NCBI GenBank assembly: GCA_903885595.1
Contig: CAISJJ010000502.1
Span: 1-64,000 of the forward strand
Origin: an uncultured Bacteroidales bacterium
Lineage (GTDB): Bacteria > Bacteroidota > Bacteroidia > Bacteroidales > FEN-979
DNA: 64,000 nucleotides
Direction of reading: 5' to 3'
Shown here: positions 1-64,000 of the stretch, piece by piece
Position numbering within the stretch: the stretch's first letter is position 1
How the letters are laid out: every line of letters begins with the position of its first letter
Program-made: the position numbers and the translations under genes
The notes under the pieces: generated by a model
What the model was told of the DNA's origin: nothing
The model's database searches: none
The model's input: only the letters and a program-made list of their open reading frames with translations

Positions 1-1134
1 AGTGAATGGAAATTTTCCAACCATGATTTCGAAACCGGCCTCTGTCGCTGCCTTCTCTGTCATGCCAACTGAGGCGATCTCCGGATGCGTATAGGTACAG
101 CCCGGGATGTTGCCATAATCTAGCGGCTCAATATGTTTTCCCGCTATTTTCTCAACACAAATGATCCCTTCGTGTGATGCAACATGAGCCAGCGCAGGAC
201 CATGAACAATGTCTCCGATGGCATAATAGCCCCCGATGTTGGTCCTGTAAAAATCATCAACGATTACTTTGCCCCGATCGGTGGTGATCCCAACCTCTTC
301 GAGGCCGATACCTTCGATGTTGGTGGCTATTCCAACTGCCGATAAAACAATACCGCATTCAATGACTTCATCTCCCTTTTTGGTCTTGATCAGCACTTTG
401 CATCCATTTCCGGTTGTGTCAACCGATTCAACAGAAACACCGGTTAAAACTTTCATTCCGGCTTTTTTGAAAGAGCGTTCCAGTGCCTTTGAAACCTCCT
501 CATCCTCAATCGGGACAATATTCGGAAGAACCTCGACAAGTGTCACTTTCGTTCCAATTGAATGATAAAACCATGCGAATTCTGATCCTATGGCGCCAGA
601 ACCAATAACCACCATCGATTCGGGTTGAACTGGGAGGGTCATCGCTTCACGATAACCGATAATCTTTTTGCCATCCTGCTGAAGGTTTGGTAATTCGCGG
701 GAGCGTGCGCCCGTGGCAAGGATGATATGATTTGCTGAATATTCAGTTCTTAATCCTGCACTGTCGGTTACCTCAACGACCTTCCCTGGCTTTACTTTAC
801 CAAATCCCTGGAGATGTTCGACTTTATTCTTTTTCAGGAGGAACTGTATGCCCTTGCTCATTTGCTCAGCCACATCACGGCTGCGTTTAATGATGGCAGG
901 AAAATCAGCCCTGGCTTCACTTGCAATAATTCCGTATTCTGCAGCGTGCTGAAAATACTGGAATACACTAGCACTTTTAAGCAATGCCTTTGTTGGTATG
1001 CATCCCCAGTTCAGGCAAATACCTCCCAGTTCGGCACGTTCAACCACGGCCACCTTCAAGCCAAGCTGGGCAGCCCTTATCGCAGCGACATAACCACCAG
1101 GACCACTTCCAATAACAATGATATCGTAGTTCAT
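1..1134 (-). CDS. lpdA: dihydrolipoyl dehydrogenase (E3), 3' end cut off by the window
   Basis: Flavoprotein that reoxidises dihydrolipoamide with NAD+ in 2-oxoacid dehydrogenase complexes or the glycine cleavage system; cytosolic. Translating the minus strand from the ATG at 1134 gives 378 codons without a stop, so about 80-90 C-terminal residues of a usual ~465 lie outside the window. Seen: N-terminal FAD-binding GSGPGG, the redox disulfide motif GGICLNWGCIPTK (Cys40 and Cys45), a second nucleotide-binding GSGAIGSEFA, and the FAD motif GDIVHGPALAHVA. The dimerisation domain with the catalytic His-Glu pair is not visible. A -7 box lies just upstream (1158-1165). It follows the Fe-S operon by 137 bp on the same strand. 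gcvP, a possible partner, lies at 11747-14605. Identity is near certain; which complex it serves is not shown. Confidence 0.96.
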   Translation of the reverse strand, partial: MNYDIIVIGSGPGGYVAAIRAAQLGLKVAVVERAELGGICLNWGCIPTKALLKSASVFQYFQHAAEYGIIASEARADFPAIIKRSRDVAEQMSKGIQFLLKKNKVEHLQGFGKVKPGKVVEVTDSAGLRTEYSANHIILATGARSRELPNLQQDGKKIIGYREAMTLPVQPESMVVIGSGAIGSEFAWFYHSIGTKVTLVEVLPNIVPIEDEEVSKALERSFKKAGMKVLTGVSVESVDTTGNGCKVLIKTKKGDEVIECGIVLSAVGIATNIEGIGLEEVGITTDRGKVIVDDFYRTNIGGYYAIGDIVHGPALAHVASHEGIICVEKIAGKHIEPLDYGNIPGCTYTHPEIASVGMTEKAATEAGFEIMVGKFPFT

Positions 1135-1157
1135 TTTGTCTGATTTTTTGGAATTGG

Positions 1158-1193
1158 CAAAGATAGTAAAATCTTATGTAGCTTAATGGCAAA
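1158..1193 (-). promoter_or_regulatory. probable lpdA promoter (Bacteroidota type)
   Basis: On the minus strand TATCTTTG (1165-1158) matches the Bacteroidota -7 consensus TAnnTTTG, and TTTG (1193-1190) lies 24 bases upstream, slightly longer than the usual 19-21 spacing. The predicted start of transcription leaves a leader of roughly 18 bases before the lpdA ATG. This suggests lpdA has its own promoter and is not only read through from the Fe-S operon. Confidence 0.45.
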
Positions 1194-1271
1194 GCTGAAG
1201 GCCAATTATCTTAAAAATCAGTAAATGGAATAACTTACCATAAACATGGCAATATAAAACAGGAATGATAT

Positions 1272-1961
1272 TTACCCGATGAACAGACCTTCAATTCTTA
1301 CTTTATAACTTCCATCCGGCAAACGTGTAATGGCATTGACCAGTCCGCTGTGTCTCCATTGAAGCATGCATCTGCGGGGCATGAACCAGTACCTGCGGCC
1401 CAGTTCAATTTTCTCTTTCGATTCCTTGATGATTCCCTCATAGCCCTGCGCCACATAATATCCAATGTCGATAAAACCTTCGGATCTTGGCCTGAGAGGT
1501 CCGGTAACACACCAGTTGATGACACCGTTCCGCGGATCGGAATCTGCAACGACACCACAATGGGTGATGGGGCATCCGCACGACATGCCCATCGGACGGC
1601 CGATCATGACATCACCTTTTTTGACACCAAGTTCCTTAACGAGCTGGGGATTGTAGGGCAGGATTGTCTCCCTTGGTCCCGGCTCATTATCGAAGCAATC
1701 GAGGATAAAATCAAAGTCGCGTTTAAGCTGGTCTTTCCACCCCATCTTTTCACCCATCTGACTGGCGCTTTTGCAATCGATGCAATTTGAAACACTTTTC
1801 GTTTCTGATCCGTTGTGGTTCATATGGATGCACATTTTCAGGGAGGTTTCGGAATTGTCGACTGCAGTGGCAAATTCACCGCAGGTTTTGTACCCGCAAA
1901 CACCGCAGTCGAGTTGTGGTAACCGCTCAAAGGTTTTGCTTTCTTTTACTATCGTTTCCAT
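1272..1961 (-). CDS. cysteine-rich Fe-S protein with CFeSP/RnfB-like 4Fe-4S domain
   Basis: A 229-residue soluble protein. The N-terminus has Cys19-x2-Cys22-x4-Cys27-x16-Cys44, the spacing of the small 4Fe-4S domain found in RnfB and corrinoid Fe-S proteins. More cysteines follow: Cys60-x2-Cys63, Cys128-x-Cys130-x4-Cys135 (MSCGCPITHCG), Cys151 and Cys198. No signal peptide or membrane segment. I recognise the domain but not a named function. It is the last gene of a tight minus-strand operon with a cysteine desulfurase, a G3E GTPase and a soluble ABC ATPase, so a role as Fe-S scaffold, carrier or client of that set is inferred. The second cysteine cluster could bind another metal. Start ATG at 1961. 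Confidence 0.75.
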   Translation of the reverse strand: METIVKESKTFERLPQLDCGVCGYKTCGEFATAVDNSETSLKMCIHMNHNGSETKSVSNCIDCKSASQMGEKMGWKDQLKRDFDFILDCFDNEPGPRETILPYNPQLVKELGVKKGDVMIGRPMGMSCGCPITHCGVVADSDPRNGVINWCVTGPLRPRSEGFIDIGYYVAQGYEGIIKESKEKIELGRRYWFMPRRCMLQWRHSGLVNAITRLPDGSYKVRIEGLFIG

Positions 1962-2004
1962 ATTATGTTTTTAATGTTCATATTTCATTAAGGTTGCAAA
2001 CATG

Positions 2005-2322
2005 TCAGGTTCGTTGCGCTATCCGATCCGGATAAATCTGCTGTGAATTACCATCGAATCTGATTCTCTGGCTCGCTTTGAGAGTTACATTGTTGTTCTC
2101 TTGCTGGTCTATCTCCTGCTGCCGTTTTTCAAAAATGTCTTGTAGTTTTTTTATAGTTGTACTTGTGTGAGTCACAAACAGGAACGGGAAGAAGGCATGA
2201 ATAAGTGAAGCAACTGCACATGTTAGCGTCTTCCGCGATAGCATCAATGCAAACTTTGTGTGCTCCAGGTATGACATCCTTACTTCACTGGGATGTTGGG
2301 TAAATATGTTGGAGTTCTTCAT
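2005..2322 (-). CDS. DUF6356 family small membrane protein
   Basis: 105 residues. The N-terminal ~65 residues resemble the DUF6356 family: a first half with HPSEVRMSYLEHTKFA, then a hydrophobic segment ending LIHAFFPFLFV, then TSTTIKKLQDIFEKRQQEI. The hydrophobic helix (about residues 36-52) suggests one membrane segment or a membrane-associated helix. The last ~35 residues are polar and probably disordered. It starts 2 bases after the nifS stop codon, so the two are probably translationally coupled. The family's function is unknown to me. Its position inside an Fe-S/sulfur operon is unusual and suggests it anchors or assists that system, but this is inference. Confidence 0.7.
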   Translation of the reverse strand: MKNSNIFTQHPSEVRMSYLEHTKFALMLSRKTLTCAVASLIHAFFPFLFVTHTSTTIKKLQDIFEKRQQEIDQQENNNVTLKASQRIRFDGNSQQIYPDRIAQRT

Positions 2323-2324
2323 GA

Positions 2325-3521
2325 TTAATGGTTTATAATGGAATTTTCTGAGAAAATCGAAGTCAGATTTTTAAGGCTTTTGCCAAGGGAATTTATAAAA
2401 ATATCAATATCGTTTTCAGTTGAAAAGCGTCCCATACTCACCCTGATGGCTCCCCTGGCCTCGAACGGATTGAGACCGATTGCCTGAAGGACATGTGATG
2501 CACTGTGCGATTTGTCATTTGAAGAACATGCTGATCCGGCTGAAACTGCAATTCCCATTTCATCGAGCAGCAGGAGCAGCCTGATGGTTTCACCTTCGAG
2601 GCCATGAAAACTGAAACTCAGATGACCTGGTAAACGATGGTCGGCGGATCCATTCATATAGGCAGACCCATATTCGGACAATAAATGCCATGTCAGTTTT
2701 TCTCTCAGGTTCGATAACCGGACTGTTTCATTTTTCATTTCATGCATGCATAGCTCTGCCGCTTTGGCAAAACCCACGATGGCAGGAAGGTTTTCAGTAG
2801 AGGAGCGGAGTCCCGCCTCCTGCCCGCCGCCATGCAACAAGGGAACGAGGTTGACGCCTTTCCTGACATACAGGGCTCCGATTCCTTTCGGCCCATAAAT
2901 TTTATGTGAATTGATTGTAAGCAAATCGATATTAGCCTGGTTTACATCAACCGGGATTTTACCAAATGACTGGCAAGCGTCCGTATGAAAATAGACCTGG
3001 CGATCCTTACAGATCCGCCCGATCTCTTCGATGGGTTCAACCGTCCCGATCTCGTTGTTGGCGTGCATGACCGAAACAAGAATTGTCTTTGGATTAATGA
3101 CAGCCTTCAATGTTTCAATGTCGACGATGCCATCGGAATTTACCGGAAGGTAGGTGACAAAAAATCCCTCTTCAGAAAGCCAGTTGCAGGTATTCAGGAT
3201 GCAGTCGTGCTCAATGGCTGAAACGATTATGTGTCGTCCTTTATGCCTGTTGGCCTTTGCAATTCCTTTTAATGCCCAGTTATTGGATTCGGTGCCGCCG
3301 GAGGTGAAGTATAGTTCGCCGGAATCTGCGCCAATGCAGTTGGCGATCAAATCGCGCGAATGTTCAAGAACTTCCTTAGCATGTGTTCCAAAATGATGCA
3401 GGCTCGATGCATTGCCATAGGTCTGGGAAAAACAGGGAATCATGGACTGAATCACCCGTTCATCCACGCAGGTTGTTGCTGCATTATCCAGATAGATTCT
3501 GTTTTCCGGCATATTGTTCAT
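2325..3521 (-). CDS. nifS: cysteine desulfurase, NifS/IscS type
   Basis: PLP enzyme that removes sulfur from L-cysteine, giving alanine and an enzyme-bound persulfide for Fe-S cluster or sulfur-cofactor assembly. The 398-residue length is typical. Seen: YLDNAATT near the N-terminus, SGGTESNN (residues 74-81), HTDACQSFGK (179-188), PLP lysine Lys207 in NSHKIYGPKG, and the active-site loop with Cys332 in SAGSACSSND. The long Cys-loop is that of group I (NifS/IscS) rather than SufS. No IscU, NifU or HscA is adjacent; the neighbours are an ABC ATPase, a G3E GTPase, DUF6356 and an Fe-S protein, which points to a dedicated rather than housekeeping role. Whether the start is Met1 (3521) or Met4 (3512) is uncertain. 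Confidence 0.93.
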   Translation of the reverse strand: MNNMPENRIYLDNAATTCVDERVIQSMIPCFSQTYGNASSLHHFGTHAKEVLEHSRDLIANCIGADSGELYFTSGGTESNNWALKGIAKANRHKGRHIIVSAIEHDCILNTCNWLSEEGFFVTYLPVNSDGIVDIETLKAVINPKTILVSVMHANNEIGTVEPIEEIGRICKDRQVYFHTDACQSFGKIPVDVNQANIDLLTINSHKIYGPKGIGALYVRKGVNLVPLLHGGGQEAGLRSSTENLPAIVGFAKAAELCMHEMKNETVRLSNLREKLTWHLLSEYGSAYMNGSADHRLPGHLSFSFHGLEGETIRLLLLLDEMGIAVSAGSACSSNDKSHSASHVLQAIGLNPFEARGAIRVSMGRFSTENDIDIFINSLGKSLKNLTSIFSENSIINH

Positions 3522-3580
3522 ATTTGTTATATGGAAAAAAAACTAGTTATCATACAATTACGTTTTCTAAGCTATTCAGT

Positions 3581-4282
3581 TTACTCCCCCACATAAAACA
3601 ATTCCTGATCAAGTGTCCGTAACACCCCGAAGTGATTCTTGGCTCCGATCTCTTTTTTCCCGACACATATTGTGCAGGTCCCCACAGGCGGATTGCCTCT
3701 GAGAAACATCGGAAATTCCACATCGGGGGTCTTGAGGATTTGTTTTACAATGGGGTCAATACCAATACCATACAAAGCATTGCTTTCAACTACCGTGATC
3801 TTCTTTGCCGATTCAAGCACACGGTAACGGAATACTTCCCGTTCGGCCTGGGAAATCAGGTCGATTTTGGTAATTACGCTGATGTCTGCCAATGTGAGCA
3901 TAGGACCGATCTTCCGCGGAAGGTTCATCCCGCTGGTTGCTTCAAGGACAACAACGCCCAGCGAATTTTCAACATAAGGGGAGCAACGGAGGCATAATCC
4001 GGCAGTTTCGACAAACAGGTAACTGGCGCCTGATCGTTCAGCCCATTCAACTGCTTCGTCGAGTACCACCACATTGCAATGATCAGGACACAATTCACCG
4101 GAATAGATTTTTTTTACCGGGATTCCAAACTCTTTTGCAATAATTGTGTCATCATCGGCATAAAGAACATCGATTTTAAGATAGGCAGTTTTAATCAGTT
4201 TTGCTGCCATGCGTTTCAGTATCTGCCGGATAACTGTGGTTTTTCCGCATGTTGGAGGTCCTGCAAAAATTACTAGCTTCAT
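3581..4282 (-). CDS. G3E/HypB-like P-loop GTPase with CxxxC and CxxC metal-type motifs
   Basis: 233-residue soluble NTPase of the SIMIBI/G3E type, the group holding the metal-insertion GTPases HypB, UreG and CobW. Seen: Walker A GPPTCGKT (residues 8-15), Asp38 in KIDVLYAD, FVETAG (90-95) at the switch/Mg position, and TKID (138-141) as the guanine-specificity motif. It has three extra cysteine pairs: Cys65/Cys69 (CPDHC), Cys97/Cys100 (CLRC) and Cys203/Cys206 (CTIC), which suggest metal or Fe-S binding. It follows the ABC ATPase gene by 9 bases and precedes nifS by 59. Inferred role: energy-coupled insertion or transfer of a metal or cluster into an unknown enzyme. Not HypB, UreG or CooC in the strict sense, since no hydrogenase, urease or CODH gene is nearby. 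Confidence 0.78.
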   Translation of the reverse strand: MKLVIFAGPPTCGKTTVIRQILKRMAAKLIKTAYLKIDVLYADDDTIIAKEFGIPVKKIYSGELCPDHCNVVVLDEAVEWAERSGASYLFVETAGLCLRCSPYVENSLGVVVLEATSGMNLPRKIGPMLTLADISVITKIDLISQAEREVFRYRVLESAKKITVVESNALYGIGIDPIVKQILKTPDVEFPMFLRGNPPVGTCTICVGKKEIGAKNHFGVLRTLDQELFYVGE

Positions 4283-4291
4283 ATAGGTAGG

Positions 4292-5089
4292 TTAGAAGGT
4301 TAATACTTTGAAATTCTCATTGAATATAGATTCGGAAAGTTCATCTCCCGATCTGATAATCTGCCTGAAATCGAGCATCATGTCATCAATCTGCTTCATC
4401 TTCGCTACGACATTTTTTTCTTCCGGCCGTGTGATGATCAACTGCTGCATTGCCCCGTTTTTCATCACAATTCTGAAATCCGACATCAGTGCAATGCAGG
4501 GATCATGGGTGACAAACACGAATATTTTTTTGTACTTTTTCAGCAATTCGAGCGCTTTTGTGCGATGAATGCCAGCGTTTTCTATCTCATCCAGCAGGAT
4601 GATGGGCGAATTGCCTATCACCACGGCATCTGCAATTAACAGCGACCTGGTTTGTCCCCCCGATAATTCAGTCATGGCAATGTCCTGCATGATGGCCTCA
4701 CCGGTGAGTTCATTGGCAAAACTCAATGTCTCGGTAATAATTGATTCAACATTTTTGGCGCCCCTCACGGTCGCATGGATCGTAAGAAATTCCACCACCG
4801 GCAGGTCGCTCAGAAAATTCGTATGTTGTGAAATCAGTGCAATGGGATGATGTGAAGGATCGAAGATAAAATCTTCTGGTACAGGCATGTCGTTGATTTC
4901 TACCCGTCTGCCTGATGGGGTGTTTTCATTGGCAAAAAGTTCAATGTCGTTGATAAGAGTAGTTTTACCGCAGCCTGTGGGTCCTACTATGCTGACAATG
5001 TCACCCACTGTCATGCTGAATTTTCTTACTTTTTCTGCTGAGCCATCTTTCCCAAAGCCTCCAAACAGGGTGATTTTATTTACATCCAT
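4292..5089 (-). CDS. soluble ABC-type ATPase without a permease partner
   Basis: 265 residues with all ABC ATPase motifs: Walker A GPTGCGKT (36-43), Q-loop Gln88, signature LSGGQ (142-146), Walker B IILLDE (163-168) and switch His196 in VTHDP. There is no transmembrane segment, and no permease or binding protein in the operon, so a conventional transporter is unlikely. Soluble ABC ATPases such as SufC act in Fe-S cluster assembly; by analogy and by its place as first gene before a G3E GTPase and nifS, this protein may energise cluster or metal assembly. That is inference. The C-terminal ~60 residues after the ABC core are a helical extension. The ATG at 5089 follows a candidate -7 box at 5116-5109. 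Confidence 0.8.
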   Translation of the reverse strand: MDVNKITLFGGFGKDGSAEKVRKFSMTVGDIVSIVGPTGCGKTTLINDIELFANENTPSGRRVEINDMPVPEDFIFDPSHHPIALISQHTNFLSDLPVVEFLTIHATVRGAKNVESIITETLSFANELTGEAIMQDIAMTELSGGQTRSLLIADAVVIGNSPIILLDEIENAGIHRTKALELLKKYKKIFVFVTHDPCIALMSDFRIVMKNGAMQQLIITRPEEKNVVAKMKQIDDMMLDFRQIIRSGDELSESIFNENFKVLTF

Positions 5090-5108
5090 TGTCGATAGAA
5101 TTTTTTTA

Positions 5109-5148
5109 CAAAAATATACACTATGTTCACCATTTTAGTGTACATTTG
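5109..5148. promoter_or_regulatory. divergent promoter region with inverted repeat between the Fe-S operon and the Crp/Fnr gene
   Basis: Two -7 boxes face away from each other: TATTTTTG on the minus strand (5116-5109) for the ABC-ATPase operon and TACATTTG on the plus strand (5141-5148) for the Crp/Fnr gene. Overlapping both is an inverted repeat with arms at 5114-5123 and 5136-5145 (core TACACTA...TAGTGTA, 9 of 10 positions paired, 12-base spacer). No good TTTG -33 box is seen at the usual distance on either strand, which would fit promoters that need an activator. A regulator bound here, most simply the adjacent Crp/Fnr protein, could control both directions. Confidence 0.5.
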
Positions 5149-5203
5149 TCCAAAAGATTAAATATCTCGGTATTAAATATTCTATACATCGTCATTAAAA
5201 ATT

Positions 5204-5908
5204 ATGGAAGCAAAAGGAGATAACTACACTTTGTTCAATTGCGACAATTGCTTTTTAAATAACTTCACAAGTCTTTTTTTGAGTGAGGAGGAGCGCAGGT
5301 TGATATGCGCCAGCGCCAATCAACTGCATTTTAAAAAAGGGGAGATGATTTTAAAGCAGGGCGCAACTTCAACCAGTATCGGTTTTCTGCATAAAGGGAT
5401 TGTAAAATTCACCTATCAGAAGGATGCAAAAAAGAATTATATCATGACGGTTGTATCAGGTCCTAAGCTGATTGGTCAGGCCAATTTGTTTTTCAGGGAG
5501 AAAAATATTTTTTCAATCATCGCTGTTGAAGATTGTGATATTTGCTTTTTGGAGAACCGTCAAGTACTCGGGGTGCTTGAAAATCATGGGAAATTTCTAT
5601 TATCTCTGGTTGAGCGGTCAACCGACATGTTTCAATCTTCCATATTCAATTTTATCAGTCTTGCACACAACCATGTACATGGCCGGATTGCGGATATTCT
5701 AATTTTTCTCTGGGAAAATGTATATAAGAATTCGGAATATGAATTCACCCTCACCAGAAAGGAGATCTCTGAATTTGCAGCATGTTCACATGAAAATGTC
5801 ATCTCTGTTTTATCTACATATAACAAGGAAGGTCTGATTAGTTTTGAAGGACGAAAAATAATCATCATGGATTTGAATAAGTTAAAAGAAATCAGTAAAA
5901 ACGGATAA
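5204..5908 (+). CDS. Crp/Fnr family transcriptional regulator
   Basis: 234 residues: N-terminal cyclic-nucleotide-binding-like beta-roll (about 35-130), dimerisation helix (about 130-160) and C-terminal winged helix-turn-helix (about 170-225, with LTRKEISEFAACSHENVISVL as DNA-recognition part). The N-terminus has Cys13-x2-Cys16 (NCDNCF) and Cys35, with more cysteines at DCDICF and AACSHE. Cys13/Cys16 could bind an Fe-S cluster as in FNR, but the spacing differs from E. coli FNR and the ligand is unknown. It is divergent from the Fe-S operon and lies 10 bases upstream of the Rrf2 gene, so the two regulators are probably cotranscribed. Local control of both divergent units through the inverted repeat at 5114-5145 is a reasonable inference. 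Confidence 0.88.
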   Translation: MEAKGDNYTLFNCDNCFLNNFTSLFLSEEERRLICASANQLHFKKGEMILKQGATSTSIGFLHKGIVKFTYQKDAKKNYIMTVVSGPKLIGQANLFFREKNIFSIIAVEDCDICFLENRQVLGVLENHGKFLLSLVERSTDMFQSSIFNFISLAHNHVHGRIADILIFLWENVYKNSEYEFTLTRKEISEFAACSHENVISVLSTYNKEGLISFEGRKIIIMDLNKLKEISKNG

Positions 5909-5918
5909 TCCATCAGCC

Positions 5919-6329
5919 ATGCTTTCACAAAAAACAAGATATGCGATGGTTGCACTGACAAGGCTTGCCCGCGAATATGGTAAAGGGGCCATGCTGATCA
6001 GTGAACTTGCAAAGAGCGAAAAACTTCCCCAGCGGTTTCTCGAAAATATTTTACTTGAATTAAAAAAAATGGGAATTTTGGGTAGTAAACTTGGGAAGTC
6101 GGGGGGGTACTTTCTTTTACGGCATCCGAAGGATGTTAACCTTGCGGAAATAGTGCGGCAATTTGAGGGGCCGATCGCATTGCTCTCATGCGTTTCAGAA
6201 AAAGCCTACCAATCCTGCGAATTTTGTAAGGATGAATCGGCCTGTAACATCCGGAAAGTATTTAAAGAAATCAGGGATAGTACCTTTGAAAAGTTGGAGA
6301 ATACAACACTTGCCGTTTTGATTCAGTAA
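5919..6329 (+). CDS. Rrf2 family regulator with IscR-like cysteines
   Basis: 136 residues, typical Rrf2 length. N-terminal winged helix-turn-helix (MLSQKTRYAMVALTRLA, then LPQRFLENILLELKKMG and a wing GKSGGYFL), followed by the conserved DVNLAEIVRQFEG segment. Cysteines Cys91, Cys100, Cys103 and Cys109 form a cluster at the place where IscR binds its [2Fe-2S]; the spacing C-x8-C-x2-C-x5-C differs from E. coli IscR. This suggests sensing of Fe-S, iron or redox status. It is the second gene after Crp/Fnr. Likely targets are the divergent sulfur/Fe-S operon and the PLP-lyase gene downstream, although no binding site can be assigned from sequence alone. Confidence 0.9.
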   Translation: MLSQKTRYAMVALTRLAREYGKGAMLISELAKSEKLPQRFLENILLELKKMGILGSKLGKSGGYFLLRHPKDVNLAEIVRQFEGPIALLSCVSEKAYQSCEFCKDESACNIRKVFKEIRDSTFEKLENTTLAVLIQ

Positions 6330-6465
6330 TCAGGAAATATTGTATGATATTTTTCAAGATCTAAAACCACTCAAAGCAGGAGTGAAATAAATGGTTATTT
6401 TGAAGACTAATGCGGCGGCGGATTCTTCCCAGGTAATCTTATTTCTTTTCAATTTCATTGAATGG

Positions 6466-6510
6466 AATGCATGCATTTTACGTGAGAAAGGCGGGAAATT
6501 TGTATTTTTG
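6466..6510 (+). promoter_or_regulatory. candidate promoter and palindromic operator upstream of the Cys/Met lyase gene
   Basis: TATTTTTG at 6503-6510 matches the Bacteroidota -7 consensus. Upstream is a perfect 12-bp palindrome AATGCATGCATT (6466-6477), centred about 45 bases before the predicted transcription start, a position suited to an activator or repressor site. The region between 6330 and 6595 contains no gene; besides this promoter it holds a short heptamer repeat at 6560-6587. Confidence 0.4.
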
Positions 6511-6559
6511 TTGTGTAATGAAATATAAATTTTGAACTATCCCTTCGTTGGCTGTTTTA

Positions 6560-6587
6560 AAAAATCCAAAATTCAAAATTCAAAATC
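6560..6587. repeat. heptamer tandem repeat (CAAAATT), about 4 copies
   Basis: Copies at 6560-6566 (degenerate), 6567-6573, 6574-6580 and 6581-6587. It ends 8 bases before the ATG of the PLP enzyme at 6596. An upstream TTG at 6548 would make this repeat part of the protein, which is unlikely; this is why the later ATG was chosen. Confidence 0.7.
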
Positions 6588-6595
6588 CTTTATCC

Positions 6596-7786
6596 ATGCA
6601 AAAAGACCCATCAACAAAGATCTTTGATCTCCTTCAGTTTGGCGAATATGGGGATGTAAACCCTTCTGTTTGCGATTCAGCCACCTTTACCTTTATGCAG
6701 GCGAAAACAATGATGGACACCTTTCACGGTGAGGCAGAAGGGTGTTTTTTGTATTCACGGCACTGGAATCCAAGTAACAAGTACCTCGCCGATGCCTTGG
6801 CGGCCATGGAAGGTACCGAATCGGCCTGGGTTACCGCTTCCGGGATGGCTGCCATCACCTGTTCGATCCTGCAGATTTGCAACAGCGGCGACCACATCGT
6901 TTGCAGCCTCACTACCTATGGCGGAACCTTTGCCTTCCTTTTCAACTATGTGAAAAAATTCAACATCGATGTCACCTTTGTAGATATTACGAATCTCGAT
7001 CTTGTAAAACAGGCTATTCGTCCAAACACAAGAATGATCTATACCGAATCGATGACCAATCCTTTGCTGCAGATATCCGACATTCCTGCATTGGCAAAAA
7101 TATCTGATGATCACCATATCAAACTGGTGGTCGACAATACGTTTACCCCCATGATTGTTGCTCCATATCAGCTCGGAGCTCATATTGTTGTATACAGTAT
7201 GACCAAATTTATCAACGGTAAAAATGATTGTGTGGCAGGTGCCATCTGTGCTTCACATGAATTCATTAATGCGCTCAGTGATGTTAATGCCGGAACAGCG
7301 ATGTTACTGGGACCTGCCCTCGACCCCCTGAGGTCGTCAAGTATCCTGAAAAATATGCACACGCTGCACATTCGTATGAAGCAGCACAGTACAAATGCCA
7401 TGTACCTTGCCGTTAAATTCAAAGAGTATGGCATAAAGATCAACTATCCTGGCCTTCCTGAAAACAAGGGGCACAAAACGCTGAAGGGGATGATGAATCC
7501 TGAATTTGGTTTTGGTGGATTAATAGCCATTGATATGGTGACAGCTGAGCGGGCGGCGAAGCTGATGGAGATAATGGAAAAAAGTGGTGTTGGTTATCTT
7601 GCCGTAAGCCTTGGCTATTTCAAAACCCTCTTCAGCAATTCGGGGAAAAGTACGTCATCGGAGGTGCCGGAAGAGATTCAGCGGGAAATGGGTTTATCTG
7701 AAGGCCTGGTTCGCTTCTCCGTTGGTCTTGACAATGATATTGAGAATACCTGGCAGAAAATACAAAGCTGTTTGTCTCAGATGTGA
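6596..7786 (+). CDS. Cys/Met-metabolism PLP enzyme, methionine gamma-lyase-like
   Basis: 396 residues from the ATG at 6596. Trans-sulfuration family (cystathionine gamma-synthase/lyase, methionine gamma-lyase). Seen: YSRHWNPSNKYL near the substrate and PLP site, SGMAAI, VDNTFTPM with the PLP Asp, and the Schiff-base lysine in YSMTKFINGK. The stretch TYGGTFAFL resembles methionine gamma-lyase, but the cysteine typical of Pseudomonas MGL (YGCTFAF) is a glycine here, so the substrate may be cystathionine, cysteine, homocysteine or methionine. Sulfide or methanethiol production would fit the neighbouring cysteine desulfurase and Fe-S-type regulators. It is followed after 8 bases by an esterase gene. 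Confidence 0.85.
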   Translation: MQKDPSTKIFDLLQFGEYGDVNPSVCDSATFTFMQAKTMMDTFHGEAEGCFLYSRHWNPSNKYLADALAAMEGTESAWVTASGMAAITCSILQICNSGDHIVCSLTTYGGTFAFLFNYVKKFNIDVTFVDITNLDLVKQAIRPNTRMIYTESMTNPLLQISDIPALAKISDDHHIKLVVDNTFTPMIVAPYQLGAHIVVYSMTKFINGKNDCVAGAICASHEFINALSDVNAGTAMLLGPALDPLRSSSILKNMHTLHIRMKQHSTNAMYLAVKFKEYGIKINYPGLPENKGHKTLKGMMNPEFGFGGLIAIDMVTAERAAKLMEIMEKSGVGYLAVSLGYFKTLFSNSGKSTSSEVPEEIQREMGLSEGLVRFSVGLDNDIENTWQKIQSCLSQM

Positions 7787-7794
7787 TTTTTCGA

Positions 7795-8727
7795 ATGGCA
7801 CTTGACCCAAAAGTTATCGCATTGCTAACGGCTATTGAAGCTGCTGCAGACCCTGCTATCGACTCAATTCCCCTTGATGTTGCACGCGAGCAGGTTGAAA
7901 AAGGGTATGCCCGCATGAAAATTCCTAAAAAGCATGTTGGTTCGGTCCGAAACATTAAAATTCCTGGTTCTGCCGCTGAAATTCCGCTTAGGATATACAC
8001 ACCTGAAGGTTTAGGGCCCTATCCGGTCATTCTGTTTTTCCATGGTGGGGGTTGGGTGCTTTTCGACCTGGATGCATACGATCCAATCTGTTCTCACCTT
8101 TGTGCACTGTCAGGATGTGTGGTGGTTTCAGTAGATTACAGGCGGTCACCCGAATATAAATTCCCGGCCGCAACCGACGACTGCCTTGCAGCGACAAAAT
8201 GGGTTTCTGGAAAAATTGCAACATTGCATGGGGACCCGGGCCGGATATTTCTGGCAGGAGACAGCGCCGGCGGAAATCTTGCAGCAGTCACAGCCATGCG
8301 GATTTTCAACCAAGGTGGTCCCGCTATAAAAGGCCAGATACTAATCTACCCTGTGACCGATTATTATAAACCCGAAAAAAATTCCTTTTTTGAATTTGCC
8401 AATGGCTATAGTCTCACGAAGGATGCCTTGATCTGGTTCTGGGATAAGTACCTCAATTCTGAGGAGGATTCTGGAAATCCGTATGTCTCTCCTCTTAGAG
8501 CAACGAGTCTTTCAGGTCTCCCATCTTCCATTGTGATTGTTTCAGGCTACGATCCGCTTCGCGATGAGGCAATTGCCTATGCGAAGCGGCTGGAACAGGA
8601 GGGTGTCAATGTATGTCTGTCGGTGTATGAAGGGATGATCCATGGGTTCGTTAGTTACCTGGGCATCCTGAAACAGGCAAAATCAGCCATTGAAGAAATA
8701 TCAGGATGGGTAAAACAGCAGAAATAG
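7795..8727 (+). CDS. alpha/beta hydrolase, HSL-type esterase/lipase
   Basis: 310 residues from ATG 7795 (an in-frame GTG at 7783 overlaps the previous stop codon and is less likely). Hormone-sensitive-lipase family: oxyanion-hole HGGGW (83-87), nucleophile Ser157 in GDSAGG, acid in DPLRDE and catalytic His in IHGF near the C-terminus. No signal peptide, so probably a cytosolic carboxylesterase for small or medium acyl esters. It sits 8 bases after the PLP-lyase gene and is probably cotranscribed; the metabolic link is unclear. Confidence 0.9.
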   Translation: MALDPKVIALLTAIEAAADPAIDSIPLDVAREQVEKGYARMKIPKKHVGSVRNIKIPGSAAEIPLRIYTPEGLGPYPVILFFHGGGWVLFDLDAYDPICSHLCALSGCVVVSVDYRRSPEYKFPAATDDCLAATKWVSGKIATLHGDPGRIFLAGDSAGGNLAAVTAMRIFNQGGPAIKGQILIYPVTDYYKPEKNSFFEFANGYSLTKDALIWFWDKYLNSEEDSGNPYVSPLRATSLSGLPSSIVIVSGYDPLRDEAIAYAKRLEQEGVNVCLSVYEGMIHGFVSYLGILKQAKSAIEEISGWVKQQK

Positions 8728-8792
8728 TCTGTTCGCGTCCGGGGTGGAAATATGGAATGCTGATCAACCATTGATATCAAGATAATTAACTG

Positions 8793-10103
8793 ATGAAACA
8801 TCGGCCAACTTTCTCGAACATTACCATCGGCTTCATAATGCTGATAATGACTGTTGTTTCCTCCAATCTAAATTGGGGAAAGGATAGATGGAAGGACATT
8901 ATCGAATCAGATGCCAAAGGATATTATGCCTATTTGCCGGCAATATTTATTTATCATGATTTGAATTTTGATTTTTTTAATTTAATTGAAACAGAGAAGT
9001 ATTATGACAAGAACTTGTATTATGATTACAGGTCAAGTGCAAATGGAAAGATTATCAACAAGTATTATTGCGGAACTGCGCTGGCGGAACTGCCTTTTTT
9101 CCTGATCGCTCACACAATGAGTTACCTGTTGGATTTTAATGCCGATGGCTATTCAAAATTATATCACATCTTCATCAATATATCTGCGTTATTTTATCTT
9201 CTGATCGGACTGTTTTACATGAATTCGACTTTGAAAGGATATAATATCAAAGAATGGGAAAAATCACTGGTCCTTTTTGCCGCCGTGTTCGGAACCAACT
9301 TGTTCTATTATACCATCGGCGAACCTGGTATGTCGCACATCTATTCCTTTGCCTTCATTTCAATGTTTTATTTTTATTCAAGGCAATATTTTTCCACTTT
9401 TCGCAAAAAGTATCTGCTGGTACTGGGGCTCATCCTGGGAGTAATTATCCTTATCAGGCCAGTAAACGCCTTAATAATTGTCATATGGCCATTCGCAGCA
9501 GGCGATTTTCATATCCTGAAAAAAGGAGTTATCAGCGCTTTCAATAAACCTTTGAATCTGATATCCGGGTTTTTCTTATCCCTTGCCATTGTCTCGATTC
9601 AACTCATTATTTATAAAATTTCAACGGGAAGCTTTTTTGTTGACTCATATGGGAGTGAAGGATTTAATTTTCTTCATCCGCAGATAGTTGACATATTACT
9701 TAGTTATAAAAAGGGACTATTCCTTTACACCCCGTTGTTCCTGTTGAGTCTGACAGGTGGGTATTTTTTATGGAAATCCTCCCGGTATCAATTTTTTACC
9801 TGGTTTGGCGCATTCATCCTGATCACCTATGTATTTTCTTCATGGTGGATGTGGTATTACGGCGGAAGTTTCTCATCAAGGGTCTTTGTTGAATATATTC
9901 CCTTATTTATAATTTTACTGGCAATCGCATTACATTCAATTCGGCTTAAAAAGCTGAAAAGGATATTTGCAGGAATTATCTTACTGTTAATTGTTGTTTG
10001 TCAAATTCAAACATATCAATATCGTTACTACCAAATTCATTGGTCTGATATGACAAGGGAAAAATATTGGGAAGTGTTTTTGAGAATCGATAAATTATGG
10101 TAA
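8793..10103 (+). CDS. polytopic membrane protein, GT-C-like
   Basis: 436 residues with about ten hydrophobic segments spread along the length. The first extracytoplasmic loop contains an acidic pair (ESDAKGYYAYLP), as in GT-C glycosyltransferases that use lipid-linked sugar donors. Short aromatic-rich loops (YTIGEPGMSHIYSFAF; SSWWMWYYGGSFSSRVFVEY) resemble conserved loops of Bacteroidota GT-C proteins of unknown acceptor. I cannot assign a family with certainty. It is followed at once by a strong terminator and faces a second GT-C-like gene on the opposite strand. Confidence 0.6.
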   Translation: MKHRPTFSNITIGFIMLIMTVVSSNLNWGKDRWKDIIESDAKGYYAYLPAIFIYHDLNFDFFNLIETEKYYDKNLYYDYRSSANGKIINKYYCGTALAELPFFLIAHTMSYLLDFNADGYSKLYHIFINISALFYLLIGLFYMNSTLKGYNIKEWEKSLVLFAAVFGTNLFYYTIGEPGMSHIYSFAFISMFYFYSRQYFSTFRKKYLLVLGLILGVIILIRPVNALIIVIWPFAAGDFHILKKGVISAFNKPLNLISGFFLSLAIVSIQLIIYKISTGSFFVDSYGSEGFNFLHPQIVDILLSYKKGLFLYTPLFLLSLTGGYFLWKSSRYQFFTWFGAFILITYVFSSWWMWYYGGSFSSRVFVEYIPLFIILLAIALHSIRLKKLKRIFAGIILLLIVVCQIQTYQYRYYQIHWSDMTREKYWEVFLRIDKLW

Positions 10104-10139
10104 AAGAAGGTGTCCTGAATTACAGTTGACACCTTCTTT
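10103..10139 (+). terminator. intrinsic terminator between two convergent membrane-protein genes
   Basis: Perfect 12-bp stem AAAGAAGGTGTC (10103-10114) with GACACCTTCTTT (10128-10139) and a 13-base loop, starting at the stop codon of the upstream gene. The A/T-rich stem base lets it work in both directions, as expected between convergent genes. Confidence 0.85.
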
Positions 10140-10174
10140 GGTTATAAACCCAATTGAAAATAATCCTTGCAGGT

Positions 10175-11632
10175 TCACCAGACCCTGATCAGTAAGGTGT
10201 TAGTTCTTTCTGATGAAAAAATGATTTCATGGTTAATTTTCAAAGCCGCTGTGTCCTCTTTAAAGATATAGCGGTAATCGTCCCTTTCAGTGAAACCATT
10301 CCGGTCAACAGGTAATAGCCATTTTATTTTCCTGGTTTGAATATAATAATTGATTGTTGGTTCAAATATCCAATTGATCCCCAATTTAATGCTGGCCGGT
10401 TTTAATCCCGTATGTTGCTGGTAACTGACAAGTGCAGCAACAGCATTTTTAGTCTCCATGTCATACCCCCAGTCAGCACAGGAATATAGATTCCTGTTTG
10501 TATAAAAGTTGGAGACAGATAACAGGGCAATTATAACAACAAATCCCTGAATTAGAATCCGGTACCGGAATTTTAGCATGTATTGGAGTAGAAATCCAAA
10601 GTTTAAGATCAACAGTGGAAGAAGAAATAATGAGAAACGCCCAACCAGATAATCGGTTTTCAAAATGTAATGCTGTAACATTGTTTCTGTTGCAATGCTC
10701 AGAATAATTAAATTAACAATGATCAAAGCCCTGTTTTGACTGAAAAATTCCTTGTTTGCATTGTTTATGTTTATAAGGATGATGATGAATGAAAGTAAAA
10801 CAAGGGACAAAATGGAAATTTGAAGCAGTAAGATACTACCCGAGGTTAACTGCACATTCGTGAAAATATGATAAATGAGTGCTGTTACCGTATCTGTTAC
10901 GAATCCTTGCTTTCCGCCAAAATCAAAAGAGTTGAACTTAACCGCTTTTCTAACTGGCTCATAAAGAACAATCAATAGAAAAAAAAAGAGAATGATATTA
11001 ACTTTATTTGTCTTGAATATGCTGAATTTTTCTTTGTCGATAAATCGGGATTCGGTGAATTGCATAAGATTGAAAACCAACAAAGCTGAAATATAATAAC
11101 TCAGCATCGTGAAATTGCTTAATATGGCCAGGAGTGCAGCAATGTTAAACAGTACTAGGTGTTTGTTTTTATTGTTATCGAATGATGAGATCAGATGATA
11201 TATGCTCATGATCATAAAGCCGATTGACAAGCCATATCCTCTTGCCAAGCCGAAAAAGTCGGTTATGGCAATGTTCGTTGACATGAGCATAAAGATTGAT
11301 ATCGCAATAACGGGATTAGCTCCCCGAAATAATAACCATATATAAAATAAAAATACCACAAGCATCAGCAAATTTGGCATTCTTAAAGCAATTTCCGAAT
11401 TTCCAAAAAGTTTCTCCGAATACTTCATGAATAATGTATTCAAAACGTGATTGTTGGTAAAAGCTCCTTGATTGGAAATAATATCCATGAAACTTTGAGA
11501 TACATAATGGAGATATGTATAACTTTCGTCATGGGTAAAAGACGAAACAGTGGATTTGTATGCTATGTATGAAAAAACAGTGATCCCTGTAAGTATGATA
11601 ATTATCGAACCAATACAGGACCTGTTCTTCAT
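10175..11632 (-). CDS. polytopic membrane protein, GT-C/GT39-like
   Basis: 485 residues with about 11-12 hydrophobic segments and a short C-terminal extracytoplasmic domain of ~90 residues. The first loop has THDESYTY, the Asp-Glu motif expected for a GT-C glycosyltransferase using a polyprenyl-phosphate sugar; NHVLNTLFM follows, also typical of this group. Function is inferred as sugar transfer to an envelope lipid, protein or glycan; the acceptor is unknown. Convergent with the other GT-C-like gene. Local composition is A/T-rich with many Ile, Phe and Asn codons, as expected of a membrane protein. Confidence 0.6.
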   Translation of the reverse strand: MKNRSCIGSIIIILTGITVFSYIAYKSTVSSFTHDESYTYLHYVSQSFMDIISNQGAFTNNHVLNTLFMKYSEKLFGNSEIALRMPNLLMLVVFLFYIWLLFRGANPVIAISIFMLMSTNIAITDFFGLARGYGLSIGFMIMSIYHLISSFDNNKNKHLVLFNIAALLAILSNFTMLSYYISALLVFNLMQFTESRFIDKEKFSIFKTNKVNIILFFFLLIVLYEPVRKAVKFNSFDFGGKQGFVTDTVTALIYHIFTNVQLTSGSILLLQISILSLVLLSFIIILININNANKEFFSQNRALIIVNLIILSIATETMLQHYILKTDYLVGRFSLFLLPLLILNFGFLLQYMLKFRYRILIQGFVVIIALLSVSNFYTNRNLYSCADWGYDMETKNAVAALVSYQQHTGLKPASIKLGINWIFEPTINYYIQTRKIKWLLPVDRNGFTERDDYRYIFKEDTAALKINHEIIFSSERTNTLLIRVW

Positions 11633-11746
11633 TTTGGATAAAATAACGAAAAACCAAAAAGTAAAATTTCAGCCATCAGCAATCTGTTATCGAGTGCTAT
11701 TATTTATTCAGATGTTCCCGATTGCCTGGCAATGCTGCGTATAACC

Positions 11747-14605
11747 TCAGGCGGTACAAGTCAGGTTCCGGTCCCCGAAAGCATCATCAATGCGTGTCAC
11801 TGTCGGCCAGTATTTGTCTTCCTTCAATGATTCAACCGGGAAAGCGGCTTTCTGGCGGGAGTAGGGGAAATTCCAATCATCGGCTGTGACCATCTGCGCA
11901 GTATGAGGCGCTTTCATGATCACATTGAGTGCTTTATCAGCCGTACCGGATGAAATTTCATCAATTTCTCCCTTGATCATAACCATGGCTTCGATAAAAC
12001 GGTTAAGTTCTGAATAGGGTTCGCTCTCCGTGGGTTCAACCATCAGGGTGCCATGAACTGGAAAAGCTACAGTAGGAGCGTGGAATCCGTAGTCCATCAA
12101 ACGTTTGGCAATGTCGATGGCGCCAATGCCGGTGAGACGGCTTATTCCATTGCAATCAACAATCATCTCGTGAGCACAGCGGCCATTCTTTCCGGAATAA
12201 AGAATTGGGTAATGTGGCTCAAGGCATGATTTAAGGTAATTTGCATTCAGAATGGCCATTTTTGTGGCTTCGGTCAGTCCGCCACCGCCCATGAGCTTGA
12301 TGTAGGCATATGAAATTGTCAGGATCAAAGCGCTGCCATAAGGAGCAGAAGCAACTGCGGTTATGCCATTCTGTCCTCCGGTTTCAACGAAAACGTGCCT
12401 GGGGAGAAATTGCGTGAGGTGTTTTGCAACTGCAATAGGACCTTCGCCTGGTCCGCCGCCACCGTGCGGGATGGCAAAGGTCTTGTGGAGATTCAGGTGA
12501 CATACATCAGCACCGATCAACCCGGGATTGGTCAGGCCAACCTGAGCGTTCATATTGGCGCCATCCATGTAAACCTGTCCGCCGTTTTCATGAATGATGG
12601 ATATGATATCCAGGATCTCTTCCTCGAACACACCATGGGTCGAAGGATAGGTAACCATCAGAGCCGACAATGTATCCTTGTATTGCAATGCTTTTTCGCG
12701 AAGATCTGTGACATCGATGTTCCCCTTCTCATCGCATTTTACAACAACTACCTTCATACCCGCCATGGCGGCGCTGGCAGGATTGGTGCCATGCGCCGAA
12801 GATGGAATGATGCATACATCCCGGTGTTCCTGCCCGTTGGCGATATGATACTGACGGATCACCATCAAACCTGCATATTCACCTGCAGCTCCTGAGTTGG
12901 GCATGAATGATACCGAATCAAATCCGGTTATGATCGCAAGGTCTTTGGCAAGCTCTTCAATAAGAAACTGGTATCCTTCAGCCTGGTCTTTGGGAACAAA
13001 CGGGTGAATCCCTCCAAATTCCGGGTAGCTGAGAGCGAATAATTCCGAGGCCGCATTTAGTTTCATGGTGCATGAGCCGAGGGGAATCATTGAACGATTG
13101 AGCGCCAGATCTTTGATTTCCAGTCTTTTGATATAACGCATCAGCTCCGTTTCGGAATGATAGCTGTTAAACACTTTATGGGTCAGGAAATCAGAAGTGC
13201 GTGTCAAGTGTTGTGGAATCGTAGTGATCAGTTCACACTCGGCAGGGTTGCACACAAATTCTGCGTAGGTTTTTCCATTGGCTTTGGCAAAGATCCCAAC
13301 CAGTGTATTGATGTCTGAAAGCGCCGTTGTTTCATCAATGCTAATGCCAATCCGATTTGTATCGATGAACCTGAGGTTCATGGAATGTGCAAGGGCATCA
13401 GTACGAATTGCTTCTGCTGAGACGCCATCCGGTAATTCAATCACAACGGTGTCAAAGAAATAGTCGTTAATCTGTTTAAAGCCATATTTCTTAACTTCCT
13501 GCGATAAAACTCCGGTAAGTATGTTGATGTGACGGGCAATCTGGCGCAGTCCTTTGGGCCCATGATACACGGCGTACATGCCGGCCATCACGGCAAGCAA
13601 TACCTGGGATGTACAGATGTTTGAAGTCGCTTTCTCTCGTTTGATATGCTGTTCGCGGGTTTGAAGCGCCATACGCAGTGCACGGTTTCCATTGGCGTCT
13701 ACTGAAACGCCGATGATACGGCCGGGCATCTGACGTTTATACTCATCACGGGTGGCAAAATAAGCTGCATGAGGACCACCGTATCCCATTGGAATACCAA
13801 AACGCTGGGTTGATCCGAAAACGATATCGGCACCCCATTCACCCGGAGGGGTCAGAAGGGTGAGGCTTAACAGGTCGGCGGCCACAGCTACCATAGCGCC
13901 TGCCTGGTGTGCTTTTTCAACAAATGAAGAAAAATCGCATACGATGCCGCGCTGGTTTGGATATTGAATAACGCAGCCGAATACCATATCATTGAAAGTG
14001 AATTCATGCTGTTTCCCGATAATAAGTTCAATCCCCAGGGGAACTGCACGGGTGCGAATCACATCGATCGATTGCGGAAAGAGGTTTTTGGAAACAAAGA
14101 ACTTGTTGGCCCCCCGTTTCACAGCATCCCGTGAACGGCTGTTGAAAAGCATGATCATTGCCTCAGAAGCTGCGGTTCCTTCGTCAAGTAGCGATGCGTT
14201 AGCAATTGGCATCGCCGTGAGGTCGCATACCATGGTTTGAAAATTCAACAATGCTTCAAGCCTTCCCTGCGAAATTTCTGCCTGGTAAGGTGTATAGGCG
14301 GTGTACCAGCCCGGGTTTTCAAGAATATTCCTCAGGATAACTGCAGGAACTATGGTATCGTAATAACCTAATCCGATAAAACTTTTAAATAATTTGTTTT
14401 TATTCCCGATTGATTTTATATGGTTCAGGTATTGATATTCATTCATCCCATTGGGCAGATTCAGTGATTCTTTCATCCGGATTGAAGATGGAACTGTTTG
14501 ATCAATAAGCTGATCGATGGAATTGACGCCGATTTTTTCACACATGTTTTTAATCTCATCTCCGAATGGACCGTTGTGCCTTCTGGCAAAGTTGTTTTGG
14601 ATCAT
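11747..14605 (-). CDS. gcvP: glycine dehydrogenase (decarboxylating), P-protein
   Basis: Single-chain P-protein, 952 residues, close to E. coli GcvP (957). PLP-dependent decarboxylation of glycine with transfer of the aminomethyl group to the H-protein lipoate. Seen: N-terminal [18 protein letters not shown], the second half with [11 protein letters not shown], the PLP lysine in [17 protein letters not shown] (about residue 700) and a C-terminal MVEPTESE. The N- and C-terminal halves that are separate genes in some phyla are fused here. gcvT and gcvH are not in the window; lpdA at the window start could provide the L-protein. A candidate promoter lies at 14640-14674. Confidence 0.98.
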
Positions 14606-14639
14606 ATAATAAGTTTTTTGAGGATTATCGATTGAATCG

Positions 14640-14674
14640 CAAAAGTATCAAAAGTTTGTGAAAAAATAAACAAA
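14640..14674 (-). promoter_or_regulatory. candidate gcvP promoter
   Basis: On the minus strand TACTTTTG (14647-14640) matches the -7 consensus; TTTG (14674-14671) lies 23 bases upstream. The leader would be about 30 bases. No glycine riboswitch-like sequence was noticed upstream. Confidence 0.45.
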
Positions 14675-14691
14675 TAAGAGATAAGAAGCAT

Positions 14692-14718
14692 CCTGTCAGG
14701 GTACACCACCCTGACAGG
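14692..14718. repeat. inverted repeat, 11-bp arms (CCTGTCAGGGT / ACCCTGACAGG)
   Basis: Arms at 14692-14702 and 14708-14718 with a 5-base loop are perfect complements. The right arm is also part of a 15-base near-palindrome, CACCCTGACAGGGTG (14707-14721), so two hairpins compete. It lies between the gcvP promoter and the terminator of the PKD-protein gene and has no U-tract, so it is a repeat or a protein or RNA structure site rather than a terminator. Confidence 0.7.
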
Positions 14719-14743
14719 GTGGCAGGAGCGGACATGAAAACAA

Positions 14744-14775
14744 AAAAGCCGCCCTGAATATTCAAGACGGCTTTT
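14744..14775 (-). terminator. terminator of the PKD/T9SS protein gene
   Basis: Stem AAAAGCCG (14744-14751) with CGGCTTTT (14768-14775), with additional pairing of TGAATATTCA inside the loop. On the minus strand it ends in a U-tract about 20 bases after the stop codon at 14795. Confidence 0.85.
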
Positions 14776-14794
14776 ACGTAAGAGTAATGGAATT

Positions 14795-17700
14795 CTAATT
14801 GGTTTTTACTAGTTTAGTACTGATGTTCAGGCCATCTCCTGAATGAATTCTCAGTAAATAGATACCGACTGGAAGGGCGGCGGTCGACATTTCGATTGTA
14901 TTACTGCCACGATTGACCATATCTTCACGCATTATCCTTAGATGACCGGTCATATCAAAGATTTCAACCTGAATTTGTGCCGGTTCCTTCATTTCCAGGC
15001 TAATCGATACCTTCTCATTCATTGGATTTGGATAGGCTTTCCAGGACTGAACGATTGATCTCTCCCCATTAACTCCCATAATGCTGTTCCCGATAAAGGT
15101 CATGTTGATTATAACATGTGGATTCTCCTGCGTTATATTAACCATAACATAGTCGCTCGTGATCCCTGGCATCTCGGCATGCAGATAATAGGTTCCATAT
15201 GCCAGGGTTGAAAAATCGAAGGTGCCGCTTGATGTAACAGGTGTGAACCCGATTGCCTGGCTCTCGGCGTTCATCAATATCATATTAATCATATCGATCA
15301 ATGTCGCTGGCATGTCACCCGTGTTTATCTGACCCGATGCGGAACCCGGTCCGGGCGACATCTGGTTCGAGGGAACAAGGTTGATGTTGTAAGGATTGTT
15401 CGCAGTTCCCAGCGTAATGAGGGTGGCCTGCTCCCAGTTGATTGAATTGCCATAATAGGTTGGCAGATAACCATTAGAGTCAAACGGAGTGGCAAGAATG
15501 TAATAACTGCCATCGGGAACCATCGTGAAATAATAGACGCCGTTTGAATCAACCGGACATACTGCAAAATATGGCTCCGGGTTGCCGGTTGTGTCCACAG
15601 CGAAAATCATGGCCATCCCCATGGGAACCGGGAAATTACCTGCAAATACCTGCCCGTAAATCACATGGAAATAGGAACTGTCATATAGCGCCACGTCCTG
15701 GCAGAAAGTACTGGTACAGTTATTATCCGTTATTTGCAGGCAAACGTTGTATGTGCCGGGTGCGGCATAGGTGTGAACCGGGTTCTGAACAGTATCGGCA
15801 GTTCCGTCGCCGAAATTCCATAACCAGGATGTCGGAAGGCTGAGTGAAAGATCTGTAAAGATAACAGTACGATTCCCGGGTGGCGGATCGATCGTATAGG
15901 TGAAATAGGCATGACAACCTGGGCCGGTTCCGACAAAAACTGAATCAGTGGTGTAATCAAAGCACGCACTGTCAGCACCCTGGATGGTAAGAGTTGCCAG
16001 GTATACGCCCGTAGCCTGATAAGTGTGTACGGGATTCTGCAGATTGGAAGTTGTCCCGTCGCCGAATTGCCAGAACCAGGAGGAAATGGAACCTGTCCCT
16101 GCTGTTGATTGGTCAAGGAACTGTATGACAAATTCCGAATTTAGCGAATCACTGTAGTAGGTGAATTCAGCATGACAGGCCGGTGATGTTCCGATGGCCA
16201 GGGTTTTACAGGTTACGTCGTAGCAGCTGCTGTCGGCCCCGTGTATCGTGAGACAGGCATCATAGGTGCCGTTTGCCGAATAGGTGTGGATTGGATTTTG
16301 TTCGGTTGATGTTGATCCATCCCCGAAATCCCACAGTCTTGAAATGATATTCCCGGTAGACTGATCAATGAAATGAAAAGTGTAGGTTGGGTTCAGACTG
16401 TCGGAATCGATCCTGAATGCAGCATGGCAACCTGCCCCGCCTGTTGAATCCCAGACATTTACTACTGCGGAGGTAAAATCAAAACAGGAAGAGAGACTGT
16501 CCCCGATGGTTAATCCGACAATATACAGTCCGCCGGATGGAAAGATATGGACAGGACTTGTTTCTGTTGAGAAAGTGCCATCTCCGAAATTCCATGAATA
16601 GATCCCATTGCCACCGGTGGATGTATTGGTGAAATATACCATTCGGGCAGCAGGCTGAAAATAGGAGAACTCTGCGTTGCATGTGGGTGTGTTCCCTACA
16701 ACGATCGTATCGCAGTAAATATCGGAACAAATGCTGTCGGCACCCTGGATGCTCAGGCAAACCGCATAAAGTCCTGGTTCAACATATCCATGGGTGGGAT
16801 TTTGCAGTTCAGAGGACATCCCGTCACCGAAATTCCAGCTCCAGTTGGTGATGTTCCCCGACGACTGATCTATGAATTGATAGTAATAACTGGAATTCGA
16901 ATCCGGATAGGCTGTGAATGCAGCCTCGCATGGTTCGGCAATCGAATCTCCCACCTGGATTAGTTCATAGGTGTAGGCAAAACACCCTGAAGCGCTGTCC
17001 CCGATGCTCAATCCAACGAAATATTGACCGGTCTGCTGGTATGTGTGGATTGGATTTTCCTCTGTAGAAGAAGCTCCGTCACCGAAATTCCATAAATTGA
17101 CTCCATTACCACCCACTGAGGCGTTATTGAAATGTATCGTCAGGGGATCTGTCTGAAAATGATAATAGGAGAACGCTGCATTACAGGGAGCCGGGCTGCC
17201 GACGATTATCGTATCGCAGGTGAAATCGAAACAGGAACTGTCGTTGCCGTGGATGCTCAGGCAAGCTGAATAAATCCCGGGTTCAGTATAAACATGGGAT
17301 GGGTTTTGCAGATCAGAGGTAATTCCGTCTCCAAAGTTCCAATACCAGTTGGTGATGTTTCCTGCTGACAGATCGATGAACTGATAAGCGTAAAGGGCAT
17401 TCGAATCGGGATAGACCGCGAATGAAGCGTTACACGGTCCGCCAAGCGAATCCCACACATGGATGCTTTTGATAATGCTGTCGTAGCAGGGCACATTCGG
17501 GGTACCGATGATCAGGAGTACATTATAATCACCGGATTGCGAATAGGTGTGTATAGGATTGAGTTGGGTGGAGGTGACTCCATCGCCGAATGACCAGTAC
17601 CGTGCGTCACCGCCACCTGCTGAGGCATCCATGAATTGGACCGTTAGTCCTTGCATGTGATAACTGGTAAAGTCGGCCTGGCATGGACTGTTTGCATTGC

Positions 17701-18037
17701 AGATTGAAAAATCTACCGTTATAGTTGCTGGTATTGGTTCAAAAGTTACAACTGTCTGGTGAAGGATGCCCATGCAATCCAGCGTGCTTACAAACAGGAT
17801 TCCCTGACTTATGTTGCCTGGGACAGGTATTGTATCATAATAATATCCACTGTTATTCGTGTAAACAGTTTTGTAGAAAAACCACCCGGTAACGGAATCG
17901 GCACTGATGGTCACGGCATGGTTTGAAATCGCATACCCGGCAGTATCAGTTAAAGTCCCATTTATGATCACATTGACCTGCGATATGGCGGGAAGTACCA
18001 GGAACAGAAATAAAATCTGAAGAAATAATTTTCTCAT
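14795..18037 (-). CDS. secreted eight-PKD-repeat protein with T9SS sorting domain
   Basis: 1080 residues. Order: signal peptide (1-19, ending AISQ); a CNA-B/carboxypeptidase-regulatory-like domain (about 20-112); eight PKD domains of 81-87 residues (about 119-787), each with a W-(N/S/D/Q)-FGDG motif and most with NPxHTY; a second regulatory-like domain beginning about 795 (VIYGQVFAGNFPVPMG); a linker; and a C-terminal type A T9SS domain (AYPNPMNEKVSISL ... GIYLLRI). Each PKD unit has paired cysteines. Export by the type IX system to the cell surface or medium is expected; PKD arrays usually mediate protein or polysaccharide contact. No catalytic domain is seen, so an adhesin or matrix role is likeliest. 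Repeats 2-5 alternate in type (see findings). Confidence 0.9.
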   Translation of the reverse strand: MRKLFLQILFLFLVLPAISQVNVIINGTLTDTAGYAISNHAVTISADSVTGWFFYKTVYTNNSGYYYDTIPVPGNISQGILFVSTLDCMGILHQTVVTFEPIPATITVDFSICNANSPCQADFTSYHMQGLTVQFMDASAGGGDARYWSFGDGVTSTQLNPIHTYSQSGDYNVLLIIGTPNVPCYDSIIKSIHVWDSLGGPCNASFAVYPDSNALYAYQFIDLSAGNITNWYWNFGDGITSDLQNPSHVYTEPGIYSACLSIHGNDSSCFDFTCDTIIVGSPAPCNAAFSYYHFQTDPLTIHFNNASVGGNGVNLWNFGDGASSTEENPIHTYQQTGQYFVGLSIGDSASGCFAYTYELIQVGDSIAEPCEAAFTAYPDSNSSYYYQFIDQSSGNITNWSWNFGDGMSSELQNPTHGYVEPGLYAVCLSIQGADSICSDIYCDTIVVGNTPTCNAEFSYFQPAARMVYFTNTSTGGNGIYSWNFGDGTFSTETSPVHIFPSGGLYIVGLTIGDSLSSCFDFTSAVVNVWDSTGGAGCHAAFRIDSDSLNPTYTFHFIDQSTGNIISRLWDFGDGSTSTEQNPIHTYSANGTYDACLTIHGADSSCYDVTCKTLAIGTSPACHAEFTYYSDSLNSEFVIQFLDQSTAGTGSISSWFWQFGDGTTSNLQNPVHTYQATGVYLATLTIQGADSACFDYTTDSVFVGTGPGCHAYFTYTIDPPPGNRTVIFTDLSLSLPTSWLWNFGDGTADTVQNPVHTYAAPGTYNVCLQITDNNCTSTFCQDVALYDSSYFHVIYGQVFAGNFPVPMGMAMIFAVDTTGNPEPYFAVCPVDSNGVYYFTMVPDGSYYILATPFDSNGYLPTYYGNSINWEQATLITLGTANNPYNINLVPSNQMSPGPGSASGQINTGDMPATLIDMINMILMNAESQAIGFTPVTSSGTFDFSTLAYGTYYLHAEMPGITSDYVMVNITQENPHVIINMTFIGNSIMGVNGERSIVQSWKAYPNPMNEKVSISLEMKEPAQIQVEIFDMTGHLRIMREDMVNRGSNTIEMSTAALPVGIYLLRIHSGDGLNISTKLVKTN
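15675..17683 (-). repeat. coding tandem array of eight PKD units (~250 bp each)
   Basis: The DNA encoding the PKD domains is a degenerate tandem repeat. Units 2 and 4 share YPDSN, GNITNW, LQNP and CDTI; units 3 and 5 share FSYY or FSYF, GGNG and IGDS. The shared two-unit period (~500 bp) implies duplication of pairs. Confidence 0.75.
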
Positions 18038-18203
18038 GATGAAAAAGGTTTAATAACTGATTAATAATCTGTGATTTCTTTTTGTTTTTTTTATTGGTTT
18101 TTTTTTGCATTGTAGAAAAAGTTAACAAATGAACCTGGTTCTTGAAGGTTGTTGATTATTAAACCCATTCATTGTAAAAGGTTGCCTGGAAATCTGAAAT
18201 TTT

Positions 18204-19613
18204 TTAAAATTTTATAATGCAGGCCGCACGGATACCTATCGACCAGGGTTTGGTGTTATTTACAGGTTTTTCATAGACAGAATTAAAATAATACCTCGCA
18301 TCAGGTTCAATTTCAATACGTAACATATTGCTGAGGCGAACAGAAAAAGTAAATCCTCCAAGTAATTGCCAGTTCAGGTTCACTTGCCCGGGTGCAATAT
18401 CGTTGATACTGTAAATCCGTTTTGAGCCTGGATCGTATTCTCCCGACAGATTTTTGGAAGCCAGCAGGACAGACAATACAGGCCCGATCCGTACCCCGAT
18501 GGAAACGGTTTCGGTTTGCCAGACTTCATACCCAAGGATCATCGGAATTTGCAGATAGGTATATCTTTTTACAACTTTTGGATAATCGGATTTAAGTAAA
18601 CTATCCCAAACATCTTCATGCGACATATAATACTTTGGAATATACTGCTTTACCGGATCGTTCCATGTAAGTTGCATGGAGTCAAGTTTGTTATAAGCAC
18701 CCAGGTAGTCATTGTACTCCACAATAAGCTCATTCGTTCCCTTCGCAATGGATAACCCGGCTCCTGTACGGACCGAAAACCTCTCAAAAATAAAAATTCC
18801 TTCCAGTCCGAAATTGCTGACAAATTTACTGCCATCCAATGTATTGAACATTAATTCCGGGGCATAGTAAAATCCGATGGAGGGAATCCAGTGGTTACTC
18901 CTTACGGCAACATCTCTGGCTACTTCTGTTTCGCTCGAATAGTGTGTGGTGGCGGAGCCCTGGTTAGTAATCACTGTGACATTTCCGGAATAAGGGGTTT
19001 TCGGAGTTTCATAGTTTACACTGTCTGTGACGCCGGGGGTTATTGTTTCATCTATCTTTCGCAAACTGTTCTCAGTGGATGTGATACCGCTTGTGTAAAC
19101 ATTTGGTACAGGGTGTTGATCAGTTGCCTTAACCATGGGAGGTTGCTCAGTCACCTGATTTAGTGATTTCTCAGTATTTTGGATTGGTTCAGTTTTCAGG
19201 GGGGATATCCGTTCTATGGATTTTTGATTTGTCTTGACCGGAGCAGACTGAGTATTCGTTGAATTGTTCTGTAATCCGTTATTGCTTTTTAGGGATGTCG
19301 TTTCTGAATTTCTTTTATAATTCGCTCCGGTCGCCTGGTTTTCTGGTTTTGTCAATAAAACCGGATGGGTTAAAGGCTTGTCTGTGACTGTAGTGGTTTT
19401 ATCTGAGGTGATGGTCCAAAAAATAATGCCGGTACTAACCAGAACCAGCAATACTGAAAGAAGGAATAAGCCATTTCTTCCTTTCTTTACTGGCCGGTGC
19501 ACATGGAGGGCCTCCTTCAGGAAAGCCTGTTTGGCAGCATCTGAAGGCGCTATCTGGTGATCCTTGAGGTTTTCCCTGAAGAAGTCATCAATCGGATGAT
19601 TATACTTTTTCAT
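18204..19613 (-). CDS. anti-sigma-like cytoplasmic segment joined to an outer-membrane beta-barrel
   Basis: 469 residues. Residues 1-46 are cytoplasmic and resemble the start of Bacteroidota anti-sigma proteins (IDDFFRENLKDHQIAPSDAAKQAFLKEA). Residues about 47-67 form one membrane helix (GLFLLSVLLVLVSTGIIFWTI). Residues about 70-235 are a Ser/Thr/Asn/Pro-rich, low-complexity periplasmic linker. Residues about 240-469 look like a PorT/OmpW-like outer-membrane barrel (alternating strands, ends in IIKF). The gene overlaps the upstream ECF sigma gene by 14 bp, so coupled expression is certain on this strand. Inferred: a membrane-anchored regulator of that sigma factor that reaches the outer membrane. 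The anti-sigma function is by context, not by a recognised domain. Confidence 0.65.
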   Translation of the reverse strand: MKKYNHPIDDFFRENLKDHQIAPSDAAKQAFLKEALHVHRPVKKGRNGLFLLSVLLVLVSTGIIFWTITSDKTTTVTDKPLTHPVLLTKPENQATGANYKRNSETTSLKSNNGLQNNSTNTQSAPVKTNQKSIERISPLKTEPIQNTEKSLNQVTEQPPMVKATDQHPVPNVYTSGITSTENSLRKIDETITPGVTDSVNYETPKTPYSGNVTVITNQGSATTHYSSETEVARDVAVRSNHWIPSIGFYYAPELMFNTLDGSKFVSNFGLEGIFIFERFSVRTGAGLSIAKGTNELIVEYNDYLGAYNKLDSMQLTWNDPVKQYIPKYYMSHEDVWDSLLKSDYPKVVKRYTYLQIPMILGYEVWQTETVSIGVRIGPVLSVLLASKNLSGEYDPGSKRIYSINDIAPGQVNLNWQLLGGFTFSVRLSNMLRIEIEPDARYYFNSVYEKPVNNTKPWSIGIRAACIIKF

Positions 19614-20184
19614 AGGTAATTTTTGAATTAATTTTAACCAGTTGATCCAGTTTTTTTCTGAGCATGGCCCGGGCTTTCGAAAGTTGTGACTTAGAAGTGC
19701 TCTCTGAGCATTGGAGACTGGAGGCTATATCTTTATGACTATACTGTTCAAATACATACATGTTGAAAACCATCCTGTAACCGGTCGGCAATGTGCAAAC
19801 CAATTCCATGATTTTCTCTTGTCCGATCAATTGGTATAACTCATCAGGATTGAACACCTCCTCCTCCTGGAGATCAAGTTTATCAATAATAGGATCTATA
19901 TCAATAAATCCTTTCTCCTTAGCCCGGTCACGCAAAGAATTAAGTGCAGTGTTGACAATAATCCGTTTCATCCAGGCTTCAAATGAGCCATCGGAACGGA
20001 TTTTGAATTTATCAAGATTCTGGATGATTTTAATGAACCCATCGTGGAGAACATCTTCGGCATCTTCGCGGTTCCCGCAATATCGATAGCAGATGCCCAG
20101 GAATTTTGGAGCAAAGCGATCATATAACGCTTCAATGGCGCTGGCTTCCCTGGCGATTGCTTTTTTAATAAGGGTTTCCTCCAC
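19600..20184 (-). CDS. ECF-type RNA polymerase sigma factor
   Basis: 194 residues with the two-domain ECF layout: sigma-2 at about 12-85 (AIEALYDRFAPKFLGICYRY; NREDAEDVLHDGFIKI; FEAWMKRIIVNTALNSLR) and sigma-4 at about 125-180 (LPTGYRMVFNMYVFEQYSHKDIA; SKSQLSKARAMLRKKL). It directs RNA polymerase to a small regulon, presumably including its own operon. The next gene overlaps its end and probably encodes its membrane-bound regulator. The ATG at 20184 is preceded by an imperfect -7 box (TACCTTTA, 20211-20204). Confidence 0.93.
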   Translation of the reverse strand: MEETLIKKAIAREASAIEALYDRFAPKFLGICYRYCGNREDAEDVLHDGFIKIIQNLDKFKIRSDGSFEAWMKRIIVNTALNSLRDRAKEKGFIDIDPIIDKLDLQEEEVFNPDELYQLIGQEKIMELVCTLPTGYRMVFNMYVFEQYSHKDIASSLQCSESTSKSQLSKARAMLRKKLDQLVKINSKITYEKV

Positions 20185-20261
20185 GTGAATTCAATATCCT
20201 GCATAAAGGTAACACAAGACCTCGAAAAGGTTGCCTCGAAAATTGAATTTTAACCCACATT

Positions 20262-20289
20262 CGTCATTCGTAAATCGTAAATCGTAAAT
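20262..20289. repeat. heptamer tandem repeat (CGTAAAT), 4 copies
   Basis: CGTCATT at 20262-20268 followed by three perfect CGTAAAT copies (20269-20289). It lies just beyond the hppA terminator and upstream of the sigma-factor gene on the minus strand. Confidence 0.8.
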
Positions 20290-20296
20290 AAAAAAA

Positions 20297-20325
20297 GAGG
20301 CTGCCAGAAATATTCCAACAGCCTC
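20297..20325 (-). terminator. hppA terminator
   Basis: Stem GAGGCTG (20297-20303) with CAGCCTC (20319-20325), 15-base loop, followed on the minus strand by a run of U from the seven A at 20290-20296. It lies 22 bases after the hppA stop codon. Confidence 0.85.
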
Positions 20326-20346
20326 AATCTTGCAAGTAATTGAAGG

Positions 20347-22767
20347 TTAATCTTTAATACGCATTTTATAAAATGAGCGGTAAACGAAATACAGCGCAAT
20401 CGCAAAAAATACTAGTCCGATATAATGAGCCATTGGCCTGAAATGCACAGATAATGCAATTTCCATTGCCAGAAGTCCGAATAGCGTCGTAAACTTGATG
20501 ATCGGGTTCATTGCCACTGATGAGGTGTCTTTAAATGGATCTCCCACGGTATCACCAACAACTGAGGCAGCATGAAGTTCCGTCCCTTTTTCTTTCATGT
20601 CCACTTCAATTACCTTTTTTGCATTATCCCAGGCTCCGCCTGCATTGGCCATAAAAATAGCCTGATATAAGCCGAAAAATGCGATCGAAATCAGGTAACT
20701 GACGAAAAGTGAAACAGGTAAAGCATAATTAAGCTTTTCTTCACCAGTCATAGAATCAGTTAAGCCCGTTGGAGATGAAAGAAAAGCAAAAGCCAATGCA
20801 AAGGAGAAAATGGCAATAAAAATATTTAACATCCCTTTTTGAGCGTAAACAGTGCAGATTTGAACCACCTCTTTTGATTTGGCAGTGTCTGCTTTTTTCG
20901 GAGCATTGGGATCAAGATTAATATTATTCTTGATATAGGCCACAGCGCGGCTTGCACCTGTTGTAACAGCCTGTATGGATGCGCCGCTAAACCAGTAAAT
21001 GACGGCGCCACCTAATAAGAATCCTAAGATGGTGTATGGGTTCAGCAGGTTCAGAACTTGTTCGGGTTCGATTCCCAGGGATTTTTTAATGACCAGGATC
21101 AGCGAAAAAATCATGGTGGTGGCGCCTACAACGGCAGTACCGATTAAAACCGGCTTTGCTGTTGCCTTAAATGTATTACCGGCTCCATCATTTGCTTCAA
21201 GATAATGTTTCGATTTTTCAAAGTCAGGTTTAAACCCAAAATCCCGTTCAATTTCAGCAGAAATACCGGGGATTTCCTCGATCAGCGATAATTCATAAAT
21301 GGATTGGGCATTGTCAGTAACAGGACCATAACTGTCAACAGCGATGGTTACCGGTCCCATGCCAAGCATTCCGAAGGCAACCAGCCCGAATGCAAAAATA
21401 GAAGGATAGATCATGAACCCGGGTACAATGAACGTACTTGCAAAGTATGCAATGAACATCAGCAGGAAAAATACCATGCCCTGCCAGAAGGCGCTGAAAT
21501 TTCCGGCCACAAGTCCTGAAAGGATGTTGAGCGATGCTCCACCCTCCTGTGATGCTACAACTACCTCATTAACATGGGTTGATTTTGGACTGGTGAATAG
21601 TTTTGTAAACTCTGGAATCAAAGCCGCACCAAGGGTTCCGGCACTGATAATGACCGAAAGGATGATCCAGAGATCGTTCGGCAGTTCCCGGATGGTCAGG
21701 TAGCTAATAGCAAAAGTGACAGCAATCGATAAAATAGACGTGATCCAAACCAAGGAAGTCAGAGGTTTTTCGAAATCAAGATCATCAACATTGCTGTATT
21801 TCGCTTTGCTTATTGCGCCATTGATCCAGAATGAAACGATGGAGGTGATGATCATGAAAATCCTCATCACAAAAATCCAGGAAAGCAACTGGACCTGGTA
21901 AGCCGGCTCAGCCACCGCAAGCACGATGAACGTAATCAGGGCAACACCTGTAACACCATAGGTTTCAAAACCGTCTGCGGTTGGGCCCACGCTGTCACCG
22001 GCATTGTCGCCAACACAATCAGCAATGGTTCCGGGATTTCTGGGGTCATCTTCCCCGATTTTGAAGATTACCTTCATAAGGTCAGAACCAATGTCAGCGA
22101 TCTTTGTAAAAATACCGCCGGCAATTCTTAAGGCTGAAGCGCCCAGTGATTCGCCAATGGCAAAACCGATAAAGCTGGCGCCGGCATATTCACCCGGCAC
22201 AAACATTAAAATGATCAACATCATGATCAATTCCAGCGAAATAAGCACTACACCAATACTCATCCCGGCATCTAACGGAATGTTTAAAAGTTTGATTGGT
22301 TTCCTCTCCAGCGATGCAAATGCCATGCGTGCATTGGCCAGTGTATTCATCCTGATTCCAAACCATGCTACACTGTATGAACCAAGGATGCCGACAACAG
22401 CCCATCCCAGGATCATCAATACACCACCGATGCCAAAACTCGGTTCCGAGAGCCATCCATAATAAAATGCCACCGCAGCCCCAATAAAAGCAAAAAGGAT
22501 CATGAGGAACTTTCCTTGCTGTACAAGATAGGTTTTTGCGGTTTCGAAAATCACCTGTGCAACATCCAGCATGGATTTATGTGCACCGATCTTCTTTACT
22601 TTGAGAAATTGGAATAATCCAAACATAAAACCTGCAAAAGTGATCAGGAAACCCCAGTAAAGAAGCGATTGATCTTTGATACCGGCAGGAATTACCAGAT
22701 TTGCTTCGCTTGCCATGGTCAGGAATGGCAAAAGCAAAGCCGTGAGAAACGTAATGGTTCTTTTCAT
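20347..22767 (-). CDS. hppA: membrane-bound proton/sodium-translocating pyrophosphatase
   Basis: 806 residues from ATG 22767 (a GTG two codons upstream at 22773 is possible). Couples hydrolysis of pyrophosphate to ion pumping across the inner membrane; about 16 membrane segments. Seen: the PPi-binding GGIFTKIADIGSDLMKVI, DDPRNPGTIADCVGDN and DCVGDNAGDSVGPTADGFE loops, and the C-terminal GGAWDNAKK and GDTVGDPFKDTSS loops. In the diagnostic segment GNTFKATAKP a Lys occupies the site that is Ala in K+-dependent enzymes (GNTTAA) and Lys in K+-independent ones (GNTTKA), which suggests the K+-independent, H+-pumping class. The protein is longer than many bacterial homologues (~670-700), with extra loops. 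It is divergent from the next gene. Confidence 0.97.
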   Translation of the reverse strand: MKRTITFLTALLLPFLTMASEANLVIPAGIKDQSLLYWGFLITFAGFMFGLFQFLKVKKIGAHKSMLDVAQVIFETAKTYLVQQGKFLMILFAFIGAAVAFYYGWLSEPSFGIGGVLMILGWAVVGILGSYSVAWFGIRMNTLANARMAFASLERKPIKLLNIPLDAGMSIGVVLISLELIMMLIILMFVPGEYAGASFIGFAIGESLGASALRIAGGIFTKIADIGSDLMKVIFKIGEDDPRNPGTIADCVGDNAGDSVGPTADGFETYGVTGVALITFIVLAVAEPAYQVQLLSWIFVMRIFMIITSIVSFWINGAISKAKYSNVDDLDFEKPLTSLVWITSILSIAVTFAISYLTIRELPNDLWIILSVIISAGTLGAALIPEFTKLFTSPKSTHVNEVVVASQEGGASLNILSGLVAGNFSAFWQGMVFFLLMFIAYFASTFIVPGFMIYPSIFAFGLVAFGMLGMGPVTIAVDSYGPVTDNAQSIYELSLIEEIPGISAEIERDFGFKPDFEKSKHYLEANDGAGNTFKATAKPVLIGTAVVGATTMIFSLILVIKKSLGIEPEQVLNLLNPYTILGFLLGGAVIYWFSGASIQAVTTGASRAVAYIKNNINLDPNAPKKADTAKSKEVVQICTVYAQKGMLNIFIAIFSFALAFAFLSSPTGLTDSMTGEEKLNYALPVSLFVSYLISIAFFGLYQAIFMANAGGAWDNAKKVIEVDMKEKGTELHAASVVGDTVGDPFKDTSSVAMNPIIKFTTLFGLLAMEIALSVHFRPMAHYIGLVFFAIALYFVYRSFYKMRIKD

Positions 22768-22844
22768 ATGCACCTATTTAATTATTTGTAGTTTTCACAA
22801 AAATAAACAGAATTTTGAGAAAACAGAGAATTTTTACATATCTT

Positions 22845-22876
22845 TTTGTCTGTTCCGTAAAATTCCCGTAGGTTTG
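22845..22876 (+). promoter_or_regulatory. promoter of the bifunctional-nuclease-domain gene
   Basis: TTTG (22845-22848), 20-base spacer, TAGGTTTG (22869-22876): an exact match to the Bacteroidota TTTG-N19..21-TAnnTTTG promoter. It predicts a leader of about 20 bases before the ATG at 22904 and supports that start over the in-frame codon at 22676. On the other strand a -7 box for hppA (TATTTTTG) lies at 22805-22798. Confidence 0.75.
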
Positions 22877-22903
22877 TATTTAGTAAATACCCGGATATTA
22901 CAG

Positions 22904-23488
22904 ATGGAAAAAATCAGGTTGGATATCATTGGAATGTCATACAGCCAGTCGCAAAGCGGGGCCTATGCACTTATCCTGGGTGAACGGGACGGAAAGCGGC
23001 GTTTACCAATTATTATTGGTGGATTCGAAGCACAGGCCATTGCCATTGAACTTGAAAAAATCAGAACACCCCGCCCGCTGACCCACGATCTCTTTAAAGC
23101 CTTTGCAGACGTTTATCATATTGAAGTCACGGAAGTGGTGATCAATAAATTCAGCGAAGGTGTTTTTTATGCCAAATTGGTTTGTACCGATGGTGCCCAG
23201 GAACAGGAGGTCGATTCACGTACATCAGATGCCATCGCTCTTGCCCTGCGGTTCAATTGCCCGGTATTTACCTACGAAAGCATTATGGTAGCCGCCGGTA
23301 TCCTGATGGAGGAAGAAGCTGAAATGATGAAGCCGGATGATCAAAAATCTGAAAATGAAACAGGTGAACAAATCTCATTCCCTGATGCAACAGAAGCTGA
23401 ACTCCGGGAAATGCTCCAAAGCGCCATCGAGAAAGAAGAATATGAAAAAGCTTCCAAAATAAGGGATGAATTGAACAAACGGAAATAA
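22904..23488 (+). CDS. bifunctional nuclease (BFN/DUF151) domain protein with C-terminal UVR motif
   Basis: 194 residues from ATG 22904. An upstream in-frame extension to 22676 would cross the promoter and the hppA 5' end and is rejected. Residues about 1-135 form the DUF151/BFN domain (LPIIIGGFEAQAIAIELE; RPLTHDLF; SRTSDAIALALRFNCPVF). After an acidic linker, residues about 160-194 form a UVR-like coiled pair (LREMLQSAIEKEEYEKASKIRDEL), as in UvrB/UvrC-interacting tails. Family members are described with DNase and RNase activity; the role in this phylum is not established. Monocistronic by its own promoter, though a nucleoside-permease gene follows after 40 bases. Confidence 0.9.
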   Translation: MEKIRLDIIGMSYSQSQSGAYALILGERDGKRRLPIIIGGFEAQAIAIELEKIRTPRPLTHDLFKAFADVYHIEVTEVVINKFSEGVFYAKLVCTDGAQEQEVDSRTSDAIALALRFNCPVFTYESIMVAAGILMEEEAEMMKPDDQKSENETGEQISFPDATEAELREMLQSAIEKEEYEKASKIRDELNKRK

Positions 23489-23528
23489 CAGGCGCTATAC
23501 CAACCCTACCTTACTTAATTTACAACTC

Positions 23529-24785
23529 ATGGCAATAAAACAACGGCTAATTCTGCTTAATTTTTTACAATTTTTTATCTGGGGTTCCTGGCTCCTGACC
23601 ATTGGGGCCTATTGGTTTCAAACAAATCATTGGTCTGGAACAGAGTTTGGCGCAATTTTTTCAACCATGGGCATTGCCTCCCTGTTTATGCCTGCCATTG
23701 CCGGGATTATTGCTGATAGATGGATCAACGCAGAAAGACTCTACGGATTGTTTCATATAATTGCTGCCGGAATTCTTTTTATGGTGCCGAAGGTGAATGA
23801 TCCTTCCACAATGTTCTGGATCATGTTGATAAATATGATCTTCTATATGCCCACCATTGCACTCGGCATTACGGTGGCCTACTCAACATTAAAAAGTAAC
23901 GGTTTGGATATCATTAAAGAATATCCCCCCATCAGGGTTTGGGGAACAATCGGCTTTATCGTGGCATTATGGATTATCAGCCTTACAGGACTTGAAAAAT
24001 CAGCGGCACAGTTTTATGTCGCTTCAGCTGCGTCGCTGATTCTGGGTATTTATTCCTTTACCTTACCAAAGTGTCCTCCACTTGGTCACGGATATAAAAA
24101 ATCGTTCATTGATGCACTTGGGTTAAATGCCTTTGCCCTGTTTAAAAACACAAAAATGGCTGTCTTCTTTATTTTTGCCATGTTGCTGGGTGCTTCTCTT
24201 CAATTAACCAATGCTTATGGTGACACTTTTTTACATGATTTTGCCAGGATACCAGCGTTCAAAGATTTGATAGCTGTTAAATACCCTGCAATCATCATGT
24301 CAATTTCCCAGATATCCGAAACACTTTTTATCCTTACCATACCCTTTGTTCTGAGAAAATTCGGAATAAAAAAGGTGATGATATTCAGTATGGTTGCATG
24401 GGTTTTACGGTTTGGACTTTTTGGCCTTGGCGATCCGGGAGCAGGTCTTTGGATGATTATTCTTTCCTGCATTATTTATGGTCTGGCTTTTGATTTCTTC
24501 AATATTTCAGGCTCTCTTTTCGTTGAAACTCAAAGTGAACCGGGAATCAGGGCCAGCACCCAGGGACTTTTCATGATGATGACCAATGGCTTCGGAGCGT
24601 TCCTTGGCAGCCGGTTGAGCGGAATTGTGATTGACAACTATTTTACCCTGGGTGACGGTACATTTGACTGGAAGGGAATCTGGTTTGCTTTTGCAGCGTA
24701 TTCCCTTGTTGTTGCAGTTTTGTTCGCAATTCTTTTCCGGCATAAGCATGACAAAGAAGCATTTGCATCCACAGTTATTCACTAA
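23529..24785 (+). CDS. MFS nucleoside permease, NupG-like
   Basis: 418 residues with 12 predicted membrane helices. It has the nucleoside:H+ symporter layout: an N-terminal helix with NFLQFFIWGSWLLTIGAYWF, the loop ADRWINAERLYG at the MFS motif A position, and a long helix-5 region with EYPPIRVWGTIGFIVA. The inner membrane protein probably imports nucleosides by proton symport. The next two genes, thyA and folA, make and use thymidylate and folate, so thymidine or deoxynucleoside supply is a plausible link. The start is the ATG at 23529, 40 bases after the previous stop. Confidence 0.88.
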   Translation: MAIKQRLILLNFLQFFIWGSWLLTIGAYWFQTNHWSGTEFGAIFSTMGIASLFMPAIAGIIADRWINAERLYGLFHIIAAGILFMVPKVNDPSTMFWIMLINMIFYMPTIALGITVAYSTLKSNGLDIIKEYPPIRVWGTIGFIVALWIISLTGLEKSAAQFYVASAASLILGIYSFTLPKCPPLGHGYKKSFIDALGLNAFALFKNTKMAVFFIFAMLLGASLQLTNAYGDTFLHDFARIPAFKDLIAVKYPAIIMSISQISETLFILTIPFVLRKFGIKKVMIFSMVAWVLRFGLFGLGDPGAGLWMIILSCIIYGLAFDFFNISGSLFVETQSEPGIRASTQGLFMMMTNGFGAFLGSRLSGIVIDNYFTLGDGTFDWKGIWFAFAAYSLVVAVLFAILFRHKHDKEAFASTVIH

Positions 24786-24792
24786 ATCAATA

Positions 24793-24848
24793 ATATCGCA
24801 ATTTCTGAATTTCGCTATCTCGCCGCCTCACTACCTCGCTATTTAATC
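24793..24848. repeat. octamer tandem repeat (consensus ATYTCGCT), 7 degenerate copies, ending at the thyA ATG
   Basis: Reading frames of exactly eight bases from 24793: ATATCGCA, ATTTCTGA, ATTTCGCT, ATCTCGCC, GCCTCACT, ACCTCGCT, ATTTAATC; the next base is the A of the thyA ATG. The array fills almost the whole 63-base gap between the permease and thyA. Confidence 0.65.
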
Positions 24849-25643
24849 ATGAAACAATACCTCTCCCTCCTCGAACATGTCTTGAATAATGGTATTCAAA
24901 AACAAGACCGTACCGGTACCGGCACAATCAGCGTTTTTGGATACCAGATGCGGTTCGATCTGCGGCAGAATTTCCCGCTGCTTACTACGAAAAAATTGCA
25001 TCTGCGTTCAATTTTGCATGAATTGCTTTGGTTTCTGCAGGGTGCAACCAATATCAAGTATCTTGCTGATAATAAAGTAACAATATGGAACGAATGGGCT
25101 GATCCACAAGGAGAGTTGGGACCGATCTACGGATACCAATGGCGCTCATGGCCGAAACCTGACGGATCACATATTGATCAGGTAAGGCAGGTTGTGGATT
25201 CAATCCGTAATAACCCCGATTCACGACGGCACATCGTGAGTGCCTGGAATGTTGGCTATCTTGATCAGATGGCCTTGCCGCCTTGTCACCTTCTGTTTCA
25301 GTTTTATGTGGCCAACGGTGAACTTTCCTGTCAGATGTACCAGCGTAGTTGTGATATTTTTCTTGGTGTGCCCTTTAATATAGCCTCATATGCATTGCTT
25401 ACTTTGATGATGGCACAGGTAACCGGCCTCCGTCCCGGAGAATTCATTCATACACTTGGAGACGCCCACATATATCTGAATCATCTGGATCAGGTAAAAT
25501 TGCAACTGACCAGGGAACCGTTATCACCGCCCCAAATGCTTTTAAACCCTGATATCAGAGATATCGGTGAATTCCGGTTTGAAGATTTTCAACTGATCAA
25601 TTATCATTCCCACCCGCATATCAAAGGTGATATCGCTATATAA
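24849..25643 (+). CDS. thyA: thymidylate synthase
   Basis: 264 residues, the same length as E. coli ThyA. Converts dUMP and methylene-tetrahydrofolate to dTMP and dihydrofolate. Seen: DRTGTGT near the N-terminus, catalytic Cys146 in [32 protein letters not shown] (dUMP binding) and [12 protein letters not shown]. The C-terminus is GDIAI in place of the usual APVAV-type end. folA lies 67 bases downstream and would recycle the dihydrofolate. The ATG is immediately preceded by an octamer repeat array, with no recognisable Shine-Dalgarno sequence. Confidence 0.98.
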
Positions 25644-25666
25644 CAACCTCTTTTTTTTTGTTTTTA

Positions 25667-25708
25667 TTTTGCATTTTGTCTTTTGAATTTTGCCTTTTGA
25701 ATTTTATA
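25667..25708. repeat. heptamer tandem repeat (TTTTGNN), 6 copies, upstream of folA
   Basis: TTTTGCA, TTTTGTC, TTTTGAA, TTTTGCC, TTTTGAA and TTTTATA run without a break from 25667 to 25708 and end 2 bases before the folA ATG. The whole intergenic region is T-rich. Confidence 0.75.
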
Positions 25709-25710
25709 AT

Positions 25711-26199
25711 ATGATCTCAATTATAGTAGCTTTAGCTGAAAACCGGGGCATCGGGAAAAACAACGACCTCCTTTGGCATATTCCTGAAGATTTGAAACGA
25801 TTTAAACGCATTACCAGCGGCCATCCTGTGGTTATGGGAAAGCGAACCTATGAGTCGCTACCGCGGAGGCCATTACCCAATCGCAGGAATATAGTGATTA
25901 CTGACATCATTGGAGAGCTGATAGCGGGTTGTGAAATGGCCTATTCGATCGATGATGCCATTGCAAAATGCCATCAGGATGAAGAAAATTTTATTATTGG
26001 CGGAGCATCTGTTTACAGACAATTTCTTCCAGTCGCCGATCGTCTCTACCTGACCCGGGTAAATAAATCATTTGATGCGGATGTTTTTTTTCCTGAAATT
26101 GATCCTACGCAATGGATCCTTGAATCCAAAGAGGATTTTCCCCCGGATGAGGTGAACGATTTTTCCTATTCCAATGAAATTTATAACCGGAAGCCTTAG
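25711..26199 (+). CDS. folA: dihydrofolate reductase
   Basis: 162 residues from ATG 25711; a TTG at 25690 lies inside the heptamer repeat and is rejected. NADPH-dependent reduction of dihydrofolate. Seen: IVALAENRGIGKNNDLLWHIPEDLKRF with catalytic Asp27 as in E. coli, GHPVVMGKRTYESLP (cofactor binding), FIIGGASVYRQF and the C-terminal YSNEIYNR. It pairs with thyA just upstream. Its 3' end overlaps that of the convergent secreted-protein gene by 4 bases. Confidence 0.97.
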   Translation: MISIIVALAENRGIGKNNDLLWHIPEDLKRFKRITSGHPVVMGKRTYESLPRRPLPNRRNIVITDIIGELIAGCEMAYSIDDAIAKCHQDEENFIIGGASVYRQFLPVADRLYLTRVNKSFDADVFFPEIDPTQWILESKEDFPPDEVNDFSYSNEIYNRKP

Positions 26200-27479
26200 G
26201 TTTTCCTCTTTTCCTTTTTTGCAGCCGGGAAAAGAATATTATTGAGAATCAACCTGTATCCGGGGGAATTGGGATGAAGGTTGAGATTGGTTGGCGGATC
26301 TCCTACCAGGTGCTGATAGTCCTCCGGATCATGACCTCCAAGGAAAGTCCAGGTACCCTTTCCGAAATCTCCGTGAATATATCGTGCTTCATTCAGCGAT
26401 TTGGTCTCACCAAGTAAAATTACATTTGATTTAATATAATTTTTGTTAAATGCAGTTGTTTGACCCATAAAGCCCCGAATCAGGGTTTCATGATCCTGGC
26501 AAAGCATACTCGGTACAGGATCCCATTTGGCCGAGAAATCAAACAGGGAGAAATAATCGTTTTCCTTTGTGATGTTTTTTGGCCTTGTTTCGGTAACATC
26601 AATCGATGAAATCTCATATTCATTTGGATTTGTCCGGAGGGTGAATTTTTCGAAGGCGAAACAATTATCATAATTCAATTTTGCCTGTGCATTGGGATCA
26701 GGCGCATCGCCGTCAAACATTACATCACAGATGTCAATACCTTCTGCCGACAATGAAACATCGTAACTATCAGGTGCCGAACACATTGAAAAAAGGTATC
26801 CACCCCCTGCAACAAAATCACGAATTCTCAGTGCTACGGCCAGTTTCATTTGCGAAACTTTACTGAATCCTAGTTTCTGTGCACTCTCCTGCTGGGAGGC
26901 AACATCTTCGCGGTACCAGGGAAAGTTTTTATAGGCGGCCCAGAATTTTCCGTACTGGCCTGTGAAATCTTCATGATGAAGATGCAGCCAGTCGTACATT
27001 GGCAATGCTCCTCCAATAATCTCTTCATCGTATAGTATATCGTAGGGAATCTCTGCGTAAGTAAGAACGAGCGTAACAGCATCATCCCAGGGGAGTTTAT
27101 TTTTTGGTGAATAAACCGCGATCCTGGGTACTTTATGGAGTTTAATATTTTCCATATTTACCTGCGGATCTGATATCTCCTGCAATATGGCTGCGGCTTG
27201 TGCATCGGCGATGATCTGATAGCTGACGCCACGGATCGTACATTCCGATTCAAGTGTTTTGTTATAGGGAAACATGAAACTGCCTCCACGGTAATTTAAT
27301 AGCCAACTCACCTCCACCTCTTTTTGCAGCACCCAAAAAGCAATTCCATATGCTTTTAAGTGGTTCTTTTGTGTTTCATCCATCGGTATGAACAAAAAAG
27401 CAGCGCGTGCTGGGAGCACTGTCAGGTAAAGAAAAAGAAAAAAGAGTAGAACCCCTTTTTGATTAAAATGGCGTTTCAT
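26196..27479 (-). CDS. secreted protein of the Bacteroidota family often labelled 'asparagine synthetase B'; function unknown
   Basis: From Met at 27479 the protein has 427 residues and a signal peptide (MKRHFNQKGVLLFFLFLYLTV ... PARA). Further in-frame Met codons up to 27494 add a few residues. The mature part begins FLFIPMDETQKNHLKAYGIAF and has a WLLNYRGGSF segment, then a GATase-like/flavodoxin-like core (VPRIAVYSP; VLTYAEIPYDILYDEEI; FVAGGGYLFSMCSAPDS; GKGTWTFLGGHDPED). There is no AMP-binding synthetase domain and the protein is exported, so asparagine synthesis is unlikely. The GGG/CSAP segment recalls class I amidotransferase-like folds, but no clear Cys-His-Glu triad is seen. The start overlaps the end of dnaB by 17 or more bases. 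Confidence 0.7.
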   Translation of the reverse strand: MKRHFNQKGVLLFFLFLYLTVLPARAAFLFIPMDETQKNHLKAYGIAFWVLQKEVEVSWLLNYRGGSFMFPYNKTLESECTIRGVSYQIIADAQAAAILQEISDPQVNMENIKLHKVPRIAVYSPKNKLPWDDAVTLVLTYAEIPYDILYDEEIIGGALPMYDWLHLHHEDFTGQYGKFWAAYKNFPWYREDVASQQESAQKLGFSKVSQMKLAVALRIRDFVAGGGYLFSMCSAPDSYDVSLSAEGIDICDVMFDGDAPDPNAQAKLNYDNCFAFEKFTLRTNPNEYEISSIDVTETRPKNITKENDYFSLFDFSAKWDPVPSMLCQDHETLIRGFMGQTTAFNKNYIKSNVILLGETKSLNEARYIHGDFGKGTWTFLGGHDPEDYQHLVGDPPTNLNLHPNSPGYRLILNNILFPAAKKEKRKT

Positions 27480-28971
27480 GCTTCTCATCATCATTCATTT
27501 TCGACATCACGGTGCGCGTTCTCAAGGAACCATCAAACGAAGCATTGGAAGGAATTGTGCTGATCGGGGTATAGTCAATTTCAGCATCGACAAATTTGGC
27601 ATACTTGGAAACAAACCTGATCCTGACATCTTTCAAAGGACCGTTCCTGTTTTTTGCAATGATAATTTCGGCCACCCCCGATGTGGAATCACCACTTTCA
27701 TCCACATCAATTTTATAGTATTCAGGGCGATAGATAAAGAGCACCATATCGGCATCCTGCTCAATTGAACCGGATTCACGTAAGTCGGAAAGGATGGGTT
27801 TAGCTGCCAATGAACGTTTTTCTGATGCACGGCTTAACTGAGATAAGGCAATTACCGGAAGGTCCAGTTCCTTTGCAAGGGTTTTCAATGCCCTGGAAAT
27901 ACTGCTTATCTCCTGCTCGCGGTTGCCCCTGGTATCCTGGCTTCCCTGCATAAGTTGAAGATAATCGACAATCACCATCTGGATGTCGTGATGTGCCTTT
28001 AATCGTCGGCATTTGGCGCGAAGGTCAAAAACGGATAATGCCGCGGTGTCATCAATATAAAGAGGGGCATCGATGAGTGGTGTGATCTTGGTGTTTAACT
28101 GGGCCCACTCATGATCTTCCATTGATCCCTTACGGAGTTTTTCCTGCGGGATCTCAGTTTCACTCGACATGAGCCGGGTTACAAGCTGGACTGAAGACAT
28201 TTCAAGGGAGAAAACGGCAACAGGTTTCTTAAAATCGATGGCTGCATTGCGTGCCATGGTCAGCGCGAAGGCGCTCTTACCCATACCGGGACGCGAGGCA
28301 ATAATGATCAGGTCCGACTTTTGCCAGCCAGAGGTAATTCTGTCCAGCTCAGTAAATCCGGATCCTACACCACGTAATTTGCCCTCCTGGTTCCTTCCGG
28401 CTGCTATCTCCTTGATTGCCTCCTTAATGATGGACTGCATGTCCATGTATGATTTGCCAATGCTGCTTTCACTGATTGAAAACAGGCCGGTTTCAGCCTT
28501 GTCTAAAAGATCAAACACATCAGTTGTGTCTTCATAAGCATCCTTGATAATCTCGGATGAAACCCGGATAAGCTCACGTTGGATAAATTTTTGTAAAATG
28601 ATCCTGGAATGAAATTCAATATTGGCAGCCGAGGCAATTCGGTTTGTCAGCATGGTAATGAAATAGGGACCGCCGGCAACATCGAGTTCTCCGCATTTAC
28701 GCAACTCCTCGGTCACTGTCAGAATGTCGACAGGTTCATTTTGAGCGAAGAGTCGCTGTATGGAAGAAAAGATAATCTGGTGATTCTCTTTATAAAACAC
28801 CGCAGGCTTCAGCACTTCAATGACTTCGGCCAACCGGTCATTTTCAAGCATCATGGCCCCAAGCACAGCTTCTTCCAGATCAATTGCCTGGGGCGGAATT
28901 TTGCCATGCTCATATACAATCTCGTTGAGCCCGGTTTGACGGGCCCGCTTTCTGGTGTTCTTTTCTTCCAT
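27463..28971 (-). CDS. dnaB: replicative DNA helicase
   Basis: 502 residues, typical. N-terminal helicase-interaction domain (GKIPPQAIDLEEAVLGAMM) and C-terminal RecA-like motor with Walker A ASRPGMGKSAFAL, Walker B MVIVDYLQLM, and motif H4 SDLRESGSIEQDADMVLFIYRPEYY. No intein. The C-terminal ~35 residues are a polar tail. A -7 box lies only 4 bases upstream of the ATG, suggesting a nearly leaderless message. The downstream secreted-protein gene overlaps its 3' end. Confidence 0.98.
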   Translation of the reverse strand: MEEKNTRKRARQTGLNEIVYEHGKIPPQAIDLEEAVLGAMMLENDRLAEVIEVLKPAVFYKENHQIIFSSIQRLFAQNEPVDILTVTEELRKCGELDVAGGPYFITMLTNRIASAANIEFHSRIILQKFIQRELIRVSSEIIKDAYEDTTDVFDLLDKAETGLFSISESSIGKSYMDMQSIIKEAIKEIAAGRNQEGKLRGVGSGFTELDRITSGWQKSDLIIIASRPGMGKSAFALTMARNAAIDFKKPVAVFSLEMSSVQLVTRLMSSETEIPQEKLRKGSMEDHEWAQLNTKITPLIDAPLYIDDTAALSVFDLRAKCRRLKAHHDIQMVIVDYLQLMQGSQDTRGNREQEISSISRALKTLAKELDLPVIALSQLSRASEKRSLAAKPILSDLRESGSIEQDADMVLFIYRPEYYKIDVDESGDSTSGVAEIIIAKNRNGPLKDVRIRFVSKYAKFVDAEIDYTPISTIPSNASFDGSLRTRTVMSKMNDDEKHETPF

Positions 28972-28975
28972 GTGC

Positions 28976-28983
28976 CAAAATTA
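28976..28983 (-). promoter_or_regulatory. dnaB -7 box, almost touching the start codon
   Basis: TAATTTTG on the minus strand (28983-28976) ends 4 bases before the ATG at 28971-28969. If used, transcription would start at or within a few bases of the ATG. No TTTG was seen at the normal -33 distance. Confidence 0.4.
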
Positions 28984-29070
28984 GGTCTATTCCGGTTTTG
29001 AAATCCTTCACGTCCGGATTTTATTTATCAACAATTTTATTTTTTACTATATTTACACTACCCAAAAAAG

Positions 29071-29559
29071 ATGAAAAAAGCAATCTCCTTCCTGGCCCTG
29101 TATTTGATTGCAGTCACCGTTTTTTCCCAAAAAACCCTGATGGTTGAAAAAATAGGGACTTCCCGGAAATACTTTTATCATGCTGGTGATTATTTAAAAA
29201 TAAGGGTTTCAAAACAAGACACGCTTTTGAAGGGAAAGCTTTGGTCAATCCGCGACAGCATAATTTCGATTTCAGAACTTCGGCCGTTTGATGTTCGGCT
29301 GACAGAAGTTGGATCGGTATACAAGCAGTTTTCTTTCCCAAAACGTTTTGCAGTTTACCTGGGGTGTTTTGGTGCCGGTATCTTCGCTGTGATAGTGGCA
29401 AACCACCTGATCAACAATGAACAGGTCTTTACACCGGATGTTCTTTATATATCCGGAGCTTTCATCGGGGGAAGCCTGATTTCATTGTCATTGTCACAGA
29501 AACGATGCAAAATTGGCGACCGGTGGAAACTTAAAGTCCTGGATATTCAGATCAATTGA
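29071..29559 (+). CDS. hypothetical exported protein with two C-terminal membrane helices
   Basis: 162 residues. Signal peptide (MKKAISFLALYLIAVTVFSQ), then a ~80-residue beta-rich region with KYFYHAGDYLKIRV, KLWSIRDSIISISE and FDVRLTEVGSVYKQ, then two hydrophobic helices (about 93-110 and 122-140). The pattern 'structure/pathway value, then KGKLWSIRDSIISI' resembles small Bacteroidota proteins of unknown function that I cannot name. It stands alone between divergent dnaB and convergent purine nucleoside phosphorylase. Confidence 0.75.
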   Translation: MKKAISFLALYLIAVTVFSQKTLMVEKIGTSRKYFYHAGDYLKIRVSKQDTLLKGKLWSIRDSIISISELRPFDVRLTEVGSVYKQFSFPKRFAVYLGCFGAGIFAVIVANHLINNEQVFTPDVLYISGAFIGGSLISLSLSQKRCKIGDRWKLKVLDIQIN

Positions 29560-29562
29560 CGG

Positions 29563-30372
29563 TTATACTAATACCAGCTCTTTTATTATCCGGGTCATCA
29601 GCGGTTCAACTGCACTTGCCGCATCAATAACATGTTTGTGGGAAATTTCCACAATCTTTCCGGGAACTCCAAGGTCGGAAATAATCGAAACGGCAAAACA
29701 CTTCAGTCCCATGTGCCGGGCAGTAATCACCTCAGGAACTGTTGACATACCCACTGCATCAGCTCCAATGGTACGTATGTAGCGATATTCTGCCGGTGTC
29801 TCGAACGTGGGGCCTGATACCGCTGCATAAACCCCCTTTTGAAGTTTAATGCCATGTTTACCTGCGATTAAACATGCCTGTTCAATTAAATAGGGATCAT
29901 AAGCCTGGCACATATCCGGAAATCGTGTCCCGATCTCATCTTCATTCTGACCAATGAGCGGGTTGTCTTTCATGAGGTTAACATGATCATCAACAACCAT
30001 TATGTCACCCACCTCAAAGTCGGGGTTAACGCCGCCACTGGCATTTGATAATATCAGGGTCTTAATCCCCAAAAATTTCATGACCCTGACCGGAAATGTG
30101 ATTTCCTGCATGGTATAGCCTTCATAGTAGTGGAACCGGCCCTGCATCGCAACAATGTTTTTGCCATTCATGGTTCCGAAAATCAATTGCCCGCGGTGAC
30201 CTTCAACTGTCGAAACCGGGAAGTTTGGAATAAACTCATATGGAAAAATATGCTGAACTTCGATCTCATTTACCAATCCACCTAAGCCGGTACCCAGAAT
30301 AATCCCGATTTCCGGCTTCTCTGAAATCCTGCTTTCAAGATATTCAATTGTTTCTCTGATTTTTTTTAACAT
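29563..30372 (-). CDS. punA: purine-nucleoside phosphorylase (trimeric, PNP type I)
   Basis: 269 residues. Phosphorolysis of inosine, guanosine and deoxy forms in purine salvage. Seen: IILGTGLGGL (phosphate loop), EGHRGQLIFG, QGRFHYYEGY, LSNASGGVNP, and the base-binding SGPTFETPAEYR with GADAVGMSTVPEV. The length and motifs match the low-molecular-mass trimeric class, not hexameric DeoD. The 5' end overlaps lpxK by 29 bases, so the two are one operon. Confidence 0.95.
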   Translation of the reverse strand: MLKKIRETIEYLESRISEKPEIGIILGTGLGGLVNEIEVQHIFPYEFIPNFPVSTVEGHRGQLIFGTMNGKNIVAMQGRFHYYEGYTMQEITFPVRVMKFLGIKTLILSNASGGVNPDFEVGDIMVVDDHVNLMKDNPLIGQNEDEIGTRFPDMCQAYDPYLIEQACLIAGKHGIKLQKGVYAAVSGPTFETPAEYRYIRTIGADAVGMSTVPEVITARHMGLKCFAVSIISDLGVPGKIVEISHKHVIDAASAVEPLMTRIIKELVLV

Positions 30373-31411
30373 ATTTTCTTATCTCATTATCAAAATTTTC
30401 TTTGTCAGTTCCATGAAAATCAACCTCCATCGGCAAGAAAAATAACGGGAGATTCTTTAACTTAGTACTCAGCACTGGTGTTTTCAGCCGCATCATATCT
30501 TTTTCAGTGGTAATAATGATTTTTTTCTGGGTAGGCAGGTTGTTATATTTTAGAGTAATTTCCTCAATATCATGAATGCTGTACGGATGATGGTCAGCAA
30601 ACTTCATTACAACTAATTCGCTGCACAATCGGCTGAGATGTTCACTCAGAGGATAATCGTTTGCAATACCTGTGAAAAGAAGGATGTTTGTAACTTTCCG
30701 GGGGAATTCCAGCCCCGTACCTTCGAACCCTCCCACAGGATCACCATATTTGATAAACGAAAAATATACACGCTGATGAGGGGTAGGTCGCAAATCTTCG
30801 AGAATTCTGCGCCGGGTTATAGGCGAGAAAATTTTTGGTGTTTTTGTAACGATGATAATATCTGCTCTTGAAGCGCCATGCCTGAATTCCCGAAGAGTCC
30901 CTGAAGGTAAAACGTAATCTTCAGCGTAGAGCTTGTGATAGTCAGTCAATAGAATAGATAAACCTGGTTTAACATATCGATGCTGAAAAGCATCATCCAG
31001 GAGAATCACATCCAAATCAGGATGTTTCTGTAATAAGGATTCGATTCCACGCCGGCGGCTTTCATCCACCGCTACTTTTATCCCTTCAAATTTTTTCAGG
31101 AATTGCATTGGCTCATCACCAATATATTTCACATTCGACCGTTTCGAAGCAAGAATGAACCCATTGCTCTTCCGTCCATATCCGCGACTAAGAGTGGCAA
31201 GAAACAGCGGAGGATGTAACAATCTGATCAAATACTCTATATGTGGAGTCTTTCCGGTGCCGCCATACGTTAAATTACCGACAGAAATAACAGGTTTGTT
31301 GAACTTGATGGAAGGCAGAATGTGAAAGTTAAAAAGAATATTTCTGATCTGCATGGCCAGACCATAAAATAAAGAAATCGGATATAAAATAATTTGAAGA
31401 GTTCTGGTCAT
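30344..31411 (-). CDS. lpxK: tetraacyldisaccharide 4'-kinase
   Basis: 355 residues from Met at 31411 (MTRTLQIILYPISLFYGLAM), the usual LpxK beginning; 13 upstream in-frame codons are not homologous and are left out. Phosphorylates the 4' position of the lipid A disaccharide at the inner membrane. Seen: N-terminal membrane anchor, Walker A VGNLTYGGTGKTP, LSRGYGRKSNG and the Walker B/DxD-like VILLDDAFQHRYV. Shows that the organism makes lipid A. Overlaps the purine phosphorylase gene downstream. Confidence 0.96.
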   Translation of the reverse strand: MTRTLQIILYPISLFYGLAMQIRNILFNFHILPSIKFNKPVISVGNLTYGGTGKTPHIEYLIRLLHPPLFLATLSRGYGRKSNGFILASKRSNVKYIGDEPMQFLKKFEGIKVAVDESRRRGIESLLQKHPDLDVILLDDAFQHRYVKPGLSILLTDYHKLYAEDYVLPSGTLREFRHGASRADIIIVTKTPKIFSPITRRRILEDLRPTPHQRVYFSFIKYGDPVGGFEGTGLEFPRKVTNILLFTGIANDYPLSEHLSRLCSELVVMKFADHHPYSIHDIEEITLKYNNLPTQKKIIITTEKDMMRLKTPVLSTKLKNLPLFFLPMEVDFHGTDKENFDNEIRKYVKKNQRNN

Positions 31412-31507
31412 AATTGAACCTTCGAAATTATTAAAAAAAATGACCCGCAAACAAGTTGCCGGAAAATTTCACACGCTCAAATCAGGAAGATAATGAAGAT
31501 ACAAAGT

Positions 31508-31903
31508 TTAAGAGAAAGATTTCTCTTTAATGAGATACTTGATGTTTTTGATTAATTCTCCAATGCCGATGTCAATTCTGTTTGTTTTTACGACATAATC
31601 GGAAGCCCCGGCATCGAGAATCCGTATTGCAAGAATCGGATCATCAAAGGTTGAAAAGCAGAGGATTTTAATGGAGGGATCAATTTCTTTGACATTCCGT
31701 AAAAAATCAAATCCCAAATGATCACCGGGATTGTAATCTGTAATTAAAAAATCAGGAATAAAATTTTTATGTAACCGGTATAAACATTCATCGCTTGTCT
31801 GAAATGTATGAACATTGGAAAACTTACTGATGTTCAAATGATATTTGACAAGGCTGCAGTGTATCGGATTTTTATCTACAATAAAAACAATGGGTGCTTT
31901 CAT
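31508..31903 (-). CDS. stand-alone response-regulator receiver domain
   Basis: 131 residues, receiver domain only. Seen: acidic pocket with FIVDKN near the N-terminus (one Asp is an Asn or Lys position), phospho-acceptor Asp56 in FLITDYNPGD, Ser/Thr switch in CFSTFDD and conserved Lys in YVVKTN. There is no output domain. No histidine kinase is nearby. Such single-domain regulators act by protein contact in phosphorelays or c-di-GMP and motility circuits; the partner here is unknown. Convergent or divergent neighbours are metabolic genes, so it appears to be an orphan. Confidence 0.85.
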   Translation of the reverse strand: MKAPIVFIVDKNPIHCSLVKYHLNISKFSNVHTFQTSDECLYRLHKNFIPDFLITDYNPGDHLGFDFLRNVKEIDPSIKILCFSTFDDPILAIRILDAGASDYVVKTNRIDIGIGELIKNIKYLIKEKSFS

Positions 31904-32029
31904 GAACCTGTTTTATATCCTTTTAAGAAAACAAATTTTGTAATTTTTATCTCGGAAAACGTTCACGTTGGCTTAAACTTGTCAACAATTTATGAACATA
32001 CACCAGTGTGCCTTTAGGCTGAAAATGTG

Positions 32030-32037
32030 TATCTTTG
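32030..32037 (+). promoter_or_regulatory. -7 box of the Nif3/CdsZ/TPR operon
   Basis: TATCTTTG at 32030-32037 matches TAnnTTTG and lies 21 bases before the ATG at 32059. No convincing TTTG at the -33 position. Confidence 0.45.
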
Positions 32038-32058
32038 GTTCTGAAAAATTAGGTCGAA

Positions 32059-33153
32059 ATGAAGATATCAGCGATTACCGAATACCTTGAATCGATTTCA
32101 CCCTTGTCCTATCAGGAGGATTATGATAACTGCGGACTGTTGGTGGGTGATGACCGGATGGAATTTCAAAAAGCCCTGCTTTGCCTTGATCTTACCGAAA
32201 TGGTGATGGAGGAAGCTGTTCGTTGCAATTGCAATCTTGTTATTTCTCACCATCCGGTAATTTTCAGCGGACTAAAAAAACTGACTACTGGATTGCCTGA
32301 GACTGCTGTAATAAAATTGGCATTTATCCATAATATTGCTATATATGCCATCCATACCAACCTGGATAATACTTTAAATGGGTTGAATTCATTTATTTTT
32401 ACGAAACTTGGTATTACGAAATTCAATATTCTTAGTCCAAAACCTGGAATATTATCAAAACTTTCGGTGTTTTGCCCGGCCGGGCATACTGAAAAAGTTC
32501 GGGAAGCCCTGTTTAAAGCGGGTGCCGGCCACATAGGTCAATACGATTGCTGTAGTTTTAATGTTGAAGGTGAGGGGACTTTCCGGGCTTCAGACACAGC
32601 AAATCCGTTCGTCGGTGAAAAAAACATGCTGCATGTAGAAAAGGAGACCAGGATCGAAGTGATCTGTTCGCGATACCTAATGCCTGGAATCATGAAGGCT
32701 TTACGTGAAACCCACCCTTACGAAGAAATTGCTTACGATATATACCCGCTTGAGAATTCTACTGCTCAATGCGGAGCAGGATTAATCGGAGAATTTGAAA
32801 AAAAATTGGATGAATTGGAATTTCTTAATCTTGTAAAAAACAAACTTGATATCCCGGTGATCAGGCATACGGCATTTCGTTCAACTTTTATCAGCAGGGT
32901 TGCGCTTTGCACCGGTTCAGGAAATTTCCTTATTTACGAGGCAATCCGTTCCGGAGCAGATGCTTATTTGACTGCGGATCTGAAATACCATGACTTTTTT
33001 ATACCAGGTAATAAAATGCTTCTCCTTGATATTGGTCATTATGAGAGCGAACAGGGGGTAAAAGAATGGCTTTATGCTGCGCTTATTGAAAAATTTCCTA
33101 ATTTTGCATTCCTTATTTCAGAAGTAAATACCAATCCGGTTCATTATTTTTAA
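32059..33153 (+). CDS. Nif3-like dinuclear-metal protein (YqfO/GTP cyclohydrolase type 2 family)
   Basis: 364 residues. Nif3 halves at about 1-120 and 240-364 flank an inserted PII/CutA-like domain (about 125-230), as in YqfO. Metal ligands are visible in LVISHHPVIFSG and LLDIGHYESEQG; also DNCGLLVGD near the start. A conserved hexameric protein binding two metals; annotated as a GTP cyclohydrolase 1 type 2 homologue, real activity uncertain. It begins an operon with a zinc-ribbon protein 10 bases downstream, an arrangement often seen for these two families. Confidence 0.93.
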   Translation: MKISAITEYLESISPLSYQEDYDNCGLLVGDDRMEFQKALLCLDLTEMVMEEAVRCNCNLVISHHPVIFSGLKKLTTGLPETAVIKLAFIHNIAIYAIHTNLDNTLNGLNSFIFTKLGITKFNILSPKPGILSKLSVFCPAGHTEKVREALFKAGAGHIGQYDCCSFNVEGEGTFRASDTANPFVGEKNMLHVEKETRIEVICSRYLMPGIMKALRETHPYEEIAYDIYPLENSTAQCGAGLIGEFEKKLDELEFLNLVKNKLDIPVIRHTAFRSTFISRVALCTGSGNFLIYEAIRSGADAYLTADLKYHDFFIPGNKMLLLDIGHYESEQGVKEWLYAALIEKFPNFAFLISEVNTNPVHYF

Positions 33154-33163
33154 AACAGAGTTT

Positions 33164-34081
33164 ATGGCAAAAACAACAAGTACGCCAATCGCCACTTCCA
33201 AACCATCAAAATTGGCCAGAAAACCTGCTGCCAAAGGAGTTGATCCCGTAAAGAAAGAGGTTGCACAAAATGAAGAGGTAGTTGAAGATAAAGTTGCCGC
33301 AGTGGTTACCCCAAAATCCAAATTGGACGGTTTAGATGAAAAGGGTGAAATCACTATTGAAAAGAAACTTATTGCATTATATAGTCTTCAACAGGTCGAT
33401 TCTCAGGTTGATAAAATTCGTATTATCCGTGGAGAGTTGCCATTGGAAGTGCAGGATCTTGAAGATGAAATTGCCGGTCTTGAAACCCGTGTTGATAATT
33501 ACATTCAGGAAACACTGGCGATGGAGAAATCCATAACGGATAAAAAGAATGCCATTAAGGATGCTTTGGCATTGATAAAAAAATACGAAGATCAGCAAAT
33601 GAATGTCAGAAACAACAGGGAGTACGACTCATTGACAAAGGAAATCGAATATCAAAACCTTGAAATTCAACTTTCGGAGAAGAGAATAAAAGAATATCAG
33701 GCTGGTTTGGAACTAAAAAAGGAAGAAATCAATACGTTTCAGAAATTGTTACAGGATCGTAAAAATGACCTGGAAATAAAACGAAATGAGCTGGATGATA
33801 TCATTGCCGAAACAGAAAAGGAGGAGCAAGACCTGATAAAAAATTCAGAGGAAAACAGGCAATATATTGAAGATCGTTTACTTACGGCCTATACCCGTAT
33901 ACGCAAAAATGCCCGTAATGGTCTGGCTGTTGTTCAGATAGAACGTGATGCATGTGGCGGTTGTTTTAATAAAATCCCTCCTCAGCATCAACTTGATATA
34001 AGGATGCACAAGAAGATTATTGTATGTGAATATTGTGGCCGAATCCTTGTTGATGATGGTATTGTGAATGCGATGGATTGA
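33164..34081 (+). CDS. coiled-coil zinc-ribbon protein, CdsZ/DUF164 type
   Basis: 305 residues. An N-terminal Lys/Ala/Pro-rich tail of ~60 residues is followed by a long coiled coil (about 66-245; NREYDSLTKEIEYQNLEI is typical) and a C-terminal zinc ribbon with Cys-x2-Cys pairs (ACGGCF and VCEYCG). Family members are coiled-coil zinc proteins of unclear function, reported in Chlamydia and Helicobacter as substrate- or flagella-associated. Here it is 10 bases after the Nif3-like gene and overlaps the TPR gene by 14 bases. The extended N-terminus may be specific to this lineage. Confidence 0.9.
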   Translation: MAKTTSTPIATSKPSKLARKPAAKGVDPVKKEVAQNEEVVEDKVAAVVTPKSKLDGLDEKGEITIEKKLIALYSLQQVDSQVDKIRIIRGELPLEVQDLEDEIAGLETRVDNYIQETLAMEKSITDKKNAIKDALALIKKYEDQQMNVRNNREYDSLTKEIEYQNLEIQLSEKRIKEYQAGLELKKEEINTFQKLLQDRKNDLEIKRNELDDIIAETEKEEQDLIKNSEENRQYIEDRLLTAYTRIRKNARNGLAVVQIERDACGGCFNKIPPQHQLDIRMHKKIIVCEYCGRILVDDGIVNAMD

Positions 34082-35630
34082 TAACACCCGGACAATTAAT
34101 TTGAAAGGCACTTGCATCAGATTAATTCTGATCTCAGGTGCCTTTCTGCTTTTCAACTCCCTTTCAGAAGCACAGTATTCCTTTAATGCAAATTGCCAAC
34201 GGGCATACCAGGCCATCCTGGCCTTGAAGTTTGCTGAAGCGCAAAAGTTAATCGAATCAGAAAAAGCACTGAATGAGTCCAACCTGATTCCGGTTTACCT
34301 GGAAAATTATATCGATTTTCTGACCCTGTTCATAAGCGAGGATCGGATTACCTATGAACGACTCAAACATAATAAATCTGAAAGAATCGATAAACTGGAA
34401 AATGGCAATAAAAATTCGCCCTACTATAATTTTTGCCTGGCTGAAGTTTCTCTTCAATGGGCTTTAGCAAGGCTAAAATTTGGCGACTATACAACGGCAG
34501 CCTTTGAAATAAGAAGAGCACATGCACTTTTAACTGCAAATGAAGTCTTGTTTCCCGGTTTTACTATCCATAAAATCGGTCTTGGTATGGTGCATGTCAT
34601 TGCCGGTATTGTCCCTGATAATTATAAATGGGTAATTGCCATGATGGGAGTTGATGGTTCATTGGACCAGGGATTGAGCGATATAAAACAAGTGGCTGAA
34701 TATTCAGGAACTGACAAAATTGTTTTACTTTTTAAGCCGGAAGCATCATTTTATCTTGCTTTTTTAACTGTTAATCTTCAGAAAGACAAGAAAGAGGCAT
34801 TGGCCTTTTTACCGACATTGCTTGATCAGATCAATGAGGATCCATTGGTGAAAAGTCCATTGATCCTTTTTGCCAGATCAACCATCCTGATGAAAAATGG
34901 GCACAATGATGAAGCCTTAACAGTTCTGCAGGAAAGAGTGGCATTGACGCAGCGCTTTCCTTTTTATTACCTTGATTATATGGAAGGAATTGCCAGGTTG
35001 AACCGGTTGGATTATACAAGCAATCTGTGCTTTGAAGGGTTTTTACGACATTTCAGAGGCCAGAATTATATTCGTTCGTCCTATCAGAAATTGGCATGGA
35101 TTGCAGCCTTACAGGGAGATACACTGGGTTTCAACAAACTAATGAAACAGGTTAAAACGAAAGGAGCTTCAGTGGTTGATGAGGATAAACAAGCGCTGAA
35201 TGAGGCTGAGACAGGTATTTTTCCAAATATCCGTTTGTTGCGGGCGCGATTATTGTTTGATGGGGGATATTTTGACTATGCGCTGCATGAAATGCTCGAT
35301 ACTCCTGTAAAAAACACAGTAAAATCCAAACGCGACCTGGTAGAATACAATTACAGACTGGCCAGGATTTTCCATGAAACCGGAAATTATTTCAAGGCCC
35401 TTGAATACTACAAACTAACCATTCAATATGGAAAAAAAGAACCTTTTTATTTTGCAGCGGGTTCGGCTTTTCAAATGGGTTTGCTATATGAAAGCAACGG
35501 AGTTTATGATAAAGCTGACAGTGCCTACCGGTTATGCTTGTCGATCAATACACCTGAATACAAAACAACCCTGGGCGAAAAAGCCAGGGCTGGTTTGAAC
35601 CGGATAGAAAAAAAGATTCCTAAAATCTGA
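34068..35630 (+). CDS. exported TPR-rich protein
   Basis: 520 residues. N-terminus: ~14 polar residues then a signal peptide (CIRLILISGAFLLFNSLSEAQ). The rest is helical with tetratricopeptide-like repeats, clearest at about 320-510 (FDYALHEMLD; NYFKALEYYKLTIQY; VYDKADSAYRLCLSI). Probably a periplasmic or outer-membrane scaffold of unknown partner. It overlaps the CdsZ-like gene by 14 bases and ends overlapping the convergent FadL-type gene by 11 bases. A terminator-like hairpin lies inside its first codons (see 34103-34146), which could reduce its expression relative to the two genes upstream. Confidence 0.8.
   Translation: MRWIDNTRTINLKGTCIRLILISGAFLLFNSLSEAQYSFNANCQRAYQAILALKFAEAQKLIESEKALNESNLIPVYLENYIDFLTLFISEDRITYERLKHNKSERIDKLENGNKNSPYYNFCLAEVSLQWALARLKFGDYTTAAFEIRRAHALLTANEVLFPGFTIHKIGLGMVHVIAGIVPDNYKWVIAMMGVDGSLDQGLSDIKQVAEYSGTDKIVLLFKPEASFYLAFLTVNLQKDKKEALAFLPTLLDQINEDPLVKSPLILFARSTILMKNGHNDEALTVLQERVALTQRFPFYYLDYMEGIARLNRLDYTSNLCFEGFLRHFRGQNYIRSSYQKLAWIAALQGDTLGFNKLMKQVKTKGASVVDEDKQALNEAETGIFPNIRLLRARLLFDGGYFDYALHEMLDTPVKNTVKSKRDLVEYNYRLARIFHETGNYFKALEYYKLTIQYGKKEPFYFAAGSAFQMGLLYESNGVYDKADSAYRLCLSINTPEYKTTLGEKARAGLNRIEKKIPKI
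34103..34146 (+). promoter_or_regulatory. terminator-like hairpin within the TPR gene's signal-peptide codons
   Basis: Stem GAAAGGCAC (34103-34111) with GTGCCTTTC (34138-34146), extended by three pairs including one G-U, then an inner stem ATCAGA (34116-34121) with TCTGAT (34127-34132) and a 5-base loop. A T-rich stretch TGCTTTTC follows. It begins 22 bases after the CdsZ-like stop codon, where a terminator would be expected. Confidence 0.55.
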
Positions 35631-37080
35631 ACCCTATCGTGGTATATACTGTATTTGTATTGTATGTTATTGCCGCAGGATTAACCATCGACGGATCGTA
35701 CAGGTAATAATCCTGGTTCATACGGGTCCAAACATAGGACACATCAGCAAAAAAATACTTTGCCCGGTATCCGAATCCGCCGGAAGCCTGAATCCGCTCG
35801 CTGTTTTGCGTTCCACGGGTGTATGGGTTGCTGAAATAGGCAAAGCCACCTCTAAGGCGAAAATTCGACAATCTCCATTCAGTACCGATCCGGATATTTC
35901 CCCATGACTGGTAATCGGATTTTATCTGCCCGTTAACATCTGTGTAACTATCCCAGTCAGAATTAAAACGTGCCTGTGAATAATTAACATATTCATAATC
36001 AGCACTTATTAAGCCATATTGACCAATTATAAAAGCTAAACTTCCCATAGCTCTGAAGGGCGTAGTCAGATGGTAGTCATAATACCCTTCGGGTGAATAC
36101 TGAATTGCGTTCCAATAAGTCGAATCAAATGACGATTGCATGCTGCTGAACCATATATCCCTCATGCTTGGAAACCATGTCGGAGTGTGAACACTTGCCC
36201 CGATCCTGACCCATTCAGCAGGCTTATAAATCATTCCGAATTTAACATTGATCCCGGTTCCCCGGGTCTGCAGGTTATACTGGTAGTTGAGGGCAATGAA
36301 ATTCGGCACTGTGGCACTTGATCTAGTTTCCCGGTAGGAACTGTTTTCATAATAGTTTATCGAGGGGACACCCAGGGTAAGGCCAATGAAAAATTTGTCG
36401 CTGATATTAGCTCCGAATGAAAAGTCCAGTTCATTCATTGATCCGTAAGTGTTGATGATTTTATTTTGTATTACGCCTCCATATGCTGCATCACAATAGT
36501 ATCTTTCGGTAGCGGAATCGTAAAACACCAGATTGGTGCCGTATGCCAGACCTATATCAAATGGATAGGTGTCCTGAACTGAAGCCGGAGGAGTTCGCTC
36601 GGTGTTCAGTGTGTTGGTATAACTCTGCATCATAGAGTTTTCTGTGTTGAGACCATTGATTACGACCTGGTTATTAAAATCGTTTTGCCTGTTGAATCCA
36701 AACCCGACATTGATACTCTTAAGAACTCCTGTTTTATTTCTGCTATTTGGATTGATGTTGAATATGAATCCAAAATTTCCAAGGCCGAAATTGACCCGGT
36801 TATCACTTGTTACGAAGCCATTGTATGATGCCGAGGAACTTCCAACAGTCGGAGCAATCGTAAATGTCATTTCAGATCCTTTGTAAAGACCAATTCCAGC
36901 CGGATTGGTTGCAAGGGTAGAAAAATCGGCACCAACAGCGCCGAATGCACCACTCAGCCCATTAAACCTGGCGGTGCCACTGTAAAATACCCGGGAAAAC
37001 CGCAATGCGTCTTCCGCTGTTTGGCCCATGATCAGTGAGCATGAGAGGGTGAGCAGTATTGTTATGATAGCTGATTTCAT
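35620..37080 (-). CDS. outer-membrane beta-barrel, OmpP1/FadL/TodX family
   Basis: 486 residues from the ATG at 37080; the open frame continues upstream to 37404 but that part is low-complexity and overlaps the lipoprotein gene in another frame. Signal peptide (MKSAIITILLTLSCSLIMGQ), then ARFNGLSGAFGAVGADFSTLATNPAGIGLYKGSEM, the FadL-family N-terminal hatch hallmark, then a series of amphipathic strands ending GFRF. Likely transports hydrophobic molecules through the outer membrane. It follows a lipoprotein gene by 28 bases on the same strand and is probably cotranscribed. Confidence 0.92.
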   Translation of the reverse strand: MKSAIITILLTLSCSLIMGQTAEDALRFSRVFYSGTARFNGLSGAFGAVGADFSTLATNPAGIGLYKGSEMTFTIAPTVGSSSASYNGFVTSDNRVNFGLGNFGFIFNINPNSRNKTGVLKSINVGFGFNRQNDFNNQVVINGLNTENSMMQSYTNTLNTERTPPASVQDTYPFDIGLAYGTNLVFYDSATERYYCDAAYGGVIQNKIINTYGSMNELDFSFGANISDKFFIGLTLGVPSINYYENSSYRETRSSATVPNFIALNYQYNLQTRGTGINVKFGMIYKPAEWVRIGASVHTPTWFPSMRDIWFSSMQSSFDSTYWNAIQYSPEGYYDYHLTTPFRAMGSLAFIIGQYGLISADYEYVNYSQARFNSDWDSYTDVNGQIKSDYQSWGNIRIGTEWRLSNFRLRGGFAYFSNPYTRGTQNSERIQASGGFGYRAKYFFADVSYVWTRMNQDYYLYDPSMVNPAAITYNTNTVYTTIGFRF

Positions 37081-37108
37081 TGTAATAAAATTTAGAGTTT
37101 GATAAAGC

Positions 37109-38500
37109 TTACCTGCGTCTTCCACCACCACCACTGCTGCCGGATGAACCTCCACCTCCGCTGCCTCCTGATCTGGAAGGGGCGGAATAACTACCACTTC
37201 CGCCTGAACTTGATGGTGCGGAATAGGAACCGCTACTCCCTGAACGTGCAGGTGCTGAGTATGAACCACTGCTTCCTGATCTTGAAGGGGAAGAATAGTT
37301 TGTGGTAGATCTGGAGGGTGAAGTGTTCCCGTAGGAGGAAGACCTGGAGGGTGATGAATATGACCTTGTCGAGTTTGATTGTGAGGAAGACTGCCGTGTA
37401 CCAATGCCTGAAGAGCTGGAACTATTCCGGGTGCCCGTAGTTTGATTGGTCACTCTGGATGCACCTGGGTTCTGAGACCGTGGTGTCAAATATTCCTGGC
37501 TTGATTTGGGTTGTCTGAAAGCAGGGGAAGAATAGCTTTGTGCAGTACCTGACCGCTGTGCAGGGCTGACATTCTCTGGCCGTACATAACGGGGCGAGGG
37601 TTGTTTGCTGCGCTGTTGAACCTGGGTTTGCTTAGCACTTCTCTGTGATGTTCCTTGTTTGCTGGTTGCCGACCGGGTATACTTGTATTGTTCCTGATTT
37701 GCAGCTAAACTCCGTCCAGCGGAATTTCCTGTCCTCGTTGAGGGGTCTGCAGTACTCCTTGAATATACAGGTGAAACCTCATTTCTGCTGTTTGGATTTG
37801 TATTGCTGCCGGATACATTAGCAGTACTTCGTGAATTCAGCGTTTGATCACCGCCATCAGTTCTATACAGGGATTTTCTGGAACCATAATAGGAATTGGA
37901 AGCGGAATATAGCGGATACTCGCCATAATACCAATCATTATATCCATAACAGTAACAGCATGGATTATACCCGCCATAATAAGGGTATCCCCAGCCATAA
38001 TATGGATATCCCCAACCATAATAGGGGTATCCCCAACCATAATCCCAGCCCCAATTGGAATAGGGATACCCCCATCCCATACCAAACGACATTGATGGTC
38101 CATAATAACCACCATATCCGCCTCCGACACCCAAATAAAAATTCACATTCGGATCGCTGCTGCCGGTGCTGACGTTGGAGGAACTACCTGAATATGAATC
38201 GTCAAAATAACCTTTGGTTGTATCATTGCTATTGAACCGGTTAATCCGGCTGGAATAGGAATAATCGTTATAATCATCTTCAAAAGTGGAGGAAGCCGGT
38301 TTTTGCGCAACGGAATTATCTGGCGAGGTAACAATCTGGGCTCCTTTGTCTGATGATTGAGTGGCACTGGGGAGCTGTTGTGCCGGTTTGGAAGACGAAT
38401 TATAAACATCATCATTGACGAAGGAAGTAGCTTGTTTTTGTGTAGTACAAGCACTGATTGCCAGACTGATGATCGCGACAATAAAGGCTGATTTTTTCAT
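37109..38500 (-). CDS. low-complexity lipoprotein with YGWGYPY repeats and Ser-rich tail
   Basis: 463 residues. Lipoprotein signal with Cys18 in AISACTT. After ~110 Ser/Asn/Asp-rich residues there is a Gly/Trp/Tyr/Pro region (about 125-185) with perfect seven-residue repeats WGYPYYG, then a Cys pair (NPCCYCYG), then a ~270-residue Ser/Arg/Gln/Thr-rich tail ending in SGSSGSYSAP-type repeats and a GRRR end. No enzymatic domain is visible. It resembles sticky, surface-exposed or matrix-type proteins; a role in envelope mechanics or adhesion is speculation. It lies just upstream of the FadL-type barrel and may be its partner. Repeats at protein and DNA level could vary in number. Confidence 0.8.
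   Translation of the reverse strand: MKKSAFIVAIISLAISACTTQKQATSFVNDDVYNSSSKPAQQLPSATQSSDKGAQIVTSPDNSVAQKPASSTFEDDYNDYSYSSRINRFNSNDTTKGYFDDSYSGSSSNVSTGSSDPNVNFYLGVGGGYGGYYGPSMSFGMGWGYPYSNWGWDYGWGYPYYGWGYPYYGWGYPYYGGYNPCCYCYGYNDWYYGEYPLYSASNSYYGSRKSLYRTDGGDQTLNSRSTANVSGSNTNPNSRNEVSPVYSRSTADPSTRTGNSAGRSLAANQEQYKYTRSATSKQGTSQRSAKQTQVQQRSKQPSPRYVRPENVSPAQRSGTAQSYSSPAFRQPKSSQEYLTPRSQNPGASRVTNQTTGTRNSSSSSGIGTRQSSSQSNSTRSYSSPSRSSSYGNTSPSRSTTNYSSPSRSGSSGSYSAPARSGSSGSYSAPSSSGGSGSYSAPSRSGGSGGGGSSGSSGGGGRRR
37974..38043 (-). repeat. 21-bp coding tandem repeat (WGYPYYG unit), 3 copies plus partial
   Basis: Units at 37974-37994, 37995-38015 and 38016-38036, differing by only a few bases each, plus a partial unit. 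They encode the seven-residue WGYPYYG repeat of the lipoprotein and could change copy number by slippage without shifting the frame. Confidence 0.85.
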
Positions 38501-38562
38501 AGGGCGTTCTCTTTAATGTACCGGGTAATTATGCTGTTGCTTAAAAATCGGGAATAATTTAC

Positions 38563-38570
38563 TATTTTTG
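38563..38570 (+). promoter_or_regulatory. proS -7 box
   Basis: TATTTTTG at 38563-38570 matches TAnnTTTG; a TTG at 38537-38539 lies 23 bases upstream. Leader about 47 bases to the proS ATG at 38624. Confidence 0.5.
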
Positions 38571-38623
38571 CAATAATCAAAATGCGAATCAATTATTAGC
38601 AAATCTCATACCAAACTTATAAA

Positions 38624-40099
38624 ATGGCAAAAGATTTTCCTTCCCGGGCAGAAAATTATGCACAGTGGTACAACGATCTGGTTATTAAGGCTGACCTGGC
38701 AGAAAATTCCGCTGTGCGCGGCTGCATGGTTATTAAACCCTATGGTTATGCCATATGGGAAAAAATTCAGGCTGTGTTGGATAGGAAGTTTAAAGATACC
38801 GGGCATTCGAATGCTTATTTTCCAATTTTCATTCCAAAATCTTTTTTTAGTAAAGAGGCGAGTCATGTTGAAGGTTTCGCAAAGGAATGTGCTGTTGTGA
38901 CTCATTACCGTTTGAAAAGTTCTCCTGACGGGAAGGGAGTTGTTGTAGATGAAGATGCCAAACTTGAAGAAGAGTTGATCGTCAGGCCTACTTCCGAAAC
39001 AATTATCTGGGATACTTATAAAAACTGGATAAAATCATACCGTGATCTTCCTATCCTGATAAATCAGTGGGCGAATGTAGTGCGATGGGAGATGCGCACA
39101 CGGCTGTTTCTCAGGACTACTGAATTTCTGTGGCAGGAGGGGCACACAGCCCATGAAACAAGGGAAGAAGCAGTGCAGGAGGCCTTGACAATGTTGAATG
39201 TTTATGCAGATTTTGCTGAAAGCTGGATGGCAATTCCAGTTATTAAGGGTACAAAGTCACCTGCAGAACGGTTTGCCGGAGCTCTTGATACCTATGCTAT
39301 TGAAGCGTTGATGCAGGACGGGAAAGCTTTACAGGCAGGCACTTCACATTTCCTGGGTCAGAATTTCGCCAAAGCATTTGATGTGAAATATTTGAATAAG
39401 GAGAATCAGCTCGACTATGTTTGGGCAACATCCTGGGGCGTTTCAACCCGGTTGATGGGCGCATTGATTATGTCTCACTCGGATGATCATGGGTTGGTTC
39501 TCCCTCCCAAATTGGCTCCAATACAGGTTGTCATTGTTCCGGTATTTAAAAATGCAGAACAACTTGCCCGGATTTCTGAAACAGTCATTCCAATAAAAAA
39601 AGCACTGGAGGCAAAGGGGATTAGCGTTAAATACGATGACCGGGAGACCTACAAACCCGGATGGAAATTCACAGAATATGAATTTAAAGGGGTTCCGGTA
39701 CGGCTTACTGTAGGGCCAAGAGATATTGAGCAAGGCACTATTGAGATTGCACGCCGGGATACTTTGGAGAAAGAAGTTTTGCAACTTACCGATATCGGGA
39801 ATAAAGTAATTCACTTGCTGGATCAGATCCAAAAGAATCTTTATGACCGTGCCCTCTCCTTTCGGGAGGATAATACTTTCCGGGTAGATTCGTGGGATGA
39901 ATTTAAGAGAGTCCTTGACGATAAGGGTGGTTTTATCTCGGCTCACTGGGATGGAACTGCAGAAACGGAGGAAAAGATTAAAGAGGAGACAAAGGCTACT
40001 ATCCGGGTCATTCCTCTCAATAACGTAGCTGAAAAAGGCAAATGCATCTATTCCGGAAAACCATCTGACCAAAGGGTGATTTTTGCACGAGCATATTAA
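38624..40099 (+). CDS. proS: prolyl-tRNA synthetase, archaeal/eukaryote-like form
   Basis: 491 residues. Class II synthetase charging tRNA-Pro. Seen: motif 2 [31 protein letters not shown], motif 3 [35 protein letters not shown], an anticodon-binding domain (about 285-400), and the extra C-terminal domain ending in a tyrosine (FARAY). It lacks the editing insertion of the bacterial-type enzyme. This form is common in Bacteroidota. It stands alone, divergent from the lipoprotein gene. Confidence 0.97.
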
Positions 40100-40100
40100 T

Positions 40101-40931
40101 TTAAAATTGAATTAGCTTTCCAGCCCCACCTCCGTGTTGGTAAATTCTGCTTGAAATTCCTCTGTAATAAACATTCCCAATAGAAAGAATGGTTGCATCC
40201 AGGTACCAGAAATAATCCACATAACAATCATTTGAACTTTTACTGGTAAGATAAGTATACATGGTTTTCAGGTGTTTGCCATCGTACAGCCCATAGCCCC
40301 CGGAATAAACGGAAGTACTATAGCAAAACCCGTCAAGCCTTAGATCTACTGTGCCAAGGTTCAGGCTAAAACCTCCCAAATCTATGTTGATTTTGAGATC
40401 AATGGTTCCGCATCCACCCCACACATCTATGTTAAGGGTTTTAGTGGTATCTTTCCGGGTTAAAGAGGTGTCGTTTGGATGTAATAGCAAAGTATCAGCA
40501 GGACTTATGGTATTGGTTGAACGGATATCACCGGAGGAATTATAGTAGATCTGCCTTAAATTTTTAGTGGAAATATGAACATTGAAATGACTGCTGTCAT
40601 AACTGCGCAGCCAATTGCAAGTATTACGATTGTGAATGATCAAATTACGGTTTATAACCTCGGTCGTAATTCCGCTGATAATATTCCGGCCTGATTCAAC
40701 CCAAACACTGTTCCTGGTATCCTGCGTGAGAATGACATTTATATAATCGTTCACTGTGATGGTATCAAAATCACTTTCGAATGTTCTTTCTTCAGAGATA
40801 ACCGGTCCTGTGTTGGTGAGGCAACCGCCCTCTTTTGAACATCCGGCGGTTAACCCCAGAAAAGCAAGAAACATGGCCATTATCAACAGTACCATGATTT
40901 TCCGGATGCTATCTAAATATTTTTTTCCCAT
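40101..40931 (-). CDS. head GIN domain (DUF2807) lipoprotein
   Basis: 276 residues from the ATG at 40931; the upstream in-frame extension overlaps the previous gene and is rejected. Signal peptide with lipobox LTAGC (Cys31). The mature part is a right-handed beta-helix-like DUF2807 domain: EERTFESDFDTITVNDYINVILTQD, LRQIYYNSSGDIRS, LNIDVWGGCGTIDLKIN, and a glycine-rich C-terminus. Such proteins are common in Bacteroidota envelopes; function unknown. Overlaps the PagL-like gene by 23 bases, so likely coexpressed. Confidence 0.85.
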   Translation of the reverse strand: MGKKYLDSIRKIMVLLIMAMFLAFLGLTAGCSKEGGCLTNTGPVISEERTFESDFDTITVNDYINVILTQDTRNSVWVESGRNIISGITTEVINRNLIIHNRNTCNWLRSYDSSHFNVHISTKNLRQIYYNSSGDIRSTNTISPADTLLLHPNDTSLTRKDTTKTLNIDVWGGCGTIDLKINIDLGGFSLNLGTVDLRLDGFCYSTSVYSGGYGLYDGKHLKTMYTYLTSKSSNDCYVDYFWYLDATILSIGNVYYRGISSRIYQHGGGAGKLIQF

Positions 40932-42087
40932 AGTTGATTTCAAATTTATAACCAAGGCCCCATCCAATATAATCGGCCCTCCCCCAGTGAACTTTAAGCA
41001 TAACGGTGGCATAAAAGTTTTTCGAAAAATTATATTGCACAGATATTTTCTCATAAAGTGGCCCGTTGCTTTTTTCCAATCCGGAAAGATAGTATCCGAG
41101 ATTAAAAATAAAACCAATTCGAGACATGTTTAACTGGTAAGCTGCATTGATCCCAGGTCTTATAATGTTCAACATATTTTCGACTGTATCGCCTTCTGTT
41201 TCAAGTTTTGTTATGTGCGACGGATCATAGGAAACGTCGATACCTAAACCTACTTTACTCTTCCTGCTGATTTGGACAAAGGTGTTTTCGTACAGATGGT
41301 AAACCCAAAAATTCTGACCATAAATCGCCTGCATATTCTTATATCCGAGTAATGCGCCGAAGTTGAATTCCATTTTCTTCCGGAGGATAACCGCAAATGG
41401 TTCGGTTGGGGCAATAAATCTGTCGCCTATATCATGTTTATTCTTAAATGGGCGCAAAGCTACTCCAAAGTTTATGAGTGGAGCATTCAGCCCATAATTC
41501 GGCAGTTTCAGCGACCCATTTGAGAAATGCTGAAGGCTGATGCCGGTACTTAAGGTTAATAATCTGGAGACTCGGTATCTGGCTTCGAACATCAGGTTTA
41601 CCGCTGCATTCAGATTTGATCCGATCGCAAGATTTTTATAATTGGTTGTCCGGTCAAAAGGTTTTGTTACGTATCCTGCACCAACAGCCAGCCTGAATCC
41701 AAATGAAAAGTTTTTATACTCGTAAAGCGGGAAATTAATAAATGGCATCAATGCGAAGACACTGCCCAGCCACTGGTTATTGCCCATAGGTGAATAAAAA
41801 AGGATCATCCCGATTATTGGGTAACCATAAATGCGTTCCCATTTGTGTTTTCCATGAGTTTTTTGCTGTATACTGAGTTCAAAAGCCGGGAAATGAGCAT
41901 TGAAAACTTCCAGTTCAAGGTGTTGGGGGTAAAGAAACCCATAATGAACTTTTCCTTCGATAATCATATTTGAGGAAAAGGTACTTCGATTATATTGACC
42001 TGACAGGTTCATTGAGAATAAGAAACAATAAATGACGATGATTAAACAACGGGATAGCAAAGAATGAGTTTTTAAAAGTGGTTTCAA
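40909..42087 (-). CDS. PagL-like lipid A 3-O-deacylase / acyloxyacyl hydrolase
   Basis: 392 residues. Signal-like N-terminus (SRCLIIVIYCFLFSMNLSGQ). Outer-membrane barrel with the PagL catalytic pattern HFSNGSLKLPNYGLN (His187, Ser189, Asn190), matching the His-x-Ser-Asn of PagL. Would remove an acyl chain from lipid A, altering outer-membrane properties. The start appears to be a TTG at 42087: no ATG precedes the hydrophobic segment, and the first in-frame ATG lies inside it at residue 26. A -7 box TAAATTTG lies at 42120-42113, giving a short leader. Longer than classical PagL (~150), with extra strands on both sides. lpxK elsewhere in the window makes the substrate. Confidence 0.78.
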   Translation of the reverse strand: MKPLLKTHSLLSRCLIIVIYCFLFSMNLSGQYNRSTFSSNMIIEGKVHYGFLYPQHLELEVFNAHFPAFELSIQQKTHGKHKWERIYGYPIIGMILFYSPMGNNQWLGSVFALMPFINFPLYEYKNFSFGFRLAVGAGYVTKPFDRTTNYKNLAIGSNLNAAVNLMFEARYRVSRLLTLSTGISLQHFSNGSLKLPNYGLNAPLINFGVALRPFKNKHDIGDRFIAPTEPFAVILRKKMEFNFGALLGYKNMQAIYGQNFWVYHLYENTFVQISRKSKVGLGIDVSYDPSHITKLETEGDTVENMLNIIRPGINAAYQLNMSRIGFIFNLGYYLSGLEKSNGPLYEKISVQYNFSKNFYATVMLKVHWGRADYIGWGLGYKFEINYGKKIFR

Positions 42088-42193
42088 AAGTATTGTGTTA
42101 GGTTCAATGTGGCAAATTTATCATGAATTGTCCACTTGCCGGCACAATTATTTATAAATCTGATTATGATTAACGCATCAAAAGTGAAATGCT

Positions 42194-42201
42194 TACTTTT
42201 G
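42194..42201 (+). promoter_or_regulatory. mazG -7 box adjoining the start codon
   Basis: TACTTTTG at 42194-42201 ends 6 bases before the ATG at 42208. It implies a leaderless message from 42208 or a ~10-base leader if translation starts at Met 42217. Confidence 0.4.
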
Positions 42202-42207
42202 CCAAAA

Positions 42208-42990
42208 ATGTACGAGATGGAGGAAAAAATTGCCGCTTTTAAAAAATTACTTGAGATCATGGATGAACTCAGAGCAAAGTGTCCCTGGGATAAAAAGCAA
42301 ACGATTTATTCACTGAGATATCTAACCATTGAAGAGACCTATGAACTTTCAGAATCGATATTGCAAAAGGACATGGAGTCAATCAAGAAGGAACTTGGAG
42401 ATTTGATGCTCCATCTGGTTTTTTATTCAAAAATTGCATCTGAAACAAATTCTTTTGATATCAAGGATGTTCTGGAAAATATCACTGCTAAATTAATTCA
42501 CCGCCATCCTCACATTTTTGGTGATGTGGTTGTGAAGGATGCGAAAGAGGTACACGATAACTGGGAGCGGATAAAATTACTTGAAAAGGGTAATAAATCG
42601 GTACTTTCAGGGGTTCCGGCAGGATTGCCTGCCATGGTCAAGGCTTATCGTATACAGGAGAAGGCCAGTGGCGTTGGTTTTGACTGGGAAAAGCCCGAAC
42701 AGGTATGGGAAAAGGTGCTTGAAGAACTGAACGAGTTAAGGGAGATGGTTGAGACTGGAGCGGAGCATAAAAAAAAGGAAAATGAACTTGGTGATTTGAT
42801 TTTTGCAATTGTCAATTATGCCCGATTTATTGATGTCAACCCTGAAGATGCTCTTGAGCGCACAAACCGTAAATTTATGAAACGGTTTAAGCATCTCGAA
42901 GGTAGGGCAAAAGAATTAAATAAGCCTTTGCATGAAATGACTCTGGCGGAGATGGATGTGTACTGGAACGAAGCAAAAAAATCTGATTAA
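42208..42990 (+). CDS. mazG: nucleoside triphosphate pyrophosphohydrolase
   Basis: 260 residues from the ATG at 42208; the longer in-frame start at 42136 includes promoter-like sequence. Hydrolyses NTPs and dNTPs to NMP and PPi, including aberrant nucleotides. Two MazG repeats: the first with CPWDKKQT, EETYELSE and KKELGDLMLHLVF, the second with ELNELREM, KENELGDLIFAIVN and NPEDALERTNRKFMKRF. Ends NEAKKSD. The pyrophosphate produced could feed HppA. Followed by a decamer repeat and a strong terminator. Confidence 0.95.
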   Translation: MYEMEEKIAAFKKLLEIMDELRAKCPWDKKQTIYSLRYLTIEETYELSESILQKDMESIKKELGDLMLHLVFYSKIASETNSFDIKDVLENITAKLIHRHPHIFGDVVVKDAKEVHDNWERIKLLEKGNKSVLSGVPAGLPAMVKAYRIQEKASGVGFDWEKPEQVWEKVLEELNELREMVETGAEHKKKENELGDLIFAIVNYARFIDVNPEDALERTNRKFMKRFKHLEGRAKELNKPLHEMTLAEMDVYWNEAKKSD

Positions 42991-42996
42991 TGTCTA

Positions 42997-43026
42997 TTTG
43001 ATTCTGTTTAATTCTGTTTGATTCTG
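42997..43026. repeat. decamer tandem repeat (TTTGATTCTG), 3 copies
   Basis: Copies at 42997-43006, 43007-43016 (one mismatch) and 43017-43026, directly after the mazG stop and before its terminator. Confidence 0.75.
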
Positions 43027-43038
43027 CAAATAACAGGC

Positions 43039-43070
43039 GAGGCTGTCCATAATAAAAGTTGGACAGCCTC
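43039..43070. terminator. bidirectional terminator between mazG and peroxiredoxin
   Basis: Perfect 10-bp stem GAGGCTGTCC (43039-43048) with GGACAGCCTC (43061-43070), 12-base loop, followed by TGTTTTTG on the plus strand. It serves mazG and lies after the convergent peroxiredoxin stop. Confidence 0.88.
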
Positions 43071-43101
43071 TGTTTTTGTGATTCAATTTGTGCTGAATGA
43101 A

Positions 43102-43734
43102 TCAGTGTTTGCTTAGGTAATCGGCAACACCTTCGGCGGTTGCTTTCATTCCGGCGTCGCCTTTGTGCCAGTTTGCAGGACACACTTCTCCGTTTTCTTC
43201 GAAAAACTGCAATGCATCCACCATGCGGAGCGCTTCATCAACACTGCGGCCAAGCGGAAGATCGTTAACAACCTGGTGACGGACAATGCCTTGCTTGTCG
43301 ATCAGAAAGAGGCCGCGAAAAGCAACCGGACCACCTTCGAATTCCATAATTCCTTCTTCAGTGTAAGCATATTCGCCGGCAAGAACATCAAAATTTGCTG
43401 AGATTGTCTTTGACAAATCGGAAACGATAGGGAAGGTAACTCCCTTAATACCTCCATTTTTCAGTTCGGTATTCAGCCATGCCCAGTGTGAGAATTTGGA
43501 ATCGACGGAACAGCCGACAACGGCCACATTCCTTGATTCAAATTCTGCGATTTTGTCCTGGAAGGCAATAATTTCGGTCGGACAAACAAAGGTGAAATCA
43601 AGGGGATAGAAAAAGAATACGACATGTTTTTTTCCAATGTACTGCGCAAGTGAGAATTTGTCGACAAATTCACCACCGTTAATAACTGCTTCGGCTTCGA
43701 ATAACGGAGCCTTTTTTCCAACTAATACTGCCAT
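43102..43734 (-). CDS. typical 2-Cys peroxiredoxin (AhpC/Prx1 type)
   Basis: 210 residues. Reduces hydrogen peroxide and organic peroxides. Seen: peroxidatic Cys51 in DFTFVCPTE, resolving Cys185 in GEVCPANWHKG, and a C-terminal YLSKH-type tail of the eukaryote-like Prx1 group. No AhpF or thioredoxin reductase adjacent. A -7 box TATCTTTG at 43777-43770 gives a ~30-base leader. Consistent with an anaerobe's or microaerophile's defence against oxygen. Confidence 0.95.
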   Translation of the reverse strand: MAVLVGKKAPLFEAEAVINGGEFVDKFSLAQYIGKKHVVFFFYPLDFTFVCPTEIIAFQDKIAEFESRNVAVVGCSVDSKFSHWAWLNTELKNGGIKGVTFPIVSDLSKTISANFDVLAGEYAYTEEGIMEFEGGPVAFRGLFLIDKQGIVRHQVVNDLPLGRSVDEALRMVDALQFFEENGEVCPANWHKGDAGMKATAEGVADYLSKH

Positions 43735-43769
43735 AAAAATAAAATTTAGGTTTATACTTTTCTTTGATG

Positions 43770-43777
43770 CAAAGATA
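43770..43777 (-). promoter_or_regulatory. peroxiredoxin -7 box
   Basis: TATCTTTG on the minus strand matches TAnnTTTG. No clear -33 TTTG at the expected distance, so an activator may be needed. Confidence 0.45.
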
Positions 43778-43822
43778 GATATTATTTAGAAACAGTTTGA
43801 ATAGGAGGGGTGTTTTTTTTTG

Positions 43823-45331
43823 TTATTTGAAGTTTTGCAGATCGAAAGTGAGCATTTCATCTTTCAGGAAGTCGAAGAGTGTCATTTTACGGATTTCGTA
43901 ATAACTTTTCCAAAAAGTCTGAAGCGCAAAATAATATCGTTTTTCTGAATTGTCGGTCTCAATTTGGGCATTGTTAAGGTCGAGGATACTATTGATTTTA
44001 CCAATCAGGTACCTTCCCTTGATTACTTCATAGCTTTTTCTGGCTACGGTATCTGATTTGGCGGCAAGTTTCAGCTGGTTTTGCTGCATATTAAATTCAA
44101 TCACCTTGAGATATACATTGCGCTGAAAATCAATTATTTCCTGTTCTACGGAATTTTTCACGATCTCTTCCTGCGACTGTGCCATTTTAATCTGGCCCCG
44201 GGCAACACCCCAATCCAGGATCGGGATGGTTAACCCAACCGAAACCTGGCGCTGATCCAGCGGGTTTATATAAGCATCGGGAACGGTTGGACCGGTTTGC
44301 TGCAGTCCGATGACTGCATTTATCTGGGCATCGAAACGGCCGGTTAATTTTGCATAGTTTACTGCACTGGCAGCTTCAAGAAGCCGTTTTTTAAAGTCAA
44401 GCGAGGTTGATGAATTTTCATTGGCCAGATTTACAGCTTTTTGCGGGTCTATTTTAAAAAAAAGAATTTTACCCGGAGGCAACAATACAACCGGAATGCT
44501 ATCTTGTATGCGAAGGTATGATTTGAATCGGAACTGGGCATTATCGAGTGCCAGGTCGGCATTTTCAACAGCAGCCTGAGCCTGGAGGAAATTTAACTCC
44601 AACTGCAGCAGGTCATTCTCTGCGATTTTACCCAACTGATATCTGCCTTTGGCAATTCTGTAAAGCGTATCATAATTTGACAGGTTTGTCAGGGCTATTT
44701 TTTTTTCAACCTGTGCCTGAAGGAGTGTAAAAAAATAATTGGTTGTGGTGATGGAGATTTGCTCAATATCTTCAATGTATTTTCTTTTTGCAAGAGAATA
44801 TTTGAGCGGTTTAATTTTTCTGTCCCATCGATATGGATTGTAAGTGAAAATGGGTTGGTAAAATTGGATGTTCACAGGCGTACTCATGTACGATGTAGGA
44901 TCTTCGAGATTAGCATTGTTTACCCCGCTAAGCATTGAATTAACTGAAATGGTTCCACCTGTAATACCTATTTTTTGTGTCAGAGCGAGATTAGCCTGGG
45001 CGCTGATATATTTTGAACTGACATAGCTTTGTGAGCCATCAGGATTCAGATAGGGAGAAATGTTTTGGGTTATATTGGGTAAGGTGGAGGTCAGCCCGAG
45101 TGATGGCAAATTTGAGGCACGAAACGATCTGAATTCCCAGTAACTTTTACGAAATGTTTGTTTTGCATTCAATGCATCGGGGGACTGATCCTTCGAAATT
45201 TCAATTGCTTCAGCCAGTGAAAGCTGACGTGTTTTGTATTGTCCCAAGGCGGAGAAATTACTGCCAGAAAATGCCAGGAAAAGTAGAAAACAGGCAAAAT
45301 TTGAAATAAGTTTTATTTTCATTTTATTCAT
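43823..45331 (-). CDS. TolC family outer-membrane efflux protein
   Basis: 502 residues, signal peptide then two TolC repeats of long helices (LSLAEAIEISKDQSPDALNAKQ at the N-terminus; the second half with RYLIGKINSILDLNNAQIETDNSEK). Forms the outer-membrane exit duct of a tripartite exporter. It is the last gene of an operon with a MacB/FtsX-type permease (8-base overlap) and a HlyD-type adaptor. Confidence 0.94.
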   Translation of the reverse strand: MNKMKIKLISNFACFLLFLAFSGSNFSALGQYKTRQLSLAEAIEISKDQSPDALNAKQTFRKSYWEFRSFRASNLPSLGLTSTLPNITQNISPYLNPDGSQSYVSSKYISAQANLALTQKIGITGGTISVNSMLSGVNNANLEDPTSYMSTPVNIQFYQPIFTYNPYRWDRKIKPLKYSLAKRKYIEDIEQISITTTNYFFTLLQAQVEKKIALTNLSNYDTLYRIAKGRYQLGKIAENDLLQLELNFLQAQAAVENADLALDNAQFRFKSYLRIQDSIPVVLLPPGKILFFKIDPQKAVNLANENSSTSLDFKKRLLEAASAVNYAKLTGRFDAQINAVIGLQQTGPTVPDAYINPLDQRQVSVGLTIPILDWGVARGQIKMAQSQEEIVKNSVEQEIIDFQRNVYLKVIEFNMQQNQLKLAAKSDTVARKSYEVIKGRYLIGKINSILDLNNAQIETDNSEKRYYFALQTFWKSYYEIRKMTLFDFLKDEMLTFDLQNFK

Positions 45332-46703
45332 GTCTCAGGGATTCAACAGGATCTTGTTTCGCGGCACGCTGAGAAGGCATATATCCGAAAATAATTCCGA
45401 CCGAAGCAGATACGCCAAAGGATATAATGATTGAACCAAGCGAAACAATTGTAAGAATACCGGTCAGTTCCATTATGATTTTTGAAAGGGCAAGCCCAAG
45501 GATGATACCAATCAATCCCCCGGTGATACTCAGCAAGGTGGCTTCCATCAGGAATTGAAGGACGATATCGCGTTTCGTGGCGCCGATGGCCTGTCGAATG
45601 CCGATTTCCTTTATACGTTCCATGACCGAAGCCAACATAATATTCATGATGCCGATTCCGCCAACCAGCAAAGAGATGCTTGCGATAGCGCCCAGCACTA
45701 TATTGAAAATGTCTTTTGTGCGTTGTTCCTGTTTCAGGAGTAATTCAGGTACTTTGATCTCCACATCTTCAACCCCGGCATGACGGCGTACCATCATTTT
45801 CTTTAAAATTTCTACTGTTGGCCCAATTTGTTCGCTTTCACTTACCTGCACAACGATTTTATCAATCTGGTTTGTTCCTTTTTCAGTGGAAGATTCATTA
45901 TCCATACTCATGGTCATCCAGCCATCGGAATAGGTAGTGCCTCCATGCAATGAACTTGCGGTGATCATTGAGCGGTCCCTGTAACGGCGTAATAACGTCT
46001 GGATCGGAGCGTAAATCGAATTGTTGTAATCGGAGACTCCCAGGTTATCAATACTTGACTGACTTATTTCCCTTTTTTTCAGAACTCCGATAACGCGGAG
46101 CCAAATGGGACCACATTTGATATCTTTTCCAACCGCATTTTCCGTTGGAAAGAATTTGGATTTAAGAACTGGCCCAATGATACAAACAGCTTTTCCTTCC
46201 CTAAGCTGTTCGTCGTTGAACATGTCGCCTTCCTGGAGTTCGAGTGCGAAAATCCGGAAGAAATCGGGTGTAACGCCTGTGAATTTAGCCGTAGTTTTAA
46301 TACCATCTTTAACAATGTCTGTTTCGTAAATAACCTCCGGACTAACTGTTGAAACAGTCGGGATAATTATTTTTATTGCCTCTGCATCTTTCAGGCTAAG
46401 ACCAGGTGAAAATTTCCCTTTATTTTTATCTGTTTGCTGCTCCTGTGACTGGCTACTTTCATTGCTGCTTTGCGATGCAGTAGATTTGGGTTTGTCGGGT
46501 TTTGGTGAGATAACTATGTTATTAACTCCAACCAGTTTCATTTGGTCAAGAATCTCCTTTTTAGCTCCATTTCCGATGGCCATCATGGTAATGACGGCGG
46601 CAACTCCGAAGATGATCCCCAAAGCTGTAAGAATGGATCTGAATTTGTTCAGGAATACTGCTTCAAGGGCGATGTTGAAAATGTATTTATATCTCTCCAG
46701 CAT
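45324..46703 (-). CDS. MacB/FtsX-type ABC exporter permease (no ATPase domain)
   Basis: 459 residues. One N-terminal membrane helix (KFRSILTALGIIFGVAAVITMMAIGNGAKKEI), a large periplasmic MacB-core-like domain (about 50-320), and three C-terminal helices (GAIASISLLVGGIGIMNIMLASVMERIKEIGIRQAIGATKRDI is the FtsX hallmark). Residues about 69-105 are an unusual Pro/Lys/Ser/Gln/Glu-rich insertion. The nucleotide-binding protein that MacB needs is not fused and not encoded next to it, so it must be supplied from elsewhere. Works with the HlyD adaptor and TolC of the same operon. Confidence 0.93.
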   Translation of the reverse strand: MLERYKYIFNIALEAVFLNKFRSILTALGIIFGVAAVITMMAIGNGAKKEILDQMKLVGVNNIVISPKPDKPKSTASQSSNESSQSQEQQTDKNKGKFSPGLSLKDAEAIKIIIPTVSTVSPEVIYETDIVKDGIKTTAKFTGVTPDFFRIFALELQEGDMFNDEQLREGKAVCIIGPVLKSKFFPTENAVGKDIKCGPIWLRVIGVLKKREISQSSIDNLGVSDYNNSIYAPIQTLLRRYRDRSMITASSLHGGTTYSDGWMTMSMDNESSTEKGTNQIDKIVVQVSESEQIGPTVEILKKMMVRRHAGVEDVEIKVPELLLKQEQRTKDIFNIVLGAIASISLLVGGIGIMNIMLASVMERIKEIGIRQAIGATKRDIVLQFLMEATLLSITGGLIGIILGLALSKIIMELTGILTIVSLGSIIISFGVSASVGIIFGYMPSQRAAKQDPVESLRHE

Positions 46704-46711
46704 GCGGCATG

Positions 46712-46739
46712 TAATTAAAAATTAATAATTAAAAATTAC
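46712..46739. repeat. heptamer repeat (NAATTAA), 4 copies
   Basis: TAATTAA, AAATTAA, TAATTAA, AAATTAC from 46712 to 46739, in the 54-base gap between the HlyD and permease genes. It also forms an AT-rich dyad. Confidence 0.55.
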
Positions 46740-46757
46740 GAAATCTTGCATGTGGAA

Positions 46758-48113
46758 TTACTTTTTAGGGATGGCGGGCGGGGTACCCTGCATTTTTCCG
46801 GAATCTTTGTCAACTGGTTTATGGGGTTTCACCGAAGCAGGTTTTACCTTATATTTTGCAATGATTTCTTTGGAAAGGACTTCTAATTCCAGGTTTTCGG
46901 ATTTTTCGGGGGGTACCAGCAGGACCTCGTCGTCCGACTCAAGTCCCGCCTTTATAATTATCTCATTGTCATTGGATTGCCCGACGATAATTTGTTGTTT
47001 TACAACGGAGCCACCATCTTTTTTATAGACAAAAGCAATAGAGTCGTTGTTGAAAATAGCTTCGATAGGGATATACAGGACACTGTCGACAACATTGGTG
47101 AGAATTTTATTTTTTGTAGTCATAGCAGGTCGCAGAATGGAATCAAATTCTTTTACCACAATTCTGACTTCATAAACTTTTGCATTTGAATTTTGGAGTT
47201 GCTCCCCGATATTGGCAACTTCGATGACCTTTCCGGTAAATTTTTTATCAGGGAAGGCATCGATACCAATCTGTACCTGCTGCCCTGTTTTTACTTTACT
47301 GATATCGATTTCGTTGATGTAAGTTTTTGAGATCATTTCAGAGAGATCAGGAAGCTCGGCAACCACGTTATCCCAGGCATTTACAGTTGCCCCTACACCT
47401 TGTTTGTTTCCATCCCAATTGCGTTTGTATATTACCATTCCGGCTTTGGGTGCAACAACATTGAATTGCTTGAGCACATCGGTCATTTGCTCCAGTTTTC
47501 TTTTAGCCTGGTTGTATGATGCCGATACTTCCTGCATATTTGCGACTGCCTTTTGGTACCGAAGCTTGTAGTTTTTCTCAGCCTGTTCAAAGGCACGTTG
47601 TCCTTTTTCGAGGTCTATTTCAACTTGTCTTACCGTGGCAGGAGGTTCATATTTCGACTGTTCCAGTGTAATTTTTTTCTCTTCGAGGGCATATTTCAGA
47701 TTGATCAGTTCATCGCGGGCATTGCGGAGTTCAAGGGAGGTATCGAGCCTGGTTTTGGTCATCTGGGATTCCAGCTTTTCAAGGTTTGTTTCTTCATCCT
47801 TGATTTTATTTGAAATCTCAGTCCGGTCAAGTGAGGCAACGTACTGTCCCGAATCGACAACTGTACCATCCGGGATAATATCCTGGATTTTCACCTGCCA
47901 TATCTGGATTTGACGAAGTCCCGGGGGGCCGTAAATTTTTTCAGAACTTTTGGCGACCAATTCACCGGTAGTGGTTACCTCGATAGGGAAACTACCATGT
48001 TTAACTTTTGCGGTGACTTGCTGGCCTTTGTTATTCTTTGAGAAGACGAAATAGGCAATAATCACCAGGAGTATAATCGCGGCGATCAGGTAGATGTAAT
48101 TTTTTCGGACCAT
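46758..48113 (-). CDS. HlyD/MacA-type periplasmic adaptor
   Basis: 451 residues. N-terminal membrane anchor (YIYLIAAIILLVIIAYFVF), lipoyl-like half motif, long coiled coil (about 85-220, with ERA-type heptads), second lipoyl half, beta-barrel and membrane-proximal domains (IDAFPDKKFTGKVIEVANIGE; VLYIPIEAIF), and a Pro/Lys-rich tail. Bridges the inner-membrane permease to TolC. Begins 26 bases after the gyrB stop, so possibly read from the gyrB promoter. Confidence 0.93.
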   Translation of the reverse strand: MVRKNYIYLIAAIILLVIIAYFVFSKNNKGQQVTAKVKHGSFPIEVTTTGELVAKSSEKIYGPPGLRQIQIWQVKIQDIIPDGTVVDSGQYVASLDRTEISNKIKDEETNLEKLESQMTKTRLDTSLELRNARDELINLKYALEEKKITLEQSKYEPPATVRQVEIDLEKGQRAFEQAEKNYKLRYQKAVANMQEVSASYNQAKRKLEQMTDVLKQFNVVAPKAGMVIYKRNWDGNKQGVGATVNAWDNVVAELPDLSEMISKTYINEIDISKVKTGQQVQIGIDAFPDKKFTGKVIEVANIGEQLQNSNAKVYEVRIVVKEFDSILRPAMTTKNKILTNVVDSVLYIPIEAIFNNDSIAFVYKKDGGSVVKQQIIVGQSNDNEIIIKAGLESDDEVLLVPPEKSENLELEVLSKEIIAKYKVKPASVKPHKPVDKDSGKMQGTPPAIPKK

Positions 48114-48139
48114 GAAGGAGGGGTGTTGAAGAAGCTATA

Positions 48140-50104
<1,965 letters not shown>

Positions 50105-50129
50105 TTATTTGTAATATAAAATTCATAAG

Positions 50130-50137
50130 CAAAGGTA
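50130..50137 (-). promoter_or_regulatory. gyrB -7 box
   Basis: TACCTTTG on the minus strand, 32 bases before the gyrB ATG. No clear TTTG at -33. Confidence 0.45.
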
Positions 50138-50292
50138 CAATTTTTTCCTGTATAAAAAGGAAAGAAAACCGCATGTAAATCAAGGATTTTATTAACAATT
50201 CATATGAAAAAAATGTATTCAAATGATCAATCTGAATATCCATTTTATCATTCGCCGTTTTCACCTGCGATATCAGGATGAGTATTGAACAG

Positions 50293-51348
50293 CTATAAAA
50301 GGAGCAGCTTTTCCATTATGATTGCTGCTGATTTTCCGTCGCCAAACCCCGGATGTTGTAATGCCTTCGGGATGTCACTGTTTGCGGCATTTTCAATAAG
50401 CACAGGGTCGCTTCCGGTGACAATGTTCCAATTATCGTGGAGGGTTTCGATCCACTCTGTTTCAGTGCGCATAGTTATGCACTGTTTTTTCAGGAAATAG
50501 GCTTCCTTTTGAAGTCCGCCTGAGTCGGTCAGTACCTTAATGGCATCCCTGGTCAGTTTCATCATCTGGAGGTACCCGACAGGGTCGATGATATGGACAT
50601 TTCCCGGGATGGTATAAGATGACTGGAGTATTTTTCTCGTCCTGGGATGTATCGGTAACACGATTTCATGGCTGATCATAGAAAAAGCATGTAAAATATT
50701 TTTCATATTTTCAGGGTGGTCGGTGTTTTCAGCCCTGTGAATGGTGGCAAGCAGGTATTTCGATGGAATTCCCGGTGTTTTATATTTATCCGGATTGCCT
50801 AAGATCCAATCCTGGTAATATAAAACCGAGTCAAACATCACATCGCCGGTGAACCAGGTAATATCGGAAAGACCTTCGTGCGTAAGGTTCTCGATGGCTG
50901 TTTGGGTGGGAGCAAAAAGCATGTCAGCAATCCGGTCGGTCACCATCCGGTTTATCTCCTCAGGCATGGCCCTGTTGAAACTTCGAAGGCCCGCTTCGAC
51001 ATGGGCGAGGGGAATGTGAAGTTTGGTTGAGGCCAGGGCTCCGGCCAGGGTGGAATTGGTGTCTCCATAAACCAGGGTGCAATCCGGTTTTTCCCTGATC
51101 AGCACATCTTCAATGCCTTTCAGCATCAGTCCTGTTTGTTCGGCATGACTTCCTGAACCCACTTCGAGGTTGTAGTCGGGCAAGGGAATGTTAAGTTCCC
51201 GGAAGAACACATCCGACATGTTTTCATCATAATGCTGGCCGGTGTGCAGCAATATTTCGTGAATTGCATCATTCGCGCGCAAAACCCTTGATACAGTGGC
51301 AGCTTTGATAAACTGCGGACGGGCGCCCACAATGGAAACTATTTTCAT
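50293..51348 (-). CDS. wecB: UDP-N-acetylglucosamine 2-epimerase (non-hydrolysing)
   Basis: 351 residues from Met 51348 (MKIVSIVGARPQFIKAA), the family's usual start. Interconverts UDP-GlcNAc and UDP-ManNAc for surface polysaccharides. Seen: GARPQFIKAA, HTGQHYDENMSDVFF, GDTNSTLAG, HVEAGLRSFNRAMPEEINR, ATIHRAEN and TDSGGLQKEA. Ends next to the gyrB upstream region; rnpB lies just upstream. Confidence 0.95.
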   Translation of the reverse strand: MKIVSIVGARPQFIKAATVSRVLRANDAIHEILLHTGQHYDENMSDVFFRELNIPLPDYNLEVGSGSHAEQTGLMLKGIEDVLIREKPDCTLVYGDTNSTLAGALASTKLHIPLAHVEAGLRSFNRAMPEEINRMVTDRIADMLFAPTQTAIENLTHEGLSDITWFTGDVMFDSVLYYQDWILGNPDKYKTPGIPSKYLLATIHRAENTDHPENMKNILHAFSMISHEIVLPIHPRTRKILQSSYTIPGNVHIIDPVGYLQMMKLTRDAIKVLTDSGGLQKEAYFLKKQCITMRTETEWIETLHDNWNIVTGSDPVLIENAANSDIPKALQHPGFGDGKSAAIIMEKLLLL

Positions 51349-51370
51349 AAAAGTCATTTGCTTAAAAAAG

Positions 51371-51786
51371 AAACAACAGTTCCGTAAGCAGGATTTTGTT
51401 TTAATCTGTCATTTATCTGAGCCAGCCGTCACCGGCAGGCTTTAGCGACCTACCCTCCAGCATTGGGCGAGCAACCCTTAACAGCTGGTATACTTGGTCT
51501 TTCAACCCATGAGGTTTACCCTCCCGGATGGTTACCCGTCCGGATCGTGGTCTCTTACACCGCGTTTTCACCCTTACTCCGGTTTCCTGTTTCAGTTTTC
51601 GTGGGAAGAACTGTCAACTGTCAACCGGGGCGGTTTTTTTCTGTGGCACTTTCTGTCTCCCGGGCTTTTTTATCCCGGAATCCTTCCCGTTAGGAAGCAT
51701 GACGCTCTGTGTTGTCCCGACTTTCCTCTGGTTTAATGACATCAATAGTGGTGTCAGTAAACCAGCGACAGAACGAACTGTTGTTT
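51371..51786 (-). ncRNA. rnpB: RNase P RNA, bacterial type A
   Basis: The catalytic RNA of RNase P, which trims the 5' ends of pre-tRNAs. The minus strand shows the conserved core: AGGAAAGTCGGGACAACAC (5' part of P4), GGGTGAAAACGCGGTGTAAGA-like CR II/III, GAGGGTAGGTCGCTAAAGCC, GGCTCAGATAAATGACAG, typical of Bacteroidota, and the 3' core ACAAAATCCTGCTTACGG (P4 partner). The first 12 bases (AAACAACAGTTC at 51786-51775) pair perfectly with GAACTGTTGTTT at 51382-51371, forming P1. Length about 416 nt. A -7 box sits at 51797-51790 and a U-run follows the 3' end. Several open frames here are antisense artefacts. A variable region holds two heptamers CTGTCAA (51611-51624). Confidence 0.93.
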
Positions 51787-51789
51787 GTG

Positions 51790-51797
51790 CAAAGATA
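51790..51797 (-). promoter_or_regulatory. rnpB -7 box
   Basis: TATCTTTG on the minus strand, ending 4 bases before the predicted first base of the RNA at about 51786. The closeness agrees with the 5' end set by P1 pairing. Confidence 0.6.
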
Positions 51798-51819
51798 CGA
51801 ATTATCCATGAATAGTGTC

Positions 51820-51827
51820 TACCTTTG
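51820..51827 (+). promoter_or_regulatory. MATE-gene -7 box adjoining the start codon
   Basis: TACCTTTG at 51820-51827 ends 5 bases before the ATG at 51833, so the message is leaderless or nearly so. It supports Met 51833 over an in-frame GTG at 51815 that would precede the promoter. Confidence 0.5.
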
Positions 51828-51832
51828 CGCCC

Positions 51833-53197
51833 ATGAAGGACCTTAGTTATGGCAATGAGGGCAGGCTGATTCTGAAATTTGCCATTCCCATGTTGCTTGG
51901 AAATATATTTCAGCAGATGTACGGCATTATTGACAGTGTTGTTGTTGGTAAGTATATTGGAAAGGGCGCATTGGCTGCTGTGGGAACATCGGGACCCATT
52001 ATCTTTCTGCTTGTTTCTTTTATCATTGGTGTGACGATGGGCTTCACCATTGTAGTCTCGCAGTATTTCGGAGCCAAGCAGCTCGACAATGTAAAGAAAG
52101 CAATCAATACGTTATATGTTTTCACGTTTTTCACCTCGATTGTGGTGAGTGTGGGCGGCATCATGCTGAGCAGGCTGATTTTTAAGGTTATCGACCTTGA
52201 TCCTGCAATTGTTCCTGATGCGATGCTATTTTTAAACATCTTTCTGGCCGGTTTAATATTTCTTTTTGGTTACAATGGCACAGGTGCGATTCTTCGGGGT
52301 CTCGGGGATTCAAAAACCCCGCTCTATTTTCTTATAGGTTCTGTTGGGCTGAACATCATTCTTGATCTGATCTTTGTTCCGGTATTTCATTGGGGCGTTG
52401 CGGGGGTGGCATGGGCTACCGTAATCTCTGAAGCATGCGCTTTCATTGCCCAGATCATCTACCTGAACAAATATCATAAGGTGGTTAAATTCTCTTTCAA
52501 GGATTTGACCTTTGATTATGAAATTTTCATGAAGAGCATAAAGATAGGATTGCCAACCGGATTTCAGCAAACCTTTGTTGCGGCAGGAATGGTAGCACTC
52601 TACTGGATTGTAAATCAGTTCGGCGTGGATGCCAATGCCGCATACAGTGCAGCCGGGAGGATCGATAATTTTGCCGCCATGCCGGCCATGAGTTTTGCAG
52701 TGGCTTTATCAACCTTTGTGGGGCAAAATATGGGAGCCAACCGGCCCGACCGGGTCAAAGCCGGTTTACGGGCAACCCTCATGATGACCAGTATAATCTC
52801 TCTCTTTATCTCAGTCATCACGGTTGTATTCGGGAAGTTACTGATGAGGATGTTCACCAACGACCAGGTTGTGATTGAGCTGGGAGGCGATTATTTGCGC
52901 ATTATAGGATCGTTTTACATTTTATTTTCTGTGATGTTTGTAATCAATGGATTACTGCGCGGGGCAGGCGATACATTGATTCCCATGTTCATCAGTCTTT
53001 TTTCTTTATGGATCATCAGGATCCCGGTGGCATACATTCTTGCAAACAATCCGGCGATTGGAGTTCACGGAATCTGGTGGTCCATTCCCATAGGATGGCT
53101 TTCGGGCGTCGTTCTTTTTTACGGATATTACCGCATGGGATACTGGAAAAAGAAGGCGGTGGTCAAGTACAAGGCAACAGCAGAACAAGTCACTTAG
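51833..53197 (+). CDS. MATE family efflux transporter
   Basis: 454 residues from ATG 51833; 12 membrane helices in two homologous halves. Seen: FAIPMLLGNIFQQMYGIIDSVVVGKYIGKGALAAVG at the start (NorM/DinF-like family) and the corresponding segment of the second half (IGLPTGFQQTFVAAGMVALYWIVNQFG). Inner-membrane cation-coupled export of drugs or metabolites; substrate unknown. Divergent from rnpB with overlapping promoters, and its 3' end overlaps the convergent glycosyltransferase gene by 4 bases. Confidence 0.93.
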   Translation: MKDLSYGNEGRLILKFAIPMLLGNIFQQMYGIIDSVVVGKYIGKGALAAVGTSGPIIFLLVSFIIGVTMGFTIVVSQYFGAKQLDNVKKAINTLYVFTFFTSIVVSVGGIMLSRLIFKVIDLDPAIVPDAMLFLNIFLAGLIFLFGYNGTGAILRGLGDSKTPLYFLIGSVGLNIILDLIFVPVFHWGVAGVAWATVISEACAFIAQIIYLNKYHKVVKFSFKDLTFDYEIFMKSIKIGLPTGFQQTFVAAGMVALYWIVNQFGVDANAAYSAAGRIDNFAAMPAMSFAVALSTFVGQNMGANRPDRVKAGLRATLMMTSIISLFISVITVVFGKLLMRMFTNDQVVIELGGDYLRIIGSFYILFSVMFVINGLLRGAGDTLIPMFISLFSLWIIRIPVAYILANNPAIGVHGIWWSIPIGWLSGVVLFYGYYRMGYWKKKAVVKYKATAEQVT

Positions 53198-54501
53198 CGG
53201 CCTTTGGCAATAAGCCCGTCCAGTATACCTGATAATTGTCTCGTCAGTTCCCTTCTTGAAAATTGGTCAATTTCGCGGCTTTCGATGGTAAGCGTTCCAT
53301 TTTTAAAGTCGCGATAAAGCCTGAGGACATGCTGTTTCATTTTTTCCACGTCCCCAAACCCGGCCAGCAGTCCTGCGCGGGTTTCGTTCAATATAAAAGC
53401 TGCATCACCATCCACGGGGCCCAGACATAAAATAGGCCGTTGTGCTGCCATATATTCAAAAAACTTCCCTGTCAGGATCATTTTTGAATTGGGGGTGTTG
53501 TTGATGATCAGCAGGAGTACCTGCGACTGGCGCTGGCACTTTACCACCTCGTTGTGCGGCATGTAATCGATTCTTCTTATAAACCGCGAAAGTCCAAAAT
53601 CATCCAATGATTGTATGACTGTAAAGTCAACCTTGCCTACCAGTTTGATCTCCAGGTCGTCTGCAAGGTCGGGATGATCAGAAAGTAAACTTTTAAGGGC
53701 GTCCCAGAGTGTGATAGGGTTACGTGTGTTTACCAGGGTTCCGATGTGTGCGATGGAAAATTTTTTATCAAGATCAAGTGGTAGCAGTCCGGCATCATCG
53801 GAATCGAACCCGTTTGTGATTACTTTGTAGGATCGTTTATGAATCTTGCAGAAATCTTCGGCCATCGTTTTGCTGATCACCGAAACGACATCTGCTTTTT
53901 CCAGTACTTCCAATTCAAGCCTGTGATGTTTTTTATCGGCCCAGCCCGTGAGTTTAAGGTCTTTGTAAAAGTCGATGTTGGTCCATGGATCACGAAAATC
54001 GGCCAGCCAGGGAAGGCCAAACTGTGCTGCCAGTGGCATGGCGATCATGTGGGTGCTGTGCGGAGGCCCGGTTGAGATGATAACCTGTACTGGTTGGTTT
54101 TTCAGATATTGTGAAAGGAACCGGACTGACGGCCGGATCCAGAATTTTCGTGCATCGGGGATGAAGAAATTTCCTCTGATCCAAATTGAGAAATCCTCGA
54201 GGATCTTGTTTTTCTTTTTCTCTGAAAGAAAGGCTGCATTGATCTTTTCTTCTTTCTTTTGTCCAAGCAGCTTTTTATATGCCAGGTAAGGTTCCCAGAT
54301 GGGGAATTTGATCATCTCCAGGCCAGGTGGAACATCTTTAAACAGGGAGTTGTCCGTTTCAGGGTATTCCGGGTTTTCGGGACAAAACAGGACAGGCTCC
54401 CATCCGAAATCTCTAAGATATTTGACAAATTTCAGCCATCGCTGCACCCCGGCACCACCACTGGGAGGCCAGTAATAACTGATGATCAGGGCTTTTTTCA
54501 T
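53194..54501 (-). CDS. GT-B glycosyltransferase (group 1/GT4-like)
   Basis: 435 residues. N-terminal Rossmann with SYYWPPSGGAGVQRW (glycine loop), then STGPPHSTH, ADFRDPWT, and a C-terminal half with IAHIGTL, MPHNEVV, GKFFEYMAAQRPILCLGP (nucleotide-sugar binding). Cytosolic transferase acting on a lipid-linked or surface glycan. The ATG overlaps the yfhO-like stop by 4 bases (ATGA type), so the two are translationally coupled. Confidence 0.92.
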   Translation of the reverse strand: MKKALIISYYWPPSGGAGVQRWLKFVKYLRDFGWEPVLFCPENPEYPETDNSLFKDVPPGLEMIKFPIWEPYLAYKKLLGQKKEEKINAAFLSEKKKNKILEDFSIWIRGNFFIPDARKFWIRPSVRFLSQYLKNQPVQVIISTGPPHSTHMIAMPLAAQFGLPWLADFRDPWTNIDFYKDLKLTGWADKKHHRLELEVLEKADVVSVISKTMAEDFCKIHKRSYKVITNGFDSDDAGLLPLDLDKKFSIAHIGTLVNTRNPITLWDALKSLLSDHPDLADDLEIKLVGKVDFTVIQSLDDFGLSRFIRRIDYMPHNEVVKCQRQSQVLLLIINNTPNSKMILTGKFFEYMAAQRPILCLGPVDGDAAFILNETRAGLLAGFGDVEKMKQHVLRLYRDFKNGTLTIESREIDQFSRRELTRQLSGILDGLIAKGR

Positions 54502-56978
54502 GCCTTTTGCTTCCGTGCGCTCATTATTTCATATGCAGCCAGTAAGATGACACAGGCGATGAGGATGATTGAAGATATGAGGGATATTTTTTCCCCAACT
54601 GAATAAACCGTGGGCTCAAATTTGAACTGGATTTTATGTGTTCCGGCTGGAAGAACCATAGCGCGTAAAACATAATCGGATCTGAAATGGGGCGTAATCT
54701 GGCCGTCGACATAGGCATTCCATCCCTTAGGATAGTAAATTTCAGAGAAAACGGCCAACCCTCCATTTTTTGAATTGTAGCTGTAGTTTAAGGCATTGGC
54801 AGCATAGGTATCCAATGTAATAAAATCGGCAGAGTCTCTGGATGGAACAAATGATTTAAGTTCCTTCGAGAATGATTTATCCACGATGGCCACCGAATCG
54901 GGTCTGAAATTTTTTATGGCCGCTATTTCTGCATCGGCGTTATCGACCATTTGAACACCGGAAACAAACCAGGCGTGTCCCATGGCCCCGGGGTTTGGAT
55001 AAGCCACCGGTTGCCTGTCATTATCCGGGATGATAATATATTTGGTATTCAGCATGTTCAACACAGGTATGCTGTCGGTATTCATGCTACTGGCAAAGGT
55101 TTCAATATCCTTCTGAACACCGTGGTCAATGAGTTCCTGGTAGCGGCGAAGTTTTGCCCCATGGTAACCGCCAATTGATTTGTGATAATAGGAGGTGCCT
55201 GCATCATTGAAGGGGTCAACCGTCAGGTTCAGAACCCTGAAATCAGGATCTTTATCCTGCAGAATCTGGTTGTCGGCCGCAGATGGCTCAAAGGGATTTT
55301 CAACACGCGATTTGGATGTAAAGCTATCATTGTTGACATACCTCTTGCTGACAGCGAACATATCAGCAAGAATCAGCACCGTTAGTGCAATATAGGCGTA
55401 TTCCTTTTTTATTTTGTTAAATAGAACGGCCCAGGTCAATCCGGCGGCCAGCAGCACAAAAACAAAAGTACGGATGGCATCCATCCGGAGGAGCCGCATG
55501 CGTTCATCACGGATACTCTGCATCAGCCATTCAGGAAACTTGTATTGCTGCTGGAAATATTTGTCGTTAAGGCCAACAAAATCAAAAAACATTCCAGGCG
55601 CCAGGGCGAATAGCAATGCAATTCCCCCGGTGATTACAAAAGCGATCTGAAGGCCTTTAAACATTGACTTCTGGTCATGTCTTTTGTCGCAAATTTCCCT
55701 CATGGCTAAAATACCCAATAATGGGATTGCAAATTCTGCAATGACAAGAATCATTGAGACTGCCCTGAATTTATTGTACCCGGGAAGATAATTCAGGAAA
55801 AGGTCGGTGAACCACATGAAATTATGCCCCCATGCCAGGAGGATGGAGAGCAGGGTGGCTGCAAGTAACCACCATTTGATCGGTCCTTTCACAATGATCA
55901 GGCCAAGAACAAAGAGGAACATGATGATCGCACCAACGTAAACCGGTCCGGAGGTAAAGGGTTGAGCGCCCCAATAAATGAATGGCAATGGCTGACTCGT
56001 GAACTGACTGATGTTTTCATCGGTAAGACCATTTTCCTTCATGGCCTTCACGATCTTTGAATTCGGGCTGATCTTTATGCTTGAAGATCCGCCGTAAAAA
56101 TCGGGAATCATCAGGGTCATGGTCTCTCCAACGCCATAGCTCCATTTGGTTGCATAATCTTTGTCGAGCCCCGATGTCCGGTTTCCTTTATCGGAGGTAA
56201 GTTCAGATTTTCCCCTGATCGTATATTTGCCATATTCCCAGGTGGCCCATAAACTCGTAAGGTTCGTAAGAACCGCAAAAACAAGGGCGATAAGAAGTAT
56301 GCCTACCGCTTTAAAAAACGGGGTCAGCTCTTTAAACCGGATGGCATGAATCAGCTTGAAAAGTCCCAGTAAAAGGACCGTCATGGCCAGATAATATGTG
56401 ATCTGGGGATGGTTTGCTTTGACTTCAAGGGAGAGAAATACCGCCGTCATGACGCCTCCCCAAAGGTATTTTCGTTTCATGGTCAGGATGATCCCGGCAA
56501 CAACCGGGGCCATGTAAGCAATGGCATGTGCTTTTGAATTGTGACCAGCTTCGATGATGATGAAGAAGTAGGAGGAGAAGGCAAATGCGGCAGCTCCGGC
56601 AATTGATAACCAGGGATCAACCCCCATGACCAGGAGGAGGATGAAAAATCCAAGAAAATAGAGAAAAACGAGGTTTGCCGGGTGTGGCAATCCAAGCATA
56701 AGCGCTTTATCAACATATCCCAGCAGGTTGGAGGTGTAACTGGCCGATATCTGATAGGCTGGCATCCCCCCGAACATCGAATTTGTCCATAAAGGTTCCT
56801 GGCCTGTTTTTGCTCTGAAATCAACAATTTCTTTTGACATTCCCTTGAACTGGATGATATCGCTTTGGAGAATCCTTTTTCCTTCGAGAAGCGGGCTGAA
56901 ATAGATCATGGTGATGACCAGAAAGATTACAACGGCTGCCAGGTAAGGCACGATTTTTTTAAATTTAATATTCTTCAT
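54498..56978 (-). CDS. YfhO family membrane protein
   Basis: 826 residues from Met 56978; earlier in-frame Met codons (57002, 57071) give a polar extension unlikely to be real. About 12-14 membrane helices at the N-terminal two thirds, with an early extracytoplasmic loop holding QSDIIQFKGM and LWTNSMFGGMPAYQIS, then a C-terminal periplasmic region (about 560-790) with SEIYYPKGWNAYVDG, and a final helix. The YfhO type is GT-C-like, proposed to add glycosyl groups to lipoteichoic or membrane glycans in Firmicutes. Here it is coupled to the downstream glycosyltransferase gene, which agrees with glycan or glycolipid work. Confidence 0.9.
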   Translation of the reverse strand: MKNIKFKKIVPYLAAVVIFLVITMIYFSPLLEGKRILQSDIIQFKGMSKEIVDFRAKTGQEPLWTNSMFGGMPAYQISASYTSNLLGYVDKALMLGLPHPANLVFLYFLGFFILLLVMGVDPWLSIAGAAAFAFSSYFFIIIEAGHNSKAHAIAYMAPVVAGIILTMKRKYLWGGVMTAVFLSLEVKANHPQITYYLAMTVLLLGLFKLIHAIRFKELTPFFKAVGILLIALVFAVLTNLTSLWATWEYGKYTIRGKSELTSDKGNRTSGLDKDYATKWSYGVGETMTLMIPDFYGGSSSIKISPNSKIVKAMKENGLTDENISQFTSQPLPFIYWGAQPFTSGPVYVGAIIMFLFVLGLIIVKGPIKWWLLAATLLSILLAWGHNFMWFTDLFLNYLPGYNKFRAVSMILVIAEFAIPLLGILAMREICDKRHDQKSMFKGLQIAFVITGGIALLFALAPGMFFDFVGLNDKYFQQQYKFPEWLMQSIRDERMRLLRMDAIRTFVFVLLAAGLTWAVLFNKIKKEYAYIALTVLILADMFAVSKRYVNNDSFTSKSRVENPFEPSAADNQILQDKDPDFRVLNLTVDPFNDAGTSYYHKSIGGYHGAKLRRYQELIDHGVQKDIETFASSMNTDSIPVLNMLNTKYIIIPDNDRQPVAYPNPGAMGHAWFVSGVQMVDNADAEIAAIKNFRPDSVAIVDKSFSKELKSFVPSRDSADFITLDTYAANALNYSYNSKNGGLAVFSEIYYPKGWNAYVDGQITPHFRSDYVLRAMVLPAGTHKIQFKFEPTVYSVGEKISLISSIILIACVILLAAYEIMSARKQKA

Positions 56979-57100
56979 AGTTTTCCTGTTGGTTATGTTC
57001 ATGGGGAACCGGGTGATCAATAGGCCATTCTTATTTTTCAGAAGGGTATCAGAAAACTTCCGGATTACCAATAAATCCTGAGCTCCTGAAAAATAAAAAA

Positions 57101-57125
57101 AGAAGATAATTATACATTATCTTCT
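57101..57125 (-). terminator. rpmH terminator
   Basis: Perfect 10-bp stem AGAAGATAAT (57101-57110) with ATTATCTTCT (57116-57125), 5-base loop, preceded on the plus strand by A-rich sequence, which gives the minus-strand U-tract. Lies about 60 bases after rpmH. Confidence 0.85.
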
Positions 57126-57183
57126 TTCTGTGTACAAATTTGCGTAAAATTCGGATTGATCCTGTCAATCAAGAAAAGAAATA

Positions 57184-57345
57184 TTATTCTTTATCTAATT
57201 TTTCGTCGGAAACCGTCAGTTTTTTTCTTCCTTTAGCCCTTCTGGCAGCCAGTACTTTACGTCCGTTGGCGGTGGCCATGCGTTCGCGGAAGCCATGTTT
57301 ATTTTTTCTTTTTCTGTTCGAGGGCTGGTATGTTCTCTTTGTCAT
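57184..57345 (-). CDS. rpmH: 50S ribosomal protein L34
   Basis: 53 residues, found by reading the minus strand directly. Starts [20 protein letters not shown], then [21 protein letters not shown], both L34 hallmarks, and ends with an acidic/lysine tail SDEKLDKE. Longer than E. coli L34 (46) only through this tail, as is usual in Bacteroidota. A full promoter lies upstream and a terminator downstream, so it is monocistronic. It is not linked to rnpA or dnaA here. Confidence 0.96.
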
Positions 57346-57367
57346 CTCACATAATTTTTTGGGACTG

Positions 57368-57399
57368 CAAAAGTATTAAATTAAAAGTTTATTACCAAA
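57368..57399 (-). promoter_or_regulatory. rpmH promoter
   Basis: On the minus strand TTTG (57399-57396), 20-base spacer, TACTTTTG (57375-57368): a complete Bacteroidota promoter. Leader to the ATG about 17 bases. Confidence 0.75.
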
Positions 57400-57431
57400 A
57401 ATATTTTCTTCAATTTTATTTTTAATCAGGA

Positions 57432-58892
57432 TTACTTAACAGGAATATTTTTCAAGGTTTCAACCAGGAAATCATAGAATTTCTGTACCGTAGCAATGTT
57501 TACCTTTTCATCGGGAGAGTGGGGGAAGCGGATGGTAGGGCCAAAAGATATCATGTCCCAGTTGGGATAATTACCCCCCAGAATCCCACATTCGAGGCCG
57601 GCATGTATAGCCTTGATTTCCGGTATATTGCCAAATTTTTTATTATAGATATCCTGCATGGTTTTCAGGATTGGCGATTCGGGGTTTGGTTTCCAGCCAG
57701 GATAGCTGCCATCGAACACCGACTGGGCTCCGGCAAGATCAAATACACTCCTGATCATTTGCTGGAGTTCATCTTTGGCAGAATCAACAGAACTGCGCAT
57801 CAGATTCATGATTTTCATGATGCCATTTTCAGCTTTGACAATCGCCAGATTATTTGAGGTTTCGACGAGGCCAATCATTTCGTTACTCATGCGCATTACG
57901 CCATTCGGGCAGGCATAGATGGCATTCATGGAATTGAGAAGCACTGCCGGGTCAATCACCTTTTCCGGAGTTTCAGCGGCGACAGCTTCGATTTTCAGGG
58001 TAGGCTCTACTGCCGATAGTTCATTTTTAATATTGGCGGTCAATTTTGCAAGAGATTCAAGAAATGATCCTGTGTTTGCGGTTGGAATGGCAACATGGGC
58101 AAAGGATTCACGCGGGATGGCATTGCGGAGACTACCCCCGTCAATGGAAGCAACCTGTAAACCGTGATTTTTAAAGCCATTAAAGAGAACCCGGTTCATG
58201 ATTTTATTTGCATTGCCGCGACCAAGATGGATATCAACGCCGCTATGGCCTCCCTTTAGTCCTGTAACATTTATTTTATACCCGGTAAAATCGCCTGTAA
58301 CAGGATGTTCTTCGAAGGTAAACGTGATGTTTCCGTTGGTTCCGCCGGCACAGCCAATGTAGAGTTCTCCCTCATCTTCCGAATCCATATTCACCAGGAT
58401 GTCGCCTTTCAGCACGCCCGGTTTCAATCCGTTTGCACCAGTCATACCCGTTTCTTCATCGCATGTAAAAAGCGCTTCAATGGGGCCATGCTGCATATCT
58501 GTTGCCTCGAGAACAGCCATGGTTGCTGCCACGCCCATTCCATTGTCGGCGCCCAGGGTTGTCCCGTTTGCGCGAACCCATTCACCATCAATCACGGTTT
58601 CGATGGGATCTTTTTCAAAGTCGTGTACCTTATCACTGTTCTTTTGGGGGACCATATCGAGATGGCCCTGAAGAACTACTCCTTTGCGGTTCTCCATTCC
58701 CGGAGTGGCTGGTTTGCGTATTATCACGTTTCCAACCTCATCCTGTATGGTTTCAAGACCAAGGCTCTTGCCAAAATTGAAAATAAATTCCCTGATCTGT
58801 TCTTCTTTTTTTGAAGGCCGTGGAATCTGGGTCAGGCTGTGAAAATTTTTCCACAGCGCTTTGGGACTAAGTTGTAAAATTTCGTTGCTCAT
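57432..58892 (-). CDS. pepD: aminoacyl-histidine dipeptidase (peptidase D, M20)
   Basis: 486 residues from ATG 58892 (a TTG two codons upstream is less likely). Zinc dipeptidase with a broad range including Xaa-His. Seen: GHLDMVPQ and GADNGMGVA (metal ligands His and Asp), CDEETGMTGA (catalytic Glu pair), NMDSEDEGELYIGCAGG, GGHSGVDIHLGRGNA, and a C-terminal HAGLECGILGG with another ligand. Cytosolic. The PqqD-like gene lies 67 bases upstream on the same strand and a -7 box TAACTTTG lies at 58954-58947. Confidence 0.96.
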   Translation of the reverse strand: MSNEILQLSPKALWKNFHSLTQIPRPSKKEEQIREFIFNFGKSLGLETIQDEVGNVIIRKPATPGMENRKGVVLQGHLDMVPQKNSDKVHDFEKDPIETVIDGEWVRANGTTLGADNGMGVAATMAVLEATDMQHGPIEALFTCDEETGMTGANGLKPGVLKGDILVNMDSEDEGELYIGCAGGTNGNITFTFEEHPVTGDFTGYKINVTGLKGGHSGVDIHLGRGNANKIMNRVLFNGFKNHGLQVASIDGGSLRNAIPRESFAHVAIPTANTGSFLESLAKLTANIKNELSAVEPTLKIEAVAAETPEKVIDPAVLLNSMNAIYACPNGVMRMSNEMIGLVETSNNLAIVKAENGIMKIMNLMRSSVDSAKDELQQMIRSVFDLAGAQSVFDGSYPGWKPNPESPILKTMQDIYNKKFGNIPEIKAIHAGLECGILGGNYPNWDMISFGPTIRFPHSPDEKVNIATVQKFYDFLVETLKNIPVK

Positions 58893-58959
58893 GATCAAAA
58901 TTCTTTAAATAAATAAAATGAAGGGATATTATGTGCCATATAACGTCAAAGTTAGCAAA

Positions 58960-59358
58960 TTATTTGGCTCCGGATGCCGTTTTATCCTGAATTTCAAAGA
59001 AAGAAATATAGCGCTGCTGATAAAGCAGCGACAGAAATTTTGTCACCCTGGATTCTGTTTCTTCAACGGGCTTCAGTTCTTCGGGAAATCGGTCTTTCAG
59101 TTCAGCACAGATCTGGGCCACGGTTGATTTCCCATCTATCAGGAGCCAGGTATGTCCGCCGAACCGGTCAAGCTTTATATATATGTATTTATCCTTTGAT
59201 GGCGGCTGAAATAGGGCTGCATTGATCCTCGCCCTGAACCGGGGCATAAGCAGGGTGATTCCACCATGTTCATTTACTTCATGGTCAAGAACCCGTAATG
59301 GGGTGAGGTCAAGGAAATTGGCCTGTTTTAGTATTTTACGACGTTTGAAGAAATTCAA
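58960..59358 (-). CDS. PqqD-like protein
   Basis: 132 residues. Residues about 60-120 resemble the PqqD winged-helix fold: KLDRFGGHTWLLIDGKSTVAQICAELKDRF and ESRVTKFLSLLYQQRYISF. The N-terminal ~55 residues (FKRRKILKQANFLDLTPLRVLDHEV) are an extension not present in PqqD itself. PqqD folds bind leader peptides for radical-SAM enzymes in RiPP pathways, but no radical-SAM gene or precursor was seen nearby. Stand-alone members exist in Bacteroidota; function unknown. Confidence 0.75.
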   Translation of the reverse strand: MNFFKRRKILKQANFLDLTPLRVLDHEVNEHGGITLLMPRFRARINAALFQPPSKDKYIYIKLDRFGGHTWLLIDGKSTVAQICAELKDRFPEELKPVEETESRVTKFLSLLYQQRYISFFEIQDKTASGAK

Positions 59359-59379
59359 TTATCTGGGGCGTTGGAATCT

Positions 59380-59456
59380 GTGACGAGTGACGAGTGACAA
59401 GTGACAAGTGACGGGTGACGGGTGACACGTGACGCGTGACGCGTGACGCGTGACGA
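59380..59456. repeat. heptamer tandem repeat (GTGACNN), 11 copies
   Basis: Eleven consecutive units in exact 7-base register: GTGACGA x2, GTGACAA x2, GTGACGG x2, GTGACAC, GTGACGC x3, GTGACGA. The first five bases do not vary; only the last two do, and like units sit together. It fills the gap between the PqqD-like gene and the OPT terminator. Confidence 0.95.
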
Positions 59457-59507
59457 AGAAGGTTATATACAGGACTTTGGCATTTTCTAAGATAAAATTT
59501 AAAAAAA

Positions 59508-59539
59508 GAGAGCTGTCCATGAAGGATGAAACAGCTCTC
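59508..59539 (-). terminator. terminator of the OPT transporter gene
   Basis: Stem GAGAGCTGT (59508-59516) with ACAGCTCTC (59531-59539), 14-base loop, then a minus-strand U-tract from the A-run at 59501-59507. It begins 17 bases after the OPT stop codon. Confidence 0.88.
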
Positions 59540-59556
59540 TTTACATTTACTTATAA

Positions 59557-61632
59557 TTACATTCCCGAAGCCGGAGGAGCGGGATCATCTGGTTTTCCTG
59601 CATTCTTCAGCGGAATTTGTATGAAAACATAGGCAATGACAGCCAGGATGATGAAGCTGATGAAGAAGGTCGGGTTTTCAAAGAAAACGAAATACTTATA
59701 GAGGAAGATATTGAAAACTGCCAGGATGGCGATTACCAGCCCCATCAGGGCTTCACCTGCGATCATACCTGACGCGAGCAAAACGCCGGTGTTTTCAACC
59801 CTGACTTTCTGCGCTTCATTGTGTTTTCTCTTTTCTGAATAAAGATCAACAGCCCCTTTTATTATTCCACCCACGAAGATGGCGAAGGTTGTCTCGATCG
59901 GGAGATACATGCCAACGCTGACCAGCATGGGGCTTCTAACCTGCATAAGGATAAAGGCGACCCCCATCAGCATACCGGCGATAATCAGCGGCCATGCCAT
60001 TTGTCCCTGGACGATACCGCGCGACAGGATGGCCATCAGACTGGCCTGGGGCGCCGACAGGTTCTTGCTGCCGAAGCCACCCTGGTAGCCAAGGTTTTTC
60101 CCGCTGGCGATGTCGCCATCATTGAGGAAGGCAAGTACAACGAACATTACGGCGCCTGCAAGAATAACTCCAAGAATATCACCGACCTGCATTCTCCAGG
60201 GGGTACCCCCGAGAATATGACCGGCTTTCAGGTCCTGGAGCATTTCGCCGGCAACAGCTGCCGAAACGCACACAATGGCGGCAACGCCGAGCACAGTTGC
60301 AACACCCGAATCACCCTGTACACCCAGTGCGACGAGAATGAGTGCGGTTACAACGAGGGCGGTAAGTGTCAATCCGCTGATCGGGTTGTTGCTGGAGCCC
60401 ATGATGCCCACAAGATACCCGGAAACAGAGGCAAAGAAAAAGGCCAGAATGATCATTACGGTTGAGGCGACAATGGCAATCAGAAGATTCGTTTCAAAGA
60501 TGAAATAGGTTATCCCGAAGGTGAGAACAGCAACTGCCGCGATGCCAACCATAATCCAGCCGAAGCTGATGTCTTTTTCATTCCTGGGAACATTGTGTTC
60601 AATTCCTGATGCTGCTTTTTTAACATCCTTGACCGATCTGGCGATCCCGGTTGAGAGGCTCTTCCGCATTTTAAACAGGGTGAACCCTGCACTTACAAGC
60701 ATTCCTCCGATGGCAATTGGTCTGACGATAAATTTCCATATCTGATTGATCTGATAGGAGGGATCCATAACTTTTTGCATCGCAGCTTCCGGTGACAGGG
60801 TAGGGTCGTTTCCCATAAGGAAAGCAGCCCAATCCTGGAAATTGATACCGGGGAGCAGGAAGTACATGATCATGGGGGCCATGAGTCCCCAGGCAAGGAT
60901 ACCCCCGCTGAAGTTCAAAGCGCCCAATTTCGGTCCGATGATATAACCAACGCCCATATAGGCAGGGCTAACGCCGGGCGAGCTGAGGAGCATTCCCCCC
61001 TCGCCTTTAAAAACGGTTCCGGTAATAACCTGGTTGCCGAAGGTGATAAACTTTTCCCACAGGTACTGGAACAGTTTCAATTCGCCCAGGATCTTTATCA
61101 CAGCGCCAAGTCCCATCGCCCAAAATAAAAATTTCGATCCCCCTGAAGTTCCCTGGCCGGCTTTGTGAATTTCTGCCGCAGCAGTTGATTCCGGGAAAGG
61201 CAGTTCGGCATCTTCAACCATTACACGGCGAAGCAAGGCAACGAACATTATACCCAGGATACCCCCGGCGATGAGGATGAGCGATGAGGTGATGTAATGA
61301 CCCATGGTGAAAAATTCGGACCAGATTCCGGAGACAAAAAATGCCGGAAGGGTGAAAATGGCGCCGGCGGCGACTGATTCACCGATAGAACCGACGGTAC
61401 GGGTAAAATTTTCTTCGAGGATGGAACCTTTCATTAACCGCAAAATGGCCATACCAAGTACAGCGGCGGGGTAGGTAGCGGCGATGGTCATCCCTGCTTT
61501 AAGTCCGAGGTAAGCATTGGCAGCGCCAAGAATGACGGCAAAGAAAAGGCCAATGATCAACGCTCGAACTGTGAATTCCTTCATATTAGTCTCAGCAGAG
61601 ACGAAAGGAATGAACTTCTTCTGTTCGGCCAT
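59557..61632 (-). CDS. OPT family oligopeptide transporter
   Basis: 691 residues with about 14-16 membrane helices. Seen: KEFTVRALIIGLFFAVILGAANAYLGLKAGMTIAATYPAAVLGM, ELPFPESTAAAEIHKAG, LLSSPGVSPAYMGVGYIIGP and the late QVRSPMLVSVGMYLPIETTFAIFVGG, all features of bacterial OPT proteins. Probable H+-coupled uptake of oligopeptides or metal chelates. Ends with a short Pro/Ala-rich tail. A dipeptidase (pepD) and a PqqD-like gene lie nearby on the same strand but are separated by a terminator. Confidence 0.95.
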   Translation of the reverse strand: MAEQKKFIPFVSAETNMKEFTVRALIIGLFFAVILGAANAYLGLKAGMTIAATYPAAVLGMAILRLMKGSILEENFTRTVGSIGESVAAGAIFTLPAFFVSGIWSEFFTMGHYITSSLILIAGGILGIMFVALLRRVMVEDAELPFPESTAAAEIHKAGQGTSGGSKFLFWAMGLGAVIKILGELKLFQYLWEKFITFGNQVITGTVFKGEGGMLLSSPGVSPAYMGVGYIIGPKLGALNFSGGILAWGLMAPMIMYFLLPGINFQDWAAFLMGNDPTLSPEAAMQKVMDPSYQINQIWKFIVRPIAIGGMLVSAGFTLFKMRKSLSTGIARSVKDVKKAASGIEHNVPRNEKDISFGWIMVGIAAVAVLTFGITYFIFETNLLIAIVASTVMIILAFFFASVSGYLVGIMGSSNNPISGLTLTALVVTALILVALGVQGDSGVATVLGVAAIVCVSAAVAGEMLQDLKAGHILGGTPWRMQVGDILGVILAGAVMFVVLAFLNDGDIASGKNLGYQGGFGSKNLSAPQASLMAILSRGIVQGQMAWPLIIAGMLMGVAFILMQVRSPMLVSVGMYLPIETTFAIFVGGIIKGAVDLYSEKRKHNEAQKVRVENTGVLLASGMIAGEALMGLVIAILAVFNIFLYKYFVFFENPTFFISFIILAVIAYVFIQIPLKNAGKPDDPAPPASGM

Positions 61633-61766
61633 AAATCCTGATTTTATAGGTTAGAATGTGATTGAGAATTAGGGGGCTAAGTAAAGAAAATCCCGTGATA
61701 TGGGCAAGGAGAATTTAACTTGTTTGGATGGATGTTGTTTAACTGATTGATAATAAAGTCAGACAT

Positions 61767-62396
61767 TCAAAAAAAGTCATACAGGTGCACCAGTTTCTTG
61801 GTCTCAAAATAATTTTCGGTAAAAAAGTCCGAGATGTCCCATGTTGACGTTCTGGCGCTGATGCGTGTCAAATCCTGTTCAATTTCACCTCCTGTAAGGT
61901 AAAGGATCCCATTTGGAAGCTCATTGAATCCTTTTGCTTTTATCTTGTGTTTAATCATGGTAAAGAACAGTTGCAGGTTTGATACTGCGCGGCCGGTGAT
62001 AAAGTCGAAAGATTGTTTCACAGTTTCGAAGCGTGTATTCAGGGTCGAGACATTGTCCAGTTTCAAACTGGCAACAACGTTATCAATCACCCTGATCTTT
62101 TTACCGATTGAATCGACCAGGGTAAAATGCGTATCAGGAAACATGATGGCTAAAGGAATGCCCGGGAAACCACCACCGGTTCCTGCATCCATTATCGAGG
62201 TTCCCTTTTTGAATCCTGTGATTTTAGCAATGACTAAAGCATGCAATACATGGTGGATGTTGAATTGATCCATGTCTTTCCGGGAGATCACATTGATCAT
62301 GGCGTTCCATTCCCGATAGAGGCTCTCGAGCTGATGGAACCGTTCAATCTGATGCGACGTTAAATTTGGAAAATACTGTAAGGGAAGGTTCGTCAT
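61767..62396 (-). CDS. rsmG: 16S rRNA (guanine-527-N7)-methyltransferase
   Basis: 209 residues. SAM-binding motif MDAGTGGGFPGIPLAI, then LVDSIGKKIRVIDNV, and FDFITGRAVSNLQLF. Methylates G527 of 16S rRNA. Its start codon lies next to the terminator of the bTHX gene upstream, so it is probably transcribed separately or by read-through. Confidence 0.95.
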   Translation of the reverse strand: MTNLPLQYFPNLTSHQIERFHQLESLYREWNAMINVISRKDMDQFNIHHVLHALVIAKITGFKKGTSIMDAGTGGGFPGIPLAIMFPDTHFTLVDSIGKKIRVIDNVVASLKLDNVSTLNTRFETVKQSFDFITGRAVSNLQLFFTMIKHKIKAKGFNELPNGILYLTGGEIEQDLTRISARTSTWDISDFFTENYFETKKLVHLYDFF

Positions 62397-62406
62397 AAAA
62401 CAAAAC

Positions 62407-62436
62407 CGCCCGGAAAAGCAAATGCTGATCCGGGCG
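62407..62436 (-). terminator. terminator of the bTHX gene
   Basis: Stem CGCCCGG (62407-62413) with CCGGGCG (62430-62436), G/C-rich, followed on the minus strand by GTTTTGTTTT. It lies between bTHX and rsmG and ends about 10 bases before the rsmG ATG. Confidence 0.8.
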
Positions 62437-62465
62437 CCTTTTGGTTAATAAATTAAGACAAGATG

Positions 62466-62780
62466 TTAATTTTGCGCGGGTTCATCCGGCAAAGGTTCTG
62501 TAATTGAATGTTCGCCTTCTGCATCGGCAGTTTTTTTCTTTGTCTTTATTGACTTAGGCTTTTCTTCGGTACCTTCTGCGATTTCCCCAGCCTTTTTTGC
62601 AGTTTTTTTCGGAGCGGTTTTCATTGAAGTGACCGCTGTTTCTTCCAATTCAATGGTGGGTTTGGGTTCCGCTTTTACAGGCGCTTTAACAATAACCTGC
62701 CTTTTTTTACGTGCCCTTTTAACACCAGATGAACCAATGACAATCTTGCCACGCTTCGTTTTTTTGTCTCCTTTTCCCAT
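62466..62780 (-). CDS. 30S ribosomal protein bTHX with long low-complexity tail
   Basis: 104 residues. The first ~26 (MGKGDKKTKRGKIVIGSSGV, then KRARKK) are the bTHX family signature, a small basic peptide sitting in the head of the 30S subunit. The other ~75 residues are a Lys/Glu/Thr/Ala-rich, probably disordered tail ending EPLPDEPAQN. Known bTHX proteins are about 26-60 residues, so the tail is unusual. It has a full promoter at 62902-62933 with a ~115-base leader and its own terminator. Confidence 0.85.
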   Translation of the reverse strand: MGKGDKKTKRGKIVIGSSGVKRARKKRQVIVKAPVKAEPKPTIELEETAVTSMKTAPKKTAKKAGEIAEGTEEKPKSIKTKKKTADAEGEHSITEPLPDEPAQN

Positions 62781-62901
62781 ATATAATCGTATTTAAAATG
62801 TCATTTGATAATAAACCGTACTTTACAGTCACAATAAATATCTATCATAATCATTCAACGTTTTGCTGAATATGATGCTACTGGATATTTAAGCTGATTA
62901 G

Positions 62902-62933
62902 CAAATGTACAAAAAATGATCGGTTCTGACAAA
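62902..62933 (-). promoter_or_regulatory. bTHX promoter
   Basis: On the minus strand TTTG (62933-62930), 20-base spacer, TACATTTG (62909-62902): complete Bacteroidota promoter. Predicted start near 62896, giving a leader of about 115 bases before the ATG at 62780, longer than the other leaders in the window. Confidence 0.7.
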
Positions 62934-62945
62934 CATTTAATTAAT

Positions 62946-63656
62946 TTAGATATTGCCGGGTTTGTTTTTTTGAATAAAATCCCTGACTAATGTGTCGGAT
63001 CGCTTTATTGAATTTTTAAGCCAGCCGGTCATGATCTCAGATTGCTCATCCGATGTCAGCTGCCATTCGAAGGGGGATGATCTCAGCCGGTTGGTGAGGC
63101 TATGAATAAAGATTGCGGCAGAAACACTGATGTTGAGGCTTTCGGTAAAACCAACCATCGGTATTTTGATAAAGTCATCGGCCATTTCAAGTGCCGAAGG
63201 CGAAAGTCCGGCCAGTTCCGTTCCAAAGATCAGGGCTGTTTTTTGCTCCAGGGGAAGTGTTTCCGGGGTGAAATCATCTTTATGGGGAGATGTTGCTACC
63301 AGCCGGTACCCCGATTCCTTTAATTTTTTCAGACAGGTTACCGTGTTATTTTCTATCTGGTCGTAGTGGATCAAATTCAGCCATTTTGCCGAACCCAGGG
63401 CAACATCGGGATTCACTTCGTATTTATTTCTGTTTTCAATGATATGAACATCCTGGATGCCAAAGCAATCGCAGGTTCGAAGCACTGCACTGGCATTGTG
63501 CGACTGGTATATGTCTTCGAGGGCAATTGTGATGTAACGGGTCCGCTTCAATAATGCCGCCTGAAATTTATCATAACGCTCTCTGGTAATGAATTGCTGT
63601 AAATATTCGATCAATGCCGGGCCGGAAATAGCGTTTAAATCATTGACCGGGTTCAT
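62946..63656 (-). CDS. trmH: SpoU/TrmH family RNA 2'-O-methyltransferase, probably tRNA Gm18
   Basis: 236 residues. N-terminal helical region (FITRERYDKFQAALLKRTRYITIALEDIYQSHNASAVLRTCDCFG), a TrmH hallmark, then the knotted SAM-binding part with ALIFGTELAGLSPSALEMAD, IPMVGFTESLNISVSAAIF. Acts on tRNA position 18 by analogy with TrmH; rRNA as target cannot be excluded. A -7 box TACTTTTG lies at 63687-63680. Confidence 0.92.
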   Translation of the reverse strand: MNPVNDLNAISGPALIEYLQQFITRERYDKFQAALLKRTRYITIALEDIYQSHNASAVLRTCDCFGIQDVHIIENRNKYEVNPDVALGSAKWLNLIHYDQIENNTVTCLKKLKESGYRLVATSPHKDDFTPETLPLEQKTALIFGTELAGLSPSALEMADDFIKIPMVGFTESLNISVSAAIFIHSLTNRLRSSPFEWQLTSDEQSEIMTGWLKNSIKRSDTLVRDFIQKNKPGNI

Positions 63657-63727
63657 GTTTCAGGAGTTTGTGATCATTGCAAAAGTAAAAAAAATGGTCA
63701 ACCATGCCGATATTTCGGGAAAAAATG

Positions 63728-63735
63728 TAATTTTG
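63728..63735 (+). promoter_or_regulatory. -7 box of the last gene
   Basis: TAATTTTG at 63728-63735, about 21 bases before the ATG at 63757. It diverges from the trmH -7 box at 63687-63680 (TACTTTTG, minus strand). Confidence 0.45.
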
Positions 63736-63756
63736 CACCTCCAAAATTCAGATAAC

Positions 63757-64000
63757 ATGGCAAGTAAGCAGGATAAAAAGATTGACAAAACAGAAGAACG
63801 TATTGTTGCAGTAGAAGAGGCCTTCAGCAGAACTGAGCAATTTATAGAAAAATATCAGCAAACTATCCTGATCGTAGTCGGTGTGGTTATTGTGATCGTG
63901 CTTGGATTTTTTGGATTCAAGCGTTTTTATCTTGGGCCAAAGGAGAAGGATGCGCAAAGCCAGATGTTCATGGCCGAAAAGTACTTTGAGCAGGATTCCC
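63757..64000 (+). CDS. membrane-anchored TPR-type protein, start only
   Basis: 81 residues visible, open at the window edge. Starts MASKQDKKIDKTEERIVAVE, a polar cytoplasmic segment, then a membrane helix (TILIVVGVVIVIVLGFFGF), then the start of a helical periplasmic part (KEKDAQSQMFMAEKYFEQDS). This is the layout of Bacteroidota YfgM-like TPR proteins linked to envelope assembly. The TPR region is outside the window, so the call rests on the N-terminus only. Confidence 0.75.
   Translation, partial: MASKQDKKIDKTEERIVAVEEAFSRTEQFIEKYQQTILIVVGVVIVIVLGFFGFKRFYLGPKEKDAQSQMFMAEKYFEQDS

Follow-up and report, generated by a model that had tools for sequence, protein, structure and literature searches.

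The locus described here is probably a self-regulated ECF sigma factor switch of the Dma type that is dedicated to one surface protein of the type IX secretion system (T9SS). It lies in the window, by which we mean the whole analyzed stretch of 64,000 nucleotides from the genome of an uncultured Bacteroidales bacterium. A sigma factor gene is followed by the gene of a 469-aa protein, in which an anti-sigma-like end and a predicted outer-membrane β-barrel are joined in a single chain, and by a third gene for a PKD-repeat protein with a T9SS sorting domain. An earlier sequence-only reading of this DNA dealt with the first two genes. The third gene and the promoter-like box, which stands both before the sigma gene and after the barrel-protein gene, go beyond it and tell the most about the locus. 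In the reading direction, the features are as follows:

20211..20235, minus strand: box 1, promoter-like GGCAACC-N13-GTGTT, beginning 51 nt ahead of the sigma start codon
19600..20184, minus strand: ECF sigma factor gene, GTG start, 194 aa (PF04542, E 1.5e-18; PF08281, E 3.4e-15)
18204..19613, minus strand: barrel-protein gene, ATG start, 469 aa, with the next four parts
19476..19613, minus strand: residues 1-46, two-helix anti-sigma-like domain, predicted to be cytoplasmic (helices 7-16 and 25-36)
19404..19475, minus strand: residues 47-70, inner-membrane helix (AlphaFold2 helix 46-70, positive charge on the N-terminal side)
18888..19403, minus strand: residues 71-242, Ser/Thr/Asn-rich disordered periplasmic linker (low pLDDT, poorly conserved)
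18204..18887, minus strand: residues 243-469 and stop codon, predicted 8-stranded outer-membrane β-barrel (Pfam, AlphaFold2, VIA-align)
18162..18186, minus strand: box 2, promoter-like GGCAACC-N13-GGGTT, between the barrel-protein gene and the PKD gene
14795..18037, minus strand: third gene, 1080-aa PKD-repeat protein (PF18911, 8 stretches; PF18962, E 4.6e-13; TIGR04183, E 3.3e-12)

Sigma factor gene

The Pfam matches of sigma regions 2 and 4 lie far past the cut-off, and the match to TIGR02985 stays under the family cut-off. The distance between the GTG start and box 1 is the same in the closest relatives. The frames of the sigma and barrel-protein genes, both on the minus strand, share 14 nt. 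This overlap had been pointed out before, and its coordinates and frames were confirmed from the open reading frames. In the window's own genome, region 4 was matched 20 times, and as judged by eye, the window's sigma factor alone precedes a barrel-fused protein.

Architecture of the 469-aa protein

The sequence-only reading had proposed a cytoplasmic end of about 45 residues, one membrane helix, a linker, and a β-rich C-terminus, and the AlphaFold2 model agrees with this layout. The model (m242e8344feb5) was computed with 46 aligned sequences as input and has a mean pLDDT of 72 and a pTM of 0.50 over the whole chain. The model, conservation, and the Dma family as published in the available part of PMC13088901 lend good support to a single polypeptide with both an anti-sigma-like end and an outer-membrane barrel.

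Residues 1-46: No anti-sigma family of Pfam matches this segment. A FecR domain match is absent at E values up to 1 in both Pfam and NCBIfam, and a FecR-type anti-sigma identity is thereby ruled out. In the same genome, two short membrane proteins encoded beside other ECF sigma genes (L113, 1705-2298; L116, 526-1065) have starts that resemble residues 1-46 by eye. A shared anti-sigma motif is possible.

Residues 71-242: A long Ser/Thr/Asn-rich linker had been correctly recognized, with a length of about 165 residues; by the present boundaries, it has 172, of which 63% are S, T, N, P, Q, K, or E. The pLDDT is below 50 over most of 74-237. Fully extended, the linker would measure about 60 nm, which exceeds what is needed for crossing the periplasm.

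Residues 243-469: The β-strands between 243 and 468 have pLDDT values mostly above 90, with 69 for the block 401-410. The only sensible Pfam match of the whole protein is the outer-membrane barrel family PF13568 (E 0.001, under the curated cut-off); across the own genome, a search with this family gave 15 places. With VIA-align, the predicted barrel matches NspA, a solved 8-stranded barrel, with Z 16.8 and rmsd 3.0 over 153 aligned residues, and OprF, OmpA, and OmpW with Z 15.5-16.5. By manual strand assignment, one side carries loops of 13-53 residues (297-349, 389-412, and 444-456) and one tight hairpin, and the opposite side has turns of 2-4 residues. The model thus has the features of the OmpA-class 8-stranded fold, in which the turns on one side are short and the loops on the opposite side mostly long. 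The chain ends in Phe, as outer-membrane proteins do. Whether the C-terminal domain is a barrel or a periplasmic fold had been named as decisive for the earlier proposal, and it is modeled as an OmpA/NspA-type barrel.

A joined chain of the sigma factor and the cytoplasmic end of L046 was modeled as well. In this model, which has only three aligned rows over the anti-sigma end and no sigma-only counterpart for comparison, SigW of the RsiW complex is the closest match to the sigma part (Z 13.3, rmsd 5.2, 155 aligned). CnrH-CnrY (Z 10.9), RpoE-NepR (Z 10.7), and SigK with an RskA-type anti-sigma factor (Z 10.7-10.9) align over both sigma domains; SigG1, which was solved without an anti-sigma factor, also fits both (Z 11.2, 147 aligned). 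For sigma-E with RseA and AlgU with MucA, the alignment is limited to one domain, and the polymerase-bound sigma chains among the matches listed mostly have an rmsd above 20 or a single aligned domain. The fold search barely covered the cytoplasmic segment, and the model yields no contact map. We infer from the two-helix end, the gene overlap, and the published Dma family that residues 1-46 are likely to hold the sigma factor.

The third gene encodes a predicted T9SS cargo protein

Besides its PKD repeats, the product of the third gene contains CarboxypepD_reg stretches, and the C-terminal sorting domain matched by PF18962 and TIGR04183 marks it as T9SS cargo. The own genome has a full-length match to the T9SS sortase PorU (1323.6 bits). 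In G000:C476, two adjoining PorU matches above cut-off were observed at 5363-10900, the second of which spans model positions 1-695 only.

We inspected 51 loci (L034-L084) for a PKD gene next to the barrel-protein gene. The PKD signature FGDG is encoded in a gene at most 350 nt downstream in 46 of them. Among the misses, a PKD domain is nevertheless matched by Pfam in L070, L036 has FGDG in an open reading frame broken off by the contig end, L040 is cut short, and the PKD gene of L068, preceded by a box, lies about 1.6 kb farther downstream. No PKD gene was found downstream in L084. The T9SS tail motif YPNP occurs in 35/48 of the listed downstream open reading frames, and 6 of the 13 misses are interrupted by contig ends. 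Our search of open-licence literature found no work that pairs an anti-sigma factor with type IX secretion and a PKD protein.

Promoter-like boxes

Boxes 1 and 2 have the pattern GGCAACC-N15-GTT in common. For counting, we scored ten fixed positions, took at least nine as a hit, and searched a span of 180 nt after the barrel-protein gene. Before the sigma gene, a box is present in 34 of 42 loci versus 4 of 210 random windows, a count that omits 12 of the 54 loci, which lack a usable sigma start. After the barrel-protein gene, it is present in 36 of 50 loci (4 of the 54 being omitted) versus 9 of 250 random windows. Some random windows may themselves contain real boxes, and many loci are closely related, so that the box and gene-order counts are not counts of independent events.

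Throughout the own genome, the pattern occurs at three places, namely, boxes 1 and 2 and one site inside an open frame of more than 1,000 codons; the reversed pattern likewise occurs at three places. An earlier, stricter pattern gave one additional site, within an open frame on the opposite strand. Boxes 1 and 2 are the only intergenic sites. As the extra sites lie inside open frames only, a large regulon is ruled out at these pattern strengths. The regulon looks local at the strength of the patterns used, at which weaker sites would be missed. Box 1 is a candidate autoregulated ECF promoter, and both boxes should be read as sequence motifs, not as mapped promoters.

The after-barrel box was missed in 14 of the 50 loci. 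Two of these, L060 and L064, share a deviating 3′ element, GGATT, in both of their boxes, as expected if one sigma factor reads both. This points to joint evolution of the boxes and the local sigma factor, perhaps in one event, as L060 and L064 are related. L068 is a further miss, its box lying farther downstream, ahead of the distant PKD gene. In L071 (9623), L076 (8693), L077 (8694), and L078 (9420), a box follows the PKD gene, and no large gene in the plus direction starts from it; a small RNA or a small gene behind this box is possible. In L082 (8186-10594), another gene with the PKD signature (747 aa) comes after the box that follows the PKD gene and is possibly a further member of the regulon. 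In L072, L073, L080, L081, L083, and L084, no box was found after the barrel-protein gene or the PKD gene.

Judged by title, none of the open-licence matches listed is an account of the GGCAACC box in Bacteroidetes. In F. psychrophilum, the promoter motif SM6 (CGT box) ties an ECF/anti-sigma pair to T9SS genes, according to the available part of PMC9723704. The accessible portions of PMC8999054 and PMC12596196 contain nothing on a sigma/barrel/PKD locus of this type.

Distribution among relatives

The earlier proposal called for a search for the same architecture in other Bacteroidota, and the architecture was found there. Matches occur in 51 of 100 genomes, a set made up of the window's own genome and those of relatives, and a profile search confined to the phylum Bacteroidota gave matches in 77 of 395 genomes. 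The genome collection yielded 54 loci, whose titles are nearly all Bacteroidales or Bacteroidetes; L045 is titled Alphaproteobacteria and was taken as mislabelled. In 48 of the 51 loci L034-L084, the barrel-protein gene is immediately preceded by a sigma gene, with L054 and L069 counted as hits though their barrel-protein frame is broken. The loci without it are explained by contig ends (L053, L065) and a broken frame (L040). The junction between the two genes is overlapping or tight in relatives, too. A chance arrangement is ruled out by this recurrence.

More distant relatives share the first two genes. We fetched 29 further loci, 18 of which encode a barrel-profile protein, each of them with a sigma gene upstream (18/18). 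A PKD neighbor was seen with none of these 18 proteins (6 have none, and 12 loci end too soon). Thus, the general mechanism does not include a PKD partner, which, by gene order, is a feature of the window's lineage.

A second, more distant paralogous set has the succession of sigma, barrel-protein, and PKD genes in 12 of 12 modules. The set consists of 11 hand-picked regions and includes L130, a module with a long overlap; L134 shares its contig with L071 and is a member of the first set. With the exception of L134, no box was found before the sigma or PKD gene in the second set. Several of its PKD genes overlap the barrel-protein gene or start shortly behind it, so coupling would be by co-transcription. 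L133 (856-7616) has two tandem sigma/barrel/PKD modules in one genome.

Comparison with known systems

The architecture singled out in the sequence-only reading is not new and has already been described as the Dma family of gut Bacteroides. According to the available part of PMC13088901, Dma2 of B. thetaiotaomicron has an N-terminal anti-sigma domain, a TM helix, a disordered tether, and a C-terminal barrel, and it is encoded with the ECF21 sigma factor Das2. Deletion of dma2 raises vesicle production, and this effect requires das2; deletion of either dma1 or dma2 leads to more vesicles, which is an envelope phenotype. The same part of the article gives genetic evidence of anti-sigma function in the family. 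Transfer of the outer-membrane state to the sigma factor is put forward there as a hypothesis, and a ligand is hypothesized with none named. In Dma3, the sigma domain is fused at the N-terminus of the barrel protein (PMC13088901, available part).

The window protein is best filed as Dma-like, by its predicted architecture and not by sequence comparison with Dma1 or Dma2. Compared by description, it has the same four parts in the same order (a short cytoplasmic N-terminus, a single helix, a long tether, and a predicted barrel), an adjoining ECF sigma gene, and an origin in Bacteroidota. Like the window's genes, dma2 is in an operon with a third gene, but that gene encodes a protein of unknown function, whereas the window's encodes a PKD T9SS protein with its own box. 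In contrast to Dma3, the window's sigma factor has a separate gene. The conserved third gene and the twin promoter-like box are what the present locus adds to the Dma type. A further reference on a Dma-type system is reportedly Pardue et al. 2024 in PNAS.

FecI-FecR-FecA: This system has a separate outer-membrane receptor and an inner-membrane anti-sigma factor. Outer-membrane state is reported to an ECF sigma factor, as proposed for the present locus, but receptor and anti-sigma factor are apart, and no FecR domain is matched here in Pfam or NCBIfam.

CnrH-CnrY and RpoE-NepR: CnrY and NepR are short two-helix anti-sigma peptides. The window protein resembles them in its short two-helix cytoplasmic segment and differs in its outer-membrane barrel, which they lack.

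PorXY-SigP: In Porphyromonas gingivalis, a two-component system controls the T9SS machinery, as stated in the available parts of PMC4800418 and PMC7712824. Here too, an ECF sigma factor is tied to type IX secretion, but according to the same parts, the system governs the secretion machinery and not a single adjoining cargo gene.

Proposed mechanism and alternatives

In the mechanism that we favor, the uncleaved helix would anchor the 469-aa protein in the inner membrane, the C-terminal domain would form a barrel in the outer membrane, and the linker would bridge the periplasm, as predicted from sequence and model. Residues 1-46 would hold the sigma factor until its release. The freed sigma factor would then transcribe its own operon from box 1 and the PKD/T9SS gene from box 2, for which the twin boxes argue. 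The input is the least certain part. The signal may be read by the barrel's conserved outer loops and would most likely reflect whether the PKD protein is present or how well the T9SS and the outer membrane are working, and the sigma factor may be freed via the linker by pulling, misassembly, or proteolysis. The mean majority-residue share is 0.65 in the outer loops versus 0.74 in the strands (A1; 0.56 versus 0.66 in A2), and 0.23 (A1) and 0.18 (A2) in linker residues 74-240. The loops are thus conserved nearly like the strands and the linker is not, which supports the barrel as the sensing surface. As to the nature of the signal, our guess is cargo, T9SS state, or barrel assembly.

A narrower version, which we put forward tentatively, is that the loops bind the adjoining T9SS cargo of the same locus (or its translocon) and that the single chain relays their occupancy to the sigma factor, by which sensor and cargo alike are transcribed. 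If true, one protein would close a feedback loop running from the cell surface to the choice of promoter, and the Dma family would gain a defined ligand. Dma proteins are a recently described single-chain link from the outer membrane to transcription. With a sensor paired with one exported protein and a shared box in most loci, the question of the barrel's signal becomes a small one of three genes and two promoters.

The strongest alternative has no ligand at all. Successful insertion of the barrel by the machinery for outer-membrane assembly would keep the protein intact, failed insertion would lead to proteolysis that frees the sigma factor, and the PKD protein would be an envelope-stress output. 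The uncleaved inner-membrane anchor and the long disordered linker would suit a protease-exposed intermediate, and the vesicle phenotype of dma1 and dma2 deletions (PMC13088901, available part) points the same way. However, a pure assembly reporter need not keep its outer loops at nearly the conservation of the strands, and the tight pairing with one PKD gene would be left unexplained. We regard this explanation as a serious possibility, though not a probable one.

As a rule, T9SS cargo has a translocon and an attachment of its own. This speaks against the proposal that the barrel chiefly serves the surface PKD protein as a docking site or assembly partner, with the cytoplasmic end providing feedback that matches the cargo made to the places available. 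Conserved outer loops and the recurrence of the PKD gene next door, both in the 46 of 51 loci and in the second paralogous set, fit such a role. Binding of the barrel to the PKD protein is hypothetical, however, and the Dma-like proteins of the wider phylum were seen without a PKD neighbor in all 18 cases, 12 of them in loci that end too soon. On balance, we find this role rather unlikely.

The N-terminal part might also have no anti-sigma function, the protein being a tethered outer-membrane protein that is merely co-translated with the sigma factor. The missing Pfam anti-sigma match of residues 1-46 agrees with this, but these residues are conserved above the membrane helix and the linker, the overlapping or tight junction with the sigma gene recurs, the starts of L113 and L116 are similar by eye, and the Dma family (PMC13088901, available part) provides a precedent. 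We therefore consider it very improbable. Finally, an ordinary inner-membrane anti-sigma factor with a periplasmic β-structure, for which the below-cut-off Pfam barrel match could be cited, is ruled out on the AlphaFold2 model and the VIA-align matches (a high-confidence OmpA-class barrel with Z up to 16.8, loop/turn asymmetry, and C-terminal Phe) and has hardly any probability left.

Fused and split forms

Searches by barrel similarity to the window protein also led to three Dma3-like proteins, in which an ECF sigma factor, a membrane helix, a linker, and a barrel form single polypeptides: L085 (258-1793), L086 (4882-6420), and L087 (2244-3848), titled Paramuribaculum, Muribaculaceae, and Porphyromonadaceae. 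In L085, sigma regions 2 and 4 and PF13568 are all matched above cut-off. The next gene is not a PKD gene in L085 and L086, and L087 ends too soon to judge.

An apparent split form, in which a membrane protein of about 240-330 aa is followed by a separate open reading frame, was observed in L138, L139, L150, L153, L155, L157, L161, and L162. Its N-terminal start resembles that of the window protein, which suggests that fused and split versions of one system exist. The fused, split, and sigma-fused forms offer a comparison of which parts are needed. The second open reading frame of the split form was compared with PF13568 in two loci, with a match above cut-off in L161 and below it in L139.
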